Shown here in pieces: positions 1 through 64,000 of a DNA stretch of 64,000 nt. Positions within the stretch are counted from its first letter, which is position 1, and each line of letters begins with the position of its first letter. The stretch is from Polystyrenella longa. GTDB taxonomy: Bacteria; Planctomycetota; Planctomycetia; Planctomycetales; Planctomycetaceae. The translations under genes were made by a program, and so were the position numbers. Where the stretch lies: contig NZ_CP036281.1 in assembly GCF_007750395.1 (NCBI RefSeq), positions 4,487,001 through 4,551,000 on the forward strand, given 5' to 3'. The notes under the pieces were generated by a model that saw only the letters and a list, made by a program, of their open reading frames with translations, made no database searches and was not told the DNA's origin.

Positions 1-1839
1 GTCGTCTTCCTCGTCGTCGTCATCAAAGAAGCTGAAATCAATTTCATCATCTTCTTCAAGATTCAGGTCGTCGCCAGAATCGGTTGAGTCCGTAACAGCG
101 ATATCGTCATCATCTTCCAACGCATTCAGGAAGTTCTGAGCTGCCGATTCGTCATCGTCGTCGATGATCAAATCATCTTGCTCGTCGTCCAGAGCGATAA
201 TCGTCTCTGTTTTCTCCAGGTCGTTTTCGGCCTCGTCCAGGTTGATTTCGGCAATTGTTTCGAGTGAAGAAGAATCTTCCGCTTTCTCAGGATCGTAAGC
301 GGGAATTTCTGTACCTGTATCCTCGTCGTCATCTCCCCAGTCGAGATCATCCGCAGAGTCTTCGACGATTACGATTTCCTCGTCATCATCATCGTCATCG
401 TCCAGGCTGATCACGGCCGAGTCTTCGATAACGATTTCCTCATCGCTTTCTTCAAAGGCAATCGCATCAGAAGATTCTGACAGCACCACTGGTTCTTCGT
501 CCTCGTCCATTTCGGAGAGAAAGTCACCGGCAATATCTTCGTCGTCCGTATCAAGATCGAAAGCACTGGTGGAGGCGAGCACACTGTCGTCTAGCTGATC
601 GTCATCATCAGTATCGTCGTACCCTTCGATGACGAGGTCCTCTTCATCATCGTCAAACTCATCTTCAACTACCAGGGCACTGGCGGGCGAGTCTTCTTTG
701 ATGACCATTTCCTCTTCGAGGTCGAGGTCCATATCTTCGTCATCACTTAAATCAATCTCGTCGTCCAGGTCGATATCACTGGCCCCGAGAGCAACCGCGG
801 TATCGTCCGCTTCGTCGAGGGCGAAATCGATTTCTTCGGACTCATCGTCGTCGACTTCGGCGACAATTTCTTCGTCTTCTTCGATGACGATTTCGTCGTC
901 AGAAACCAAGTCATCCAAATCAAAATCGGAGGTTGCAGCCATGATGTCATCATCTTCGTCCATATCGACGACATCACTTTCTGAAACACTACCTTCAGCG
1001 ACACTATCGTGCAGTCCTGACAGTGTACTTTCCGAGTCGAGGCCCATATCGCTGATATCAAAGTCATCGGTGACTGCGACGGCATCGGCGGATCCCATTT
1101 CGGAATCATCGTCTAAATCGAGATTGTCTAACTCAACATCGCTGTTTTCGTCAACAACGGCGACCGGTTCATCGTCATCGTCCATAAAGTCATCAAGGTC
1201 GAAGTCGTCCGTCGCTGCAATCGTCGTGGAAGATTCGGTGACTTCAATCTCACCCGTCTCTTCAACATTGATGTCATCATCAATCCCAGGGCCTGTATAA
1301 GCTTCCAACGCATCCGCGGTTTCCGCGTCGTCGGAATCACCAACCATTAACTCGCTCGTTGAATCTGATACAATGATATCCGAGTCTTCGGCGAACGGAT
1401 CGTCGCTGTCGAAGTCATCTTGTCCCATTTGAACTTCGAAGTCATCGCCCGTCATGGTCTCACTGACCAGTACACCTGAGGTTTCCAAGTCACCATCGTC
1501 GAAGAAGTCTTCACCCAGCAAATCGGATTTCGATTCTTCTTCGACTGGCGGGGGTGCAGCAGCGGCATTACCAGAATCGGTTTCCTCGCCCATCTCTTCA
1601 CGAGCAGCGGCTTCTTCGATGGCGCGTTCTGCTTTTCGTTCTTTAATATGTTGATACAACAGGATAAACGGTGTGGCAATGATAGCGGCCGAACAGAGCA
1701 GCGCCAGCGCATTGGCAATCCAGATGGCTGTCCCCATGTTGCCACCGTAATTCACGATGGACATCGCCAGCACGAATGCAAAAATGCCCGCGGGAACCAC
1801 AGCCACTAGAGAGACCAACGTCGTCTGTAATTTATTCAC
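1..1839 (-). CDS. Asp/Glu-rich membrane-anchored protein (C-terminus beyond left edge)
   Basis: An open frame of 613 codons runs without a stop from a GTG at 1839 to the left edge. An in-frame TAA sits directly before the GTG and a GAGG lies about 7 nt upstream, so the N-terminus is complete. Residues about 5-30 and 34-58 form two hydrophobic segments, followed by a short basic/helical stretch (HIKERKAERAIEEAAAREE). From about residue 75 onward the protein is almost wholly Asp/Glu with Ser/Thr. It contains recurring FDLDD-type and EIVIEED-type units, for example near residues 180, 320 and 480. The likely topology is two membrane passes with a long disordered acidic domain. I recognise no family. 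The C-terminal end, which could hold a folded domain, lies outside the window. The open frame is certain; the function is unknown. Confidence 0.8.
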   Translation of the reverse strand, partial: MNKLQTTLVSLVAVVPAGIFAFVLAMSIVNYGGNMGTAIWIANALALLCSAAIIATPFILLYQHIKERKAERAIEEAAAREEMGEETDSGNAAAAPPPVEEESKSDLLGEDFFDDGDLETSGVLVSETMTGDDFEVQMGQDDFDSDDPFAEDSDIIVSDSTSELMVGDSDDAETADALEAYTGPGIDDDINVEETGEIEVTESSTTIAATDDFDLDDFMDDDDEPVAVVDENSDVELDNLDLDDDSEMGSADAVAVTDDFDISDMGLDSESTLSGLHDSVAEGSVSESDVVDMDEDDDIMAATSDFDLDDLVSDDEIVIEEDEEIVAEVDDDESEEIDFALDEADDTAVALGASDIDLDDEIDLSDDEDMDLDLEEEMVIKEDSPASALVVEDEFDDDEEDLVIEGYDDTDDDDQLDDSVLASTSAFDLDTDDEDIAGDFLSEMDEDEEPVVLSESSDAIAFEESDEEIVIEDSAVISLDDDDDDDEEIVIVEDSADDLDWGDDDEDTGTEIPAYDPEKAEDSSSLETIAEINLDEAENDLEKTETIIALDDEQDDLIIDDDDESAAQNFLNALEDDDDIAVTDSTDSGDDLNLEEDDEIDFSFFDDDDEEDD

Positions 1840-2183
1840 TTAAAAACCTCGCCTGTATCAGGTGCAGAGGGTGTCAATCCTGTTAGCAGTCCTTACCTTG
1901 ATATTCTATGACAGTAATCCTTACTTATGTCGTAATTTACCTATTCTCACTACAGTAGAACTCTTACGAACAGGGCAGGCAACCTGCATTTCATCGATTC
2001 GACCCAAAAAATAAGGGTTGTGACGGTTATCCATGAGAATTCAACCAGCGGAATTGGCAGATCTCCGCGACCGTTTCTGTTACGATGGAGGAGTCACCTG
2101 ACTTTCCCGCATTCAAGCGACGGTCGAACCGTTCTCAAACACAATAACCGATCACACGTTCACTTGGAGAAATTCTCTCACCC
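1840..2183. other. Intergenic region between divergent genes
   Basis: These 344 bases separate the minus-strand acidic protein from the plus-strand sugar isomerase, so promoters for both must lie here. I see no convincing gene, hairpin terminator or clear -35/-10 pair. Confidence 0.4.
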
Positions 2184-3005
2184 ATGAAACTCGGATTGAT
2201 CAACTCTGCCTGGGCTCAGGCGGGACGCGAAACCGCTTGGGGAATTGCCCAGACCCGCAATATCGGATTCGACTGCATCGACATCTTTGCCGATCCACTG
2301 GACATTTCCATTCAGGAACGCCGGTTAATCGCGTTAGAATGCCAGAAACAGGGCCTACCCATCGTTTCAATCTGTTGCGTAGCCACCGGCTTGATCGACC
2401 TGAATCCCTCTGTTCAGCAGTTTCACGTTGACCGCTGCGAGGCTTATCTGGACCTCTGCTATGAGTATCAGGCGGACAATCTGTTGCTCGTTCTGGGGGA
2501 GTATATCTGGAACAGGGAAGTCATTCCGCCAGACGAACAATGGAAGTGGGCCGTCGACAATTGCCGGGTCCTGGGTGCTTACGCGGAGCAGCTGGGTGTA
2601 AAAATTGCGTTAGAACTCGAACCATTTCCACTCTCGTTGTTGAACAACGTGGAGAACATGGTACGATTCCTCAACGATGTGGATCACCCCGCAGTGAATG
2701 CCAATATCGATATTTCGCATCTGCAACTGGCCGATGTAGCACCAAAAGAACTACAGCGCTTGAAGGGCCGGGCCATTCACGTTCATATATCGGACTGTGA
2801 TGGCAACGTGCATGGCGATCTGCCTCCGGGTCGGGGAGTGGTCAATTTTCTCCCTTATCTGGAAGAGATTGCCACGATGGATATCGAGGGAGCCATTTCT
2901 CTCGAACTCGAATACTCGCCCGAACCTGATAAAATCGTCGAATGGGTCACCGAAGCTTATCAGGAAACTGACCGGCTGTTGCAGCAGGTAGGACTACGCG
3001 ACTAA
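2184..3005 (+). CDS. Sugar phosphate isomerase/epimerase family protein (TIM barrel)
   Basis: The 273-residue protein has the xylose-isomerase-like TIM-barrel pattern (AP endonuclease family 2 superfamily). Likely metal-binding positions are the Glu in LELEPF, the Asp/His of NIDISH, the His pair in HVHISDCDG, and a C-terminal Glu in SLELEY. Members of this superfamily isomerise or epimerise sugars or related polyols with a divalent metal; the substrate cannot be told from sequence. No signal peptide is seen, so it should be cytoplasmic. It stands alone, 201 nt before sat on the same strand. The start is an ATG at 2184 with a purine stretch (GGAGA) somewhat far upstream. Confidence 0.8.
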   Translation: MKLGLINSAWAQAGRETAWGIAQTRNIGFDCIDIFADPLDISIQERRLIALECQKQGLPIVSICCVATGLIDLNPSVQQFHVDRCEAYLDLCYEYQADNLLLVLGEYIWNREVIPPDEQWKWAVDNCRVLGAYAEQLGVKIALELEPFPLSLLNNVENMVRFLNDVDHPAVNANIDISHLQLADVAPKELQRLKGRAIHVHISDCDGNVHGDLPPGRGVVNFLPYLEEIATMDIEGAISLELEYSPEPDKIVEWVTEAYQETDRLLQQVGLRD

Positions 3006-3206
3006 AATCGCTCCGCCTGAATCGCCCATACGAAGTATTCCACAGGAACTTTCTGCCTTGCAGAAAGTCTCCTCCCACCCGCCAGGGGGCTCTCACGACG
3101 AGGACTCCCTCCAACCTGTACATGATGTTACCAAGTCACTCGTCGTTCATTAGTAACGCCCCAAACTTACAGTCCTTAAATTAGTAACCGAGATAAGAAG
3201 AAAAAC

Positions 3207-4463
<1,257 letters not shown>

Positions 4464-4507
4464 GCTCCAGCCAATTTGATTTTGGCTGTTAAAAACATCA
4501 ACGACTC

Positions 4508-4534
4508 ATGCCCTGTTCACGCAGGGCATTTTTT
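4508..4534 (+). terminator. Rho-independent terminator of sat
   Basis: An 8-bp perfect stem (ATGCCCTG / CAGGGCAT) with a 6-nt loop is followed by a run of T residues, 45 nt after the sat stop codon. Confidence 0.85.
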
Positions 4535-4772
4535 ATGCGCCCTCCATATATCGAATGGAACGTGACGAGCCTGATTAATTAACCGAAGCCCTCATCGCAA
4601 CTTGTCTTACGGTCCAAATGGGACTCACACCGGTCGAGAGATATCAATCATGTCAATTGTAGGAATCCAGGGTTCATGTAAAACTAAAATCAGGGCAAAA
4701 ATAGGTCGGCTTCACGCTTGACCCTCCCGAACGATTTGACATAATGCGTGCAGTAACAATTTGTTATTTCTT

Positions 4773-5422
<650 letters not shown>

Positions 5423-6880
5423 ATGACTTCCGAAGAAGAAACGACCCCGACTGAAGGTGCTGTCGCCGAAAAGCCGAAACTCGATCTCGATGTCAAAATC
5501 GAGAATGCGGGACCTTGCCGTAAACACATCTCCGTCAAAATCAAACGAGATGATATTGATCTCGCTATCGACGAGTCGGTTAAGGAGTTATCCAATACCG
5601 CCGCAATCCCCGGTTTCCGCGTAGGCCACGTTCCTGCGGATCTCGTCCGTAAACGTTTCAAAACGGAACTGACTGACCAGGTCAAACAAAAATTACTCGT
5701 TGAAAGTCTGGAACAGATTTCGGAAGAGAACGAATTCGATCCGATTAACGAGCCCGATATCGATGTCGAAACTCTGGACATCCCCGAAGAGGGTGATTTC
5801 GAGTATGAATTCGACGTCGAAGTTCGTCCTGACTTCGATCTGCCGAACTACGAAGGTCTGAAAATCGAGCGACCCAACTGGGAAATCTCTGACGAAGACA
5901 TCAACGCTTTCATGAAACGATACGCCGAACAGTACGGCGAATCATCTGAAAAAGACGGCGAAGTCGCTGGAGGCGACACCATTGTCTGCTCTGTCGAATT
6001 CGCCAAAGAGGGTGAAGTCATCAACAAAATGACGGACCTTCGTCTGCAGGTTCGTTCGACGCTTCGCTTCCACGATGCCGAGCTGAAAGACTTCGAAAAA
6101 CTCGTCAGTGGCTCCAAAGCGGGCGACAAAGTCGAAACGGATATTAAAATATCCGACGAAGCGGAAAAAGTGGAACTGCGTGGCGAAACGCTGAAGGCAA
6201 CCTTCAAAATCACCAGCGTCCACCAGACCGAAACTCCCGATGTGGATGACGAACTGGCAACTCGCATTGGCTTCCCAGATATCGAAACCTTCCGCAAACA
6301 GGTTGCCGACACACTGGAACGCCAGCGAACTTACGAACAACGTCAGGCAACCCGCCGACAGGTTCTCGAGAAAATCACCGAATCCGCCGACTGGGACCTT
6401 CCTGAAAACCTCGTTCTCCGTCAGGTCGAAAACGCTCTGCGTCGAGAAATCCTCGAAATGCAGCAGGCTGGTTTCACCCGTCAGGAAATTCAGGCTCACG
6501 AGAATCAACTCCGTCAAAACGCACTGACTTCGACTCGTCAGGCTCTGAAAGAACACTTTGTTCTCGACCGGATCGCCACGCACGAAGACATCAACGTCGA
6601 GATGGCCGAGATCGACATGGAAATCCAGCTGATGGCGATGCAGTCGGGCGAAAATCCCCGTCGTGCTCGTTCTCGACTGGTTAAATCGGGGGCGATTGAA
6701 AACCTCGATGCTCAGATTCGTGAGCGTAAAGCGATCGACGTCATTTTGAGCAAAGCTGAGTTCGTCGACACCGACAAAAAACCGGATACAGACAACTCCA
6801 TCACCGCTGTGGCCCGTCCTATCGCAGGCACGATTGCTGACGCGGTTGAAGAGGAAGAAGCCGAAGGCGACGACGAATAA
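5423..6880 (+). CDS. tig: Trigger factor, ribosome-associated chaperone
   Basis: Trigger factor binds the ribosome at the exit tunnel and shields nascent chains. The 485-aa protein has the N-terminal ribosome-binding signature GFRVGHVP near residue 64. A central FKBP-like peptidyl-prolyl isomerase region covers about 150-245 and a long helical C-terminal domain follows. Compared with the 432-aa E. coli protein it has an acidic extension at the N-terminus (first about 18 residues) and a Glu/Asp-rich tail. A GAAGGA ribosome-binding site precedes the ATG. In many bacteria tig is followed by clpP and clpX; here a strong terminator and an unrelated lipase-like gene follow instead. Confidence 0.93.
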   Translation: MTSEEETTPTEGAVAEKPKLDLDVKIENAGPCRKHISVKIKRDDIDLAIDESVKELSNTAAIPGFRVGHVPADLVRKRFKTELTDQVKQKLLVESLEQISEENEFDPINEPDIDVETLDIPEEGDFEYEFDVEVRPDFDLPNYEGLKIERPNWEISDEDINAFMKRYAEQYGESSEKDGEVAGGDTIVCSVEFAKEGEVINKMTDLRLQVRSTLRFHDAELKDFEKLVSGSKAGDKVETDIKISDEAEKVELRGETLKATFKITSVHQTETPDVDDELATRIGFPDIETFRKQVADTLERQRTYEQRQATRRQVLEKITESADWDLPENLVLRQVENALRREILEMQQAGFTRQEIQAHENQLRQNALTSTRQALKEHFVLDRIATHEDINVEMAEIDMEIQLMAMQSGENPRRARSRLVKSGAIENLDAQIRERKAIDVILSKAEFVDTDKKPDTDNSITAVARPIAGTIADAVEEEEAEGDDE

Positions 6881-6907
6881 TCTCGTTGCTCGACTCTTAA
6901 ACCAACG

Positions 6908-6939
6908 AAACGACTGGAATTTATTCCAGTCGTTTTTTT
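6908..6939 (+). terminator. Rho-independent terminator of tig
   Basis: A 13-bp perfect stem (AAACGACTGGAAT / ATTCCAGTCGTTT) with a 2-nt apex is followed by a T run, 27 nt after the tig stop. Confidence 0.92.
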
Positions 6940-7176
6940 ATGCTTAGTTCTTGCCCAAGATAAGTGTGAGGGTGGAACAAAGGAACGCGTTTTTTAAAGC
7001 GTGATTGTTACCGGCAAAATTCGCCCTACTGAAATGGTTTACGCTAGAGCGCATTCCGGTTAACCGTAGCGTGTTCTGGCGGCGTAGCCTGCTGTATTTA
7101 AGGGCTTTTAGGGACCGATAGCCGCCACACTTATCCTGGACAGGATCTAGAGAGATTCATACCGTTGGGAGCAGAA
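6940..7176. other. Gap with inverted-repeat element
   Basis: No gene is seen. The stretch from about 7041 to 7146 is rich in dyads: the palindrome CGGTTAACCG (7057-7066), the pair TGGCGGC (7077-7083) and GCCGCCA (7121-7127) enclosing a 37-nt loop, and the short hairpin ATCCTG-GA-CAGGAT (7133-7146). This looks like a folded intergenic element or an interspersed repeat, but copy number cannot be judged from one window. Confidence 0.35.
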
Positions 7177-7210
7177 ATGAACAGGACGGCAAGATGATGA
7201 GGACGGAAAG
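7177..7210 (+). repeat. 17-nt tandem duplication of a start region
   Basis: Two 17-nt units (7177-7193 and 7194-7210) match at 14 positions, each beginning with ATG and containing AGGACGG. They are followed directly by the ATG of the hydrolase gene. Because 17 is not a multiple of three, the units create two 6-codon reading frames (7177-7197 and 7194-7214). Each ends in an ATGA overlap with the next start. Confidence 0.7.
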
Positions 7211-8095
7211 ATGAAAATTGACATCTACCCGGTCGAGTCCTTCGACGGCACAAAGTTGCTGGTGCGGCATTTTCACGCCGTCTCTGAACTAACCCGTCGA
7301 ACGCTTCTCTTCACTCACGGACTTTCCGAACATGGAGGACGCTATGAACACTTTGGTATGCACTTCGCCCTTCAGGGCTGGAATGTCATCATCCACGACT
7401 TACGGGGGCACGGACAATCCGAAGGTCCTCGAATGCATGTCGATCGCTTTGACAACTTCTGTTCTGACCTGCACGCCATTCGCCAGCATTTCAAACTGGC
7501 CCCCGAACATTTAACCATGATCGGCCATAGTCTGGGGGGGTTAATTACCGCTCGGGATGCTCAAATTCACACACAGGCCAGTCAACGGATGATTCTGCTC
7601 TCCCCATTCCTGGGGATGGTCCGTAAACCACCCGTGTGGAAATGGTACATGGGAAAGCTACTTTATCATCTAGCTCCCCGAACTCTCTTCGCGACAGAAA
7701 TCAAACCCACCGAAACGACCAGCAACCCCGCAGCGGCTGCGCGGCGAGCCTACGACCCGTTAAGTAGTGAAAGCATCAGCGCAGGACTCTTCTTTGAATG
7801 TCAGCAAGCACTGCACGACGTCTGGGTGAAAGCCGATCGCATTCAAGTGCCGACTCTCTTATATCAGGCTGAGAACGACTCTCTCGTCAATGCAGAATCT
7901 GCGATGAGTTGGCTGTCTATGATTAACGAGATGGGTCGTGTCCCATGCGAGGGCAAACTTTTCGCGGGTCATAAGCATGAACTTCTGAACGAAGCCGATT
8001 GGGAACAGACCTGCAACTCGATCCAAAGTTGGATCGAGTTGCCTCTCGATGATCCGCTTAAGCAGGTAGCTCCTACTCAACCGACGGTATCCTGA
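7211..8095 (+). CDS. Alpha/beta hydrolase, monoacylglycerol lipase/lysophospholipase-like
   Basis: The 294-aa protein belongs to the alpha/beta-hydrolase group that contains monoacylglycerol lipases and lysophospholipases (Hydrolase_4). It shows the oxyanion-hole motif HGLSEHGGRYEH near 36-47, the nucleophile elbow GHSLGG with Ser107, the acid Asp223 in ENDSLV, and catalytic His256 in GHKHELL. No signal peptide or membrane segment is present, so it is probably cytoplasmic and cleaves an ester bond of a lipid. Other esterase substrates are possible. The start at 7211 carries AGGACGG upstream and is the third ATG in a 17-nt-spaced tandem array. It converges with the protease gene on the minus strand, with a 14-nt gap. 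Confidence 0.85.
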   Translation: MKIDIYPVESFDGTKLLVRHFHAVSELTRRTLLFTHGLSEHGGRYEHFGMHFALQGWNVIIHDLRGHGQSEGPRMHVDRFDNFCSDLHAIRQHFKLAPEHLTMIGHSLGGLITARDAQIHTQASQRMILLSPFLGMVRKPPVWKWYMGKLLYHLAPRTLFATEIKPTETTSNPAAAARRAYDPLSSESISAGLFFECQQALHDVWVKADRIQVPTLLYQAENDSLVNAESAMSWLSMINEMGRVPCEGKLFAGHKHELLNEADWEQTCNSIQSWIELPLDDPLKQVAPTQPTVS

Positions 8096-8109
8096 ATCCT
8101 TCAATCAGC

Positions 8110-9912
8110 CTATTGACCAAAGTTCTGCTTCGACCAGGGAGAATTTTTCATTACTGGGGCATCAGCAAAAGGATTGTTTGTATCCAATGCTGGTAAATAA
8201 CGATCCTGAGGGAGGGCAGTTGTCTGCGGAGCAGCCTGTGTCAGATCTCCAGTTGAGGGAAGATTCTGAGCGCCTGAGGTAAAAGGATTGTTCATTGCGG
8301 GAACATTCTGCACTGCGGGGACATTTTGCACTGCGGGGACCTGATGCATCGCGGGAATCTTGGTTGGTTGTGGATTGTGGTTCAAGTAATTAATCAGTTT
8401 CGGAGTCGCCTTGTTAATTAATACAATTCGAGGTTCCGCGTTGGGATCGCCATTGGGGCGAACCAGGCAAATGATCTCGGAGTTTCCGGATTGAGCCAAG
8501 GCTTGCTGCAACAGTTCCATCTCCCGGGACCCGGGCTGTGGCATCGTGTTCGCGACATTCGCATTGGGCTGAGATCCCTCGGCCAGATTCCCAAACGGAT
8601 CGCCCCCCCTCATTTGTTGCGAAGGCAAATTCTCTTCCAACGAAGGAAAGCTGGAAGGTGCGGGTGTATCGGCAATCACGCTTTCCGTTTCAATTGTTGC
8701 GGGATGCAGGAACGAAACCTGAGATTGGTCAAGGAATCGATAGATAGGCTTCAAGCTTGTGTAGATGCCCCGTTGATCTTCCGGTTGGGCACAGATACAG
8801 ACACCCACCAATTCTCCTCCCGAAGTAAACAGTCCGCCACCAGAACGTCCCCGCTCGGGTACGGTCGTGCATTCAATCGTGTCTGGACCTTCATAGCGGT
8901 TCAACTGTGTGACTTCCATTTTAATCTGAGTTGGCAGTTCGCCACCACCACAGCCAATACTGCAAACTTCTTCCTGTGGAACCGGCAGGCTGGTTAGAGA
9001 AGCTACAGGTGATGTGGGAAACTCATAATTAAACTGGAGATAAAGCAATCCAAGGTCGACTGCTTCCGCGTCGTAGTTAACCAGCTTCGCTTTGAGAGTG
9101 CGTGGTTTCCCTTGGTAAAACACGTCAACTTCGACTTCTTCTCCCTGCTTCAAACCACGGAAGATATGACCGCAGGAGAGAATATATGTTTTCTGATTAG
9201 AGCTGGAGATAATGGTACCAGTTCCAAAGTTGACTCCCCCTCCATCGCTAACTCGAATTCGTACAGTTGAGATCGCCCCTTGTGAAAAATCGACAGCAGT
9301 CTCGGTGGCTGCCAGGTCCGATTCCGGACGAACAGCCTGAGCAGTGACGGAGGCCGGTTTTTCCTTGGCACCTAAACCAAAGGATCCAAAATCAAACGCG
9401 TTGTTAGACTCTTCATTCACAACAAACTTGATTTCGTGTCCTGCTGAATTTCCAGATGAAGAAGTCGCCCCATCAAGAGATCGCTTTTCACCGTTCACTT
9501 CTGCGAGTGCTTTGTACTTTTGCAGATTATTATCACGCGCGGTCGTTGCTGTGGCCAGCATTTCCTGCAATGTCTGCTGAAACCCTTCCCCGCTGTAATA
9601 CAGTTGTCGTTGTTTGATTTTGCCGTCGACCAGCAGGACGAAGCAAGGCAGAGCATTTACGCCCATTCTGTTCATCAGGCCTGAGTTCTTGTCGGCGTCG
9701 ACCTTCTGGATTGGATATCCATCTCGAACCAGTTTGGAAACCATCGGTGCGATTTTGCGACAAGGTCCACACCAGGTGGCGGAAAATTCGAGGACAATAT
9801 TCCTACGTTCCATCTTGTCGATGACATCGTCTTCGATAGCGTAGAGAGAAGTCGTACAGAGTCCGATAATGAGGGTCGAGACAAGAATCCGTTGAGCTTT
9901 AATGGCTGGCAC
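8110..9912 (-). CDS. Exported thioredoxin-trypsin fusion protein
   Basis: The 600-aa product starts with a signal peptide (about residues 1-25, ending in TSLYA). A thioredoxin domain with the active site WCGPC (Cys48, Cys51) and the cis-Pro motif ALPC follows. A trypsin-like domain covers about 205-410 with a likely triad His249 (SCGHIF), Asp286 (AVDLGLL) and Ser357 (GRSGGGL). The tail is low-complexity, with VPAVQN repeats near 545-560 and many Pro/Gln/Asn. It probably acts outside the cytoplasm on disulfide-bonded or misfolded proteins; the pairing is an inference. The start is a GTG: an in-frame TGA lies 18 nt upstream, and the next in-frame Met (residue 34) would lose the signal peptide. 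Confidence 0.85.
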   Translation of the reverse strand: MPAIKAQRILVSTLIIGLCTTSLYAIEDDVIDKMERRNIVLEFSATWCGPCRKIAPMVSKLVRDGYPIQKVDADKNSGLMNRMGVNALPCFVLLVDGKIKQRQLYYSGEGFQQTLQEMLATATTARDNNLQKYKALAEVNGEKRSLDGATSSSGNSAGHEIKFVVNEESNNAFDFGSFGLGAKEKPASVTAQAVRPESDLAATETAVDFSQGAISTVRIRVSDGGGVNFGTGTIISSSNQKTYILSCGHIFRGLKQGEEVEVDVFYQGKPRTLKAKLVNYDAEAVDLGLLYLQFNYEFPTSPVASLTSLPVPQEEVCSIGCGGGELPTQIKMEVTQLNRYEGPDTIECTTVPERGRSGGGLFTSGGELVGVCICAQPEDQRGIYTSLKPIYRFLDQSQVSFLHPATIETESVIADTPAPSSFPSLEENLPSQQMRGGDPFGNLAEGSQPNANVANTMPQPGSREMELLQQALAQSGNSEIICLVRPNGDPNAEPRIVLINKATPKLINYLNHNPQPTKIPAMHQVPAVQNVPAVQNVPAMNNPFTSGAQNLPSTGDLTQAAPQTTALPQDRYLPALDTNNPFADAPVMKNSPWSKQNFGQ

Positions 9913-10669
9913 TCCCTTTGTCGTGGTGAATCAGAAGCGTCATGGCTTCGTCTCACCGAATCTGAGGGGACAGTGGGAGCAGAGAAAGTCTCAGACAAAA
10001 AGCGGGCAGCAAAATATCAGCCGTCCTCAACCGGGCAGGCTGAGAATCAGGACAAACTGTTTGGCTTCCGTGCCTTCATTGTAAGATTGACAAAAAACTA
10101 TTGCCAATTTTACAAAAACACCTCAGGAATTTGTGGGTGGGCTACTGAGGTGCTTGTTGAGCAATCCATGCTCCGATCACTGCGATCGTCTGTGTTATTA
10201 GGGTTTTGAATGAATTCAAATCCATTGAATCCATCCGACTTGAGGAGAAAAATCATTTTTCTCTCAATTACCAAACAAAAACTGCAGATGCCGTGCCAGA
10301 TCTTCTCTAATTTTGCCTGTTTTTCAACTATTAAAGAGAGACTGACAATATGAACAGATAGTCGGGCAAGTTATTCCCGATTTAGAAAAAACGACGCTCA
10401 TCTCCAGAGAGGTTGTGTACCTCACGGCTTCGGGCGGACTATAATAGATAACTTGAGCTCGCTTTCCGCCGCATATTCTCGGTCAATTGCCGAACTGGTC
10501 GCAAGAAAGAGCTCGACCATCCTCCTACGCCAATTCTCCATCAGGCTTGGCACTCGAGTACTGACGATTTTCACGAAGATGCCATACTGTCTTTTTGAAT
10601 AGATATCTGGCACAGTTTCAATCGTTAGTGGCTCCCTTCCTACCCCGAACCATCCGACGAGACGTCTGC
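9913..10669. other. Intergenic region between divergent genes
   Basis: These 757 bases separate the minus-strand thioredoxin-protease from the plus-strand ResB-like gene. Short open frames occur on both strands, but none has a family resemblance or good start signal. A perfect 19-nt palindrome (GAGAAAAAT-C-ATTTTTCTC, 10245-10263) could be a protein-binding site. The region 10595-10669 is open in frame with the downstream gene from a TTG, so a 25-residue longer product is possible. Confidence 0.4.
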
Positions 10670-12889
10670 ATGGCCCGCCCGAAAATATACGATTCTTCCC
10701 AGCCCCTGCCTGTTCGTTCGCTACTCTGGCTGTATGAATTTCTAGCCTCTCTTAAACTGGCTGTGATTCTCATTCTGTCATTAGCGATTGTGCTGGCATA
10801 CGCGACGTTTGTCGAAGCGCACCTGGGAACCAAAGCGGTCCAGTGGTACCTCTATCACTCCGGCGCATTTGCCGGATTGCTGTCCCTGCTTGCAATCAAC
10901 ATCTTTTGTGCTGCTTCGATCAGGTATCCTTGGAAACGGCACCAGACCGGGTTTGTTGTCACCCACATCGGCCTGCTCGTCCTCTTGGGAGGTTCGGCTA
11001 TTAGTTTTATGGGTAGCTTGAACTCGCAGATGCTCGTCTTCCTCGATGACTCCAGCCAGATGGCAATCGACTTGGACGAATCGGGTTACCTTCAAATCGA
11101 TGGCCTCCCTGATCACCCTGAAACTTTCACGCAGATAATCCCCTTGGGTCCGTTTAACTGGAATTCTTACCACGACAAACCGTTCAGCCAGAAACTGTCC
11201 GAACGATTTGGTTGGTCGTCGGAAGAGTGGGAACATGACCCTCTGAGTATTTATAAGAGCGATAACTATCAGATTGATGTCGTCAACTACTATTCCGCCA
11301 GCGAAGTACACCAGCTCCCTTTCCTCGACCTGACTTTCAGCCAGGAGGTTATCGGTGCGGAAATGGATATCGACCTCGAATGGCAGGAAGGGCGTCCCTT
11401 CGCGGAAGCCCCGTTTGGAGGTATGGGAAATGTCCTGATGTGGAAAACGGAGGATCCCAAGGATCTCAAACGTTTTCAGGAAGCCCGACCACAGCGATTC
11501 GTCGCGGGTGATGGCGTTCTGGCCGTCTGGTCGGAAGGCGAGGTCTACCACATCAATGTCGCCGAACTTCAACGCTTGAAGGAAAAAGAAGAAGGGCCTT
11601 ACGAACTCGATAATGGCCTGCAGCTCGAACTCCTTGGTTTCGCTCCTACACTTGATTTGCGCCTGCTGACGACGACTGGCGAATTCGTCTCCCAGAGTGA
11701 CCAGCCACAAATGCCCGCTGTCGAGCTATTAATCACCGAGCCTTCGGAATCAGAAGAGGGAAAACCCAAGGAATACCGCATCGTCCGCTTGGCGCGGTAC
11801 CCGGTGAACACCATCGTCACTCGTCCGGATGATTTCTACGTCGAATATTATCACCCGGAGATGGAGGGGCGTGTTGACATTTTGATGGGGCCCGATAATA
11901 AGCTCGCTTATCGTGTCTGGCAGAAGGGAACCAAAATGGTTGTCGGTGCCGGAGACCTCAACGTCAATGAGTCGATTGACACTTGGTCAATGGGGGGGGG
12001 CAAGAACGTCTGGTCGATGCGACTCAACCGTTTTCTCACTCCCGATGAAGACAACGATAAATCCTGGGACGTTTTTCCGGTTGAATTCAGCAAAGAGGCA
12101 GACGGACAGTCCAAACGAATAAAAGTCCGCGTCACCTGGAAAGAAGATAACCAAACCAAAACAGACGAGTTCTGGCTCGGTCAAAATCTCCCCTCTCCGT
12201 GGGTCGAAGCGGGTCGGTCACAAATTCACCGGACCGATCTGGGCGACGGCGAAGGGTTGAACGTCTCTTACAATGTAAGACAAACTGACGTCGGTTTCGC
12301 GATGAAACTGCTCGACTTCGATCTCGACGTCGATCCGGGAACCAGCATGGCTGCCAATTACACCAGCCATCTGCTGCAACTGGACGTACGCAACCGAGCG
12401 GAAATTACGGACCTTCAGGAACAACTGGAGGCCGAATCCAATCCCGCCCAACGACAGGTCCTCTCCACTCAAATTAACGAAACGAGAAAAGGCCTGTTCA
12501 CTTCCCTCTTCAAAGAATATGAAGAACTGCCTGAAGAGAAACGTGAGGAATGGATTGCTTCACACGACGAGGCGGCATTACATGTCATCACAATGAACGA
12601 ACCGCTCGACTATCCTGATCTGGAAGGTCGACCGTTACGGTTCTTTCAGGAGAACTACCTCCCACCCGACCCTCCCGCTCGAGCTTTTTATGGTTCAATC
12701 TTCCGCGTGAATTACGACCCAGGTCGTCCGGTTAAATATTTAGGTTCGGCTCTGATTACGTTGGGAATTTTTCTAATGTTCTACATGCGAGCGTATTTCT
12801 TTAAACGCACACACAAACAGAATGTTACAGCAGAACAAGCAGGCGAATCTGTTCCTCAACCCAGTGAAGAGGAACCTGTTTCGGTTTGA
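10670..12889 (+). CDS. Cytochrome c biogenesis protein, ResB-like
   Basis: The protein is about 739 aa from the ATG at 10670, or 764 aa from an upstream TTG. It has N-terminal membrane helices (LASLKLAVILILSLAIV and following segments), then a very large extracytoplasmic region, and a last membrane helix near the C-terminus (SALITLGIFLMFYMRAYF). This is the layout of ResB/Ccs1, the haem-handling partner of CcsA in system II cytochrome c maturation. The next gene is CcsA-like on the same strand, which supports the call. The soluble part is much longer than in Bacillus ResB (about 540 aa in total). The conserved haem-ligand histidines cannot be placed with certainty by eye. Confidence 0.83.
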   Translation: MARPKIYDSSQPLPVRSLLWLYEFLASLKLAVILILSLAIVLAYATFVEAHLGTKAVQWYLYHSGAFAGLLSLLAINIFCAASIRYPWKRHQTGFVVTHIGLLVLLGGSAISFMGSLNSQMLVFLDDSSQMAIDLDESGYLQIDGLPDHPETFTQIIPLGPFNWNSYHDKPFSQKLSERFGWSSEEWEHDPLSIYKSDNYQIDVVNYYSASEVHQLPFLDLTFSQEVIGAEMDIDLEWQEGRPFAEAPFGGMGNVLMWKTEDPKDLKRFQEARPQRFVAGDGVLAVWSEGEVYHINVAELQRLKEKEEGPYELDNGLQLELLGFAPTLDLRLLTTTGEFVSQSDQPQMPAVELLITEPSESEEGKPKEYRIVRLARYPVNTIVTRPDDFYVEYYHPEMEGRVDILMGPDNKLAYRVWQKGTKMVVGAGDLNVNESIDTWSMGGGKNVWSMRLNRFLTPDEDNDKSWDVFPVEFSKEADGQSKRIKVRVTWKEDNQTKTDEFWLGQNLPSPWVEAGRSQIHRTDLGDGEGLNVSYNVRQTDVGFAMKLLDFDLDVDPGTSMAANYTSHLLQLDVRNRAEITDLQEQLEAESNPAQRQVLSTQINETRKGLFTSLFKEYEELPEEKREEWIASHDEAALHVITMNEPLDYPDLEGRPLRFFQENYLPPDPPARAFYGSIFRVNYDPGRPVKYLGSALITLGIFLMFYMRAYFFKRTHKQNVTAEQAGESVPQPSEEEPVSV

Positions 12890-12994
12890 TCCGTTGATCT
12901 CCGAGGTAAAACCTCAATCGATCTTTTTACAGCAGATTCAACTTGCCACATTGCCTATAACGAAACCCGCACTACCCCATTGAGGTTGTTTGCG

Positions 12995-15787
12995 ATGCTT
13001 AATTTGAAGCGATTTTCTTCATTATTGATTCTTCTCTCGACTCTATTCATCACAGGGATGGAGACCGACAACGTTCGCGGCGACGAAGGTGCTGCCTCTG
13101 CGCATGTCGATTTTGACTGGTCTGCCTGGCAACGAATCCCGGTACTTGATGAAGGTCGTATTAAACCGATCGATACCTTCGCCGAGGAAGTCGTCACACT
13201 GGTCACCGGTCGTGCTAAATGGGAAGATCCCGAATCGGGAATCAAATACAAAGCTCCGGAACTTTTCTACGCCTGGATCGCAGATCCGGAAGAATGGTTA
13301 AACCGAAAAATTCTTTCCTGTAGCTTCCGTCCATTGCGTAATATTCTAAACACAGAAAATTCTGTTCTAGAAGAAAAAGGGACGTATGTCTCGGTCCGAG
13401 ATTTGATGGACTGGGACAAGTCCATGGAACAGGGAAAACCTGTTTTCTGGTCCGAAGATTTTCAGCAACGGATCCGTGACCTCGACACCGCCAGTAAACA
13501 GGAAAAACAACCCGATCAGGTTGGTGACACGGTTGAAGATCGACGCATCAACGCGAAAGTCGCAGAGCTTTACAAACATTTGCAAACCTTCCTGACCGTT
13601 CGAGAAGCGCGAAACTTATATATCGTACCGGGTCTCGATCCTCGCACAGTCACTGCCGCGTTAAATCCGGATGACCGTTTGAAACATTGGGTATCTCTGG
13701 GAGCCTTCCTCAACCGTGAAGATTGGGCAACTCATCCCGACGTCACCGTCGCAGCATTAATGGCTGACAGTGTGGTTCCTAACGAAGAAGAAGGCCAGCA
13801 GTCGCTTCTTTCCTGGGTTGTCGAGATGGGTGGCGTTTATCCTCCCGCACATTTCCCTCAACTGGCAAAAGCACATGCCTCTCGCGAAGAAGTCCTCGTC
13901 GGTGTCAAAGACTTGGAAGAATCGTTCAACGCGACTAGGACTGCATACGACGCTAATGATGCCAACGAATTCTCCAAGGCGATGATTAACTTCGAACAGG
14001 AAGTACGTCGACTCGCAGGAGTGATGGAAGAAAAGCGGGTGGAACTGACTCCTCCCGAAGCGAAATCGATGGACTTTGGTTTGTTCAATGACCAGATTTG
14101 GAATATTTATCAACCGCTCGAAATCGACCAGTCAGTCATCGCCTCTTCGGCCTATCCCGCAGAAGGCTCGACGAATTGGGAAATGAAATACAACAAATCG
14201 CAACCGTTCCGCTCGGCTTGGATTTACTTCCTCGTCGCGATCATCATCACGGTGCTGTCAATGATGGTTCGTAAGGAACGACTCGTCTATACACTGGCTT
14301 TGATTACCACCATCGGCGCAATCGTTTACTCGACGTGGGGGTTCTTTCTACGGATCGTCATCAGCGGTCGCCCCCCAGTCACCAATATGTACGAGACTGT
14401 CGTCTGGGTATCCTATGTGGTGGCCATTCTGGGACTCTGGTTCTGCTTGCTTCCGTTCCTCTGGCCGGGTTTAAAGAAAAGCTGGGATGCTACACGGCTT
14501 CCCTTTTCTTTCCGCAAATCGACGCCGGAACAAAAAGAGTCAAAAACCGATTCTTCCATGTCTATTTTCCGGGCCATCGCGCTCCTGTTGCAAGTCACTG
14601 GATTTGTCGGGATCGTGTGGTTCCTGACGAATAGTAATACGACCTTCAAGATCATCGATCTCTATCCTCCGATTTTCAATCACGTGTTTTCCTTCGGAGA
14701 ACTCGGTGTCTGGATAACGGGAATCTCTACTGTCCTACTTTCTGCCTGGTACTTCCCGCGGGCCGTCATTGCTTTAGTGGGTGGATTGATTACGGTTCCA
14801 GCCTCCTTCAAATCCTGGAATGACCAAACCTGGACACAAGCCTTCGACCGTCGCTTCTTCCTGCTGGGAGCATTGCCAGTCGCTTGTCTGGGAATGATGC
14901 TCGCTTACTTCGTCGGCGTGCGTAGCCCAGATATTCTAAACCCACGTATTGGCTCCATCGCCGCAGTTCTGAGAAATAACTACTGGTTGACGATTCACGT
15001 TCTGACGATCGTTTCCAGTTACGGTGCAGGCGCCCTCGCCTGGGGCCTTGGGAATCTCGCTCTGCTCTACTATCTGGTCGGCAGTTACCGAAAACCCGGA
15101 ACCGCGACCGCAGGGGCACCTAAGGAATCATTTTCTTCGCGAATGAAACAGGCGAAAAAAGCAATGAATCCCTCGGTCGTTGCCGCTTCATTGAAGAAGA
15201 ATGTGACTGGTTTCGGATCGGGTGATAAACATCTCGAAACATCCAAACGGCGACCACCGCAGGAAGTTTCTACCCTTGCGAATTACACCTACAAGGCAAT
15301 GCAAGTCGCCGTGTTGTTACTCGCTGCGGGTACGATTCTCGGTGGGCTTTGGGCCGATGTTTCCTGGGGCCGATTCTGGGACTGGGACCCAAAAGAAGTT
15401 TGGGCCTTAATTTCCCTGCTCGTCTATCTGGTCGTGCTGCACGGTCGATTCGCTGGCTGGGTCGGAACGTTGGGAACCAACATTGGCGGTGTACTCTGCT
15501 TTAATGCCATTCTCATGTCCTGGTACGGAGTGAACTTCGTTCTACCTCAAATCCACGGTTGGTTAACCGGCTCCAATGCCCCTACCGCCGTCGGACTGCA
15601 CAGCTACGCCACGGGTGCGGGTGGGTTGGAATATGTCATCGCCGCCGTGCTGTTGAACCTGTTATTGGTCGTCGCGGCCGGTAGTCGCTATTTCATGGAA
15701 ACCCATTTGCTCGATTCCGGAAGCGCCGCCGCTGTTCCCCCCTCTCCGGAAGAGGAGAAACCAGAACTGGAAACAACGTCCAAATAG
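12995..15787 (+). CDS. ccsA: Cytochrome c biogenesis protein CcsA (haem attachment), extended form
   Basis: CcsA exports haem and attaches it to apocytochrome c together with ResB/Ccs1. The 930-aa protein begins with a signal-like helix. A soluble region of about 370 residues follows, and then many membrane helices. The Trp-rich haem-binding WWD signature is clear in WGRFWDWDPKEVW near the C-terminus. Usual CcsA proteins are 300-400 aa, so the N-terminal half is an addition. It starts VDFDWSAWQRIPVLDEGRIK, a pattern I associate with fused Ccs proteins in Planctomycetes and Bacteroidetes. ATG 12995 is chosen because TGAGG lies 9 nt upstream; a TTG at 12980 would add five residues. A strong terminator follows. 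Confidence 0.88.
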   Translation: MLNLKRFSSLLILLSTLFITGMETDNVRGDEGAASAHVDFDWSAWQRIPVLDEGRIKPIDTFAEEVVTLVTGRAKWEDPESGIKYKAPELFYAWIADPEEWLNRKILSCSFRPLRNILNTENSVLEEKGTYVSVRDLMDWDKSMEQGKPVFWSEDFQQRIRDLDTASKQEKQPDQVGDTVEDRRINAKVAELYKHLQTFLTVREARNLYIVPGLDPRTVTAALNPDDRLKHWVSLGAFLNREDWATHPDVTVAALMADSVVPNEEEGQQSLLSWVVEMGGVYPPAHFPQLAKAHASREEVLVGVKDLEESFNATRTAYDANDANEFSKAMINFEQEVRRLAGVMEEKRVELTPPEAKSMDFGLFNDQIWNIYQPLEIDQSVIASSAYPAEGSTNWEMKYNKSQPFRSAWIYFLVAIIITVLSMMVRKERLVYTLALITTIGAIVYSTWGFFLRIVISGRPPVTNMYETVVWVSYVVAILGLWFCLLPFLWPGLKKSWDATRLPFSFRKSTPEQKESKTDSSMSIFRAIALLLQVTGFVGIVWFLTNSNTTFKIIDLYPPIFNHVFSFGELGVWITGISTVLLSAWYFPRAVIALVGGLITVPASFKSWNDQTWTQAFDRRFFLLGALPVACLGMMLAYFVGVRSPDILNPRIGSIAAVLRNNYWLTIHVLTIVSSYGAGALAWGLGNLALLYYLVGSYRKPGTATAGAPKESFSSRMKQAKKAMNPSVVAASLKKNVTGFGSGDKHLETSKRRPPQEVSTLANYTYKAMQVAVLLLAAGTILGGLWADVSWGRFWDWDPKEVWALISLLVYLVVLHGRFAGWVGTLGTNIGGVLCFNAILMSWYGVNFVLPQIHGWLTGSNAPTAVGLHSYATGAGGLEYVIAAVLLNLLLVVAAGSRYFMETHLLDSGSAAAVPPSPEEEKPELETTSK

Positions 15788-15873
15788 TCCCTCTGGAGGG
15801 TCACTGCCGATGAAACCAGTGATTGCCAAAAGTCCATAGCAAATTCTCCCTGACCGGGAAAAAACCTGACGAC

Positions 15874-15915
15874 AGAGGTCCTACAGCATTCAACACTTGT
15901 GGGACCTCTTTTTTT
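15874..15915 (+). terminator. Rho-independent terminator after ccsA
   Basis: An 8-bp stem (AGAGGTCC / GGACCTCT) encloses a 20-nt loop and is followed by a long T run, about 87 nt after the ccsA stop. Confidence 0.8.
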
Positions 15916-16039
15916 CTGTCAGAATTAATAGATCACCAACCTTTGATGCGATCCCCAATCGCATTCCTGCCTTGCGTTCACCCCTCGCCTGTTAACTCAA
16001 CCGAGTTCCCGCCTGATCTTCTACCTGAAGGTTAACCTG

Positions 16040-18736
16040 ATGCTTTCCTGTTTCGATTCTGCATCTCCATGCCGTTCGTCGTTCAGCTCTTCGATGTTCA
16101 GCCGATTGCTGTTCGCGAGTCTGCTTTTGCTAACCGGCCCACTTTCCCAAATGAACGTGGCCGTCGCTGAAGAAGAACCGCCCACTTTTGAACGAGACAT
16201 TCGGCCCATCTTTCGCGCGCATTGTTTCGATTGCCATGGTGCCTCGGAAGAAAGTACCAAAGGGGGCCTCGATCTTCGACTGAAACGGTTCGCTTTAGAA
16301 GGTGGAGAATCCGGAGCGGCATTGGAACCAGGCGATCCCGATTCAAGTTATCTGCTCATGCGAATTGAGTCTGGTGAAATGCCACCCGGCGATGCCCATG
16401 TCAGCCAGGACGAAATAGATACATTGCGAAAATGGATTGCCGCGGGGGCACTGACTGCACGTCCTGAACCTGAAGAGATTCCCGAGGGAATTGGCATCGC
16501 TCCTGAAGACCGCGAGCATTGGTCCTTTCAACCAATTGAACGACCGGCCACTCCTGCGCTAGATCAACTCTCTGCTCCCGAACAGGTACAGACCGACATC
16601 GATGCGTTACTGATGGCCAGCATGACGCCCAAAGGCCTGACATTCTCCGACATCGCTCGTAAAGAAACTTTAATTCGCCGTGTTGCTCTCGATCTGACCG
16701 GTCTGCAACCGACCGAAGCTGAGTTGAATCAGTTCCTTAACGACGAGTCCCCTGAGGCCTATGAGCAAATGGTCGAACGTTATCTTGCGACGCCCCACTA
16801 TGGGGAACGATGGGGACGACACTGGCTGGATGTCGCGGGCTACGCTGATTCAGATGGCATGACCGAGCAGGACCGTGTCCGCCCCTTTGCGTACAAGTAC
16901 CGCGATTACATCATTAAATCATTCAATGAAAACAAACCGTTCGACGAGTTGGTCGTAGAACAATTGGCGGGTGATGAGTTCGTCCCGTCTCCCTACCAGA
17001 ACCTGACGGGTGAACAACAGGATTTACTGGCGGCAACTGGTTTCCTGCGCATGGCGGCTGATGGTACGAACATTGGCGGATTCAACACCGAAGAACATCG
17101 TAACATCGTGATGGCCGATACGATCAAGATCATGTCGACCTCTCTGATTGGTCTCTCTGTTGGTTGTGCTCAGTGCCATGACCATCGTTACGACCCCATC
17201 TCGCAGAAAGACTACTACCGCTTCCGAGCGATTCTGGAACCTGCCCTCAACCGGGAAAACTGGCGAACTCCGGATCAACGACTCGTTTCGTTGTATACCG
17301 ACGAACAAATCCAGGCAGCTGCCGACATTGAAAAACAGGCACAGGAACTCACTGTCCAGCGAAATGCCAAACAGAAAGAATACATGGATGCGGCTCTCGA
17401 AAAAGAGCTATTAAACCATCCGGAGGAACTCCGGGAAAAGCTGAAAACGATCTACTACAAACCAGCTGGTGAACGGACCGAAGAAGAGGTCGCGTTCTAC
17501 AAGAAATATCCTTCCGTCAATATCTCGCCCGGTAATCTGTATCAGTACAACACGGAAGCGGCGGAAGACTTGAAAAAGCAGGCGGCTGAAATTGAAACGG
17601 TTCGAGCTAAGAAACCGTTTCAGGATTTTGTCCCTGTTTTAAATGAAATTGCAGGACAGATTCCCAAGACTCACGTCTTTCATCGAGGCGAACCGACGCA
17701 ACCGACGGATGAAGTTCAACCGGCCGCACTGGCCATCTCTGTAACCGATGGTGGTGCTGTCAATATCTCCCCCAACGAGGAATCGCGACCGATGACCGGG
17801 CGCCGTCTGGCCTACGCCAAATGGCTTACCAGCGGCAAACACCCATTAGTCGCCCGCGTGATGGTCAACCGCATCTGGATGCACCACTTCGGTCGTCCCA
17901 TTGTTGCGACTCCTGGTGATTTCGGTCGCCTCGGTGTCGCTCCGGATCACCCAGAATTGCTGGACTGGCTGGCTGACGAATTCATGCAAACAGGTTGGGA
18001 CATCAAACAGATGCACCGACTGATCATGACTTCAACTGTCTACAAACAAAGTTCACAGAGCCACAACAAAGGCATTGAAAAAGATCCAGAAAACTTCCAT
18101 TACTGGAAAAAGCCACTGTATCGCCTCGATGCGGAAGCGATTCGCGATTCCATGTTGGCGTCAGCGGGTTCGTTTAACCGTCGTATGTATGGTGAACCAA
18201 TCCCTGTGAAAGAAAACGATGTCGGCCAGATTGTCCTGGGCGTCGACAAGAAAGCTCCTTCCAATCGGCCGGGCGAAGATGTTCCTCTCTATGGCGAAGA
18301 ATTCCGACGGAGTGTCTACGTACAAGCGATTCGCAGTAAACCTCACACAATGTTACGCACCTTCGATGCGCCCCAAATTGTGGTCAACTGTGAGAAACGG
18401 ACTGTCTCAACAGTCGCTCCTCAGGCTCTCTTAATGATGAACAGCGACTTCTCCCTGGAAACCTCGACCATCATGGCCGAACAGCTGTTGGCAGAGTTTC
18501 CACAAAATTCCAAAATGCAAATTCAAGAAGCCTGGAAACGATCTATGTCGGAAACGATGGATGCGGAAACTGAAGCGACCGCACTCGCATTCCTGGAACA
18601 ACAACAGGCTTGGTTGACCGAACACCCTCCGGAAAATCAGGATCCGAACCATCCTTACGAAACTCCAGAGAAGCAGGCACTGATCGATTTCTGCCAGGCT
18701 ATCTTCAGTTCCAATGGTTTCATGTACGTCGACTAA
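16040..18736 (+). CDS. Planctomycete cytochrome (PSCyt1) / DUF1549 / DUF1553 protein
   Basis: The 898-aa protein has an N-terminal signal peptide ending near NVAVAEE. A cytochrome-c-like PSCyt1 domain follows with a CFDCH haem motif and the late Met of SGEMPPG. Next is the DUF1549 (PSCyt2) domain with a second CAQCH motif in a CAQCHDHRYDP context, and then DUF1553 (PSD1) at the C-terminus, including the MVNRIWMHHFGR region. This architecture is a hallmark of Planctomycetes and is nearly always paired with a DUF1501 gene, as here. Two c-type haems outside the cytoplasm are expected, so the upstream Ccs genes are relevant. The substrate is unknown. A GAAGG site lies 8 nt before ATG 16040. Confidence 0.93.
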   Translation: MLSCFDSASPCRSSFSSSMFSRLLFASLLLLTGPLSQMNVAVAEEEPPTFERDIRPIFRAHCFDCHGASEESTKGGLDLRLKRFALEGGESGAALEPGDPDSSYLLMRIESGEMPPGDAHVSQDEIDTLRKWIAAGALTARPEPEEIPEGIGIAPEDREHWSFQPIERPATPALDQLSAPEQVQTDIDALLMASMTPKGLTFSDIARKETLIRRVALDLTGLQPTEAELNQFLNDESPEAYEQMVERYLATPHYGERWGRHWLDVAGYADSDGMTEQDRVRPFAYKYRDYIIKSFNENKPFDELVVEQLAGDEFVPSPYQNLTGEQQDLLAATGFLRMAADGTNIGGFNTEEHRNIVMADTIKIMSTSLIGLSVGCAQCHDHRYDPISQKDYYRFRAILEPALNRENWRTPDQRLVSLYTDEQIQAAADIEKQAQELTVQRNAKQKEYMDAALEKELLNHPEELREKLKTIYYKPAGERTEEEVAFYKKYPSVNISPGNLYQYNTEAAEDLKKQAAEIETVRAKKPFQDFVPVLNEIAGQIPKTHVFHRGEPTQPTDEVQPAALAISVTDGGAVNISPNEESRPMTGRRLAYAKWLTSGKHPLVARVMVNRIWMHHFGRPIVATPGDFGRLGVAPDHPELLDWLADEFMQTGWDIKQMHRLIMTSTVYKQSSQSHNKGIEKDPENFHYWKKPLYRLDAEAIRDSMLASAGSFNRRMYGEPIPVKENDVGQIVLGVDKKAPSNRPGEDVPLYGEEFRRSVYVQAIRSKPHTMLRTFDAPQIVVNCEKRTVSTVAPQALLMMNSDFSLETSTIMAEQLLAEFPQNSKMQIQEAWKRSMSETMDAETEATALAFLEQQQAWLTEHPPENQDPNHPYETPEKQALIDFCQAIFSSNGFMYVD

Positions 18737-18804
18737 CGAATTTCTACTACGACAAACACCTTCGTGAAGCGGCCCTTATCATTCTTTTAAATCAGGCGAC
18801 GACC

Positions 18805-20289
18805 ATGACTGCACCTTTGCAGAATGAAACTCCATCAATTTCCGGCTCTTCTCTGTTTCAAAGCCGTCGCCAGTTTCTGGCACGCAATGCCATGGGTATC
18901 GGTGGCGTGGCTCTGGCTACCATGCTGCAGCAGGAGAATCTGCTCGCGAATGAGGAAATCGCACCGTTCGTCCAACAGGACAAATTCGACCTGACTCCAA
19001 AGCAGCCCAATCTGGAACCCCGGGCACAGTCGATGATTTCGCTATTCATGCACGGCGGTCCGAGCCATATGGATTTGACCGATCCTAAACCGATGCTGAC
19101 GAAATTTCATGACACAGAGTACAAGGGAGACGTATCTTACAGCTTTATCAACCGGGCATCGAAAAAGCTGAAAGGAAGTTCGTTCAAATTCGCTCCGCGG
19201 GGAGAATGTGGTACCGAACTTTCGGAACTTCTTCCCAACCTGGCGGAAGTCATCGACGATGTCTGCCTGATCCGATCGATGCACACCGACATTAATGGAC
19301 ACGAACCTTCCATCTGGTCAATGAACACGGGTAAGTCCCAGCCGGGACGTCCCGCCCTGGGTTCCTGGCTCACCTATGGACTGGGGAGCGAATCTAAAAA
19401 CCTGCCTGCTTATGTCGTCATGACCGATCCTGGTGGACATCCTGTGGATGGTGTGCGGAACTGGTCTAACGGTTGGATGCCACCCCTGTTTCAAGGAACC
19501 GTCATTCGTCCCAAAGAACCGCGAATTTTCAATCTGAACCCGCCTGTCCATTTGCAGGGCGAAGTTCAACGACAGAATATGGAATTACTCCAGAAGCTGA
19601 ATGCCAAACACCTGGAAACACATCCCGGCGAATCCGATTTGGAAGCCCGCATCGCCAGTTACGAACTTGCCGCTCGCATGCAGGATGCCGCTTCGGAAGC
19701 GCTCGACCTATCACAAGAGACGAAAACGACATTGGAAATGTATGGCATCGGAGAAGATGCGACTGATGAATACGGTAAACGGTGCCTGATTGCCCGCCGT
19801 CTGGTTGAACGAGGAGTTCGGTTTGTGCAACTCTTTATTGCCGGACAAATCTGGGACAATCACTCCAGCATCGACTCCAGCCTTCGCTCCTGCTGTGGCA
19901 AGACGGACAAACCCGCTGCGGCACTCATCAAAGACTTGAAGCAGCGCGGATTGCTGGATACGACTCTCGTTCATTGGGGTGGCGAAATCGGCCGGCTTCC
20001 CGTTACCGAAAATCATGGCGACCCCTCCAAAGCGGGCCGCGATCATAACGGGCAGGGTTTCAGTACCTGGCTGGCCGGTGGCGGAATTAAGGGAGGAATG
20101 ACTTTCGGTGAAACCGACGAGTTCGGCCATAAAGCAGTCACTGATAAAGTCAGCCCGAACGATTATCACGCGACTTTGCTGAAACTGTTCGGTCTCAATC
20201 ACGAAAAACTGAGTTTCCGCTACAACGGTTTACAACAAACTTTGACCGACAAACGCCCCTGCCGGGTTGTCGAAGAAATTATTGCGTAA
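18805..20289 (+). CDS. DUF1501 domain protein, Tat-exported
   Basis: The 494-aa protein carries a twin-arginine signal (SRRQFLARNAMG, then a hydrophobic stretch). A DUF1501 domain follows, a family with an alkaline-phosphatase/sulfatase-like fold. Recognisable stretches are MHGGPSHMDLTDPKP and the C-terminal GRDHNGQGFSTWLAGGG. It follows the DUF1549/DUF1553 gene by 68 nt, the usual planctomycete gene pair, and the two probably work together outside the cytoplasm. The start at ATG 18805 gives a sensible Tat peptide. A longer in-frame reading from 18610 would overlap the upstream gene by 127 nt and is unlikely. Confidence 0.92.
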   Translation: MTAPLQNETPSISGSSLFQSRRQFLARNAMGIGGVALATMLQQENLLANEEIAPFVQQDKFDLTPKQPNLEPRAQSMISLFMHGGPSHMDLTDPKPMLTKFHDTEYKGDVSYSFINRASKKLKGSSFKFAPRGECGTELSELLPNLAEVIDDVCLIRSMHTDINGHEPSIWSMNTGKSQPGRPALGSWLTYGLGSESKNLPAYVVMTDPGGHPVDGVRNWSNGWMPPLFQGTVIRPKEPRIFNLNPPVHLQGEVQRQNMELLQKLNAKHLETHPGESDLEARIASYELAARMQDAASEALDLSQETKTTLEMYGIGEDATDEYGKRCLIARRLVERGVRFVQLFIAGQIWDNHSSIDSSLRSCCGKTDKPAAALIKDLKQRGLLDTTLVHWGGEIGRLPVTENHGDPSKAGRDHNGQGFSTWLAGGGIKGGMTFGETDEFGHKAVTDKVSPNDYHATLLKLFGLNHEKLSFRYNGLQQTLTDKRPCRVVEEIIA

Positions 20290-20562
20290 GTAACCGTCGT
20301 TCTTTTTTTGACTGGGGTATTACTTTTTCAACTCCCTGGCAATATAGGTCACTTCGAGAAGCTCCCTGGGCTTCCGTCACAAATGCTAACTTCTCTTCCG
20401 GCAAGGGCTTCTCATTCTTCGGATGAGGGTGCATAATAATGTATCTGACTGGCGGCCAATTTCGAATCGGCCCTGGTTTCTGTTCTCGAGACTCACAAAT
20501 CGGTCTTGCAACAGATTCGTAGAACCGTTAATTAACGCCCCTCTCTCTCTACTCAATCCGAA

Positions 20563-21021
20563 ATGTCAACAATTCAGAATTCACAGGACGACCTGGAAAT
20601 TCGCGAATATCCTATTGGCACATGGGGCCAGCTGCTATTAGCAGCCTGGAGCCTGTTACTGATATTGGGATTCGCGATGGCCATTTATCTGGCTCCCCAT
20701 CCCAGTGGATCCGGCACCCATCAACAACTTGGTTTACCCCCCTGCACCATGAAGGTTGTAATGGGCATTCCTTGTCCCAGTTGTGGGATGACGACCAGTT
20801 TCTCGAACTTCGTTCGCGGAAATTTTGTCGCCGCCTATTCTGCTAATCCGGCGGGGCTACTATTGGCCACTATTTGTGTTTTGATTATCCCCTGGTGCTG
20901 GGTGAGTATTGCTCGACGACACCTCTGGAAAATCGAAAACCCGGACCGGGCTGTTTTAATCCTGATGATTCTGATCTGTTCCAGCAGTCTGTTGCAATGG
21001 GCCGTTCGTTTGTTGATCTGA
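20563..21021 (+). CDS. DUF2752 membrane protein
   Basis: The 152-aa protein has three predicted membrane segments (about 25-45, 95-118 and 130-150). Between the first two lies the DUF2752 signature CPSCGMTTSF, after an upstream CTMKVVMGIPC. Family members usually read PCPGCGLTR, so this is a recognisable variant. The function of DUF2752 is not known; the paired cysteines suggest metal or redox chemistry. It lies on the same strand as the lipoprotein pair that follows, but the 111-nt gap leaves co-transcription open. Confidence 0.8.
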   Translation: MSTIQNSQDDLEIREYPIGTWGQLLLAAWSLLLILGFAMAIYLAPHPSGSGTHQQLGLPPCTMKVVMGIPCPSCGMTTSFSNFVRGNFVAAYSANPAGLLLATICVLIIPWCWVSIARRHLWKIENPDRAVLILMILICSSSLLQWAVRLLI

Positions 21022-21132
21022 TTTCTATCAGACCTGCACTCCGTTCATCCCGATGACATCAGCCATATTGCAAATTCAAAGATCGTTCAAGGATGAACTT
21101 TTCAGTGAATTCGCGGGAGACTTAGACTCGTC

Positions 21133-21840
21133 ATGGATGACGGACTTCAAAACCATCAAAGAAGAACCTATCGTTCTTCTCCTTGCAGAACATTGAGTCT
21201 GCTGTTGTTGCTGGGACTCTTTACGTCGCTGCTATCCGGTTGCTCGCTATTCGTCATGGGCGGAAAAATGTTATTCGGCGATCCCGAGTTAACATGTTCT
21301 TTCACGTCCCAGTCTGCAGTGAATCTGAAGAAGACAGATGAAAAAGTCATCGTTATCTGCTCCACACCGGATTCGATCTCCAGCGATTACCCATCTTTGA
21401 ACATCGACATGCTCGACGGAATTTCTCGTCGACTCAAACGGGAAAACATAACAATCGTTAATCCCAACGATGTCGCCCGCTGGTTTGATGACAACCTGGG
21501 TGTCATCGATGACCCCACCATGCTGGCTCTGGAATTCGACGCAAAATATGTCATCACTGTCGACATCGACGAATTCAGCTATCTTGAAGAAAACAGCGCC
21601 AATCTGCTGCGAGGTCGTTCGACCGGCATGATCCGAGCTTACGAAATGCGAGAGTTCAGCGGATCCAGTCGCGCAGTCGAAGTCTATCACCGGGAACTCG
21701 TCTCAAAGTATCCCGATATCTATCCGGTTCAGTCCGATCGTATTTCCGAAAAGACATTTCGTAAACAGTACCTCGACCGGGTCAGCGAGCAGATCGCTCA
21801 ACAGTTTTACAATCATAAGGCCAGTGAAGTAATTTACTAA
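21133..21840 (+). CDS. Hypothetical lipoprotein, first of a tandem pair
   Basis: The 235-aa protein has a signal peptide with an LLSGC lipobox at about residues 33-37, so it should be a lipid-anchored envelope protein. The mature part aligns along its length with the next gene. Shared elements are a VNP motif before a Trp-Asp/Met-Asp segment, a YV(I)TVD(I)DEFS-type strand with LLE, LLRGR-TGM, and a C-terminal LDRVSEQIAQQFY helix. I recognise no named family. The alternating strand/helix pattern might resemble TolB-N/CsgG-like domains, but this is speculative. A GGGAG lies 13 nt upstream, a rather long spacing. Confidence 0.72.
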   Translation: MDDGLQNHQRRTYRSSPCRTLSLLLLLGLFTSLLSGCSLFVMGGKMLFGDPELTCSFTSQSAVNLKKTDEKVIVICSTPDSISSDYPSLNIDMLDGISRRLKRENITIVNPNDVARWFDDNLGVIDDPTMLALEFDAKYVITVDIDEFSYLEENSANLLRGRSTGMIRAYEMREFSGSSRAVEVYHRELVSKYPDIYPVQSDRISEKTFRKQYLDRVSEQIAQQFYNHKASEVIY

Positions 21841-21947
21841 TTCCGGGAACCACTGTGTCGTGTCGCAGTGGGCCGGTTGAACTCACTGTTTCTTTAATAC
21901 CACGTTATTTAATATCGAATACGTACCAGACCGCGAAGGATCGCGTC

Positions 21948-22646
21948 ATGTTCCAGTATTTTCATAACCGTCTTTTCTCCCCTCAGTCCCGTTTTCGATC
22001 ACTGTTGATCGTAACGAGCCTGTCGAGTTGTGTGTTCCTATCGGGCTGCAACTACTTCATCCTGCTTGGGTATCTGATTGGTGGTCCTCCATCTATCGCC
22101 CCCGACTTCGACGAACAGACGGGGAATTCCATGACCGACAAAGATGTCACCGTCGCGGTCATGATCAGTGCGGCGAAAGAGATTCAATACGACATGGATC
22201 GGGTCGATCACGAGTTGAGTAAATACTTCTCGGGCCGACTTCACGAGCATCGTATTCAAACAGTGAACCCGCAACTTGTTCACGACTGGATGGACAAAAA
22301 CCCGGAATGGGACCGCCCCACAGAACTAGGTACTTATTATCAATGTACTTACGTCATTTACGTCGACCTGCACGAATTCAGTCTGTTGGAAAAACATAGC
22401 CATCAGCTGTATCGAGGTCGGGCAGAAGGTATGGTTTCTGTTTACAAAATGGATGAAGATTTCGAAGATGGTGAAAAAATCTACTCCAAGGAATTAATCT
22501 CCGTCTTCCCGCTGATGGCTGCTCGCAGCACGGATGAAGTCAGCTACCAGACCTTCAAGGCTGAATATCTATCCCGCCTCAGCGAAGAACTCGGTCGCCT
22601 CTTCTACGAATATTACAACGGCGACGATATCCCCCACGCTATGTAA
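21948..22646 (+). CDS. Hypothetical lipoprotein, second of a tandem pair
   Basis: The 232-aa protein has a signal peptide and an FLSGC lipobox, and is a diverged paralogue of the preceding gene. Matching stretches include TVNPQLVHDWMD against IVNPNDVARWFD, YVIYVDLHEFSLLE against YVITVDIDEFSYLE, and LYRGRAEGM against LLRGRSTGM. ATG 21948 has GAAGGA 7 nt upstream. A GTG at 21855 in the same frame would add 31 residues without signal-peptide character and is rejected. A strong terminator lies about 95 nt downstream, so the two lipoproteins (and perhaps the DUF2752 gene) may form one transcript. Confidence 0.75.
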   Translation: MFQYFHNRLFSPQSRFRSLLIVTSLSSCVFLSGCNYFILLGYLIGGPPSIAPDFDEQTGNSMTDKDVTVAVMISAAKEIQYDMDRVDHELSKYFSGRLHEHRIQTVNPQLVHDWMDKNPEWDRPTELGTYYQCTYVIYVDLHEFSLLEKHSHQLYRGRAEGMVSVYKMDEDFEDGEKIYSKELISVFPLMAARSTDEVSYQTFKAEYLSRLSEELGRLFYEYYNGDDIPHAM

Positions 22647-22740
22647 CATTCTGGGTCTCGATTTCACTGGCTCTATAACAAACAGAAACTGTGGTTGAAT
22701 CGTGTAAAATATCTCAGCAGCGTGATGTCACTGAATAGAA

Positions 22741-22778
22741 AAAAGCAGGTTCTCATTAGAGGAGAACCTGCTTTTTTT
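22741..22778 (+). terminator. Rho-independent terminator, possibly bidirectional
   Basis: A 14-bp perfect stem (AAAAGCAGGTTCTC / GAGAACCTGCTTTT) with a 7-nt loop is followed by a T run. It lies between convergent genes. The A run on its left side means it could also act for the minus-strand sulfatase ending at 22807. Confidence 0.93.
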
Positions 22779-22806
22779 ATGGAGACTTGGAATGAGCGAG
22801 TTTAAA

Positions 22807-24348
22807 TTACTCGGGGAATACATCCTCAGGGAAATCGGCCGCGTTCGATCCTTCTCTGTTCCGAAGATTGGCCCCGGAACCCATCTTGCGACCAAAGGGA
22901 ACTTGGTCGCCCCCCGTTGTGGCTAATAGTTCATGCAACCGAATCCGTAGATCGCGAACTAGTTCTTTATGCTCCGGTTTGTTGACCAGATTCTCTTTTT
23001 CGTCAGGATCGTTCTGTAAGTCGTAAAGCTCATCGGTATCCCAGATACCGTGGTACTGAATGAACTTGTATCGATCGCCTCGTATCGCGAATGTCGTTGG
23101 TGTATGTGGGAAATTCCATTCCCAATAATATTCATACAGTAAATAGTCTCGCCATTTTTCGGTTTCCTCTTCTCCTGCAACCATTCCGAGAAAACTACGT
23201 CCATCCATTTGTGGAGGAGATTTCAGTCCAGCAGCGGCCAGTATCGTTGGAGCGATATCAATATTCGCCACGACTTCATCTACCACCGTCCCTGCCGGAA
23301 ATTTACTGGGGCAATAGGCCAGCATGGGAACCCGCATCGAAGCTTCATAGGCCGTTCGCTTGTCGATTAATCCATGCTCACCCCACTGAAAACCATTGTC
23401 GCCCATATAGATAATGAGCGTATTATCTTCGAGTCCGGCTTCTTTCACATAACTCCAGACACGACCGATACTCTCGTCCACGGCCAGCAATGCTTCACAG
23501 TAGAGCTGGTAGTGCTCTTCGATATTCGTGTCCTGATGGTAAGCGAAGTCGACGCCATGCCAGCTGTTTCTCTGGTTTTTTAACCACATCGGTTTGCCAG
23601 CATAATTTTCATCCGTATTAGCCATGGTGGATGGAACCGGCATCTTCTCATCTTTATAACGTCCCGCATGGCGTTCAGCAGGATAGAACATTCCATGCAC
23701 GGCCTTATGAGACAGATACATGCAGAAGGGTTTGGAGTCGTCCCTTTCTTCCTTCAGCCAATTCACGGCGTAGTCGGTTAATTCATCGGTAATATAACCT
23801 TCCTGCGGAACAGACTTCCCGTTGACGTTGAGTGTCCACAGACTTTTTTCGGGCGGATTGTAATGCCCCTGTCCTTTAAAACTAACCCAGTGATCAAACC
23901 CGGGGCGGGGATCATCGGAATGCCCCCCCATGTGCCACTTACCGATGAAGGCGGTCTGGTAACCCACTTGCTGCAGGTATTGCGGAAAGAAAACAGTACC
24001 TGGTCGGGCGAGATTATTGTTATCCACAACACCATGCTGGTGCATGTACTGCCCCGTTAAGATGGATGCCCGGGAAGGAGAACAGAGCGATGTCGTCACG
24101 AAGGCGTTTTTGAAATAAACCCCCTTCTCTGCCATCGAGTCCATGACTGGAGTCTGCACAAAGGGGTGATCGAGAAATCCCATCACGTCATACCGGTGAT
24201 CATCGGCCAGGATGTAAATCACATTCATCTGGTCTCCGCTGCCGTTTGCTTCCAGTTTTAAATTGGATTCGGTTTCCGCGGAATATGCGAAAGCAAAACC
24301 CGTCAGCACAAGGCCGACCCCCGAAAGTAACGATATCATTGAACGCAT
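22807..24348 (-). CDS. Type I sulfatase, exported
   Basis: Sulfatases hydrolyse sulfate esters; planctomycetes carry many, often for algal polysaccharides. The protein (513 aa from ATG 24348) has a signal peptide (SLLSGVGLVLTGFAFAYSAE), the metal-binding DDHRYD start, and the sulfatase motif CSPSRASILTG. Cys89 in that motif would be converted to formylglycine. Later motifs include IYMGDNGFQWGEHG and a C-terminal YELYDLQNDPDEKENL-type segment, typical of arylsulfatase/iduronate-sulfatase-like members. ATG 24348 is preferred over ATG 24384 because AAAGAG lies 8 nt upstream and the signal peptide is better. The substrate cannot be assigned. Confidence 0.9.
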   Translation of the reverse strand: MRSMISLLSGVGLVLTGFAFAYSAETESNLKLEANGSGDQMNVIYILADDHRYDVMGFLDHPFVQTPVMDSMAEKGVYFKNAFVTTSLCSPSRASILTGQYMHQHGVVDNNNLARPGTVFFPQYLQQVGYQTAFIGKWHMGGHSDDPRPGFDHWVSFKGQGHYNPPEKSLWTLNVNGKSVPQEGYITDELTDYAVNWLKEERDDSKPFCMYLSHKAVHGMFYPAERHAGRYKDEKMPVPSTMANTDENYAGKPMWLKNQRNSWHGVDFAYHQDTNIEEHYQLYCEALLAVDESIGRVWSYVKEAGLEDNTLIIYMGDNGFQWGEHGLIDKRTAYEASMRVPMLAYCPSKFPAGTVVDEVVANIDIAPTILAAAGLKSPPQMDGRSFLGMVAGEEETEKWRDYLLYEYYWEWNFPHTPTTFAIRGDRYKFIQYHGIWDTDELYDLQNDPDEKENLVNKPEHKELVRDLRIRLHELLATTGGDQVPFGRKMGSGANLRNREGSNAADFPEDVFPE

Positions 24349-24483
24349 GATGAAGGCTCTTTTCCTGAAGAGAATAGGACACATTTTGAGGTGAGGTTAT
24401 CAGAGGTAAACTTGTTACACCTATTCCAGTATAGGCAATTCAACGCGGGGTTCGTCCACTGAAAATCAGGAACGGCCCAAAAG

Positions 24484-24513
24484 AAAAGCCTCTCCATTTC
24501 CAGAGAGGCTTTT
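24484..24513 (-). terminator. Rho-independent terminator of apgM
   Basis: An 11-bp perfect stem (AAAAGCCTCTC / GAGAGGCTTTT) with an 8-nt loop lies 30 nt after the minus-strand apgM stop, with a T-rich tail on the minus strand. Confidence 0.85.
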
Positions 24514-24543
24514 CAGATAGAGCAGTTTTACGGTCATAAAGAA

Positions 24544-25755
24544 TTAAGCGCCGTATTTTTCAAGTCGGTCGGCACTTGCCATGGCGAGTGACATAATGTA
24601 TTTCGCCTGGATTTGCCCCAACCCACCTTTTCGGCATTCTGATTCGCTGAAGCCGGTCGAACCATCGAACCGACAGCGATCCGCCGCCAAAAGCAAGGGG
24701 ACGGGATGCCAGCTATGGGCCTTCATTTTACTAGGCGTGCTATGGTCGCCCGAGACAATAATCACCGTCGGGTTGAGGGCTTCGATTTTCGCGAGGCCCG
24801 CATCAAATTCTTCCGTACGTTTGACCTTGGCATCGAAGTTACCATCTTCGCCCGTCGAGTCGGTGTATTTGAAGTGAATGAAGAAGAAGTCGAATTTATC
24901 CCAATTCTCTTTCAGACATTTCATCTGATCATCAATGGTCTGTCCTGCATCAAGCACGTCCATTCCAACGAGTCGCGCCAAACCGCGATACATCGGATAA
25001 ACGGCGATGGCTCCTGATTTCAAACCGTAGACCTCTTCGTAAGTAGGGATGTCCGGTTTTTTGGCGATGCCGCGTAACGTCAGCAAGTTGGCGGGTGCAT
25101 CTTCTTTCAAGACTTCGCGAGCCTTTTCGATGAATAGATTGCAAATCTCGGCGGTCTTTTCAGACGCCGCGTCTTTGCCCTCTGCTTTCAACGGAGGGAT
25201 ACCCGTTCGCTGCGGGTCAGTGTCGTTAACGTGACCTCCAAGGCCTTCGCCGCGGAAGACGATCACGAGACGGTACTCTTTAACTGGCTTGACGAAAACT
25301 TCGACTCCGGGGATCTCGATCTGGTCCAGTTTTTCACACAGCTTGGCGCCGATATCGCTGGCAATTCTTCCAGCCCGGCGGTCGGTGATTTTGCCGTCGT
25401 TATCAATCGTGCAGAAGTTTCCGCGAATGGCAACATCGTTAGGTCCGAGGTCAAAATCGATTCCGAGTGCTTCGAGCACACCCCGGCCAATATTGAAGGT
25501 CAGGGGATCATATCCAAACAAACCGAGATGGCCCGGTCCGCTTCCAGGAGTGATGCCCGGAAGAACAGGGGTACTCAGGCCAAGCGTTCCCCGCTGGGCA
25601 AGTTTATCGAGATTCGGCGTGGCGGCCGTTTCCAGTTCTGTTTTTCCGCCCGGTTCCTGAGGCAATCCTCCAAGGCCATCGGCGATATACATCACGATTT
25701 TGGAATCGTTTTTCTTCTGCAGTTGAAACATTAAGTCCTGAATGTCAGTCGTCAT
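24544..25755 (-). CDS. apgM: 2,3-bisphosphoglycerate-independent phosphoglycerate mutase, ApgM type
   Basis: The enzyme interconverts 3- and 2-phosphoglycerate in glycolysis. The 403-aa length and motifs (MYIADGLGGLP at the start, GITPGSGPGHLGLFGYDP in the nucleophile region, and VSGDHSTPSKMKAHSWHPVP near the end) fit the short archaeal-type ApgM group of the alkaline phosphatase superfamily. The roughly 510-aa GpmI type does not fit. ATG 25755 has AGAGAAG at good spacing; an in-frame TTG at 25776 is less likely. It has its own terminator. Confidence 0.92.
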   Translation of the reverse strand: MTTDIQDLMFQLQKKNDSKIVMYIADGLGGLPQEPGGKTELETAATPNLDKLAQRGTLGLSTPVLPGITPGSGPGHLGLFGYDPLTFNIGRGVLEALGIDFDLGPNDVAIRGNFCTIDNDGKITDRRAGRIASDIGAKLCEKLDQIEIPGVEVFVKPVKEYRLVIVFRGEGLGGHVNDTDPQRTGIPPLKAEGKDAASEKTAEICNLFIEKAREVLKEDAPANLLTLRGIAKKPDIPTYEEVYGLKSGAIAVYPMYRGLARLVGMDVLDAGQTIDDQMKCLKENWDKFDFFFIHFKYTDSTGEDGNFDAKVKRTEEFDAGLAKIEALNPTVIIVSGDHSTPSKMKAHSWHPVPLLLAADRCRFDGSTGFSESECRKGGLGQIQAKYIMSLAMASADRLEKYGA

Positions 25756-25859
25756 CCGATCTTCTCTCTTTTTCAAATAATTACGGTATTCCGCGTTCGT
25801 CTGTGATTTTAAGGATTCGTTTTCAGCAGCAAAAGGTTCCCCTGACAGGAACCCGGAAA

Positions 25860-27167
25860 TCAGGAGGAAACTGTCGGATTGTTTCGTTCTTTTATGTACT
25901 GATCAAATAGCTCCAGCGACCGGCGTGCCATGGCTTCGCTACTGTAAGACTCCCGAACTCGCTGATGCCCATTTTCAGCAAAGTTCCATCGGACTGCATT
26001 CTCAGAAATAGCTTCTCGCAGTGAGTCCGCCAGACTCTCAGTCATCCCAGCCACACATATTGAACCGCCTTGGGTTTTCCTTAGTATTTCTGGAAAAGCT
26101 CCATGGTCGGGTTGAACGACCATCAATCCACTCGCAATCGCCTCCAGCACAGAAAGGCCTTTGGGTTCCTGGTAGTCGGTCGGAACTGAAAAAATATCAA
26201 ATTGCTGAAACATAGCGACTTTCTCTTCGACTAACTTGGGACTGCCAAGGTATTGGAAATTACCGCCCGCTTGATTCACTTTTTCAACTTGTTCTTCCAG
26301 ATAGGCGTGATGCCGAGGATGCAGATATCCTCCCGCTAAGAGTTCTAAATCGGGAAACTCCGGAAGTAATATCAAGTAGGCATCCACCAGGTTATGCAGC
26401 CCTTTCTCCGGAGCAATTCTGGCGAAAAATCCGAGCTTTCGACATTCTTTCGAATGTCGAGGTTGGCAGTCGGCGTACAGTTCCATATCGATTCCAAGCG
26501 GTAGCAGTTCCATCTTCTCCCGATCAATCTGCAGATAGCCAGACATGAAATCGCGATAGAACTCGCTATGAACCAGAATATGATCAAAATCGCGCGCCAG
26601 CGTGCTGACTGCCTGAATCGCCTTTTCGCGAAACTGCGGCAGAAGCCCATCCAGAAAGATATCGTCGCCCTGCAGCACACAGCACACGGGAACGTCCAGC
26701 TTTTCCTTGAGTGGTTTGAGGATCCCTGCCAGCAATGCATTACTGAATACAATAATATCTGGGCGAACCTGTTCTTTAATAAAGTGAGCGAGTTCATCCA
26801 TCTCCGCGACGAGAGGCCCCTTCTCATTATCGAGCATCGCCAATGTCAGCGGCCCCAGTTTGCTGGCATCCTGACTGCCCGATAGCTTGGAAACGTATTT
26901 CAGCAACCACGGCGAATCAAGCCACCGTTTCATTACTCTTGGTGCCCGTTTCCAAATGGGAAATTTGTAATCCAGATAGATATTGATTCCACCGAGAAAA
27001 ACATGCTGATCACTCAGGTTGTTCTCGTCCACCAAAACCGGGGTATAAGTAGGAAGCAACGTGACCTCCGCCCCTTCTCGAATCAAAGCGCGAGCCCAGG
27101 TATTATCATGCATGCAGGATCCACAGAACATGCCTGCTCCCCCTGCGGTCAGAATCAATACGTGCAT
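25860..27167 (-). CDS. Glycosyltransferase family 4 protein (GT1/GT4-like)
   Basis: The protein is 435 aa from ATG 27167. The N-terminus (MHVLILTAGGAGMFCGSC) is a Rossmann start with a Gly-rich loop. The C-terminal half has the retaining-GT-B pattern: LGFFARIAPEKGLHNLV near the nucleotide-sugar site, then FDIFSVPTDYQEPKGLSVLEAIASG with the E-x7-E type motif. It should transfer a sugar from a nucleotide donor, at or near the inner face of the membrane. The acceptor is unknown. A longer reading from 27284 would overlap the upstream gene and push the Rossmann start inside, so it is rejected. A glutamine amidotransferase gene lies 88 nt upstream on the same strand. Confidence 0.86.
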   Translation of the reverse strand: MHVLILTAGGAGMFCGSCMHDNTWARALIREGAEVTLLPTYTPVLVDENNLSDQHVFLGGINIYLDYKFPIWKRAPRVMKRWLDSPWLLKYVSKLSGSQDASKLGPLTLAMLDNEKGPLVAEMDELAHFIKEQVRPDIIVFSNALLAGILKPLKEKLDVPVCCVLQGDDIFLDGLLPQFREKAIQAVSTLARDFDHILVHSEFYRDFMSGYLQIDREKMELLPLGIDMELYADCQPRHSKECRKLGFFARIAPEKGLHNLVDAYLILLPEFPDLELLAGGYLHPRHHAYLEEQVEKVNQAGGNFQYLGSPKLVEEKVAMFQQFDIFSVPTDYQEPKGLSVLEAIASGLMVVQPDHGAFPEILRKTQGGSICVAGMTESLADSLREAISENAVRWNFAENGHQRVRESYSSEAMARRSLELFDQYIKERNNPTVSS

Positions 27168-27255
27168 GGAATTTCCCGGAGGATGCTTAAAAAGGGACGA
27201 AGAAATGTGATCAGGATATTTTGAAACGGCATCTTTCCAATAGAGTTCATTGAGT

Positions 27256-27993
27256 TCAGAGAATGACTGCTTCAACCATTCCAACGAATCTTCTCAAAAG
27301 ACTTGCCATCTCCGGGGCGTCTTCTAACTGAGCTTCAAATTCGTCATAAGGCAAACCAGAAATCTTTTCTACATACTGCGGGTAAGCTTCGACCCGCTGC
27401 AGCAACCCCTGTCTCGTCAATTCTGGGTGAAACTGAGTGGCGTAAAATAAGCGGTTTGGAAAAGTAAGTGCCTGGTTCTCAACCTTGTCCGTAGAGGCCA
27501 GCAAAATAGCCTCCTCTGGCAAATGAGTGACGATATCTTGATGACCCATATAACTGTAAAACGGATCGGCACATTCACTGAATAGCGGATCCTGTTTTCC
27601 GGCTTCTGTAAGATGGGTGGTAACGGAACCGACCTCTGCCCGATTCAGATCGGTGACGACAGTCCCCCCCAAGGCGCGGGATACAGCTTGAAATCCCCAG
27701 CAGGAAGCGAAAGTGGGTTTCCTTGATTCATACAGAAATCGAATTGAATCGAGCGCCCGGTGCAACCAGTCATCCTCTGAAGTAACGGAATAATTCCCGC
27801 TCCCTCCCACCATCACTAGATCGACCTCTTGCAAATGGTGTTTTCTCAACTGTTCATATAGGAGATCTAGCGAAGCGACGGAATCCAGCTGGATCCCCAA
27901 TGCATCCGCAAATGCTCGCCGCTCCTGCATTAGCATGGGGTCATTCTGCTCTCTGATTTGGAGCAACAAGATTTTAATATTTCTCTGTACCAT
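27256..27993 (-). CDS. Class I glutamine amidotransferase-like protein
   Basis: The 245-aa protein is a stand-alone type 1 GATase domain. The nucleophile is Cys98 in ASCWGFQA, the oxyanion Gly-rich segment is VGGSGNYS near 62-69, and the catalytic His189 and Glu191 sit in TQFHPEL. Related stand-alone members are annotated as GMP-synthase-like, but the synthase domains are missing. It may hydrolyse glutamine or a gamma-glutamyl compound. It is upstream of, and probably co-transcribed with, the glycosyltransferase gene. No strong ribosome-binding site is seen before ATG 27993. Confidence 0.84.
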   Translation of the reverse strand: MVQRNIKILLLQIREQNDPMLMQERRAFADALGIQLDSVASLDLLYEQLRKHHLQEVDLVMVGGSGNYSVTSEDDWLHRALDSIRFLYESRKPTFASCWGFQAVSRALGGTVVTDLNRAEVGSVTTHLTEAGKQDPLFSECADPFYSYMGHQDIVTHLPEEAILLASTDKVENQALTFPNRLFYATQFHPELTRQGLLQRVEAYPQYVEKISGLPYDEFEAQLEDAPEMASLLRRFVGMVEAVIL

Positions 27994-28064
27994 GAATTTT
28001 CTAAAAACGCATTTGACTACCGGGTCCCCAATGAGCTAATAGTGCTACAATGACGATGATGGTG

Positions 28065-28172
28065 GGTGTGCAAAAACCTAGCAATTATGGTAGTCTTTGT
28101 AAGACTGACAAGCTACGGGACGGAAAAGCAAGTAGATCGCCCTACCGACCCGTAAAAATAGGTAGAGTAGGG
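28065..28172 (+). promoter_or_regulatory. Candidate c-di-GMP-I (GEMM)-like riboswitch leader
   Basis: The 333-nt gap before the small secreted-protein gene holds a string of elements in the order of the GEMM-I motif. GCAAA...CC lies at 28070-28078. A hairpin follows with AGTCTT (28092-28097) pairing AAGACT (28101-28106) inside TAGC/GCTA. Then come GGGACGGAAAAGC (28117-28129), CCCTACC (28140-28146) and AGGTAGAGTAGGG (28160-28172); CTACC can pair with GGTAG. The consensus has GGGACGCAAAGC and GGTAGCGGGG, so this copy departs at several places, including near the ligand-contacting C. A different structured RNA is possible. It lies about 155 nt before the start codon. Confidence 0.35.
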
Positions 28173-28326
28173 AAAATCTAAATTTTCTGACTTTCAGGCC
28201 AATTAACTTGACATTTAGTGTTAGTTTCCATACTTTGGAATAAGAACTCAAGAAACTTATTTCGTTCTATTTTAATAATACCCCTGTGTTACCGCCAATA
28301 CCGCGATTTAGTAGTGAGAAACTATC

Positions 28327-28785
28327 ATGATGAAAAAAGCATTGTTTTTGTGCATTGCCACGTTCAGCTTCATGGCCTATTCCGAAAAATCGGAAGCTGC
28401 CAACCTCGCAGACATCTTGGGGATCTTGGATAACGAGCTCGATATCGACTTGGATTTGAATTTGTTCTCCAACAATAACAGCGGAAATAACAGTGGGAAC
28501 ACCGGTACTCCTACAACTGGTGGCGGCACCACACCTCCGCCTGCTCCCACAACTGTAAACAACTACTTCGGACCTGTGAGCTACAACTACTTCACTGGCC
28601 CGACTTTCAACTTCTTCCCGGGAACTGGTGGCGGAACAGGCGTTCCTACCCCGACCTTCCCCAACGGAACTCCGTTCTACAATCCAATCATCCTTATCTT
28701 TCCGATCTCCGGAAATGGTAACATTATCGTGATTAACATCACTTTCTCAAACGGACCCGTTTCAGTCGCTTCAGGTGCATTCTAA
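28327..28785 (+). CDS. Small secreted Gly/Asn/Thr-rich protein of unknown function
   Basis: The 152-aa protein has an N-terminal signal peptide (MKKALFLCIATFSFMAY, cleavage near SEAAN). The mature part starts with an acidic LDIDLDLNLF stretch, and then a NNNSGNNSGN and Thr/Pro/Gly linker. Aromatic repeats follow: NNYFGPVSYNYF and FNFFPGTGGG. The C-terminus is hydrophobic and beta-prone (IILIFPISGNGNIIVINI). I recognise no family and see no sorting motif. It could be a surface or matrix protein. A strong terminator follows, and the 5' leader contains a riboswitch-like structure. Confidence 0.72.
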   Translation: MMKKALFLCIATFSFMAYSEKSEAANLADILGILDNELDIDLDLNLFSNNNSGNNSGNTGTPTTGGGTTPPPAPTTVNNYFGPVSYNYFTGPTFNFFPGTGGGTGVPTPTFPNGTPFYNPIILIFPISGNGNIIVINITFSNGPVSVASGAF

Positions 28786-28840
28786 GTCAAATAGAGCACA
28801 GGGGCTTTCTTAGTGAAGCTCGACTGATCGTAACGATACA

Positions 28841-28880
28841 ACAAAGCCCGTTTTCAAGAAATTGAAGACGGGTTTTTTGT
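28841..28880 (+). terminator. Rho-independent terminator
   Basis: A stem of CCCGTTTTC with GAAGACGGG, extended by outer A/T pairing, has an 8-nt loop and is followed by a T run. It lies about 60 nt after the small secreted-protein gene. Confidence 0.85.
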
Positions 28881-29035
28881 TGTTATTGCATCTGCTTCTA
28901 CTGCGAGACAGAATGTACTGGCATTGGTCTCTCCGCCAATCCCTATCGAACTTTCAGCTCCCGGAAAGCACGGTCCCGGTTCGTTAGTACAATCTTCGTG
29001 CTGCAAGACCTCTCGTTAGAAGCCTCAAAACAACT

Positions 29036-31684
29036 ATGAATGGTGTCGTACGGGCGATTGTGATCGTCGCCTCTATAATTATCGTCGGCGCAATCCTTGT
29101 CTTCCCCTGGTTCAATGGTGGAGCGGACACACGTCCGCAAGTCTATTTTCTGCAGGCAACGATTGCAGCTGTGACCGTGGCCCTGCTCTGTTCGTTAATC
29201 AGTTCGAACTACCGACCCAATATACCAACGGCCGCACTCGTTCTCTTAATGGCGCTCGGTCTGGCGGGACTCCAACTGGTTCCGATGGACAATTCCCTCT
29301 GGAACGCTATCGGAAACAACACACCCGAGCTTCGTCATGAAATGACCTCCGCGCGCGGACTCCTACTGGCTGGGGAACAAGCTGAATCTTCACCACTCTC
29401 GCTCTACCCTTCCGGGACACAGCAGGATATCGCGATGCTGCTGGTGGGAATCATTTTCTTCATGCTGGGTGCGCAGTTTCTCAGTCGATTTGTCCCTTTC
29501 CGACTGTTTATGATTCTCCTGGCGTCCAACGGTGCATTGCTTGCCTGTCTCGGTTTTCTTCAGCAAATCACCTGGAATGGTAAACTCTATTGGAGCTTAC
29601 CAATTCCGCAGGGCGGAACCCCTTTTGCCGCGTTCATCTACCATAATCAGGCCGCCTCAATCTTCGCGTTTTCACTGGCAGCCTCTATCGGCTACCTCAT
29701 CGATATTCATCGTCGCAACCGAGGTATTCGCCATTACGACCGCACTCAGGGAACCGAATGGGATCCACGTAGTGGTTCCCGAACCCTGGACTCATTGCAA
29801 TATTACATCGCCGACCTTAACGGCGAACGACTGTTTGCGATTAGTGTACTGCTACTCAATATGGCGGGGTTACTATTCTCTCTCTCTCGCGGTGGTCTGC
29901 TCTGTTTTCTCATTGCGGGAATCATCGTCTGGACTTATGCCTCGTTCAAGCAAGGTCGTTCCACCTGGGTTAACGTTTTTCTCGTCGGTGGCGTATTAGT
30001 AGGGCTGCTTACCTGGGTTTCAGTTACGGACGTTGTCTCGGATCGTCTTCAGACTCTGCTGAAAACCGAGACCTTCGAACAGGAATCCCGACTTCCACAC
30101 TGGCAAGACACACTGGGCGCCGTTCAAGACTATGGAACGTACGGAACCGGCTTGGGAACCTATCGATACATCTACCATCGTTACCAGAATCACATTAACG
30201 AAGGCTGGTTTTTGCACGCGCACAACCAGTACCTCGAAGCATTAGTCGACGCCGGAATTCCGGGGCTGGCCCTAATGCTGATTATGATTTTGCTGGTTTT
30301 GTATTCATGCTGGAAGCTCTTCAACAGCGACTATTTTTACACCTATGTGGTCGCCATCGTGGGTGGGCTAGCGTTATTCTTTCAGATTTTTCACGCAGCC
30401 GTCGACTACTGCCTCTACCTGCCGGCAACGATGGTCATATTTGCATCACTCACTGGTGCTCTGGTCGGTCGAAGTGTCCGCGCGCTTGATGGTACACGCA
30501 ACATTCTGGTGGCCCTTCCATACACTAGCTGGGCCTGGCCGGTTGTTCTCGCGGGACTTCTGGGTGGAAGCCTCTGGAGTTACTCACGGATCGAATCACT
30601 CCTCGAAATGGAAACGGTCATCAAATCGTATCCGTCGGAAACAGAGTTATCGAAGATTCAACCACGAAAGATTCGGGGAATTATTTCACAACTCGAAGAT
30701 GTTCTGGTCAAACGACCGGGCGACGCCCAAGGTCATGAGGCATTAGCGGAATATTATGTCTCGCTATACCGCTTGGAGGCCCGAACCGCCCTGGCAAAAG
30801 AGTTAAAAGTAAACCTCGACGACCGAAACTTGTGGGAATGGACCTCGCCCGTCATTCTCTCCAATGTTGCCAAACAGGCTTACGTCGCCAAAAAAGAAGA
30901 CAAACTAAAAGACATTCGTGAGCAAGAAACGGTGGTTGAGTACCTCAATCCGTCGATCGATCATCTCAAAGAGTCGCTCCGGTCCTGCCCACTACTTTCG
31001 AACGTCCATTACAGGATCGATCTGCTTGGCTTCCTTGATCAGAACTGGACCTTCCAGGAGGAACACCTGACGCGAGCAGAATTACTCGGTTCCTGGAATG
31101 CAGACCTGATGTACCTCGCTGGCCAAGTTCGATTTGCTCGCGGCGACAAGACTCGGGCAGTGAAAGACTGGAACCAAAGTCTGCGGATCGACGATCGTCA
31201 TATGGAAGAGATTGTGCGAATCGCAAGCACCTGGATGACGCCCGAAGAACTCCTCAACGAATTGATTCCCAATAATCCTGAAGCGATGATGCTGATTGCC
31301 GAGCGGATGTACTCTTCTCCCAGCTCGAAAGAGACACAGGAAATTGTCTTTGAGCGCCTGACGAATTTGTTGGAAGAGCAAACCTGGCCATCCGGAACTC
31401 CAGAATACTTCAATGCGCGAATCGCCGTGATGCGCGGGCAATCTAACGAGGCGCTGGAGCTATTTACTCATGCCCTATTCCTGAATCCCAATGATCTGGA
31501 ATGGCAGTTTCAATACGCACTCGTCCTCCGCGGCGCTGGTAAGTTGCAAGAAGCCGAACGCATTCTCAGTTATTGCGTTCGTAAGGCACCGGGTCGCATC
31601 AAGTTCAGTAACTTGCTGAATCTAGTACGAGAGCAACAGAAGCAACAGGATGCCATGAAATCTAAGAATCCGTCTCGCTCCTGA
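29036..31684 (+). CDS. O-antigen ligase family membrane protein with helical-repeat C-terminus
   Basis: The 882-aa protein has about a dozen hydrophobic segments over the first 530 residues. It carries Wzy/WaaL-family features: SLSRGGLLCFLIAGI in a membrane segment and a large loop ending with HAHNQYLEALVDAGIPGL. The remaining 340 residues are soluble and helical, with TPR-like units (for example NEALELFTHALFLNPNDLEWQFQYALVLRG). The family polymerises or ligates lipid-linked glycans at the outer face of the inner membrane. A polysaccharide role is likely, but the exact reaction is not defined. No glycan cluster surrounds it; a glycosyltransferase lies 2 kb away on the other strand. Confidence 0.83.
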   Translation: MNGVVRAIVIVASIIIVGAILVFPWFNGGADTRPQVYFLQATIAAVTVALLCSLISSNYRPNIPTAALVLLMALGLAGLQLVPMDNSLWNAIGNNTPELRHEMTSARGLLLAGEQAESSPLSLYPSGTQQDIAMLLVGIIFFMLGAQFLSRFVPFRLFMILLASNGALLACLGFLQQITWNGKLYWSLPIPQGGTPFAAFIYHNQAASIFAFSLAASIGYLIDIHRRNRGIRHYDRTQGTEWDPRSGSRTLDSLQYYIADLNGERLFAISVLLLNMAGLLFSLSRGGLLCFLIAGIIVWTYASFKQGRSTWVNVFLVGGVLVGLLTWVSVTDVVSDRLQTLLKTETFEQESRLPHWQDTLGAVQDYGTYGTGLGTYRYIYHRYQNHINEGWFLHAHNQYLEALVDAGIPGLALMLIMILLVLYSCWKLFNSDYFYTYVVAIVGGLALFFQIFHAAVDYCLYLPATMVIFASLTGALVGRSVRALDGTRNILVALPYTSWAWPVVLAGLLGGSLWSYSRIESLLEMETVIKSYPSETELSKIQPRKIRGIISQLEDVLVKRPGDAQGHEALAEYYVSLYRLEARTALAKELKVNLDDRNLWEWTSPVILSNVAKQAYVAKKEDKLKDIREQETVVEYLNPSIDHLKESLRSCPLLSNVHYRIDLLGFLDQNWTFQEEHLTRAELLGSWNADLMYLAGQVRFARGDKTRAVKDWNQSLRIDDRHMEEIVRIASTWMTPEELLNELIPNNPEAMMLIAERMYSSPSSKETQEIVFERLTNLLEEQTWPSGTPEYFNARIAVMRGQSNEALELFTHALFLNPNDLEWQFQYALVLRGAGKLQEAERILSYCVRKAPGRIKFSNLLNLVREQQKQQDAMKSKNPSRS

Positions 31685-31924
31685 GTCGAGTCTTTCGTAC
31701 ACCTTTGCAGCTTATCTTCCCGCTCGGACTCTCGGTGGAAACTGAAATTCCCTTACGCGCAGACGTTTCCTCCACAAATCCCCTCCGCTACAATTTTCAC
31801 GCTATTCATTTTTATTGACAGGCCACGAAGACCTGTCTTCATCCATTTGGGTCAGGGGAACCGTCGAAAATAGTGGTCGGCGCCGTACTCGCCCCCGATC
31901 TTCCACTCATCTGTAAATTGATCA

Positions 31925-34900
31925 ATGTCGCAGATGACGACCAGGCAAGAGCTATCGCAGCTCGTGCCTCTCATTCAAGATACACCCAATTTCACAGACG
32001 TTGTCGCCGCCCTGCATCAAGGTAACAGTGGGGCAATAGACGGCGCCTGGGGTTCTTCGTCCGCGCTGTCCGCGGCAGCTCTGAGCAAAGAGTGCCAAGG
32101 CACACTTCTAGTCGTTTTGCCCCGCCTGAATGAGGTTGATGACTTCGCTCTCGACCTCGCTGGCTTCGTCAATGCCACTCCCTTTATCTTTCCCGCCTGG
32201 GAGTCCTCCCCCGCAGAACACGACGTCACTGACTCGATATTTGGTGGTCGATTGCGACTTCTGCGACAACTCGAAGACCAATCTCCATCGCTCGTTGTCA
32301 CCAGCTTAACGGCCTTAATTCAACCCGTTCCCAGCCGAGAAACGCGTCAAGCCGGGACCTGCACCCTCAGTGTTGGAGACGATCTGGATCTCGATCCATT
32401 TCTTAATTGGTTGGTAGAACAGGGTTTTCTACGAGTTGCAGCAATTACGGCTCCGGGCGAGTTCTCCCTGCATGGGGGAATTCTCGATATTTATCCCGCC
32501 GATACTGTCGAACCTCTGCGGGTCGAACTTTTTGGCGACGAAATTGAAAGCATTCGCGCCTTCGATCCGGAAACGCAGCGCAAAACGGAAGACTTGCCAT
32601 CCGCCTCATTCACGTTGATTAAGCCACTTCAAACTGAACAATCGGAAAGTGCCGAGAGCCAGAAAGACAAATCGTCGGTCCGACCTGCTTCGATCCTGGA
32701 AGGGAGTCTATTTGATTCCCTTCCAGAGAAGTCTTGGGTCGTCTTCGTAGAGTTGGAAGACGCGATTAGTGAAGCACGACACTACCTCACCCGCCTGGAT
32801 GACCCCCGCGGCCTGTTCAGTGTCGAAGCGACATTGGAACGGGCAACTTCCTCTCCCTCCGTAACGATTGCCCGTATTTCGGCTGACAGTTATGAAACAT
32901 CCTGCCACCTGCAGGTCGAATCGATCGAACGATTCGGCGGTCCGCGCAGCGAAGTTCTCCTGGAACTTGCATCGATCACCGACAAAACCGAACGCGTTTT
33001 GATTGCCTGTCACAATGAAGGTGAACAGGAGAGGTTGACTGAATTACTGGAAGAGTCCGAACTGACATTCGGTCAAGGAATTACTCTTTGTCTCGGTCGC
33101 ATCCAGCATGGCTTCCGGCTCGTTCGAAATCGGTTAATTGTCCTCAGTGATCATGAGTTGTTTGGAAGGTCTGACCTCCACCGAGGCAAGCAGAAACGTC
33201 GCTGGGAATCACGAGCGATCGACAGCTTTCTTGATCTCAAAGAAGGCGATCTTGTCGTCCATCTGGCTAACGGAATCGGACGCTTTCGCGGGATCCACCA
33301 GCTCGATAAAGAGGGTCAAGTCGAAGAACATTTGCAGTTAGAGTTTCGGGACAACGTAAAAGTTTACGTACCCGTATCGCTGATTCACCTCGTTCAGAAA
33401 TATGTCGGTAGTGCAAAGGTCTCCCCTAAACTTTCCAAACTGGGAACGACCAGTTGGAACCGTAAAAAAGAACAAGTCACCCAAGCCGTCACAGACCTGG
33501 CCAGCGATATGCTTCGTATGCAGGCGTTGCGCACCAACCAAACCGGTTTTGAATTTCCTCCGGACAGTCACTATCAGAAAGAGTTTGAAGCCCTTTTTCC
33601 CTATGAGGAAACTCCCGACCAACTGACCTCCATCGTCGAGGTCAAGCATGATATGCGATCGCCGCAACCCATGGACCGTTTGATATGCGGTGACGTGGGA
33701 TATGGCAAAACTGAAATTGCGATGCGAGCTGCATTTAAAGCGATCGATGCTGGAAAACAGGTAGCGATGCTCGTACCCACGACTGTCCTTGCGGAGCAGC
33801 ATTTTCGTTCCTTCTCGGAACGTATGGCCGAGTTTCCCGTCACACTGGAAGTCATTTCCCGATTTCGGACCAAACGACAACAGCGCGACATTCTGGAGAG
33901 GCTTGCACGTGGCCAGGTCGATATGATCATCGGCACGCATCGTCTGGTGCAGAAGGATGTTCGTATCAAAAATCTTGGTTTGATTATCGTCGATGAAGAA
34001 CAGCGATTCGGTGTCGAACATAAAGAGATGCTGAAGCAACTTCGGCTGGCGGTGGATGTACTCACCTTAAGTGCGACGCCTATTCCGCGAACATTGCACA
34101 TGTCACTTCTTGGTATCCGTGACATTTCTAACCTGACTACCCCACCGCCCGACCGACAGGCAATTGAAACGCGTATTTCCCGATTCGATCCCGAATTGAT
34201 CCGGTCAGCAATAGTGCGTGAACTGAACCGAGGAGGCCAGGTTTATTTCGTTCACAATCGGGTAAAAGATATCCACACGATTGCCGACCGCCTGCTATCC
34301 ATCGTCCCAGAAGCCCGGATCGGAATCGGTCACGGTCAGATGAAGGGTGACGAACTCGAAGAAGTCATGTTGGACTTCGTGAACCATAAGATCGACATTC
34401 TGCTCAGCACGACGATCATCGAAAGCGGCGTTGATATTCCCAACGCCAATACGATGTTTATTCATCAAGCCGGCAATTACGGACTGGCAGACATGCATCA
34501 GTTGCGCGGTCGGGTAGGAAGATATAAACATCGCGCCTACTGCTACTTGCTGTTGGAAGAAGGCAAGATCCTCACGACCACTTCCGCTAAACGATTGAAG
34601 GCAATCGAAGAATACAGCGAATTGGGTGCCGGATTCAAGATCGCCATGCGCGACTTGGAGATTCGAGGTGCGGGCAACATTATCGGGACGGAGCAATCGG
34701 GACATATCGCTTCGGTTGGATACGAGTTGTATTGCCAGTTGCTGGAGAATGCTGTTCGGCATATTCGCAACGAACCGGTGCGAGAACATCGTCACGTTAA
34801 CATCGACCTCCCTGTCTCTGCCTACCTGGAAAACTCTTACATTCCACCTGGTCGCCCGAAGATCGAAGTCTATCGTAAACTATCAATGGTCCAGACTCTT

Positions 34901-35206
34901 GAGGAACTGGAGCAATTGCAGGAAGAAATTCGTGATCGCTTTGGTCCATTGACGGAAAGTACCCACCGGCTGTTCGAGTTGAAGCATCTTGAAGTCCTGG
35001 CACGACAATGGGACATCGGTAGTATCTATTTGGAGCAGAGGTTCGCTGTATTTAAGTACAAGCATGCCATTAAGATAGAACAATTAAAAGAACGACACGG
35101 CCGAACATTCCGTGTTGCCGATCGTAACACGGCTTACTGGGTGTTAAGCGATCGGAATCTCACGGAAGAGGCTCTCCTGCAAGAGTTAAAATCGGTGTTG
35201 CAGTAA
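31925..35206 (+). CDS. mfd: Transcription-repair coupling factor Mfd
   Basis: Mfd removes stalled RNA polymerase from DNA lesions and recruits UvrA. The 1093-aa protein has the UvrB-like N-terminal half (GEFSLHGGILDIYPAD) and the CarD-like RNA-polymerase-interaction domain around 437-500 (GDLVVHLANGIGRFRGI). The translocase part has Walker A GDVGYGKTE near 588 and the DEEQ box near 688. Motif VI is RLRGRVGRYKH-like (QLRGRVGRYKHRAYCY), and the C-terminal TRCF domain closes the protein. Length is slightly shorter than the 1148-aa E. coli protein. It is flanked by 231-240-nt gaps and is probably its own unit. Confidence 0.96.
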   Translation: MSQMTTRQELSQLVPLIQDTPNFTDVVAALHQGNSGAIDGAWGSSSALSAAALSKECQGTLLVVLPRLNEVDDFALDLAGFVNATPFIFPAWESSPAEHDVTDSIFGGRLRLLRQLEDQSPSLVVTSLTALIQPVPSRETRQAGTCTLSVGDDLDLDPFLNWLVEQGFLRVAAITAPGEFSLHGGILDIYPADTVEPLRVELFGDEIESIRAFDPETQRKTEDLPSASFTLIKPLQTEQSESAESQKDKSSVRPASILEGSLFDSLPEKSWVVFVELEDAISEARHYLTRLDDPRGLFSVEATLERATSSPSVTIARISADSYETSCHLQVESIERFGGPRSEVLLELASITDKTERVLIACHNEGEQERLTELLEESELTFGQGITLCLGRIQHGFRLVRNRLIVLSDHELFGRSDLHRGKQKRRWESRAIDSFLDLKEGDLVVHLANGIGRFRGIHQLDKEGQVEEHLQLEFRDNVKVYVPVSLIHLVQKYVGSAKVSPKLSKLGTTSWNRKKEQVTQAVTDLASDMLRMQALRTNQTGFEFPPDSHYQKEFEALFPYEETPDQLTSIVEVKHDMRSPQPMDRLICGDVGYGKTEIAMRAAFKAIDAGKQVAMLVPTTVLAEQHFRSFSERMAEFPVTLEVISRFRTKRQQRDILERLARGQVDMIIGTHRLVQKDVRIKNLGLIIVDEEQRFGVEHKEMLKQLRLAVDVLTLSATPIPRTLHMSLLGIRDISNLTTPPPDRQAIETRISRFDPELIRSAIVRELNRGGQVYFVHNRVKDIHTIADRLLSIVPEARIGIGHGQMKGDELEEVMLDFVNHKIDILLSTTIIESGVDIPNANTMFIHQAGNYGLADMHQLRGRVGRYKHRAYCYLLLEEGKILTTTSAKRLKAIEEYSELGAGFKIAMRDLEIRGAGNIIGTEQSGHIASVGYELYCQLLENAVRHIRNEPVREHRHVNIDLPVSAYLENSYIPPGRPKIEVYRKLSMVQTLEELEQLQEEIRDRFGPLTESTHRLFELKHLEVLARQWDIGSIYLEQRFAVFKYKHAIKIEQLKERHGRTFRVADRNTAYWVLSDRNLTEEALLQELKSVLQ

Positions 35207-35437
35207 ATCCGCCCTTCCTCCTATACTCCGCCGCCTTATAAGCTGTCTGCCGGTCCATCGGGCTCTGTTTTTTAAGTCAGGATGACTTTATTTGCCCATT
35301 TTGGACCTGTTCAGGTGAGTTCAGGATGAACCACCGGGATAACTCCCATGCGGTTTCTCTGGACAGAACCTTAGACGATTCAAGCACCTTCTCTCCATTC
35401 CCAGTTCTGGTGCCCTTGTAATGATTCGACGAGTTCT

Positions 35438-36712
35438 GTGACCCAGCATTCATCTAATATAATCCGCCACTACCAAACCGTTATCGGTCAGACTTTTCTG
35501 CTGATCGCCGTTTTGGGGTTCGCCGGATGTGAAACGTTTAGCAAAGTCAAGGTCGACAACCCCGTTCTGGGGCCGCCGCCACCTCGACTTACCGCCAACG
35601 ACGAGGAGACTCCGTCGGACGCTCCCACGGTGACATCGCTAGACGAACATCAAACCGACATTCGTCTCGCTACGACGAGCTCCGATATTGTTGACAAAGT
35701 GACCGAGGATTCTCAGGTGGTCGCAACCGTCAACGGAGAACCGATCTTTGCCGCCGATCTACTGGAACCTTTCCAGGGGGGACTTCAGAAAGCTCAAGAA
35801 GCCGTAGAGCAAGGAAAGTTTCCAGCGGAAGTTCTCGAAAAGCAAAAATATGAGTTGATGGCGAAAAGCGTTGATGGTGCTATCGAGCGAAAACTGTTGG
35901 AACAGGGTTTGAAAAAGACCCTGAAAAAAGAACAGCGAGACATGATCGAAGTCTTCCTGGATCAGTATTTCCAACAGGAAGCTCAACGCATGATGGCGAA
36001 AGACGGAATACAGACGATGCACGAATTCGATGAGCATCTTAAACAGAACGGTTATTCATTGTCTGCCCTGCGTAGTAGTTTTGAAGGCCGCATTATGGCT
36101 CAGGAATACCTGCGTGCAAAACGGGGCGACACGCCGAAATTGACACGAGAACAACTCATGTCTCATTACGAAAAGAACATCAGCGAATATACCAATCCCG
36201 AACGAGTGAAATGGCAATTCCTGTTAGTTGAATACAAGAAACATGGTGGACGCCAAGGGGCTTATGCGGTGTTAAACAAAGCCGTTCAGGAACTTAAAGA
36301 AGGTGCCGACTTTACCGAAGTGGTGAAAAAATATTCTGACAGTGCGACTCGTCATGATGGAGGAATGTGGGCCAATGGAGATTGGACGACTCCAGGCAGT
36401 TTGAGTGACGAGAAAGTAGAAAAAGCACTCTTTGAAATGCCAGTGGGCAGCATCAGCAGCCCCTTTGAATCAGATACCGAATTCAAATTGATCAAAGTTG
36501 TCGAGCGGCAGGATTCCACAGTCACTCCCTTTGATAAGGTCCAAAACCAAATCGAGACATCGATCGTCAAGAATGGCCAGGACGAAGCCACTAAAAAGGT
36601 AATGGACGAGTTGTACGAGACTGCTGTAATCGAAAGCATCTTCGACCAAAAGGAAGAAGTCGTTGCTCCGGTTATGAGTGAAGCGAATCCATTTTCCACA
36701 GACGGTTTTTAA
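35438..36712 (+). CDS. Peptidyl-prolyl cis-trans isomerase, SurA/PpiC type, lipoprotein
   Basis: The 424-aa protein begins with a signal peptide and a lipobox-like FAGC. A proline-rich linker, a SurA-N-like helical chaperone region (about 90-230) and a parvulin domain follow (about 250-350). The parvulin motifs include YSDSATRHDGGMWANGDW and FEMPVGSISSPFESD. It should help fold outer-membrane or secreted proteins in the periplasm. The start is GTG 35438; no in-frame ATG gives the signal peptide. The next gene downstream is a secretin, a plausible client, but a 422-nt gap separates them. Confidence 0.86.
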   Translation: MTQHSSNIIRHYQTVIGQTFLLIAVLGFAGCETFSKVKVDNPVLGPPPPRLTANDEETPSDAPTVTSLDEHQTDIRLATTSSDIVDKVTEDSQVVATVNGEPIFAADLLEPFQGGLQKAQEAVEQGKFPAEVLEKQKYELMAKSVDGAIERKLLEQGLKKTLKKEQRDMIEVFLDQYFQQEAQRMMAKDGIQTMHEFDEHLKQNGYSLSALRSSFEGRIMAQEYLRAKRGDTPKLTREQLMSHYEKNISEYTNPERVKWQFLLVEYKKHGGRQGAYAVLNKAVQELKEGADFTEVVKKYSDSATRHDGGMWANGDWTTPGSLSDEKVEKALFEMPVGSISSPFESDTEFKLIKVVERQDSTVTPFDKVQNQIETSIVKNGQDEATKKVMDELYETAVIESIFDQKEEVVAPVMSEANPFSTDGF

Positions 36713-37134
36713 TATGGCAACGGACAATCCTTCGGCAGTAACTGCCGATGAAAAAAATAACTTCGTATTCTAAGTATTTTTTGAATCATCTGACTGAGAA
36801 ACATCTTGACCTGTTTCACCGATTTAAATTATCAACCCGAACACTCTCCAGAAGCCTGATCAAAACAAATTGTTACTTCTGAAACCTGTCTGCCCTGGTG
36901 GACGGAAGACGAAATTCAATTCGACCTGATCAAGGCCTCTCTCTCAAAACTAAACAATACCAGACAATCAAGACAATCGAGTTTGATGAAGGATCATCAA
37001 GTCCGTGCGTCGCAACTTCATCCTGTCGCCAGCACAGTTCTGCGTAAGAACCTGCTGACTCCGGACGCGATGAGGTCCACTTGTATGATTGTGAAGGCAG
37101 CATTTCTAAGTATTTTTAAGGGAAGATCTCCAAA
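36713..37134. other. Long leader region before the secretin gene
   Basis: This 422-nt gap has no recognised gene. A 50-codon frame (ATG 36986 to TGA 37136-37138) ends in an ATGA overlap with the secretin start, but has no clear ribosome-binding site. The 14-mer TTCTAAGTATTTTT occurs twice in direct orientation (36768-36781 and 37104-37117). A short dyad TCGGCAGT/ACTGCCGA (36732-36748) lacks a T tail and is not called a terminator. Confidence 0.4.
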
Positions 37135-40100
37135 ATGAGCTCTCAGGGACCCAAGATGGATCTGAAGTTGTTCAGAGTCATTGGAGCAACCGCCTGTGCA
37201 ACTGTCGCGGCCGCCTCCTTATGGCTACTCTATCCGAACGATGCCGTAGAAACTGTGCGTGCATCAGAAGCCCGCGGACAGGTCAGTGCATCGCAATATT
37301 CCAAGCAAAGCATTTCCGCAACGCGATACCTGACTTTAGGTAAAGAGCATCTGCGGGCAGGTCGCCAACCGGCGGCTGTCCGGGCTTTCCGGGCCGCTCT
37401 CGCTAATGCCTCTGAACTGACCATGCAGGAGCGTAACGAAGCGCGACAATTCCTGAGTCAGCTCGACCCGACCTCAACTAAAGTGAGCAGTCAGGTCAGC
37501 GAGGAAATGCAAATTCCCGCTCAGGCTGCCAAAACAGTCGAAGCCATCAAAGTTGATGACCTGATGACTCGAGCCAAGCTGGCATTGCAACAGGGCGAAC
37601 GAAAAGACGCCCAACAACTTGCTGCCGAAGCTCAGAATCTGGTCGAATCGCACAATGTTGAGCTCTCACCAATCGCGGAGAAACCGGTCGATTTCCTGAG
37701 TGACCTCGCCTCTGGCAAGACAACCGTACGCGGACAGTCACCGGAAGAGGAAGAGAACCCCTTCCAGCTGGTAGATGAATCTGACACGGCTGATGCGACC
37801 TCGTCTTTGAAAGAGAAAGCTCAATCGCTCCTCAACGATGCGGAAGCAGACTTGAAAGCGGGCTTTTACGCTCAAGCACGAAAAAAAGCATTGCAAGCCA
37901 GCGAACTTCATTCCGACTGGAACCTGTTCGAAAACAGCCCACAAGCGATCATTCGCGAACTGGACCGACTCTCGGGTGGAAAGACTCTCTCCAGCGAATC
38001 AGCAGTCACTGCTAATGCTGATGTGACTGAAACTAAGAAGAAAGTAGTTGAACTGCTTCTTGAAGCTCGCTTGGCTATTCAGGCTGGCAAGCTTGATGTT
38101 GCACGAGAGAAAGCAATTGCTGCTCAACAATACAAAGTTTCCTTCAGTAAATACGACGACCGACCGGACCTGCTCCTGGGCGATATCAATCGACTCGAAA
38201 CGAGCAAAGGCTTTAACGCCTTCAACCCAAATCCGGCAGACAGCCAGGCACTGCAAAACAGCTCGAAATATCTGGCTGCACGCAAACTCCTGACTGACGC
38301 TCGCGAATTACTGATTGTCAACAACCTTACCGAAGCCAAAGCGAAAGCACTGGAAGCGGAAGGACTGGATGTTGTTTATGAAATTAACGATGACCGTCCC
38401 GATGCTGTCCTGCTCGAAATCAATCGTCGTATGGCACGGCTGAATGGACAGGAAGGAGCACCTTCTCTTTCCGCCAGCCAGTTTGGTCAACTCGACGAAA
38501 TGGCAAACGCCCTGGCATCGAAAACGGCTAAACAACAAGATCAGCAGAACAACGCTGACACAGGTATGGAACGATCAGCTCAAGGTGAAGTCGCCATTTC
38601 TCAAATCCAGCAGATTGGATACGAAGAAGTTGCGGCCAACGAAGGCACTAACCCCTTCGCACCTATCGAAACAGCCGCACAGGAAATCAACACTGTTGTT
38701 CCTGATGGTTTAACAGCAACCCAGTGGTTCGACCATGGGGTCAAACTGATGCAAAGCAATCAACGCGACGAAGCCTACAAGGCCTTCGTCAAAGCTCATC
38801 AGTCTGGCGATCAACTCGATACCTTCCGTGCTCGTAACCTTTCTGAACTGCTGCAGGCAACTGCACCGCGAAAAGGAAATGGAATCGAACTGACCACAGC
38901 GACTCAGGACTTCAGTGCCGAGCCAGCTCCTCTCGATCTGGCAGCACAGGAAGAAGTCGTTCGCTTCGATCGCTTGCGAACTGAAGTGATGAACGCAACC
39001 TTCCGTGCCGATCGTCTGACCGAGAAAGACCCGGAGAAAGCTCTGGATATCATCGACCGCGCCATGTCGACTGTCGAAGGTTCTCAACTTGCAGAAAATA
39101 TGTCGAGTCCGTTGATCAAACAGCTGACTGCTTCCCGCGTTCAGGTGGAGCAGTACCAGAAACGGATGGCTCCGATCCTGGAACAGGAAAAACGGAATAG
39201 GGATGTAGAAGAAACAATTAAAACAGAGATCGATACATCCGTCCGTATTGAACAGGAAATCGGCTCTCTCGTTGAAGACTACAACAAGTTGATGAAACAG
39301 GGACATTACGCTGACGCAGAACGTGTGGCTAAAGAAGTTCGTGCTCTCGACCCGGCCAACCCGGTTGGAGTCAGCATGTTCTGGAAAGCCCGCATCACTC
39401 GTCGCAACTCCGATATTGAAGACCTGAAAGAACGCAAAGAAGACGCCTTCGTGGCAACTCTATGGGAAGTTGAAGAAGCGGCTGTACCACACAGTGGTTC
39501 TCCCTTCCAATACGGTGAAATTCAGGAGTGGAAAGATCTGACCGAGCGACGTAAACATATGCGTTCGGATGGACGTCACCGCACCATGCGGGAAATTCAG
39601 ATTGACGAAAGTCTGCATGACCGAATCTCACTGAACTTTGAACAGGCTCCTATCTCGGAAGTCTTCGAACATATCGAAAAGATTACCGCGATCAACATCT
39701 GGCTCGATACCAAAGCGATGACCGATGCAGGTGTCGAATTGTCGACTCCGATCACAATCAAAGTAGATGGTATTCAGTTACGAAGTGCTCTGTCACTGAT
39801 GCTGGAACAACTCGGCCTGGCCTACATGATCGATCACGAAGTTCTCAAGATCACTTCGATTGAAAAACAAAAAGGGGACATGCGGTCGGTACCTTACGAC
39901 GTGGCTGATCTGGTTATGCCGCTGAATCCGGAAGCCTACAACCCGAACTTAGGAAAAAGCCCGTTCGCAGGCGTCAACGACGGCATCGACAGCTATAACT
40001 TCAGCGTCAATGGTTCGTCGGGTGGCAATAACATGGCCAGCGTCCCGAACGTATTTACTGGAAATGGTTTTGGCGGAGCGGGAGCAAAATCCCAATCAGT

Positions 40101-41703
40101 CAGTGGCCCTTCTCATGCCGACTTCGAATCTCTTCGACAGGTTCTCATCTCTACAGTTGAGCCTGACACCTGGGAAGAAGCAGGTGGAGAAGCTTCCATC
40201 AGCCATCACGATAGTACATTGACCTTGATTATTCGTCAGACAGAAGATGTCCACTCGGAAATCGCTGACTTGCTCGAACAGCTGAGAACGCTGCAAGACC
40301 TCCAGGTTACGATTGAAGTACGGTTCATCACTGTCAGTGACCGGTTCTTCGAACGTATCGGTGTCGACTTTGACCTCAATGTTCAAGACAACGTCGATGG
40401 TGACGATTCGGGCTATCCCGGCTTTGGTTCTCCTCAAGGTACTGGAATTGCAGGTACCACGGGAACGACGGGTACCACGGGTACCACAGGAACTACAGGC
40501 ACGACTGGTACGACTGGTGGCACCACAGGTACAACCGGCACGACTGGTACAACCGGCACGACTGGTACAACCGGCACGACTGGAACAACCGGTACAACCG
40601 GAGGAGGAGGAGGCTCACCATTTACTCCCCAGAACGTCTTAAACACGCCCCCTCTCGATTCTTGGCCGAACTCGGGTACGATCGTGGGTCTGTCCCAACC
40701 AGGAGTATTCACCTCCGACTTGGACGTACAGTTCCAACAGGGTTCGTTTGACATCGGGGTACCTGACTTCGGCGGTTTCCAACCGACCGCAGGTATTCAG
40801 GTCGGTATGGCCATCTTGAGTGACCTGGAAGCATTCTTCTTCATCCAGGCTGCTCAGGGAGACGAGCGTTCGAACCTGTTGTTCGCTCCGAAAGTAACTA
40901 CTTATAACGGTATCTCAGCAACCATTACGGACTCGGTTTCACGACCATTCGTGACTTCGCTCCAACCGGTTGTTGGTAACTTTGCTGTCGGCTTTCAGCC
41001 GGTCATTACAACACTTGATGAAGGGGTTACTTTGACGGTTCTGCCAGTCGTCTCGGCGGACCGACGATATGTCCGTGTGACCGTGACTCCACAATTCTCC
41101 AACGTGACTGACGTCTTTACTTTCGCCTTCCTCTCTGGTGGTACTGGAGCAGGTGGAGTTGGTGGAGGCGGTGGTGTCGGCGGAACTGCGGGTGTCAACG
41201 GTGGTAACATCGGTGGAAATACAGGTGTCGGCGGTATCAGTGGCACCAGCGGTATCAGCGGTAACAACGGGATTGGAGCCGGTGGTATCGGAGGAATAGC
41301 AGGAACCACGGGAACCACGGGCCAGACTGGAACCACAGGCCAGACAGGCCAGACAGGAACCACGGGAACCACGGGAACCACGGGAACCACGGGAACTGGT
41401 GGAGATGCGGGAGCCGGATTATCCGTCTCAGTACAACAGCCTGTTTACGAACAACTGTTCGTCACCACAACTGTCTCTGTACCGGATGGTGGTACTGTCG
41501 TCCTCGGTGGTATCAAGCGACTCCGTGAAGGTCGAAACATGGCAGGGGTTCCGATTTTGAATAAAATCCCTTATGTCAGTCGACTCTTCAAGAACACGGG
41601 TGTTGGTCGTGAGACTGAAAGCCTGATGCTGATGGTGACTCCTCGAATCATCATCCAGGAAGAAGAAGAAGCTCTGCTGGGTGTCGAAGAAGACTCCCTG
41701 TAG
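37135..41703 (+). CDS. Secretin-family protein with TPR-like N-terminus and Gly-Thr-Thr repeats
   Basis: The 1522-aa protein has an N-terminal hydrophobic segment (about 13-30). Several repeats of about 100 residues follow with LL.ARLAI(Q)AGKLDVAR(E)KA-type helices, then a coiled region. An STN/secretin-N-like domain covers about 822-905 (NFEQAPISEVFEHIEKITAINIW is its core). The C-terminal secretin domain runs from about 995 to 1500, with VTIEVRFITVSDRFFERIG and the closing VPILNKIPYVSRLFKN. Secretins form multimeric outer-membrane channels for type II secretion or pili. No gsp or pil gene is adjacent. Two collagen-like Gly-Thr-Thr tracts interrupt the secretin domain. AAGGGAAGA lies upstream of the ATG. 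Confidence 0.87.
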   Translation: MSSQGPKMDLKLFRVIGATACATVAAASLWLLYPNDAVETVRASEARGQVSASQYSKQSISATRYLTLGKEHLRAGRQPAAVRAFRAALANASELTMQERNEARQFLSQLDPTSTKVSSQVSEEMQIPAQAAKTVEAIKVDDLMTRAKLALQQGERKDAQQLAAEAQNLVESHNVELSPIAEKPVDFLSDLASGKTTVRGQSPEEEENPFQLVDESDTADATSSLKEKAQSLLNDAEADLKAGFYAQARKKALQASELHSDWNLFENSPQAIIRELDRLSGGKTLSSESAVTANADVTETKKKVVELLLEARLAIQAGKLDVAREKAIAAQQYKVSFSKYDDRPDLLLGDINRLETSKGFNAFNPNPADSQALQNSSKYLAARKLLTDARELLIVNNLTEAKAKALEAEGLDVVYEINDDRPDAVLLEINRRMARLNGQEGAPSLSASQFGQLDEMANALASKTAKQQDQQNNADTGMERSAQGEVAISQIQQIGYEEVAANEGTNPFAPIETAAQEINTVVPDGLTATQWFDHGVKLMQSNQRDEAYKAFVKAHQSGDQLDTFRARNLSELLQATAPRKGNGIELTTATQDFSAEPAPLDLAAQEEVVRFDRLRTEVMNATFRADRLTEKDPEKALDIIDRAMSTVEGSQLAENMSSPLIKQLTASRVQVEQYQKRMAPILEQEKRNRDVEETIKTEIDTSVRIEQEIGSLVEDYNKLMKQGHYADAERVAKEVRALDPANPVGVSMFWKARITRRNSDIEDLKERKEDAFVATLWEVEEAAVPHSGSPFQYGEIQEWKDLTERRKHMRSDGRHRTMREIQIDESLHDRISLNFEQAPISEVFEHIEKITAINIWLDTKAMTDAGVELSTPITIKVDGIQLRSALSLMLEQLGLAYMIDHEVLKITSIEKQKGDMRSVPYDVADLVMPLNPEAYNPNLGKSPFAGVNDGIDSYNFSVNGSSGGNNMASVPNVFTGNGFGGAGAKSQSVSGPSHADFESLRQVLISTVEPDTWEEAGGEASISHHDSTLTLIIRQTEDVHSEIADLLEQLRTLQDLQVTIEVRFITVSDRFFERIGVDFDLNVQDNVDGDDSGYPGFGSPQGTGIAGTTGTTGTTGTTGTTGTTGTTGGTTGTTGTTGTTGTTGTTGTTGTTGTTGGGGGSPFTPQNVLNTPPLDSWPNSGTIVGLSQPGVFTSDLDVQFQQGSFDIGVPDFGGFQPTAGIQVGMAILSDLEAFFFIQAAQGDERSNLLFAPKVTTYNGISATITDSVSRPFVTSLQPVVGNFAVGFQPVITTLDEGVTLTVLPVVSADRRYVRVTVTPQFSNVTDVFTFAFLSGGTGAGGVGGGGGVGGTAGVNGGNIGGNTGVGGISGTSGISGNNGIGAGGIGGIAGTTGTTGQTGTTGQTGQTGTTGTTGTTGTTGTGGDAGAGLSVSVQQPVYEQLFVTTTVSVPDGGTVVLGGIKRLREGRNMAGVPILNKIPYVSRLFKNTGVGRETESLMLMVTPRIIIQEEEEALLGVEEDSL
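40453..40599 (+). repeat. Gly-Thr-Thr coding tandem repeat in secretin
   Basis: Forty-nine codons encode near-perfect Gly-Thr-Thr triplets (one extra Gly breaks the phase). At DNA level the unit is 9 nt with synonymous variation (GGTACAACC, GGCACGACT), and an 18-nt higher-order repeat in the second half. It is collagen-like in pattern (Gly at every third position) but without proline. Confidence 0.9.
41302..41397 (+). repeat. Second Gly-Thr-Thr / Gly-Gln-Thr tandem repeat in secretin
   Basis: Thirty-two codons encode Gly-Thr-Thr triplets mixed with Gly-Gln-Thr. The DNA is more uniform than in the first tract (GGAACCACG repeated), suggesting recent expansion. A Gly/Ile/Asn-rich segment precedes it from about 41145. 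Confidence 0.88.
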
Positions 41704-41780
41704 AAATCGTTTCCTCCTGAAGTAAACAACCTGAAGTAAACACCGGGAGACTTTGTTCTCCAACCCAATTCAGGGTCCGA

Positions 41781-41819
41781 ACCGTCGCGATCGAGTGGGC
41801 TGATCGCGGCGGTCTTTTT
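41781..41819 (+). terminator. Rho-independent terminator after the secretin gene
   Basis: A 12-bp stem (ACCGTCGCGATC / GATCGCGGCGGT with one T-G wobble) and a 9-nt loop are followed by a T run, 78 nt after the secretin stop. Confidence 0.85.
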
Positions 41820-41875
41820 ATGCGCTGAAATAAGTTCGAGTCATAACCTTAGAGCACCTGGCTCATCGATAGAGA

Positions 41876-42829
41876 CTATTCCTGTGGAGGTAAAATGACC
41901 AGGCCTTTCACGCCCAGGTCGATCTTAAACAAGCCTCCTCCACCGGAGAGTTCCCCCAAACCTCCCGTGATGTATATCGTCGTCCAGTCCGGACCCCCGA
42001 ATGCCACATTGCTGGTGGTGATGTTGCCCCCCGCATATCGGGCGACAATTTCTCCGGACGGATTCAAGACCTGTACCTGCTTCATTCCGAAATGCGCGAC
42101 GTAAAGGTTTCCGTCTGCATCGAGACAGATTCCATCAGGCTGGTTATCGATCTGCTCTCCCATCTTGGTTGGCAGCTTTGCGAAAACCTGACGCTTGCCT
42201 ACTTCGCCCGCATTTTTAACATCGTATTTAAGAATACGATTTTTCTTACTTTCACCGACGTACAGAGTTTTCCGATCGGGTGTCAGCACAATTCCATTCG
42301 GAAAGGCAAGCCCTTCATCAATAAGATGAGTCTTACCGGCCGGATCGACATAGTGAACCGTCCCGATCAGCTTCTTGTCATCCGATCCACCGGGATCTGT
42401 AAAGTAAAATCCGCCTTCAGGATCGAGTGACAAATCATTCGGCCCACGCAGTGGTGTTCCGTTACATTCAGAGGAAGCATTCCCCAGGACTTTTCCATTC
42501 GCATCCAAGTGCAGCACAGCGTGCATACTCGCGTCACAAACCAGATGCGTTCCGTCCGCCAGCACTTTGTGACCATTCGGAGCCCCCAGGTTTGCCCAGA
42601 CTTCATGCTCTCCATTGATATTGAATTTGGTGATTTTGTCCCCATGGGAGACATACCCGTGCCCACTATGATCAAACACGACCCCTTCGCAGTACCGATC
42701 CACTTCGAACAGCTTCACCGTTTTCACATCGGATGCTTTCGGTAATTCCGCAGCTTGGGCGAAACTCCAGCTGCTAAAACCGAGAGACAGCGAAAACAGT
42801 ACCAGAAAAGATCGAACCGAAAATGACAT
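41876..42829 (-). CDS. SMP-30/gluconolactonase/LRE-family exported protein
   Basis: The 317-aa protein has a signal peptide ending near SFAQAAE. A six-bladed beta-propeller of the SMP-30/gluconolactonase type follows. Typical stretches are GPNDLSLDPEGGFYFTDPGG, FPNGIVLTPDRKTLYVGES and QPDGICLDADGNLYVAHFG, which carry the Glu/Asn/Asp metal-ligand pattern. It may hydrolyse a sugar lactone outside the cytoplasm; the substrate is unknown. ATG 42829 has GAAAGAG 6-7 nt upstream and is preferred to an in-frame TTG at 42844. It is convergent with the secretin gene and divergent from panB. Confidence 0.87.
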   Translation of the reverse strand: MSFSVRSFLVLFSLSLGFSSWSFAQAAELPKASDVKTVKLFEVDRYCEGVVFDHSGHGYVSHGDKITKFNINGEHEVWANLGAPNGHKVLADGTHLVCDASMHAVLHLDANGKVLGNASSECNGTPLRGPNDLSLDPEGGFYFTDPGGSDDKKLIGTVHYVDPAGKTHLIDEGLAFPNGIVLTPDRKTLYVGESKKNRILKYDVKNAGEVGKRQVFAKLPTKMGEQIDNQPDGICLDADGNLYVAHFGMKQVQVLNPSGEIVARYAGGNITTSNVAFGGPDWTTIYITGGLGELSGGGGLFKIDLGVKGLVILPPQE

Positions 42830-43098
42830 GAGAGACTCTTTCAAGGTGCGGCAGATGAAAAATCAGGAGCTGGCTTATGGCCTGTGCTCGGAAATACCCA
42901 CAAACGGGACATTCCACTCTACCCATCCTCTCGGGCAGAATCAAACTTCAAACACCCCTGCTTCAAATACCCCAATGCCCCAGCCCTTTTCGGGCGGACC
43001 AGTTAACTAACGTCCTGCCCCTACCCGCCGCACACCTCGCCATTTATAATCCGTAAGAATATCCCCCTCTTTATTGATACTTGGAATTTACCCTCGAT

Positions 43099-43920
43099 AT
43101 GACTTCCAACCCGAATGCCGGTTCTCCCCGCAAAAAAATGACTCTGCCCCGTTTTCTGGCCCAAAAAGAAAAGGGAAAGAAAATCACTATGGTCACGGCC
43201 TACGATTATCTGTGGGCTCAGTTGTTCGACGAAGCAGGTGTCGACAGTATTCTAGTCGGTGATTCTCTGGGAATGGTTGTCCAAGGAAGACAATCGACCG
43301 TCCCCGTCACACTCGATCAAATCATCTATCATGGAGAAATGGTCGTTCGAGCAGTCAAAAACGCCCTCGTCATCGTCGACATGCCCTTCATGTCATACGA
43401 AGTCTCCCCTCAGGAAGCGATTCGAAACGCGGGCCGGATCCTTAAAGAAACGGGAGCGACCGCAGTCAAACTCGAAGGGGGTGAATCGCAGGCCGAAACC
43501 ATCCGAGCCCTGGCCCGCTCGGAGCTGGCCGTCATGGCGCACGTGGGGATGAAACCGCAGTCGCACCAACTGCTGGGGGGGATGGGACGAATTCAACGAA
43601 ATGAAGCTCAGCTGATCGCGGATGCTAAGGCCGCCGAGGAGGCCGGGGCCTTCGGAATCGTACTGGAACTGATCCCCGCCGATCTCGCCCAGAAAGTCAC
43701 AGATGCGATTTCCATTCCGACGATTGGAATTGGAGCCGGGCCCCACTGCGATGGGCAGGTTCTCGTCAGTCCTGATATGCTCGGGCTGACTCCCGGTTTC
43801 CAGCCTCGTTTTCTCAAACATTTTGCGAACTTACGTGACGCCGCGATCGACGGGACACGTAGCTTCATCGACGAGGTCGAATCGGGACAGTATCCCGACG
43901 CCAGCCACAGCCACGAGTAA
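43099..43920 (+). CDS. panB: 3-methyl-2-oxobutanoate hydroxymethyltransferase
   Basis: PanB transfers a hydroxymethyl group from 5,10-methylenetetrahydrofolate to 2-oxoisovalerate, the first committed step of pantothenate synthesis. The 273-aa TIM-barrel protein shows MVTAYDYLWAQLFDEAG, the metal/substrate motif VGDSLGMV, VKLEGG, GMKPQS and IGIGAGPHCDGQVLV. ATG 43099 is chosen; a TTG at 43081 and an ATG at 43138 are alternatives. No panC is adjacent. Confidence 0.95.
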   Translation: MTSNPNAGSPRKKMTLPRFLAQKEKGKKITMVTAYDYLWAQLFDEAGVDSILVGDSLGMVVQGRQSTVPVTLDQIIYHGEMVVRAVKNALVIVDMPFMSYEVSPQEAIRNAGRILKETGATAVKLEGGESQAETIRALARSELAVMAHVGMKPQSHQLLGGMGRIQRNEAQLIADAKAAEEAGAFGIVLELIPADLAQKVTDAISIPTIGIGAGPHCDGQVLVSPDMLGLTPGFQPRFLKHFANLRDAAIDGTRSFIDEVESGQYPDASHSHE

Positions 43921-44172
43921 GACTTTTATCTCCGAATGAAGTCGCCGCTGCTTGAAATTAAATGGCTCCTTATAAGCCCTGCCAGTTCACTGTCACATGG
44001 CTACCAGTACACCAACCTGGCAAGAGAAATTGCTTTCTCAACTCGACGCGTTGATTCCTACCAGTAAGAGGTCTAAAATCTACTGATTCTGCGTTAATTT
44101 CACGTTTTAATTACTGCCACGCCTCTTTTCAGGCTTCCCGAACATCTCGTTTTGCTCCTCCGGATTCTCTGT

Positions 44173-44808
44173 ATGACCACCAAGAACGACGAACGTCCTC
44201 TCACCTCCACCAATGGTGATACCGCAATAAATCCTGCTCCCAACGTCGATCTCCCTCGCATCGAGAAGGCGGTCCGCGAGATTCTGGCATCTGTCGGTGA
44301 GGATCCTGATCGAGAAGGTTTGCTGGAAACTCCGGCGCGTGTCGCTCGGATGTACGCCGAGATCTTCAGCGGTCTGCACATCGATCCAGCACGGCATCTG
44401 GAAAAAGTCTTTCAGGAAGAATACGACGAAATGGTGCTCGTGAAGGATATCTCCTTTAATAGTACCTGCGAACACCATCTGCTTCCCTTCCTGGGGGTCG
44501 CCCATGTCGGTTATCTGCCGCGTGGGAAGATTGTCGGACTTAGCAAACTGGCACGCGTTGTTGAGGAGGTCTCCCGACGTCCACAGGTCCAGGAAAGAAT
44601 GACGCATCAGATCGCCGATATGCTTAGTGAAAAGCTCGACCCCAAAGGAGTGATCGTTGTCATCGAGGCCGAACACACCTGTATGTCCATTCGAGGTATT
44701 CGCAAACCGGGAAGTTCAACGATTACGAGCGCTGTCCGCGGGTTGTTCAAATCGAATGAATCAAGTCGGGCCGAAGCGATGTCGTTGATTCAACATCCAT
44801 CACGCTAA
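44173..44808 (+). CDS. folE: GTP cyclohydrolase I
   Basis: FolE converts GTP to 7,8-dihydroneopterin triphosphate for folate (and possibly queuosine) synthesis. The 211-aa protein has the zinc ligands Cys99 and His102 in [10 protein letters not shown] and Cys170 in [11 protein letters not shown]. It also has [18 protein letters not shown] and the C-terminal [12 protein letters not shown] 44173 is preferred to TTG 44152 because the first seven residues from the TTG look non-native. With panB next to it, both genes serve folate-linked cofactor metabolism, though they are 252 nt apart. Confidence 0.95.
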
Positions 44809-45118
44809 TTCTTTTCGGAATGAACGTCAGAGCATCTCACCTGCCCGAATGAGAGTGGCCCTCACCTGCCAGTGAATGGTACAATGAAGAAATGAATCCT
44901 GACGGTTTTCTTCCGTCTGGATTCAACAACACCAGTGAAGTCGGTTATGGCTCACAATCACTTCCTGCCGACCCAATGCCGACAATGCATCGGCACTCCC
45001 TGTATCACCTCATTAACAAACAATCGGTTTCAGACGATGGCGGAACTTTTTCCGTTCTGCCGGTAATATTCGCATATCCGTTTCCGCAACATTTTCAGGC
45101 CAACATTTTGAGGACCCC
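44809..45118. other. Intergenic region before the FAD/Fe-S oxidoreductase
   Basis: These 310 bases hold no recognised gene. A 90-aa frame from 44892 has no family resemblance and runs into the next gene in another frame. The promoter of the following multi-gene unit should lie here. Confidence 0.35.
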
Positions 45119-48109
45119 GTGGACGAAGAACGTCGTGGTATCTACGAAGACCTTTCGAGCTTAATCGAAGGGGACATCCGCTGTGATGCCAGTTCACGAG
45201 CAATTTACAGTGCCGATGCGAGCCTGTACGCCATCGACCCTCTGGCCATCGTCGCCCCGAAACATAGTGACGACGTTGTCGCTCTGGCGCGGTATGCCCA
45301 TTCCAAGAATTATTCGCTGACACCGCGAGGCGCTGGAACGGGAACGACAGGTAGCTGTCTCGGCAGTGGAATCATCGTCGATTTTTCCCGCTATATGAAT
45401 CAGATCGAATGGATCGATGAAGAGACGGTACGTGTCCAGCCTGGAATAACCCGGGCACGGTTAAACCAGGAACTGGCCAAATCGGGACGTTACTTTGCTC
45501 CTGATCCTGCGAATGCGGATGTCACTACGATTGGAGGGATGCTGGGCGTCAATTCCGCCGGTTCCCGCTCCGTTCATATCGGTACTACCCGCGACCATGT
45601 CCACAGTATTGAACTCGTCACCAGCACAGGTCATCGATTCGAAGCCGGGCTGGAGTCGCTACGAATTCTGACTTCTCTTCCGCCTCAGACGTCCCATGTA
45701 CCGCTGGTGAATGGAATCACATCAACCGAGGATCCTGTTCTCGAACAGAACTACAAACGAACGCTAGTCAGTAAACTCGCCAAACTTCTCGAAGACAATG
45801 AAGAGCTGATCTACGCCAAACAACCTTCGATGTTGAGAAACACTTGCGGCTACATCGTTCGAAAAGTGCTTCTTGAAGGCCGAGTCAATCTTCCCCGATT
45901 GCTGGTCGGCTCTGAGGGAACGTTGGGAATGTTCACCGCCGCAACATTGCATACGACTCCTCTTCCCGAGTTCCGCGGCATCGCTCTGATTCTATTCGGT
46001 CAAACTCAAGCGGCGATCCAGGCAATGCAGGCAATCACCCCACTGCGTCCTTCTGCCTGCGATTTGCTCGACCGTCGATTAATCTCTCTGGCTCGCGAAG
46101 CCGACGATAAATTTGCCCAGTTAATCACGCCTGCCGCAGAAGCAGCAATGTTGGTAGAAGTGACCGGGTTAAACGAAGCCGACGTAAAAAGACGTCTGCA
46201 GAGTATGTTACAAAAAGTGCGTAGCCTGCAGATTAAAGCGGTCTTCGCTTCTGAATCCTACGACCGCGAAGACGTCGAGTTCCTGTGGTCATTGCCACGT
46301 CGCGTTGTTCCGCATCTTTCCCGTTTAGGTGGAGTCGAACGTCCCGTCCCGTTTGTGGAAGATGTCGCAGTCTCCCCCGATCGGCTGGGCGATTTCCTGA
46401 GCGATGCTCAGAAAGTATTCCAGAAGCATCAGGTCACGGCGTCCCTGTATACACATGCCGCGTCCGGCCAGGTTCACTTTCGCCCATTTCTTCCCACACC
46501 GACTCAACAAACGGGCCACAAGCTGGAAGCAATTGCACGCGATTTATACCAAATCGTCTTTCGCTATGAGGGAACAATCAGCGGAGAACATGGCGACGGG
46601 CTCTCTCGTACTGCTTTCATCCGCTCCCAGTACGGAGATCTTTACCGCGTCTTCCAGCAGGTAAAGGATTTGTTTGATCCACACAATCTGATGAACCCGG
46701 GTAAGATCATCAGTGACGATCCGCACTTGACCACACGCTATCTTCGACCTTCGTTACCTCCCGAACCTCAATACGTCAAACTGCAAGTGGAATGGACTCC
46801 TCAGGAACTCTTCAACGAAACCTCTGCGTGCAACGGTTGCGGTAGCTGCAAATCGACCGCAGTCGACTTGCGAATGTGTCCATTTAACAAACGGGAAAAC
46901 ACCGAAGAAAACAGCCCTCGCGCCAAAGCCAATCTACTGCGAACTTTCCTTACTCGCCGGGAATTGGCCCACCGCTGGTCGGAAGAAGAAATCCGAGAGG
47001 TCACCGACTCCTGCTTCAACTGCAAACAGTGCCAACTGGAATGTCCTTCAAATGTGGACATTCCCTACATGGTGCTGGAACTCAAAGCGAATTACGTGGC
47101 AACGCACGGGCTGAAACAACCTGACTGGGTTCTATCCCGCGCCCATTCCTTCGGCAGCCTCGGTTGCTCCACATTTTTCTTGGCGAATCGATTGATTGGG
47201 AACCGTCTTTCTCGCTGGTTCATCGAAAAGATCGTGGGCATTTCCCGTTACCGCAAACTTCCGTATTTCGCCCGTAGAACTTTTGTGAAAGGCCCCGGTC
47301 GCGCGTATCGTAAATTGCCGCCCCGCTCAGGAAACAATGTTCCCGTAGTTTATTTCATGGGGGACTACGCGAATCATCACGACCATCAACTGGCACGAGC
47401 GTTTATCGCAATCCTGGAACATCACGATATCCAAATTCACATCCCACCCCACCAGGCCAGTTCCGGTATGGCCATGATCTCCGCAGGCGACTTTGTCGCT
47501 GCTCGCGATGTCGCTACCACCAACATTCGGGAATTGGTCGAACTCGCACGTGAAGATTATCGAATTGTTTGTACAGAGCCGGCGTCCGCCATCGCACTTA
47601 AACAGGAATACCCTCGCCTGGTCGATCATCCTGATGTTCAAATCGTCGCTGACCAGGTTATTGAAGCTGGCGCATTCCTGGAAGAACTGCATCTTCAGGG
47701 AAAATTGAAAACTGATTTCAAACCGCTCCCCCACCGCCTCGGTTACCACACACCCTGCCATCTCAAAGCCCTCGGCAAAGGAACTCCCCTGATGCGGCTG
47801 TTGGAGTTGATACCTGAACTGGAAATGATTCCTATTGAGGAAGGATGTTCCGGAATGGCGGGGACTTTCGGGATGGCCCGGGATACCTTCGATCAATCGC
47901 TGGAAATCGGCCACCGGCTCATCGAACGGATGCAAAATCCCGATTTCGATTTCGGCACCACCGAATGTGCCAGTTGTAAAATGCAGATGGAACAGGGAAC
48001 GACGATGCCGACGTTACACCCTCTGAAAATTCTAGCCCTCGCTTATGGACTGCTCCCTGAAGTCGAAGCGAAACTCCGTCCCAATAATCAGAGACTCATC
48101 GTATCATGA
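45119..48109 (+). CDS. FAD-binding and iron-sulfur oxidoreductase, fused GlcD/GlcF-type
   Basis: The 996-aa protein combines four parts. A PCMH-type FAD-binding domain (about 38-215) has PRGAGTGTTGSCLGSGIIVD and VNSAGSRSVHIG. A FAD-oxidase C-terminal domain runs to about 530 (SGEHGDG, GDLYRVFQQVKDLFDP). Two 4Fe-4S motifs are CNGCGSCKST...CPFN near 571 and CFNCKQCQLECP near 632. A CCG-type cysteine-rich region (YHTPCHLK, then TECASCKMQME) closes the protein. It should oxidise a 2-hydroxy acid such as D-lactate or glycolate and pass electrons to a carrier. GTG 45119 has TGAGGA about 4 nt upstream. Its TGA overlaps the moaD ATG by 4 nt. Confidence 0.88.
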   Translation: MDEERRGIYEDLSSLIEGDIRCDASSRAIYSADASLYAIDPLAIVAPKHSDDVVALARYAHSKNYSLTPRGAGTGTTGSCLGSGIIVDFSRYMNQIEWIDEETVRVQPGITRARLNQELAKSGRYFAPDPANADVTTIGGMLGVNSAGSRSVHIGTTRDHVHSIELVTSTGHRFEAGLESLRILTSLPPQTSHVPLVNGITSTEDPVLEQNYKRTLVSKLAKLLEDNEELIYAKQPSMLRNTCGYIVRKVLLEGRVNLPRLLVGSEGTLGMFTAATLHTTPLPEFRGIALILFGQTQAAIQAMQAITPLRPSACDLLDRRLISLAREADDKFAQLITPAAEAAMLVEVTGLNEADVKRRLQSMLQKVRSLQIKAVFASESYDREDVEFLWSLPRRVVPHLSRLGGVERPVPFVEDVAVSPDRLGDFLSDAQKVFQKHQVTASLYTHAASGQVHFRPFLPTPTQQTGHKLEAIARDLYQIVFRYEGTISGEHGDGLSRTAFIRSQYGDLYRVFQQVKDLFDPHNLMNPGKIISDDPHLTTRYLRPSLPPEPQYVKLQVEWTPQELFNETSACNGCGSCKSTAVDLRMCPFNKRENTEENSPRAKANLLRTFLTRRELAHRWSEEEIREVTDSCFNCKQCQLECPSNVDIPYMVLELKANYVATHGLKQPDWVLSRAHSFGSLGCSTFFLANRLIGNRLSRWFIEKIVGISRYRKLPYFARRTFVKGPGRAYRKLPPRSGNNVPVVYFMGDYANHHDHQLARAFIAILEHHDIQIHIPPHQASSGMAMISAGDFVAARDVATTNIRELVELAREDYRIVCTEPASAIALKQEYPRLVDHPDVQIVADQVIEAGAFLEELHLQGKLKTDFKPLPHRLGYHTPCHLKALGKGTPLMRLLELIPELEMIPIEEGCSGMAGTFGMARDTFDQSLEIGHRLIERMQNPDFDFGTTECASCKMQMEQGTTMPTLHPLKILALAYGLLPEVEAKLRPNNQRLIVS

Positions 48110-48354
48110 AAGTCCACCTCACTCTATTTGCCGCCGCGCAGGAGTTAGCCGGAGCGAAAACGATCGAACTTGATTTCGAACAGGAGCAAATCAATCTCCA
48201 CGAACTTCGCTCTGCCCTCACAGAGAAGTTTCCAGCAATGTCGGCACTCGCCCCTCATCTTCTATTCGCCGCGGGGACGGACTACCTTCCTCCAGAGAGT
48301 ATCATCACCGACGGCGATCAACTCGTCTGTTTCCCTCCCGTTAGCGGTGGCTAG
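48106..48354 (+). CDS. moaD: MoaD/ThiS-family small subunit of molybdopterin synthase
   Basis: The 82-aa ubiquitin-fold protein ends in the required Gly-Gly (PPVSGG), which is thiocarboxylated to donate sulfur to precursor Z in molybdopterin synthesis. VNFYAxA-like HLTLFAAAQELAGA begins the domain. Its ATG overlaps the TGA of the oxidoreductase gene (ATGA), so translation is probably coupled. moaE and moaA follow. ThiS is the alternative, but the moa neighbours decide. Confidence 0.9.
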   Translation: MKVHLTLFAAAQELAGAKTIELDFEQEQINLHELRSALTEKFPAMSALAPHLLFAAGTDYLPPESIITDGDQLVCFPPVSGG

Positions 48355-48492
48355 CTCCACCGGAATTCCTCTGCACTCGATTCGAGTAAATCGCTGCGAT
48401 TCCCTACCCTATGGAAGATTCAGGAGAATTCAGGGACTCGCCCTGATATAATTCATTCGTTGCCTTCTTTTCACAGCACTGAACATACGCCA

Positions 48493-48906
48493 ATGCACAT
48501 CGAACTAACTAACGATGTCATCCAAACGGAAGACGTTTACGCTTACGTCTCCTCCAAGGATGCCGGAGCTGTTGTTTTATTTCTGGGTACTGTTCGGGAG
48601 ATGACGTCCGGACGCCAAACTGTCGCTCTCGATTACGATGCTTACCCAGAGATGGCACAGGCGCAAATGCAGGACCTGGCTCAGGAAGCGATCGACAAAT
48701 GGCCGATCGTGAATGTTGCTATCGTTCATCGGCTGGGGCATCTCGAACTGGGAGAAATCAGCGTGGCGGTCGCCGTTAGTACGCCACACCGGCGCGATGC
48801 ATTTGAGGCCGGTCAATATCTGATTGATGAACTGAAAGTTCGCGTTCCTGTTTGGAAGAAGGAAAACTGGAGCGACGGAACGACGGAATGGGTCCACCCT
48901 ACCTGA
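48493..48906 (+). CDS. moaE: Molybdopterin synthase catalytic subunit
   Basis: MoaE joins with thiocarboxylated MoaD to insert the dithiolene sulfurs of molybdopterin. The 137-aa protein has GTVRE, VHRLGHLELGEISVAV and the catalytic-Lys region VPVWKKENWSDG. ATG 48493 is chosen over an in-frame TTG 33 nt upstream. It lies 138 nt after moaD and 57 nt before moaA. Confidence 0.94.
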   Translation: MHIELTNDVIQTEDVYAYVSSKDAGAVVLFLGTVREMTSGRQTVALDYDAYPEMAQAQMQDLAQEAIDKWPIVNVAIVHRLGHLELGEISVAVAVSTPHRRDAFEAGQYLIDELKVRVPVWKKENWSDGTTEWVHPT

Positions 48907-48963
48907 ACCATGGACGGCGATTTCACTATTACGTATCAACTCAACTGATTGCAGAACACCTTC

Positions 48964-49962
48964 ATGCCACTCAATCTTTTGACCGACACCTTTGGTCGCC
49001 AACATAACAACCTCCGGATCAGCGTGACCGACCGCTGTAACCTCCGGTGTTTCTATTGCATGCCGGCTGACAACGTTCAGTTCATGGATCGCAAACATCT
49101 GTTGACATTCGAAGAGATCGAGCAGTTCGTTCGGATGGTCGTGAAAGTAGGCGTTAACAAAATCCGCATCACCGGGGGCGAACCACTCGTACGCAAAGAT
49201 CTGCATTTGCTCATTGCCGAGTTGCATAAAATTCCGGAACTAATAGACATCGGCATCACCACCAACGCAATGCTGCTACCCGAACAGGCTCACCTGTTAA
49301 AAGAAGCGGGCCTGAGCCGAGTTAACATTAGCCTGGATGCCCTCTCACCTGAGAAATTTAAACAGATCACCCGCCGCGAAGGTTATGAAAAAACTCTCGA
49401 AGGAATTCAGGCTGCCCAGGACGCGGGCTTTGACCCTATCAAAATCAATGCAGTCTCTGTCCGGGGCGTCACCGAGGAGGAGATTGTCCCCTTCGGAGAA
49501 TTCGCTCGAAAAACCGGGCTCGAAATTCGCTTTATCGAATTCATGCCACTCGATGCCGAAAACGCGTGGGAACGGGAAAAGGTGTTGTTTGCCCACGAAA
49601 TCATCGAGAAACTGTCCACCGAGATAATGCCACTGGAGCCAACTGGGAATAACGCCCCCACGGCTCCCGCAACGGAATTTCAATTCGCGGATGGCATTGG
49701 CAAAATCGGATTCATTTCATCTGTCTCTCGCCCCTTCTGCCAGAACTGTAATCGGTTCCGACTCACGGCTGATGGAAAAATGCGGAACTGTCTTTTCAGT
49801 CTGGAAGAGACCGACATCAAATCATTACTCCGGGCCGGTGCCTCGGAAGAAGAAGTTCTCGCGGCCGTCCGAGGCAGTATTCACGACAAAAAAGAGGGAC
49901 ACGAGATCAACACCGCCCGCTTCATTCAGCCCGATCGTCCCATGCACTCGATCGGTGGCTAG
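48964..49962 (+). CDS. moaA: GTP 3',8-cyclase
   Basis: MoaA is the radical SAM enzyme that starts molybdenum cofactor synthesis from GTP. The 332-aa protein has the radical SAM motif CNLRCFYC (Cys25, Cys29, Cys32 from ATG 48964). It also has TGGEPLVRKDL, the second cluster motif CQNCNRFRLTADGKMRNC, and the C-terminal Gly-Gly (HSIGG) needed for activity. A TTG at 48949 is less likely. moaC, mogA and moeA are not in this cluster. Confidence 0.96.
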   Translation: MPLNLLTDTFGRQHNNLRISVTDRCNLRCFYCMPADNVQFMDRKHLLTFEEIEQFVRMVVKVGVNKIRITGGEPLVRKDLHLLIAELHKIPELIDIGITTNAMLLPEQAHLLKEAGLSRVNISLDALSPEKFKQITRREGYEKTLEGIQAAQDAGFDPIKINAVSVRGVTEEEIVPFGEFARKTGLEIRFIEFMPLDAENAWEREKVLFAHEIIEKLSTEIMPLEPTGNNAPTAPATEFQFADGIGKIGFISSVSRPFCQNCNRFRLTADGKMRNCLFSLEETDIKSLLRAGASEEEVLAAVRGSIHDKKEGHEINTARFIQPDRPMHSIGG

Positions 49963-50028
49963 TGTCTTACGAGCCCCGCACGATTATCATCTCTCCTTTT
50001 CCCTTAAGTTCTCTACGCTACTAATACG

Positions 50029-51183
50029 ATGACGCTTTACTTCGACAATGCCGCGACCAGTTTCCCCAAACCGGATTCGGTTTATGACGCCATGAATCAT
50101 TACAATCGCGCTCTGGGTGTGGCCGTTGGAAGAGGGCATCATCGAGCCGCCGGAGAAGTGAATAGTCGCATCGAACGTTGCCGACAATTGGCGGCGCAGC
50201 TGTTCAATATCCCTAATCAGAAACAGATTATTTTTACCTTCAACGGAACAGACAGTCTGAACCTCGCACTGCGGGGCGTGCTCCGTCCGGGTGATCATGT
50301 CATCACGTCCGTTATGGAACACAACTCGGTTTTACGGACAGTGAAAGACCTGGAGGAACACTCGGGAGTAGAAGTCAGCTGGTTGTCCGCAGACGAGACA
50401 GGCCTCATTCAGATCGAAAAACTCAAGGCAGCCTTCCGTCCTAATACACGCCTCGTGGCCTTAATCCACGCCTCCAATGTGACTGGCACACTTCAACCCG
50501 TCGAGGAAGCGTGTTCTCTGACGAAGGAACGAGGGGCGTTGTTCCTGCTCGATGCGGCCCAAACCGCAGGACAGGTTCCTATCGATATCGCTAGCTTACC
50601 GATCGATTTTCTGGCCTGCCCTGGCCACAAAGGCCTCCTGGGGCCCCTTGGGACTGGCCTGCTCTACATCAATCCTGAGATCACCGAGCAAGTTACCAGC
50701 TTACGCACCGGCGGAACGGGTACCAACAGCGAAGAGGCCACCCAACCGACGGCTTGTCCTGAGAAATACGAATCAGGAAATCACAACGCGCCCGGTTTAC
50801 TGGGACTCACAGCCGGACTTGAGTTTTTAAAAGAACGCACCATTGCAGACATTCGAAAGCACGAAACGGAATTGATGCAGCAACTACAGGACGGCCTCTT
50901 AGAACTGCCGGGCCTGACCGTATACGGTCCTCATAGCCCCTCAGCTCGCACAGGGGTACTCAGTCTTAACCTTGAGAATTTTGACCCGCAGGATCTCAGT
51001 GTGGTTCTAGACGAGACATTCGAGATTCAGACACGCTCGGGTTACCACTGTGCTCCTGGCGCCCATCAGGTCATAGGATCATTCGAACGAGGGGGTACTC
51101 TCAGACTCAGTCCCGGACCCTTTACGACCAGCAACGACATCGAAACAGTCGTGGCCGCATTCCGGGAAATCACCTCACCGTGA
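50029..51183 (+). CDS. Class V aminotransferase, cysteine desulfurase-like
   Basis: The 384-aa PLP enzyme has HASNVTGTLQPVEEA, LLDAAQTAGQVPIDI and the PLP Lys201 in CPGHKGLLGPLGTG. A Cys341 in RSGYHCAPGAH could be the catalytic persulfide cysteine. This resembles the cysteine desulfurase family of class V enzymes, which release sulfur from cysteine. It begins 66 nt after moaA, so it may supply sulfur for MoaD thiocarboxylation, as inference from position only. A different class V activity (for example a selenocysteine lyase) is possible. Confidence 0.85.
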   Translation: MTLYFDNAATSFPKPDSVYDAMNHYNRALGVAVGRGHHRAAGEVNSRIERCRQLAAQLFNIPNQKQIIFTFNGTDSLNLALRGVLRPGDHVITSVMEHNSVLRTVKDLEEHSGVEVSWLSADETGLIQIEKLKAAFRPNTRLVALIHASNVTGTLQPVEEACSLTKERGALFLLDAAQTAGQVPIDIASLPIDFLACPGHKGLLGPLGTGLLYINPEITEQVTSLRTGGTGTNSEEATQPTACPEKYESGNHNAPGLLGLTAGLEFLKERTIADIRKHETELMQQLQDGLLELPGLTVYGPHSPSARTGVLSLNLENFDPQDLSVVLDETFEIQTRSGYHCAPGAHQVIGSFERGGTLRLSPGPFTTSNDIETVVAAFREITSP

Positions 51184-51214
51184 TGGACAGGAAATGGCCT
51201 AAAGAGTGACACGA

Positions 51215-51811
51215 TTATGCGCTGCGAGCTTCGTCGATCGGTAACATCTTCGGAATCGGGACCTGCAAACCCACTACCTGACCAAACTTTCGTTCGAGCG
51301 TACTGAATTTGAATCGCAGAAAATCAAATAGCTCGCGCGGCGGCTTCATCGCCAGATAAGCTCTGACATACTTGGCCATCAGCAGATCGTACTCTTTTTC
51401 ACTCATCGAGTGCACATAACATCTTCCGGGCAACCGACGAATGTCCCCGTTGAATTCCGGGCTGATATGGTACAACTCGTGTAAGACGGTGACCATCTTT
51501 TCAGAGAATGTCTGCTCTTGAAAGCGAGGCAGATAGAACGTGAGCATGTAGAGCATTTCGCGACGTCCCTGAAAAAGCCGTTGTGCTTTCCACCGTTGTC
51601 CCTCTCGATTTGTTTCGAGAGTTCCTCCTTCAAACCGGAGCGGTGTCAGTTTCGCCTGAAGACCCCAACTCACTTTCCGCCTGGCCTGCGCATAGGTCAC
51701 GACGATTTCATCCATGTTGATATGCTGAAAGACATCAAGTCGTTCGCAAACATCTTCACAAAGACGACGCATCGCGCCCGTGAAATCAAATCCATGCTCA
51801 TGATATTGCAT
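51215..51811 (-). CDS. Putative metallopeptidase with HExxH motif
   Basis: The 198-aa protein has the zinc-peptidase motif HELYH in VLHELYHISPEFNGDI, within a domain that lacks signal peptide and membrane segments. A short family of bacterial putative metallopeptidases shares the preceding RREMLYMLTFYLPRF segment and the downstream RCYVHS. Substrate and role are unknown. It is convergent with the aminotransferase gene, with a 31-nt gap. Confidence 0.75.
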   Translation of the reverse strand: MQYHEHGFDFTGAMRRLCEDVCERLDVFQHINMDEIVVTYAQARRKVSWGLQAKLTPLRFEGGTLETNREGQRWKAQRLFQGRREMLYMLTFYLPRFQEQTFSEKMVTVLHELYHISPEFNGDIRRLPGRCYVHSMSEKEYDLLMAKYVRAYLAMKPPRELFDFLRFKFSTLERKFGQVVGLQVPIPKMLPIDEARSA

Positions 51812-51985
51812 GCTCGAGAGATTCCTTTTCTCGAAACAAAGCCAAGTAGAACTAAGTCAGTATGTTCGTTCAAACCGAGGAACAATCTTCACATCACATC
51901 CATTAAAACCCGCTTAAGAATAGCCACTATGCAATTATAGGACCAGAGGAATGAATCGTTTCGAATTCGGGCCAGAAGTAAATAC

Positions 51986-52022
51986 CTAAAAAAACACCTG
52001 CAAACATGTTTGCAGGTGTTTT
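51986..52022 (-). terminator. Rho-independent terminator of the ribosomal protein cluster
   Basis: A 15-bp perfect stem (AAAACACCTGCAAAC / GTTTGCAGGTGTTTT) with a 2-nt apex lies 30 nt after the minus-strand rplQ stop, followed on that strand by a T run. Confidence 0.93.
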
Positions 52023-52052
52023 ATATGATCATTAGATTTTCAGACGTTCGAC

Positions 52053-52697
52053 TTACTCTTCTGTTTTCTCATCAGCTTCAGATGAAGCTTCAGGAGCTGC
52101 TTTTTCTTTGGTTGCTTTTGGTTCCGGAGTTGTTTCTTCTTCTACAACTGGTGCTTGTCGCTTCGATTTGACACGATCGTTTTCGCCAACGAACTCGATC
52201 AATGCCTGAGCACCAGAATCACCTAATCGAACTTCAGCAAGTCGGACAACACGAGTGTAGCCACCCTGTCGATCAGCGAATCGTTCGGCCAACTCATTGA
52301 AGAGAATATCAACGGCGAGATTATCGCGAAGTCGGGCAAAAGCACGGCGTCGAAGAGTCACAGAAGGAGCAATTGCCTGAGCCCATTTCTGCCACTGTTC
52401 AGAGTTACGCCATGTTTTCCATTCATCCGTATTCCGCTCAGCAGTCGTTGCATACTGAGCCGCATTGCGTTCATGTACCTGGGCTTTTTTAGCCAGAGTA
52501 ATCAGTTTTTCAATGATTGGACGCAGCTCTTTGGCTTTGGGAACGGTCGTAATGATACGTCCCTGAACCTTAGGAGTGTTTTCGGCATCTTCATCAACAC
52601 GCAATGAGCAAATCAGGCTATTAGCCATGTTGCTGAACATTGCCTTACGGTGCGGGGCGTTACGACCTAATTTACGGCCACGGAAACGGTGACGCAT
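52053..52697 (-). CDS. rplQ: 50S ribosomal protein bL17, extended
   Basis: bL17 sits near the exit tunnel of the large subunit. The N-terminus ([20 protein letters not shown]) and the later [11 protein letters not shown] and [13 protein letters not shown] are clear bL17 signatures. At 214 aa it is far longer than the 127-aa E. coli protein. There is a short insertion near 33-47, a Trp/Gln-rich insertion of about 40 residues at about 72-113, and an acidic Glu/Ala/Lys/Pro tail from about 180. It is the last gene of the cluster, before a strong terminator. Confidence 0.95.
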
Positions 52698-52819
52698 GGT
52701 ACTGGACTATTCTTTTCAAATGTAGTGATGAAACGACTCAAATGAACCGTGATCATAGCAATTATTTTTTAACTCAACGACAACCAAGAGAAGCTCAGTA
52801 AATACTGAACCTCAACTAT

Positions 52820-53845
52820 TTATTGACGAGGAGGAGGATTCATCGATCCCTGCGGGATTCGCATTCCCAAACGCAGGTTAATCTGATCAAGGCGGGCACG
52901 AACTTCGTGAAGTGTTGTTTCACCAAAGTTGCGAACCTGTAACAATTGATCTTCCGTTTTAGTAACCAGATCACGAACGGTGTTAATTCCCTCTGATTCA
53001 AGGCAGTTTGTTGCCCGAACAGAAAGATTCAATTCCGCCAATGATTGATTCAGCTTAGCTTCCATCTCAACATCAACAGGAGCGTAACCAGTTGCTTCCT
53101 GCATGCCTTTGAGACTACTTTCTGGAGGAAGTTCTGGACCTGGTTCTCGATAAGAGATAAACGGGTTGAGGTGTTTCCGCATAATTTTAGCGGCTTCAAC
53201 CAAAGACATCTCCGGAGAAATTGTTCCGTCCGTCCAGATTTCCATTGTCAGTTTGTCATAGTTGGTTCGCTGCCCCACTCGTGTATCGACCGTTTTGTAT
53301 CGAACTCGAGTCACGGGTGAGTAAATTGCGTCCAGCAGAATGACTCCTGATTCATTCTCCATCAAAGAACGTTCAGATGCTGGAATATAACCTCGACCAC
53401 TATCGATCGTCAGTTCCATCGACAACGGAACATCGTCAGTCATCGTAGCGATGACAAGGTCTTTATTAATGATTTCGATCTGATTGTTGGTGATGACATC
53501 AGCACCCGTAACCACACCTCGTTCATGCTTTTCAATCCGCACCACCGTACTGACTGGATTGTAGCTTTTTACGATTAAGGATTTGAGGTTCAGGCAAATT
53601 TCAGTGACGTCCTCAACCACACCAGGAATGGTAGAAAACTCATGCTGAACACCCTGAATCTTAACACGCGTAACGGCACTGCCTTCCAGACTGGAAAGTA
53701 GAATCCGACGCAAGCTGTTTCCAATAGTGACACCATAACCACGTTCGAACGGTTCGATCGAAAAGCTTCCATAAGTTGTGGAAGCACTTTCCCGATCCAA
53801 TTGAACACGATTCGGCAACTCCAGTCCGCGCCAACGAATACGCAT
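52820..53845 (-). CDS. rpoA: DNA-directed RNA polymerase subunit alpha
   Basis: The 341-aa protein has the alpha N-terminal dimerisation/assembly domain ([20 protein letters not shown]) and the C-terminal DNA- and activator-binding domain ([36 protein letters not shown]), joined by a linker near 240-260. It follows rpsK by 97 nt. rpsD, which lies between rpsK and rpoA in many bacteria, is absent here. Confidence 0.97.
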
Positions 53846-53942
53846 CTGCGATTCTCCGGTATTCTGATAAAGTAGGGTTCAGGTCGTTAGGGTGGAAGAC
53901 TCTATAGATCGAGTCGACCAACAAGGCGGCATTCGCCAGAAA

Positions 53943-54323
53943 TCAGACGCGACGTTTCTTCGGAGGACGGCAACCATTATGAGGTAGCGGAGTTACATCT
54001 TCAATCACTTTGATATTGATGCCATTTCCCTGCAATCCAGTGATCGCACTTTCGCGTCCAGAACCAGGTCCTTTGACCCGAATTTCCATTTCGCGAACAC
54101 CACATTTTGCAGCGCGTTCCGAACAGATTTCAGCAGCCTTTTGAGCCGCAAATGGCGTGCTCTTACGACTTCCTTTAAAACCAACAGTACCGGCCGATGC
54201 CCAGCAAATAACTTCGCCGTTGGTATCGGTGATCGTGACAATCGTGTTATTGAACGTTGCCTTGATATGGGCAATCGCTTTAGTAACGTGACGTCGGACT
54301 TTCTTTTTCTTCTGAACGGCCAA
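53943..54323 (-). CDS. rpsK: 30S ribosomal protein uS11
   Basis: The 126-aa protein has the uS11 core [19 protein letters not shown] and [19 protein letters not shown], and ends with the conserved [18 protein letters not shown]. It forms part of the 30S platform. The KKKKVRRHV start is the usual basic N-terminus. It lies between rpsM and rpoA. Confidence 0.97.
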
Positions 54324-54443
54324 CCCTGCACCCCTAAGTGTTTTCGTTTTTCTGGTTCAACAGAAACTTGTAATGAATGATGGAATAACGATTTCTTTAC
54401 GAAAGACTGATTCAGCAAACCACAGAGAACGATCGATTCGTCT

Positions 54444-54830
54444 CTAATGTTTCATGTCTTTCACACCCTTTTTACCTGCAACGGTCTTTTTGATACCTTT
54501 GCGAGTACGGGCATTCGTTTGTGTATTCTGACCACGAACCGGCATACCACGACGGTGTCTGACACCACGGTAGCAGGCGATACTCTTCAGTCGGGAAACG
54601 TCTTCCTGATGCTGACGTCGAAGCTGACCTTCAACAGTCTGTTCTTTGTCAAGGTGATCGTTCAATCGAGCGATCTCATCTTCCGACAATTCAACCGCCT
54701 TGCGATGCGGATCAAGTCCCAGCGTTTCGCAAATCTGAATTGCCTTAAACTGACCGATACCATACAGGTAGGACAGGGAGATGTATGTTTTTTTATTATT
54801 GGGAGTATCGACACCGAGGATACGTGGCAT
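54444..54830 (-). CDS. rpsM: 30S ribosomal protein uS13
   Basis: The 128-aa protein has the uS13 pattern: MPRILGVDTPNNKKTYISL, YGIGQFKAIQICETLG, the RLKSIACYRGVRHRRGMPVR segment and a basic C-terminal tail (TNARTRKGIKKTVAGKK). It contacts the head of the 30S and the P-site tRNA. rpmJ lies 149 nt upstream. Confidence 0.97.
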   Translation of the reverse strand: MPRILGVDTPNNKKTYISLSYLYGIGQFKAIQICETLGLDPHRKAVELSEDEIARLNDHLDKEQTVEGQLRRQHQEDVSRLKSIACYRGVRHRRGMPVRGQNTQTNARTRKGIKKTVAGKKGVKDMKH

Positions 54831-54979
54831 CTTGAATCTCTCTTAAGTGTTGTGTGCTTGAAATCTGAGGCGTTATTAAGCGAGTGCAATTGGAATAATC
54901 AATGTTTACCGCTGATAGTGTTAATCCAGTCCGGTAATCCGTTCATTGGAACCGACTCAGTGGACGATTCGAAATTTCT

Positions 54980-55096
54980 TTAACCCTGGCGTTGTTTATG
55001 ACGCGGATTAGAAGAACAGATCACATAAATTTTCCCTTTACGACGCACTACTTTGCAATGTTCGCAGATTCGTTTCACGCTGGCGCGAACTTTCAT
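54980..55096 (-). CDS. rpmJ: 50S ribosomal protein bL36
   Basis: This 38-codon gene reads [20 protein letters not shown] and ends in NPRHKQRQG. Cys11, Cys14, Cys27 and a later His give the zinc-binding form of bL36. It lies between secY and rpsM, the usual place in the spc/alpha region, but infA, adk and map are missing around it. The gene is short and easily missed; the match to the family is unambiguous. Confidence 0.96.
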
Positions 55097-55385
55097 AATG
55101 TCACCCTGAATATGTAGATGAAAGACTCACACTAGGGCAAGTTTTCACCAACGTCACTGTTTGATGAACTGAAATCCTAAAATGTCATCCGGAGAGTTCT
55201 TGCGCAAAGTCAAGACCGGAAGCGAAGCATTATAGGCCTTATTTTGTATAATTCACAAGCCTGCCTTGGCTAAAAACTGGTGAATCAACAGTTTATGTAA
55301 GACCGAGAAAGGTAGCTTTTGTCAATAATGGTCCCAATTGGTCGATTACTGATCATAACTACATTCCTGATCGTAGCCTCCCTCA

Positions 55386-56762
55386 CTACCTGTCGTCTGC
55401 TTCCAGCAGACCTGAGTAGTTGTGCATAACGAGGTGGCTGTCAATTTTTTGTACAAGATCAAGAGCAACAGAAACAACAATCAGAAGTCCTGTTCCCCCA
55501 TAGAACATTGCAATTCCCACAGGGAGGTCAGCAAACAAGTTCATAATCAATGTTGGGAAGATGGCAATAACGGATAGGAAGGCCGCACCAACATAGGTGA
55601 TGCGAATCATTACTTGCTCAAGATAAGCTGCTGTCCGATTACCTGGGCGGTAACCTGGAATGAAGCTACCGTAATTCTGTAGGTTCTCTGAAATCTCTTT
55701 CGGGTTGAACATAATCGCCGTCCAGAAGTAACAGAAGAAGTAGACAAGAAAGATATAGAGAACGTTGTAAATATATCCGCTTCGGCTATTCGAAAAGACG
55801 TTAGTCAACATCGCAACCATGCTGCTCTCAGGCCAAATTGAGCCCAACCAGCTGAACATCATTGTTGGGAATAGCAACATGCTGGAAGCAAAAATGATCG
55901 GCATTACGCCGGCCTGATTAACTCGAAGTGGTAGTGACTGTCGCTGGCCACCCATCACTCGATTACCTCGAACGTGTTTAGCCGACTGTATCGGAATTCT
56001 TCGTTGACCTTGCGTGATGGCAATAACACCAACAACCACTGTCACAAATATTACCGCAAGTATGAGAAGTTCACCGACATCGAGCCCCTTGCCCGCTCCC
56101 AGTTGAACACCTTCATTAACACCTTTACTGATCAAACCCCAAGCTTCAATTGGCATACGAGCCAGAATTCCAGCCATGATTAACAGACTGATTCCGTTAC
56201 CAATACCATAAGCGTCAATTTGCTCTCCAACCCACATCAGGAACAATGTTCCAACAGTCATGGTGAGTACGCAGGCAAAGATAAAGAACGGTTCATCATA
56301 ACCAGTTTGGATCAAAGACATTCCTGATCCCATACCGCTCCTGAGCCAGTTGATCCACATATAACTTTGAACGAGACAGATCGGAATCGTCGCGTATCTT
56401 GTGTATTCATTAATTTTGCGCTGACCAGACTCGCCCTCTTTTTTCAACTGTTCCAACGGTGGATAAACACTCGTAAGGAGCTGAAAAATAATAGAGGCAG
56501 AGATGTAAGGCATAATGCCAAGGCCGAAGATTGTTGCCTGTTCAAGGTTTGAACCCGAGAACATGGAAACAATCTGCATCATTTGACCGAGACCACCCGT
56601 GTCTCCAGCCATGTTCTCTATGTTCTGCCTGAGTAATTCCTGGCTGACAATTGGAAGCGGAATCCAGGAACCAAGCCGATACACCAGCAATAAGCCGAGT
56701 GTCAACATGATCTTCCTGCGTAGTTCCGGAATCCTGAATAACAAGGTCAATTTGGAAAACAT
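55386..56762 (-). CDS. secY: Protein translocase subunit SecY
   Basis: SecY forms the protein-conducting channel of the inner membrane. The 458-aa protein has ten hydrophobic segments. Family motifs include FGLGIMPYISASIIFQLL, GIGNGISLLIM in the fifth segment, the GQRRIPIQ cytoplasmic loop and the PLRVNQAGVMPIIFASS region. ATG 56762 has AAAGGGA about 7 nt upstream; a TTG two codons earlier is not needed. It follows rplO by 89 nt; a 289-nt gap without a gene separates it from rpmJ. Confidence 0.97.
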   Translation of the reverse strand: MFSKLTLLFRIPELRRKIMLTLGLLLVYRLGSWIPLPIVSQELLRQNIENMAGDTGGLGQMMQIVSMFSGSNLEQATIFGLGIMPYISASIIFQLLTSVYPPLEQLKKEGESGQRKINEYTRYATIPICLVQSYMWINWLRSGMGSGMSLIQTGYDEPFFIFACVLTMTVGTLFLMWVGEQIDAYGIGNGISLLIMAGILARMPIEAWGLISKGVNEGVQLGAGKGLDVGELLILAVIFVTVVVGVIAITQGQRRIPIQSAKHVRGNRVMGGQRQSLPLRVNQAGVMPIIFASSMLLFPTMMFSWLGSIWPESSMVAMLTNVFSNSRSGYIYNVLYIFLVYFFCYFWTAIMFNPKEISENLQNYGSFIPGYRPGNRTAAYLEQVMIRITYVGAAFLSVIAIFPTLIMNLFADLPVGIAMFYGGTGLLIVVSVALDLVQKIDSHLVMHNYSGLLEADDR

Positions 56763-56851
56763 ATTCAAATCCCTTTGTCAGATATGATCCAGGAACACTG
56801 ATTCTGAATTAAAACTGAGAACAGATGGCACAGAGGTAAGATGCGGGGTTA

Positions 56852-57313
56852 CTAGGAGTCTAGTGATTCAATCACTTCGGCGGTCCCGCCTTTAGCAGTG
56901 ATCTGCTCTAGAGCAGTCTTAGAGAAACGATGGGCTTTCACCGATAGTTTCTTCGTAAGCTCACCTGTTCCAAGGATTTTCACTTCCTCGAACTTATTAT
57001 TAATCAGGTTTTTAGCCTTAAGAATATCAGGAGTGACTTCATCACCGTCATTGAAGCAATCTTCAAGACGAGAGAGATTCACTACACCAACCGTCGTCGC
57101 AAATCGTTTGTTATTAAAACCACGTTTGGCGATACGCTGGAATAGAGGAGTCTGCCCCCCTTCGAATCCAGTACGACGAGATGAACCTGAACGGCTGTAA
57201 TACCCGTTGTGACCACGACCGGAAGTTTTTCCATGACCAGAACCTGGACCACGGCCAATCCGTTTACGTGTTTTGTTTTTCTTAATTCCGCGATGGACGT
57301 CATCAATAATCAT
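56852..57313 (-). CDS. rplO: 50S ribosomal protein uL15
   Basis: The 153-aa protein has the Gly/Arg-rich N-terminal region ([20 protein letters not shown]) typical of uL15 and the [18 protein letters not shown] motif. Its ATG shares one base with the rpsE stop (TAATG), so the two are tightly linked. There is no room for rpmD (bL30), which usually lies between them. Confidence 0.96.
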
Positions 57314-57801
57314 TACAGTTCAACTCCTCTCAGACGTTGAATATCTTCACGTGTGCGGAGCTGTCGCAGCGCGTCAAATGTCGCTTTAACCAAATTCAAC
57401 GGGTTAGTTGAACCGAAACTTTTGGTTAGAATATTACTGATTCCCACGGATTCAACCACTGCTCGAACACAGGCACCTGCAATGATACCTGTACCAGGCT
57501 TGGCGGGCATCAGAAGTACTTCGGATGCTCGATAACGACCGATCACGCGATGAGGAATTGTTGAGTTGATAATTGGAACTGCTTCCAGAGATTTATTTCC
57601 CTGCTTAACAGCTTTGTCAACAGCGAGTGGGACTTCAGTTGCTTTACCGTAGCCCCAACCTACTTTGCCGTTCCCGTCACCCACAACAACCAGAGCCGCA
57701 AAACTGAAACGACGACCACCTTTAACAACACAGGCACAGCGTCGAATCTGAACGACTTGTTCTTTGGATTCGGTTTTACTTTCAGTAGCCACTCGACTCA
57801 T
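57313..57801 (-). CDS. rpsE: 30S ribosomal protein uS5
   Basis: The protein (162 aa) shows uS5 features: [20 protein letters not shown] with [14 protein letters not shown], then [10 protein letters not shown] and the C-terminal [18 protein letters not shown]. uS5 affects decoding accuracy. The start is uncertain. ATG 57801 has a GGAG directly against it with no spacing; a GTG at 57792 would have that GGAG 9 nt upstream; a TTG at 57819 would be longer. Its stop overlaps the rplO start by one base. Confidence 0.95.
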
Positions 57802-57867
57802 CTCCAGGTTGGAAATCAACGGTCACTATTTGACCGTCCTTATTATGTATTGGATAGTACCTGCTGA

Positions 57868-58224
57868 TTAGAACTTCAATCCACCTTCACGGGCAGCATC
57901 TGCCAAGGCAGCGATCCGACCATGGTACTTATAAGCTCCCCGGTCAAAGACAACCTTTTCAATGCCTTTTTCAGAAGCTTTCTGAGCTATTTCTTTACCG
58001 ACTGCAGCTGCTCCAACTCGATTACCAGTCAAATCAGATTTACCGAGAGTCGTACTAGCAACCAGAGTTTCACCAGCGACATCGTCGATAATTTGAGCGT
58101 AAATATGGTTGTTGCTGCGAAACACCGACAAGCGGGGTACGCCGTGCGCAGTCCGACGAATATGATTCCGAATACGGAATTTACGTCGTTTACGCATTGT
58201 ATGAATCTGTTTTTGCCGTTTCAT
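57868..58224 (-). CDS. rplR: 50S ribosomal protein uL18
   Basis: The 118-aa protein binds 5S rRNA. It has [36 protein letters not shown] and the C-terminal [20 protein letters not shown] that define uL18. It lies in the usual spc position between rplF and rpsE. Confidence 0.96.
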
Positions 58225-58357
58225 AACTGTGAACTCGACTAACTATATCTTTTTGAATCGATTCTGGGTACCGGTCGACGACAGGTTCTTTCAGAATCAT
58301 TTATCAGGGTAATTTGTACAGTTTTAAATAACAACCGAAGAACAAACACAAAAGGGA

Positions 58358-58906
58358 TTATTTACCAGCCAGAGCTTTACCCGCTTTGATGCGAACGAAT
58401 TCACCCTCGTAGCGGATACCTTTACCTTTGTAAGGTTCAGGTGGTCGAACTTTTCTGATATTAGCAGCAAACTGACCTGCTTTTTGTTTGTCAGCACTGG
58501 TGATTGTAATATGGGTTGGATCCACACATTGACAATTAACACCTTCGGGAATTGGTAACTCAATCGTGTTTGCAAACCCGACTTGCAACCGAAGAACATT
58601 ACCTTGAATCGTACCGTTGTATCCAACGCCTTTGATTTCAAGTTTACGTTCAAACAGTTCCTGGACACCCTGCACCATGTTTCCGATTAGACTTCGAGTC
58701 AATCCATGCAAAGCACGGTTTTGACGCTGGTCATTCGGTCGTGTGACAGCGATCTCCTGCTTATCAGAGTCGTAAGCGACATTCATATTAGGATGCCATG
58801 TAAAATCAAGAGACCCGTTCTTACCTTTTACAGTAATCGTGCCCTCTTTGATGTTCACATCGACGCCGTCATTGACAGCGATCGGCTTTTTTCCAATACG
58901 AGACAT
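58358..58906 (-). CDS. rplF: 50S ribosomal protein uL6
   Basis: The 182-aa protein has the uL6 start MSRIGKKPIAVNDGVDV, the two repeated alpha/beta domains, and the C-terminal PPEPYKGKGIRYEGEFVRIK with the KAGKA tail. It is near the sarcin-ricin loop and factor site. It lies 92 nt after rpsH. Confidence 0.97.
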   Translation of the reverse strand: MSRIGKKPIAVNDGVDVNIKEGTITVKGKNGSLDFTWHPNMNVAYDSDKQEIAVTRPNDQRQNRALHGLTRSLIGNMVQGVQELFERKLEIKGVGYNGTIQGNVLRLQVGFANTIELPIPEGVNCQCVDPTHITITSADKQKAGQFAANIRKVRPPEPYKGKGIRYEGEFVRIKAGKALAGK

Positions 58907-58998
58907 GGTCAGAAGTCTCCAAACCCAATTTATCTACCAGGTAATTCGTGTGTATGTAACTTAATGTAGGCTCTGAAGATCCTATTCAGAACCAGGGA

Positions 58999-59400
58999 TC
59001 ACCAGACTTCGCAGATCAACTCGCCACCAACGTGTTCTTTGCGAGCTTCCCGATTGCTCAGGATCCCTTTACTGGTGGAGAGGATATTAATACCCAATCC
59101 GTCCAGAACGTCGACCAAATCTTCGATCTTGCAGTAAACTCGGCCACCCGGTTTACTGAGGCGTTTAATGTGCTGTATTACCCGTTCACCGTTGGGGCCA
59201 TACTTGAGGTTGACCCGCAAGATATTCTGCGGAGCATCTTCAATCTCAACCACATGGAAATCCCAGATGTAACCCTCTCGCTCCAGTGTTTCCGCAATTC
59301 CTTTTTTAACATTGGAATACGGCACATCGACAAAGGGGCGCTCGATCTGAATCGCATTACGTATGCGAGTCAACATATCGGCAATAGGGTCGGTCATCAT
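58999..59400 (-). CDS. rpsH: 30S ribosomal protein uS8
   Basis: The 133-aa protein has the start MMTDPIADMLTRIRNA, the central SKPGGRVYCKIEDL and the end STSKGILSNREARK plus GGELICEVW, all uS8. uS8 binds 16S rRNA in the central domain. AAGGG lies 10 nt before the first of two adjacent ATG codons. Confidence 0.97.
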   Translation of the reverse strand: MMTDPIADMLTRIRNAIQIERPFVDVPYSNVKKGIAETLEREGYIWDFHVVEIEDAPQNILRVNLKYGPNGERVIQHIKRLSKPGGRVYCKIEDLVDVLDGLGINILSTSKGILSNREARKEHVGGELICEVW

Positions 59401-59538
59401 ATCAGCGATACCCTTACACGTTCAGAAAACTGATCTTATAAAATGATTGTAATTTTGTTTTTGAGATCGGAATAATATCAGACACTATGTCATTAATGTA
59501 CGGTCGCTTACGTTTCCGTACCGATCTTGACTCAGGCC

Positions 59539-59724
59539 TTACCAGCTTGCTTTTTTAACGCCTGGAATAAGTCCATCCAGAGCCATGCTGCGGAAACAGA
59601 TTCGGCAGACTTGAAATTTGCGATAAACAGCTCGCGGTCGACCGCAAAGTTTACAACGCGATTCTCTTCGCGATGTATACTTCGGTGTTCTTTCGGCTTT
59701 GGCAATTTTGGATTTACTGGCCAT
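59539..59724 (-). CDS. rpsN: 30S ribosomal protein uS14, zinc-binding type
   Basis: The 61-aa protein is the short form of uS14. [20 protein letters not shown] gives the C-x2-C ... C-x2-C zinc site, and the end [11 protein letters not shown] is typical. It lies between rplE and rpsH. The zinc-containing form agrees with zinc-type bL36 and a CxxC/CxxC uL24 in the same cluster. Confidence 0.97.
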
Positions 59725-59797
59725 CGTAAGTCTCGTTGCTATAGGAGTAGCGAATGAATACGCTGAGTCCTGGAAAACTGTTGTTTGGTATATTTCG

Positions 59798-60343
59798 TTA
59801 CTTGTCGACTCGGAAAGGCATGCCGAATTCTTTCAGCAGTGAACGCCCTTCGTCATTATTCATAGCAGAAGTAACAATCGTAATGTTCATCCCCTGGATA
59901 TGTTGAACTTTATCCGATTTGATTTCAGGGAATACAACCTGTTCATTCAGTCCCATGTTGTAGTTTCCGTTGCCATCAAATCCGTTGGGATTCAAACCAC
60001 GAAAGTCGCGAACGCGAGGCAAAGCCAATGTGATCAAGCGATCGAGGAAATCGTACATTCGACGCTTACGTAAGGTTACGCAACATCCGATTTCCATGCC
60101 TTCACGAAGTCGAAACGCCGCTACTGATTTTTTCGCACGGGTTTTCAGTGGGTGCTGACCGGCAATAACCTTCAGGTTTTCAAACGCCTCTTCGAGACGT
60201 TTTCTATCCTGAATAGCACTACCAACACCCATGCTGATAACGATCTTATCCAACTTGGGAAGCGAATGAATATTTTCGCGACCCAATTCCTTCCGGAGAA
60301 CGGGGACAATGTCGTTTTTGTATTTTTCCTGTAGCCGGTTCAT
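59798..60343 (-). CDS. rplE: 50S ribosomal protein uL5
   Basis: The 181-aa protein binds 5S rRNA and contacts P-site tRNA. It has [20 protein letters not shown], the [20 protein letters not shown] motif and the [20 protein letters not shown] end of uL5. ATG 60343 gives the usual family start; the longer reading from a TTG at 60361 is not needed. No strong ribosome-binding site is visible, which may reflect coupling to rplX, 45 nt upstream. Confidence 0.96.
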
Positions 60344-60388
60344 ATCAGGGACTACTTGCAATTAATATGTCTTGGGAAAGTATATCTA

Positions 60389-60742
60389 CTATTTGGCAGC
60401 GTGAGCGGCCTTAGCAGGACTGATGGTGTTGATCGAGGTTGAACACCCTTTGCAAAAACGCTCTTTGGAGCCGTCATCGCGGAAACGATAGCCAACACGA
60501 GTTCCTTTGCTGCAACTGCTGCAGTAGAACTTTACGTTTGAGCTGTCGACTGGAAGTTCAATCTGTAATCTACCACCTTGTGGACTTTTTGGATGTCCAC
60601 GTCGTACGTGTTTGAATACCCGGTTGACACCTTCCAGTACCACTTTCTTCCCACCATCCAGGACTTGTACGACCTGACGAGGAGTGCTACCTGCATCGTT
60701 TCCGGAAATCACCAGTACGGAATCACCACGTTGAATTTTCAT
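60389..60742 (-). CDS. rplX: 50S ribosomal protein uL24, CxxC form
   Basis: The 117-aa protein begins MKIQRGDSVLVISGND with the KOW-type motif and GVNRVFKHVRR. The second half has FYCSSC and FCKGC around GTRVGYRFRDDGSKER, a probable zinc-ribbon arrangement found in some bacterial uL24 proteins and missing in E. coli. It starts 3 nt after rplN ends, so translation is probably coupled. Confidence 0.96.
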   Translation of the reverse strand: MKIQRGDSVLVISGNDAGSTPRQVVQVLDGGKKVVLEGVNRVFKHVRRGHPKSPQGGRLQIELPVDSSNVKFYCSSCSKGTRVGYRFRDDGSKERFCKGCSTSINTISPAKAAHAAK

Positions 60743-60745
60743 CGT

Positions 60746-61114
60746 TCAGACTACCTCGTTCGCCATACTGACAATTTTCATGAATCGGCGGTCACGAAGC
60801 TCTCGGGCTACTGCACCGAAAATACGTGTACCGCGAGGGTTGCCGTCGCCATCGACAATAACAACCGCATTTTTATCGAATCGAACATAGCTGCCATCAT
60901 CTCGACGGATAGACTTACGGGTGCGAACGATAACCGCTTTTACAACGGTACCTTTTTTGACCGTACTACCTGGCAGAGATTTCTGCACGCTGACGACAAT
61001 AATGTCACCAACCGTGGCGGTTCTTTTTTTGGTTCCGCCCAGAACCTTGATGCAGCGCACGAGTTTCGCACCCGAGTTATCCGCTACATCTAACATTGTT
61101 TGCATTTGAATCAT
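60746..61114 (-). CDS. rplN: 50S ribosomal protein uL14
   Basis: The 122-aa protein starts [20 protein letters not shown] and contains the uL14 motif [17 protein letters not shown] and the end [20 protein letters not shown]. It lies at the subunit interface. It lies 77 nt after rpsQ and 3 nt before rplX. Confidence 0.98.
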
Positions 61115-61191
61115 GGCAGTTGCCTTGATGGTCTCAATTTATGGAACCTGGGAGTTGAAATCACCAGGAAATTGACAGGGAAAGACTATGT

Positions 61192-61443
61192 CTATTGAAC
61201 GCTTTGTGTTGCTACAAGCACTTGAAGCAAAGTCCAGCGTTTAGTTTTCGACAAGGGGCGACTCTCTTCAATCTCAACGAGGTCCCCTTCATTGGCAACA
61301 TTTTCTTCATCATGCACCTGACATACAGTACGACCCGACACAATTTTGCCGTAACGCTGATGCCGAAACCGTCGCGCGACTTCTACGCGAAGCGTTTTGT
61401 CACGTTTGCTGCTGGTTACTGTGCCTGTTAACTTTTTCTTCAT
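61192..61443 (-). CDS. rpsQ: 30S ribosomal protein uS17
   Basis: The 83-aa protein has KKLTGTVTSSKRDKTLRVEV, the DEENVANEGDLVEIEESRPL segment and KRWTLLQVL, all uS17 (OB-fold, 5' domain of 16S rRNA). It follows rpmC by 36 nt. Confidence 0.96.
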   Translation of the reverse strand: MKKKLTGTVTSSKRDKTLRVEVARRFRHQRYGKIVSGRTVCQVHDEENVANEGDLVEIEESRPLSKTKRWTLLQVLVATQSVQ

Positions 61444-61479
61444 TGCCGTTATTCCTGGCCGAAAACTTTATATAATAGA

Positions 61480-61680
61480 TTAACTGTTGGCTTTGAGTCG
61501 CTCAGATTGAATCGTTTTAATTCGAGCGACTTCACGACGCATTTTTTTCAGCTCACTAGGAGCTTCCAGTTTTTCAGTCGTTGACTGAAAACGTAACTGG
61601 AAGAGCTCTTTTTGAGTTTCAGTCAGAACAGCATTTAGTTGTTCTTCATTCATTTCTCGAAGTTCTGCAGCCGTACTCAT
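61480..61680 (-). CDS. rpmC: 50S ribosomal protein uL29
   Basis: The 66-aa helical protein has AELREMNEEQLNAVLTETQK, the LFQLRFQ motif and the basic KKMRREVARIKTI end of uL29, which lies near the exit tunnel. It follows rplP by about 100 nt. Confidence 0.95.
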   Translation of the reverse strand: MSTAAELREMNEEQLNAVLTETQKELFQLRFQSTTEKLEAPSELKKMRREVARIKTIQSERLKANS

Positions 61681-61781
61681 TATCTGATTTCCACAGTTAT
61701 CTTGTTACCGGAAACAATAAGTTTCCGAACTTATTTATTACTGATACGGTAATAACAAACGTTTAATACCGTAGTTCGCAA

Positions 61782-62201
61782 CTAAATCTTGGGTCGACGT
61801 CCAACCAACCGTACTCGTACCGGAAGTTTATGAGCCACACGATTAAAACAATCGCGAGCCGCTTCCTTATCGACACCAGTCAGTTCAAACATAATGGTTC
61901 CAGGACGAATCACTGCTACCCAGCGATCCGGATCCCCTTTACCTTTACCCATACGAGTTTCAAGTGGTCGAGCTGTTACCGATTTTTGCGGAAAAATCCG
62001 AATGTAGACTTTACCTTCACCACGGACATATTGAGTCGCTGCAATACGGCAGGCTTCAATAGTTTGTCCAGTGATATGTCCGGGGTCTAAAGACTGGAGT
62101 CCCCAATCACCAAAAGAGACAGTATTACCCCGAGAGGCGTTACCTTTTATGCGTCTTCTTTGGCTTTTTCGATGCTTGACCCGTCTTGGCATTAGTGCCA
62201 T
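61782..62201 (-). CDS. rplP: 50S ribosomal protein uL16
   Basis: The 139-aa protein has MPRRVKHRKSQRRRIKGNAS at the start (after MAL), FPQKSVTARPLETRMGKGKG in the middle and LPVRVRLVGRR at the end. uL16 helps shape the A site. Its first 62 nt lie inside the end of rpsC in another frame. AGAGGA lies 8 nt before ATG 62201, which supports that start; a second ATG is at 62192. The uL16 N-terminus is conserved, so the overlap is real rather than a start error. Confidence 0.97.
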   Translation of the reverse strand: MALMPRRVKHRKSQRRRIKGNASRGNTVSFGDWGLQSLDPGHITGQTIEACRIAATQYVRGEGKVYIRIFPQKSVTARPLETRMGKGKGDPDRWVAVIRPGTIMFELTGVDKEAARDCFNRVAHKLPVRVRLVGRRPKI

Positions 62202-62841
62202 CGGTGTTGTCCTCTTCTGTAATGTCGCCTAAGTCAATCCAAACTTTAATACCAATGATTCCCTGAGGAGTCAGTGCTTCCGTTAAGCCGTAATCGATTC
62301 GTCGACGTAAAGTCGACAGTGGAACGGAACCGCGAGTTGCTTTTTCCGTTCGTGACATCTCGGCACCGCCGAGTCGTCCCGAAATCTGAATTTTAACTCC
62401 GTACACGCCAGCTTCCATTACCTGGTCCAGAGACCGTTTCATTGCTCTACGAAAACTACCTCGTTTGAGCAACTGTTGAGCAATGTCGTCTGCAACAAGT
62501 TTAGCGTTTCGCATCGGAGCATTGATCTCTTTGATCTTCAACTCCATTCGGCGACCGGTCAAATCTTCCAGTTCTGCTTTCAGCTTGTCAACTTCCTGTC
62601 CTTTTCGACCGATCAAAATACCGGGACGAGAGGTGTGAAGTAATAAGACAACCTGGTCGCGAGTTCTTTCGATTTCAATTTTCGGAATACCGGCGAACTG
62701 ATATTTCTTTTTGATGAACTGGCGGATCTTCTGATCTTCAACCAAAAGTTTTCCGAAGTCCTTCTTCGAGGCGTACCAGCGGCTTCGCCATTCTTCCGCA
62801 ATACCAAGTCGAAAACCGGTAGGGTGTACTTTTTGACCCAT
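62140..62841 (-). CDS. rpsC: 30S ribosomal protein uS3
   Basis: The 233-aa protein has MGQKVHPTGFRLGIAEEWRS, the KH-domain motif PGILIGRKGQEVDKLK, and RLGGAEMSRTEKATRGSVPL of uS3. uS3 lies at the mRNA entry. The last 20 residues are a basic Lys/Thr tail (TGQASKKPKKTHKR) encoded by DNA that also encodes the start of rplP. Confidence 0.97.
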   Translation of the reverse strand: MGQKVHPTGFRLGIAEEWRSRWYASKKDFGKLLVEDQKIRQFIKKKYQFAGIPKIEIERTRDQVVLLLHTSRPGILIGRKGQEVDKLKAELEDLTGRRMELKIKEINAPMRNAKLVADDIAQQLLKRGSFRRAMKRSLDQVMEAGVYGVKIQISGRLGGAEMSRTEKATRGSVPLSTLRRRIDYGLTEALTPQGIIGIKVWIDLGDITEEDNTDGTNAKTGQASKKPKKTHKR

Positions 62842-62886
62842 GTAACTGGAACCTCTATTTGTCTGTTTTGTTTATATCCTGAAAGA

Positions 62887-63231
62887 TTACACAATCTCAG
62901 GAGCATCAAGTGCGATATGAATGTGAGAAGCGCGGCGACGGATAATAAAAGCCGTCCCACGAGCTCGTGGCTGAATTCGTTTAATCATCGGGCCGCCATC
63001 GACTCGAGCTTCCACAATTTTCAGCGAACCCACATTACGGGCCCCTTTGTCTTCCGCGTTAGCCACGACCGACTTCAGGACCTTTTCAAGCATTTTTGCA
63101 CCACGGTTTGGTACGTATCGCAATGCATTCAGCCCTTCGACCGCACTCATACCACGAATCATATCTGCAAAGGGACGAACCTTTGTGGCAGAGATTCGAG
63201 CATTTTTGTGACTCGCCTTAATAACCGCCAT
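62887..63231 (-). CDS. rplV: 50S ribosomal protein uL22
   Basis: The 114-aa protein has KASHKNARISATKVRPFADM and the C-terminal hairpin region IQPRARGTAFIIRRRASHIH that reaches into the exit tunnel. It lies 45 nt before rpsC and 136 nt after rpsS in transcription order. Confidence 0.97.
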   Translation of the reverse strand: MAVIKASHKNARISATKVRPFADMIRGMSAVEGLNALRYVPNRGAKMLEKVLKSVVANAEDKGARNVGSLKIVEARVDGGPMIKRIQPRARGTAFIIRRRASHIHIALDAPEIV

Positions 63232-63367
63232 TGTCTTGTACCTTTATGACTTCTTTAAACCTGCCCAGCTGAAACCAGCTGTGTGTATTCTCTGAATCAG
63301 GACCGGCCTAGCCGGGAACGTTATATCGAATAGCGAGAATCTTAAATGACTCATACGCCATCTGTTG

Positions 63368-63637
63368 TTATTTCTTACCGCGAGCACCATGACCACGGAA
63401 AGTCCGCGTCAGGGAAAATTCACCCAATTTATGTCCAACCATATCTTCCGTCACGTAGACTTGAAGATGTGCCCGGCCGTTGTGGACCAGGAATGTATGA
63501 CCGATAAATTCAGGTGAAATGGTTGACCTTCGCGCCCAGGTTTTAATCGGCTGCTTTGCACCAGTCTCATCGAGCTTGGCAATCTTCTGCAGCAGCTTGG
63601 CGTCAACGAAAGGACCTTTTTTAAGGGACCGACCCAT
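63368..63637 (-). CDS. rpsS: 30S ribosomal protein uS19
   Basis: The 89-aa protein has [19 protein letters not shown], the [20 protein letters not shown] core and the [20 protein letters not shown] end of uS19. It pairs with uS13 in the 30S head. It follows rplB by 45 nt. Confidence 0.98.
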
Positions 63638-63682
63638 AACTTTATACCTTTTGTTTTCAGTAAGCTATCTTGCGATAACCGA

Positions 63683-64000
63683 TCAAACTTTGAGTGTTCC
63701 ATAACGACGTGATTTACGTCGTCGTACAATCGCTTTGGAAGAAGCTTTTTTACGTTTACGAGTTCCGCCCCCTTTGGCCAGTTTACCCGTCGGGCTACAA
63801 GGATGACGTCCACCACTATTGCGGCCTTCACCACCACCCATCGGATGAGCTACCGGATTCATCGCAGTACCACGAACGTGGGGACGACGACCCATCCAGC
63901 GTTTACGACCCGCTTTTCCAAGCGTAATGTTCTGGTGTTCACTATTACCAATCTCGCCGATAGTGGCGCGACAGGTACTGGGTAGACGACGAACCTCACC
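63683..64000 (-). CDS. rplB: 50S ribosomal protein uL2, 3' part (5' end beyond right edge)
   Basis: The last 105 codons of rplB are present; the frame is open to the right edge. The end shows the uL2 signature [20 protein letters not shown] with [14 protein letters not shown], next to the peptidyl-transferase centre (His in NPVAHPMGG). The first visible residues, [19 protein letters not shown], fit the preceding domain. The S10 operon genes before it (rpsJ, rplC, rplD, rplW) would lie to the right. Confidence 0.97.

Follow-up and report, generated by a model that had tools for sequence, protein, structure and literature searches.

A thioredoxin fused to an HtrA-like protease in Planctomycetia, a candidate reductive protease of the periplasm

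Architecture of the fusion gene

The window, a stretch of 64,000 nucleotides of the planctomycete Polystyrenella longa (contig NZ_CP036281.1, positions 4,487,001 to 4,551,000, from a genome that is a single contig of 6.1 Mb), carries at 8110-9912 on the minus strand one open reading frame (ORF) of 600 amino acids with a GTG start, which joins a thioredoxin (Trx) to a trypsin-like protease. Pfam recognised both parts above the gathering score: Thioredoxin (PF00085) over residues 33-117 with E=2.9e-15, and Trypsin_2 (PF13365) over residues 230-371 with E=3.8e-17. A first-pass annotation of this DNA had described the ORF as carrying a signal peptide; the ORF is confirmed, and a signal sequence was read by eye over residues 1-25 (9838-9912, minus strand, as are all coordinates within the fusion gene below), with KAQR, a hydrophobic stretch and LYA/IE. 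No lipobox was seen by eye at C19, and from the signal sequence we infer export of the fusion protein by Sec. The coordinates given in that annotation were correct, but its feature list left the strand unstated and lacked Cys247 and Cys321 of the protease, a conserved C-terminal module and the neighbouring cytochrome c genes. The latter lie divergent from the fusion gene on the plus strand and encode a ResB-like cytochrome c biogenesis protein (10595-12889, identified by family search) and a CcsA-like cytochrome c assembly protein (ccsA/ccsBA; 12980-15787, family search and profile). The genes around the fusion are of planctomycete types (PSCyt1, PSD1, DUF1501). Elsewhere in the window, a 1522-amino-acid protein (37135-41703) has a C-terminal secretin domain as its sole Pfam match, and a 996-amino-acid protein (45119-48109) combines FAD-linked oxidase, 4Fe-4S and cysteine-rich (CCG) domains.

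In a model covering residues 25-521, confidence is high for the Trx and moderate to high for the protease, and disordered linkers lie at residues about 148-200 and 403-456; the pTM is only 0.46, so that nothing is said here of the mutual orientation of the domains. Behind the second linker follows a 50-residue module, residues 463-512 (8377-8526), modelled at a pLDDT of about 60-76 as helix, two strands and helix (439-450, 456-460, 471-475 and 480-488 in the numbering of the model). This module is present in 104 of 158 distinct fused proteins, counted by their distinct C-terminal 250 residues. The VPAVQN tail described in the first-pass annotation is real in the window, where an 18-bp unit repeated in tandem about 2.5 to 3.3 times encodes it (8296-8355), but it is no feature of the family, being found in one of the 158 proteins, the window's own; we therefore attach no importance to it.

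The Trx domain spans residues 28-125 (9538-9831) by Pfam and alignment, with a ten-residue mean pLDDT of 82-95 over residues 35-104. It scores 56.6 bits against PF00085 (gathering score 23.5) and 51.5 bits against the thioredoxin equivalog model, below the cut-off of 96.8. Its active site, WCGPC at residues 47-51 (9760-9774), had been correctly read as intact, and both cysteines are present in 46 of 46 copies aligned in a first round and in all 155 readable copies among 157 distinct fusions, the Trx of the other two being truncated by the end of the contig. Among the 46, the cis-Pro and the Phe after it are invariant, the residue before the cis-Pro is aliphatic (I, L, V or M) in 43, and the commonest middle residues of the CxxC are Gly (34/46) and Pro (40/46), the window having CGPC. 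The column that presumably corresponds to Asp26 of E. coli Trx is acidic in 37 (29 Asp, 8 Glu) and lacks an acid in 9. By its make-up, then, the fused Trx looks like a reductase.

The Gly and Pro of the CGPC, the aliphatic residue before the cis-Pro and the acid at the Asp26 place all speak against an alternative in which the Trx introduces disulfides into secreted proteins or rearranges them while the protease clears the failures, much like a DsbA or DsbC fused to DegP. Such an enzyme would also have no evident partner oxidase, as searches of its own genome for DsbB and VKOR returned no match to either, although the same absence lends it some support, in that disulfide formation, if any, would have to proceed by other means. 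On this evidence we regard an oxidising or isomerising Trx as very unlikely. The genome does hold one DsbD_TM match and four further Trx-like matches besides the fusion; across 14 control genomes, matches to DsbD_TM, DsbB and VKOR were found in 10, 6 and 3, respectively.

The protease domain covers residues 215-403 (8704-9270), a placement that rests on Pfam, profile, model and fold matches, and it resembles HtrA/DegS. It was modelled alone because a full-length mixed alignment had put loose protease fragments onto the Trx part; with an input alignment that included 15 relatives, AlphaFold returned a trypsin-like fold with a pLDDT of 89 and a pTM of 0.84. DegS is the best match in the PDB (VIA-align Z 26.0 and rmsd 3.4 across 192 residues), other HtrA proteases also match, and MarP (Rv3671c, PDB 3k6y) gives Z 24.2 and rmsd 1.8 across 178 residues. 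In the family profile, the columns of His249 (9166-9168), Asp286 (9055-9057) and Ser357, in GRSGGG (8842-8844), align with the His, Asp and Ser of DegQ and DegP, and alignment and fold together point to these residues as the catalytic triad, as the first-pass annotation had proposed. No NCBIfam model reached its cut-off on the fusion protein, including the full-length Do/HtrA model TIGR02037 (17.7 bits, cut-off 416.2) and the MarP model NF033740 (17.2 bits, cut-off 250).

PDZ is the domain through which HtrA proteases usually bind clients, and none was found among the seven Pfam matches of the fusion protein at E up to 1. Some other part must then bind clients, which raises the possibility that the Trx acts as a docking or chaperone-like domain that keeps clients which are unfolded or carry thiols within reach of the protease, its redox chemistry being minor. 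Absence of the Trp before the CxxC, seen in 44 of 155 readable fusions, would fit such a role. However, conservation of the CxxC in every readable copy, and of the cis-Pro in every aligned one, points to catalysis, and we consider a Trx that serves mainly for docking improbable.

Conservation and distribution of the fusion

The pairing of Trx with a trypsin-like protease had been thought uncommon in the first-pass annotation, which is not the case in this class. The first round covered 59 genomes (the window's own and 58 relatives) and yielded the 46 aligned frames, of which 45 were compared at the triad, one frame ending at a contig edge, and 44 kept it. For the class, a profile built from the protease part (A1) was used with a threshold of E 1e-25, and by this measure the protease type occurs in 144 of 198 class genomes. 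All 51 genomes of the window's own family have a protease match, mostly one per genome; families f3, f4 and f97 contribute none of the 144. Across 294 genomes of the phylum, best scores are at least 190 bits within the class and at most 84 bits outside it, and the best protease score in 200 genomes of another phylum is 71.5 bits. A Trx in the same ORF was found at none of the 28 protease loci inspected outside the class. A scan of genome contigs with the single protein returned one locus, a Pseudomonadales thioredoxin.

Most of the class matches listed were scored, giving 167 distinct protease sequences above 150 bits, 157 of them with a Trx in frame; these 157 leave out three viral loci (L229, L312, L314) that were fetched afterwards. 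Of the 157, 154 have His-Asp-Ser, one has His-Glu-Ser and two, from one genus, have lost the triad. Loss of the triad in orthologues had been named beforehand as the evidence that would count against the assignment, and what we find instead is its retention in 155 of 157 fusions, in line with the first round. The fusion is not an oddity of one genome; the pairing is conserved over much of the class.

Ten of the 167 proteases have no Trx in frame. For two of them (L163, L174) no judgement is possible because the sequence starts at a contig end, three (L117, L118, L119) lie on viral contigs, two (L213, L220) are short proteins of one genome, and three (L215, L217, L219) are degenerate. The last three belong to family f2 (genomes G459, G414 and G433), and each is a single ORF in which, reading the domains by eye, an ECF-sigma-like region and a hydrophobic segment are combined with a degenerate copy of this trypsin-like domain, its Ser being replaced by Asn or Thr or its His lost; their make-up suggests sigma factors that sense the envelope and are built around a protease no longer active. 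A further locus, L097 (genome G050), is a long ORF with two degenerate protease copies in tandem. The two fused copies without a triad (L029 and L072, genomes G029 and G161) are pseudo-proteases in which the His has become Ser or Ala and the Ser has become Cys, and from which C247 and C321 are gone. They are sisters on the tree and thus represent one event. Their CxxC is kept, which suggests that the Trx can outlive protease activity.

The three viral loci are Trx-protease fusions on IMG/VR contigs classed as viral, and all three have Ala at position 247. In a quick tree, L312 and L314 were placed with two family rows inside the fused clade of the class (SH-aLRT 90, on a long branch), and L229 with another subgroup, marked by GDSGG and a C-terminal hydrophobic segment. 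Collagen-like repeats follow the protease in L312 and L314, and the contig of L312 carries a DNA primase. In a phage collection, all 11 matching records match only within residues 32-121, the Trx part.

The cysteine pair of the protease

Two cysteines of the protease domain are placed by alignments: Cys247 (9172-9174), two residues before the catalytic His, and Cys321 (8950-8952), which in the model sits in a GCGGG turn just past a strand (129-134 in the numbering of the protease model). Both are present in all 155 distinct fusions above 150 bits with an intact triad, and both are absent from the two triad-less copies. At the same two places, L104 and L105, HtrA rows from the genome of the window, have Asn, a clade of other classes has Ala or Ser at the first and Cys at the second, and the unfused L098, L099 and L101 have Ala at the first and Ile or Val at the second.

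This conservation raises the possibility of a built-in redox switch, in which a C247-C321 disulfide would hold the protease off or on and the fused Trx would make or break it, so that proteolysis would respond to the redox state of the envelope. A precedent exists in E. coli DegP, which is stimulated by reduction of the disulfide in its LA loop, human Trx1 being able to reduce it in vitro (PMC4339722). The pair is not, however, exclusive to Trx fusions, as L098, L099 and L101 had at first suggested: it is kept without a Trx in L117, L119, L213 and L220, and a Trx is present with Ala247 in L229, L312 and L314.

We also asked whether the characters change together on a tree of 102 rows, for which a random 66 of the fused rows were retained; duplicates were removed, as were L100 and L107, which have no letter at 247. 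Eleven rows absent from this tree, among them rows with C247 but no C321, were restored later (L102, L103, L106, L108, L114, L115, L121, L122, L123, L127 and L316). On the 102 rows, the label 'fused' needs five changes, two of them forced by well-supported branches, and of two contrasts between fusion and cysteine pair, 0.6 went in the same direction and 1.0 in the opposite one, values that became 0.5 and 0.5 of two with the 11 rows restored; the contrasts thus have no direction. For C247 and C321, joint change appeared in about 3.5 of 4 contrasts on the 102-row tree, but in 1.2 of 3 once the 11 rows were back, and we dropped the idea that they co-vary as partners. With the restored rows included, 72 rows have both cysteines, 16 have neither, 14 have C321 alone and nine have C247 alone, several of these nine being viral loci fetched by a Cys-Gly/Ala-His pattern that favours C247. 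C348, considered as a third partner, showed no sign of this in the contrast tests. A C247-C321 disulfide is possible, but co-variation gives it no support, and the joint loss in the two pseudo-proteases counts as one event. Since co-variation was not upheld with all rows, our confidence in the switch was lowered, and we now think it unlikely.

Proposed function and relation to known systems

The position of the fusion gene near ccsA recurs outside the window. In about 18 kb around the fusion from 20 relatives and the window, with neighbours named by sequence reading except for the window's CcsA, a ccsA relative stands beside the fusion in seven of 21 neighbourhoods, including L336, where the frame picker had missed the fusion. 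A cysteine synthase-like gene is also found near the fusion in four of the 21 (L321, L325, L327, L336). When a CcsA profile (A6) was run on the same 198 class genomes and compared with the protease census, fusion and CcsA shared a contig at a distance of 5.6-6.7 kb in 19 of the 51 family genomes (the window's included), representing nine of 26 genera; ten of the 19 come from one genus (g54). The 32 unlinked genomes include some fragmented assemblies, and no linkage in other families was seen among the matches listed. Given one CcsA match per genome of about 5-9 Mb in all 51, random placement would hardly produce this spacing; shared ancestry suffices to explain it, and shared function need not follow. 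Genomes with CcsA also exist in families f3, f4 and f97, in which no protease was detected at E 1e-25; the fusion protein is therefore not required for cytochrome maturation and is no core maturation factor.

Three precedents bear on what the fusion protein may do. Oxidised PsbO is stable, and reduction by thioredoxin makes it a substrate of the Deg protease HhoA (PMC3446894). When maturation fails, apocytochromes c to which haem has not been attached are degraded by DegP, and their CxxCH, if disulfide-bonded, has to be reduced before haem attachment (PMC5742617, PMC3420020). The third is the stimulation of DegP by reduction described above. The PsbO precedent fits best, because the fusion protein has two conserved active sites on a flexible linker, no PDZ and a Trx of the reductase type. 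For genomes with the gene linked to ccsBA, the apocytochrome precedent would indicate the likely clients, and the DegP precedent would lead to the switch; the three are not mutually exclusive.

We propose a reductive protease of the periplasm: the fusion protein would first reduce disulfide-bonded clients, apocytochromes being candidates, and then cut them. We hold this proposal to be about evenly balanced between right and wrong. After export by Sec, the Trx domain would receive electrons from the genome's single DsbD/CcdA-type membrane protein and reduce the disulfides of misfolded or immature clients, and the HtrA-like domain would then cut the loosened chain. Lacking a PDZ, the protease would take its clients via the Trx domain. 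In lineages where the gene is linked with ccsA/ccsBA, the likely clients would be apocytochromes c whose CxxCH has been oxidised before haem attachment. In support of this proposal, both active sites are conserved together over the class, the CxxC even where the Trp before it is lost; the reductase-like Trx, the one DsbD_TM match with no match to DsbB or VKOR, and the ccsA linkage in nine of 26 genera also speak for it. Against it, the linkage may reflect descent, the DsbD-like protein need not serve this particular Trx in a genome with four other Trx-like matches, nine of 46 copies have no acid at the Asp26 place, and the one genus with pseudo-proteases appears to keep the Trx after the protease has lost its His and Ser. 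The first-pass annotation had suggested a quality-control enzyme for disulfide-bonded substrates; with the active sites kept and a two-protein precedent at hand, this stands as the best single reading, though as a prediction.

A broader version would unite these elements in a class-wide enzyme whose Trx both opens clients and resets a C247-C321 clamp on the enzyme's own catalytic His, so that proteolysis would proceed only when reducing power is available; ccsBA-linked lineages would use it to police oxidised apocytochromes c, and phages would have taken up a version of it. The fall in C247-C321 co-variation lowered our confidence in this version as well, and we regard it as a long shot.

Trx and HtrA parts are each well known, and it is their combination, its conservation and its linkage with ccsA that appear to be new. 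A keyword search of the open literature, a scope that lies mostly outside subscription journals, returned no paper that describes a Trx-trypsin fusion, at least in the parts of those papers that were available. A planctomycete proteome paper (PMC8567305) mentions trypsin-domain proteins and, in its available portion, has no thiol or disulfide word; the word 'thioredoxin' is absent from the main text of a survey of PDZ proteins (PMC6411480).

Among known systems, the HtrA/Deg proteases DegS, DegP and DegQ, which we take to be MEROPS S1C, share fold and catalytic residues with the window's protease and provide its best profile and fold matches. The fusion protein differs from them in having no PDZ, GRSGGG around the Ser, an N-terminal Trx, and Cys where the HtrA rows of its own genome have Asn. 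MarP shares the trypsin-like protease, yet its NCBIfam model gives only 17.2 bits. With TrxA-type thioredoxins (PF00085), the fusion has in common the CxxC, the cis-Pro and, in 37 of 46 copies, the acid at the Asp26 place, but its Trx is fused, presumably exported and below the equivalog cut-off. E. coli DegP is likewise an HtrA protease whose activity rises on reduction and which Trx reduces in vitro, although its cysteines are Cys57 and Cys69 in loop LA and it has no fused Trx (PMC4339722). The closest parallel is Trx with HhoA on PsbO, where a stable protein becomes a Deg substrate once its disulfide is reduced; two separate proteins act there and PsbO is the client (PMC3446894), whereas here there is one polypeptide and the clients are candidates. 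For these, the cytochrome c synthetase neighbourhood in nine of 26 family genera offers a concrete first class. Trx-dependent degradation by a Deg protease is thus known with two proteins, and the fusion, by joining both steps in one polypeptide, provides a compact system for asking directly if disulfide reduction acts as the gate to proteolysis, whether of the client, of the enzyme itself or of the two.

What the first reader, a model, noticed from the sequence alone, without database searches (positions are those of the whole stretch)
40453..41397. Collagen-like Gly-Thr-Thr tracts inside a secretin domain
Two tandem-repeat tracts (49 and 32 codons) with Gly at every third position sit between the beta segments of the secretin domain of a 1522-aa protein. 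A Gly/Ile/Asn-rich stretch precedes the second. Secretins normally have short loops here. The tracts could form a surface-exposed glycosylated or triple-helical extension on the channel. Unit-length DNA repeats imply length variation between strains.
Basis: partly seen in the sequence, partly recalled or inferred. Interest (0 to 1): 0.6.

Follow-up and report, generated by a model that had tools for sequence, protein, structure and literature searches.

The report
Disordered repeat loops at secretin gates
In a planctomycete outer-membrane pore protein, the two loops that in related pores form the upper and central gates are replaced by long floppy repeats whose make-up matches each other, which suggests a polymer-like plug rather than a collagen-like surface fibre.

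Summary
The 1522-aa protein (37135-41703) is a Planctomycetaceae secretin with low-complexity inserts at two sites: (GTT)7-G-(GTT)9 and a G/I/N-rich stretch plus (GTT/GQT)10. Orthologues across the family carry low-complexity inserts at the same two sites, but with QQG, AAG, TTTQ, GNQ or N units. The sites match the two gates of solved secretins: insert 1 lies in the beta-lip (where the Vibrio-type top gate forms), and insert 2 replaces the Gate 2 loop that points into the pore. AlphaFold gives both inserts pLDDT below 50. Within a protein the two inserts share composition far beyond chance (36 species, p=5e-5) and beyond nearest relatives; this survives GC and phylogeny corrections and is absent for a third disordered loop. 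DNA words are shared within tracts but not between them beyond synonymous shuffles, so the match is at protein level. (GTT)3 occurs nowhere else in the 6.1-Mb genome. Best reading: two rings of disordered chains that mix and seal a wide pore without a rigid door. The mechanism is inferred. Main rival: slippage in tolerant loops under a shared bias. New variant of a known kind.

The parts
37135..41703 (+). whole secretin gene, 1522 aa
   Evidence: ORF; PF00263 E=8.6e-22; matches in 59 of 59 related genomes
37318..39483 (+). all-alpha TPR-like periplasmic half (residues about 62-783)
   Evidence: AlphaFold2 on A2: paired helices then long helices, pLDDT about 90 in most helices; weak TPR_2/TPR_14 Pfam hits
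39625..39879 (+). N0/STN-like domain
   Evidence: model residues 1-85 match N0 domains of XcpQ, GspD and PilQ, Z about 9, rmsd about 2-3 A
39937..40110 (+). disordered loop inside the N3-like domain, used as control
   Evidence: pLDDT below 50 at model residues 105-162; no composition match with the other two inserts
40357..40836 (+). beta-lip (apical) region, about 160 residues
   Evidence: corresponds to f1 pIV residues 199-234 by anchors E185=E231 and pIV 236=406 of the model (my reading, PMC8563730)
40387..40722 (+). insert 1 (112 aa) as defined for comparison with relatives
   Evidence: alignment of the family; pLDDT below 50 over model 251-350
40453..40599 (+). repeat tract 1, (GTT)7 G (GTT)9
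40933..41025 (+). Gate 1 equivalent (pIV G267-G297)
   Evidence: HMMER alignment to 7ofh: pIV G297 = invariant model G467
41116..41430 (+). insert 2 (105 aa) replacing the Gate 2 loop
   Evidence: pIV N335 = model 600 and D321 about 491; pLDDT below 50 at 506-596
41302..41397 (+). repeat tract 2, GTT/GQT units
41431..41652 (+). C-terminal outer-barrel strands with the PDGGTVVLGG signature
   Evidence: PF00263 positions 93-168; AlphaFold strands 600-676

Best explanation
[quoted passage not shown] SHOWN here: family-wide presence at these two sites, predicted disorder, divergent units, rapid length turnover, and a specific protein-level match between the two inserts. INFERRED: in the oligomer the rings meet in the lumen and at the mouth, their like-with-like composition lets them mix, and together they form a soft plug that keeps the pore tight at rest yet yields to a pilus or large substrate.
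For: Sites: HMMER alignment to pIV with gate boundaries from PMC8563730; fold match to GspD, pIV, PilQ, InvG and RcpA secretins, Z 11-13, Foldseek E to 1.6e-19. Disorder: pLDDT below 50. Conservation of site but not sequence. Matching: within-protein similarity z=5.6-5.9, p=5e-5, 36 species; greater than to the nearest relative's loop in 29 of 36, p=6e-5; contrasts on a tree, Q r=0.62 p=6e-5, T 0.62, A 0.56, N 0.60; GC-corrected z=5.1; third disordered loop z=-1.0 and -0.6. Protein level: shared 12-mers exceed synonymous shuffles within tracts (p=0.007 and 4e-8) but not between (p=0.12, 17 of 36). Secretin-specific units. Known roles: central gate seals and the top gate adds watertightness (PMC10550240); apical regions there are 34-101 aa against about 160 here. 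Volume: insert 2 of 15 subunits is about 150,000 cubic A against about 166,000 for a 65 x 50 A lumen (15-mer and dimensions assumed).
Against: No multimer model or experiment; subunit number and open/closed state unknown. Some members have little repeat in one loop (L037, L039) and some outside the family expand only the lip (L044, L049, L062), so pairing is not obligatory. The match could reflect a shared mutational bias acting on expandable repeats. Loop lengths do not correlate (rho 0.21, p=0.23).
Confidence: 0.5

Rival explanations
1. By-product of replication slippage: loop tips of a secretin tolerate insertions, DNA repeats expand there, and the two tracts resemble each other because both are filtered in the same way for flexible neutral peptides under one genome's mutational bias. 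No joint function.
For: Within-tract DNA homogenisation exceeds synonymous shuffles in both tracts; four identical 9-mers in tract 2; length changes between species with 98-99% identical cores.
Against: The units are rare elsewhere in the same genomes; composition match survives GC correction and phylogeny; no excess DNA sharing between tracts; inserts kept across the whole family.
Confidence: 0.3
2. One reading: collagen-like triple-helical or Thr-glycosylated surface extension.
For: Gly at every third position in this genus; Thr-rich; PDB collagens score as low-complexity matches.
Against: Gly-x-x phase not kept in the family; almost no Pro in insert 2; phase slip in tract 1; Thr replaced by Gln, Ala or Asn; insert 2 maps to the lumen.
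Confidence: 0.06
3. The chains act as a capture or guide brush for a particular passenger (pilus-like fibre or polysaccharide entering or leaving through crateriform structures), and the composition is tuned to that passenger.
For: Planctomycetes take dextran and GFP into the periplasm by an unknown route, with pili-like fibres leaving crateriform structures (PMC5394234); the genome has 24 DUF1559 (PF07596) matches, known to me as pseudopilin-like, and 11 T2SSE matches.
Against: No evidence that this secretin forms crateriform structures; no pilus or secretion gene among the neighbours tested.
Confidence: 0.12

Closest known systems
Vibrio-type GspD top (cap) gate, T2SS secretins
   Same: An insertion in the apical lip that narrows the mouth; variable in length and composition
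   Different: Known top gates are paired beta strands, apical region 34-101 aa (PMC10550240); here about 160 aa and predicted disordered with tandem repeats
Gate 2 loop of pIV, PilQ and GspD secretins
   Same: Same place between the last inner-barrel strand and the strand before the DGGTxxxGG motif
   Different: About 14 residues between the hinges in pIV, and roughly 15-30 in other secretins of this genome (my reading of the and 61 sequences); here about 105, low complexity, uncharged
FG-nucleoporin mesh of the nuclear pore
   Same: Only as a working analogy: a ring of disordered low-complexity chains filling a wide channel
   Different: No homology; no FG repeats in this protein; selectivity never tested
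Bacterial collagen-like proteins (BclA, Scl type)
   Same: Gly-Thr-Thr triplets in this genus
   Different: No kept Gly-x-x phase in orthologues, almost no Pro, loops tethered at both ends

Membership tests
Secretin (PF00263) | C-terminal secretin domain with the VxDGxTxxxGG signature | tested here: met
   E=8.6e-22; invariant PDGG and GG columns
Secretin (PF00263) | double-walled beta-barrel fold with N0 and N3 domains | tested here: met
   fold match to GspD, pIV, PilQ and InvG over N0, N3 and barrel
Secretin (PF00263) | 12-15-mer outer-membrane ring | not testable with these tools
   monomer prediction only
T2SS GspD | gene among gsp/xcp genes | tested here: not met
   the six neighbours tested are mfd, a PpiC-type isomerase, SMP-30/gluconolactonase, panB, folE and an FAD/Fe-S oxidase
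Vibrio-type top gate | lip region of 80 or more residues | tested here: met
   about 160 residues (alignment; threshold)
Vibrio-type top gate | two ordered beta strands converging over the pore | tested here: inconclusive
   insert predicted disordered in the monomer, pLDDT below 50; absence of predicted strands is not proof of absence
Collagen-like | long uninterrupted Gly-x-y repeat | tested here: inconclusive
   runs of 7, 9 and 10 triplets here, broken by a one-residue slip; runs of 4 or more absent in 19 of 37 members
Collagen-like | Pro-rich x/y positions | tested here: not met
   no Pro in the tracts; 0.5% Pro in insert 2 across the family
Collagen-like | free trimerising chains | not testable with these tools
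   each tract lies between two barrel strands of one chain, which makes a parallel trimer unlikely
FG-nucleoporin-like barrier | FG/GLFG/FxFG repeats | tested here: not met
   no such repeats in the window's inserts; works-like analogy only

The most novel reading that the evidence does not exclude
A bacterial outer-membrane pore gated by two co-evolving rings of disordered low-complexity chains, a soft polymer barrier analogous in principle to the nuclear pore's FG mesh but of independent origin, kept by selection for like-with-like composition between the central-gate and top-gate loops.
Probability: 0.3. Interest if true: 0.85.

Novelty: new variant of a known kind. Interest (0 to 1): 0.62.

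Why it matters
How very wide secretin pores stay tight at rest is an open question, and the known answers are folded beta-strand gates. Here both gate loops have become long disordered repeats with matched composition, a natural experiment in soft gating across a whole bacterial family. Planctomycetes also take up intact macromolecules by an unidentified outer-membrane route and have genetic tools in Planctopirus limnophila, so the idea can be tested directly.

Tried and rejected
Collagen triple helix. Assembly artefact. DNA copying between the two tracts. Genome base composition as cause of the match and shared ancestry. Whole-protein composition bias (N3 loop control). Secretion operon context: none among the neighbours tested. 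Literature for disordered or Gly-rich secretin gates or a planctomycete report: nothing found in the held library. An alignment to other secretins of the genome spread the insert over gaps and was not used for the gate assignment; the pIV anchors were.

Full report
WHAT IS THERE. The gene at 37135-41703 encodes 1522 aa: an all-alpha TPR-like half (AlphaFold), an N0/STN-like domain, an N3-like domain and a secretin barrel. Two repeat tracts interrupt the barrel: 40453-40599, (GTT)7 G (GTT)9, and 41302-41397, GTT/GQT, the second preceded by a Gly/Ile/Asn-rich stretch. The (GTT)3 pattern is confined to these tracts in the 6.1-Mb, one-contig genome.

RELATIVES. All 59 genomes searched have matches to the protein. 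In the window's own family (Planctomycetaceae; named records include Gimesia, Schlesneria and Planctomicrobium) both sites carry low-complexity inserts, median about 96 and 88 aa, but the unit differs: GTT, QQG, AAG, GAQG, GTA, GNQ and N14, poly-Gly with Phe, TTTQ. Members whose Gate 2 loop is not Gly-rich, mostly other families of the class and Pirellulales, have mostly shorter loops (insert 2 of 24-61 aa apart from two low-Gly members of the main group), often charged or Ser-rich. A few others (L044, L049, L062) have a Gly-rich lip of 123-149 aa with a short Gate 2 of 24-25 aa, so the two expansions are separable. Species with 93-99% identical cores nearly always differ in insert length, which supports the expected length variation between species; strains were not available.

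WHERE THE INSERTS SIT. A profile of the family aligns to f1 pIV (7ofh) so that pIV hinge Gly297 falls on invariant Gly467 of the model (protein residue = model + 830) and pIV Ile342 on Val607. PMC8563730 places Gate 1 at 267-297, Gate 2 hinges at Asp321 and Asn335, and the beta-lip at 199-234. Insert 2 (model 498-602) is therefore the Gate 2 loop, which in solved secretins points into the pore, and insert 1 lies in the beta-lip, the position of the Vibrio-type top gate. The lip here is about 160 residues; the apical region of 6167 T2SS secretins analysed in PMC10550240 ranges from 34 to 101. The other secretins of the same genome match PF00263 in one unbroken piece, without the Gate 2 insertion. 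AlphaFold gives both inserts pLDDT below 50 within a confident barrel.

THE TWO INSERTS MATCH. Across 36 non-redundant members, the composition of insert 1 (Gly left out) resembles insert 2 of the same protein far more than of other proteins (z 5.6-5.9, p=5e-5) and more than that of the nearest relative in 29 of 36 (p=6e-5). Independent contrasts on a tree of the barrel core give r=0.62 for Gln and Thr, 0.56 for Ala and 0.60 for Asn. Correction for GC content and permutation within GC quartiles leave z about 4.7-5.1 with 38 members. A third disordered loop of the same protein, in the N3 domain, shows no such match with either insert (z -1.0 and -0.6). At the DNA level, exact 12-mers recur within each tract more than synonymous shuffles allow (p=0.007 and 4e-8) but are not shared between tracts in excess (p=0.12; 17 of 36; zero in the window). 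Each tract therefore seems to expand by its own slippage, while the peptide type is held in common. The (GTT)3 and GTA tracts examined are mostly or only in the secretin; QQG tracts were also found in two other kinds of protein.

MECHANISM. Shown: site, predicted disorder, divergence, matching. Inferred: in a ring of about 15 subunits the Gate 2 inserts alone amount to about 150,000 cubic angstroms, comparable with a lumen 65 A wide and 50 A high (ring number and dimensions assumed). The lip inserts would cover the mouth. In T2SS secretins the central gate seals and an added top gate increases watertightness (PMC10550240). I propose that here both functions are carried by soft, mixing chains. 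What passes through is unknown; gene context gives no secretion partner. A link to crateriform structures and macromolecule uptake (PMC5394234) is attractive but untested.

Triple helix or glycan display is not supported: Gly phase, Pro content and Thr are not conserved, and the chains are tethered at both ends. Glycosylation in this genus alone cannot be excluded.

LIMITS. The N3 control loop is not a tandem repeat, so it controls for genome and protein composition but not fully for a bias in which repeats can expand; the rarity of the same units elsewhere in the genomes answers this only in part. Many relatives are metagenome-assembled genomes. Insert boundaries include short non-repeat flanks. 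The conserved secretin salt bridge (pIV E185-R337) keeps the Glu here but the Arg position aligns to a non-Arg residue, so gate details may differ. No paper on disordered secretin gates or on this planctomycete feature was found in the held library, which lacks most subscription journals.

Noticed in passing
window 8110-9912 (-): 600-aa protein that reads as a thioredoxin-like start fused to a trypsin-like protease part, with a C-terminal VPAVQN repeat (18-bp tandem repeat at 8296-8355).
   Followed up: no
L044, L049, L062: Related secretins outside the window's family with a Gly-rich lip of 123-149 aa but a short Gate 2 loop of 24-25 aa: the two expansions are separable in evolution.
   Followed up: partly
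L012, L013, L014, L018, L102, L104 (insert 2): Many insert-2 loops carry a conserved hydrophobic patch in mid-loop (FGIGGG..M..LFxQ or GFGGIGGG), absent from the window protein; possibly a cohesive or helical spot.
   Followed up: no
L161, L162, L163: QQG tracts outside the secretin: in long charged proteins of G001 and G020 and in a large protein of G027.
   Followed up: partly
window genome, whole: 24 DUF1559 (PF07596) and 11 T2SSE (PF00437) matches, none inside the window; three further secretins elsewhere in the genome.
   Followed up: partly
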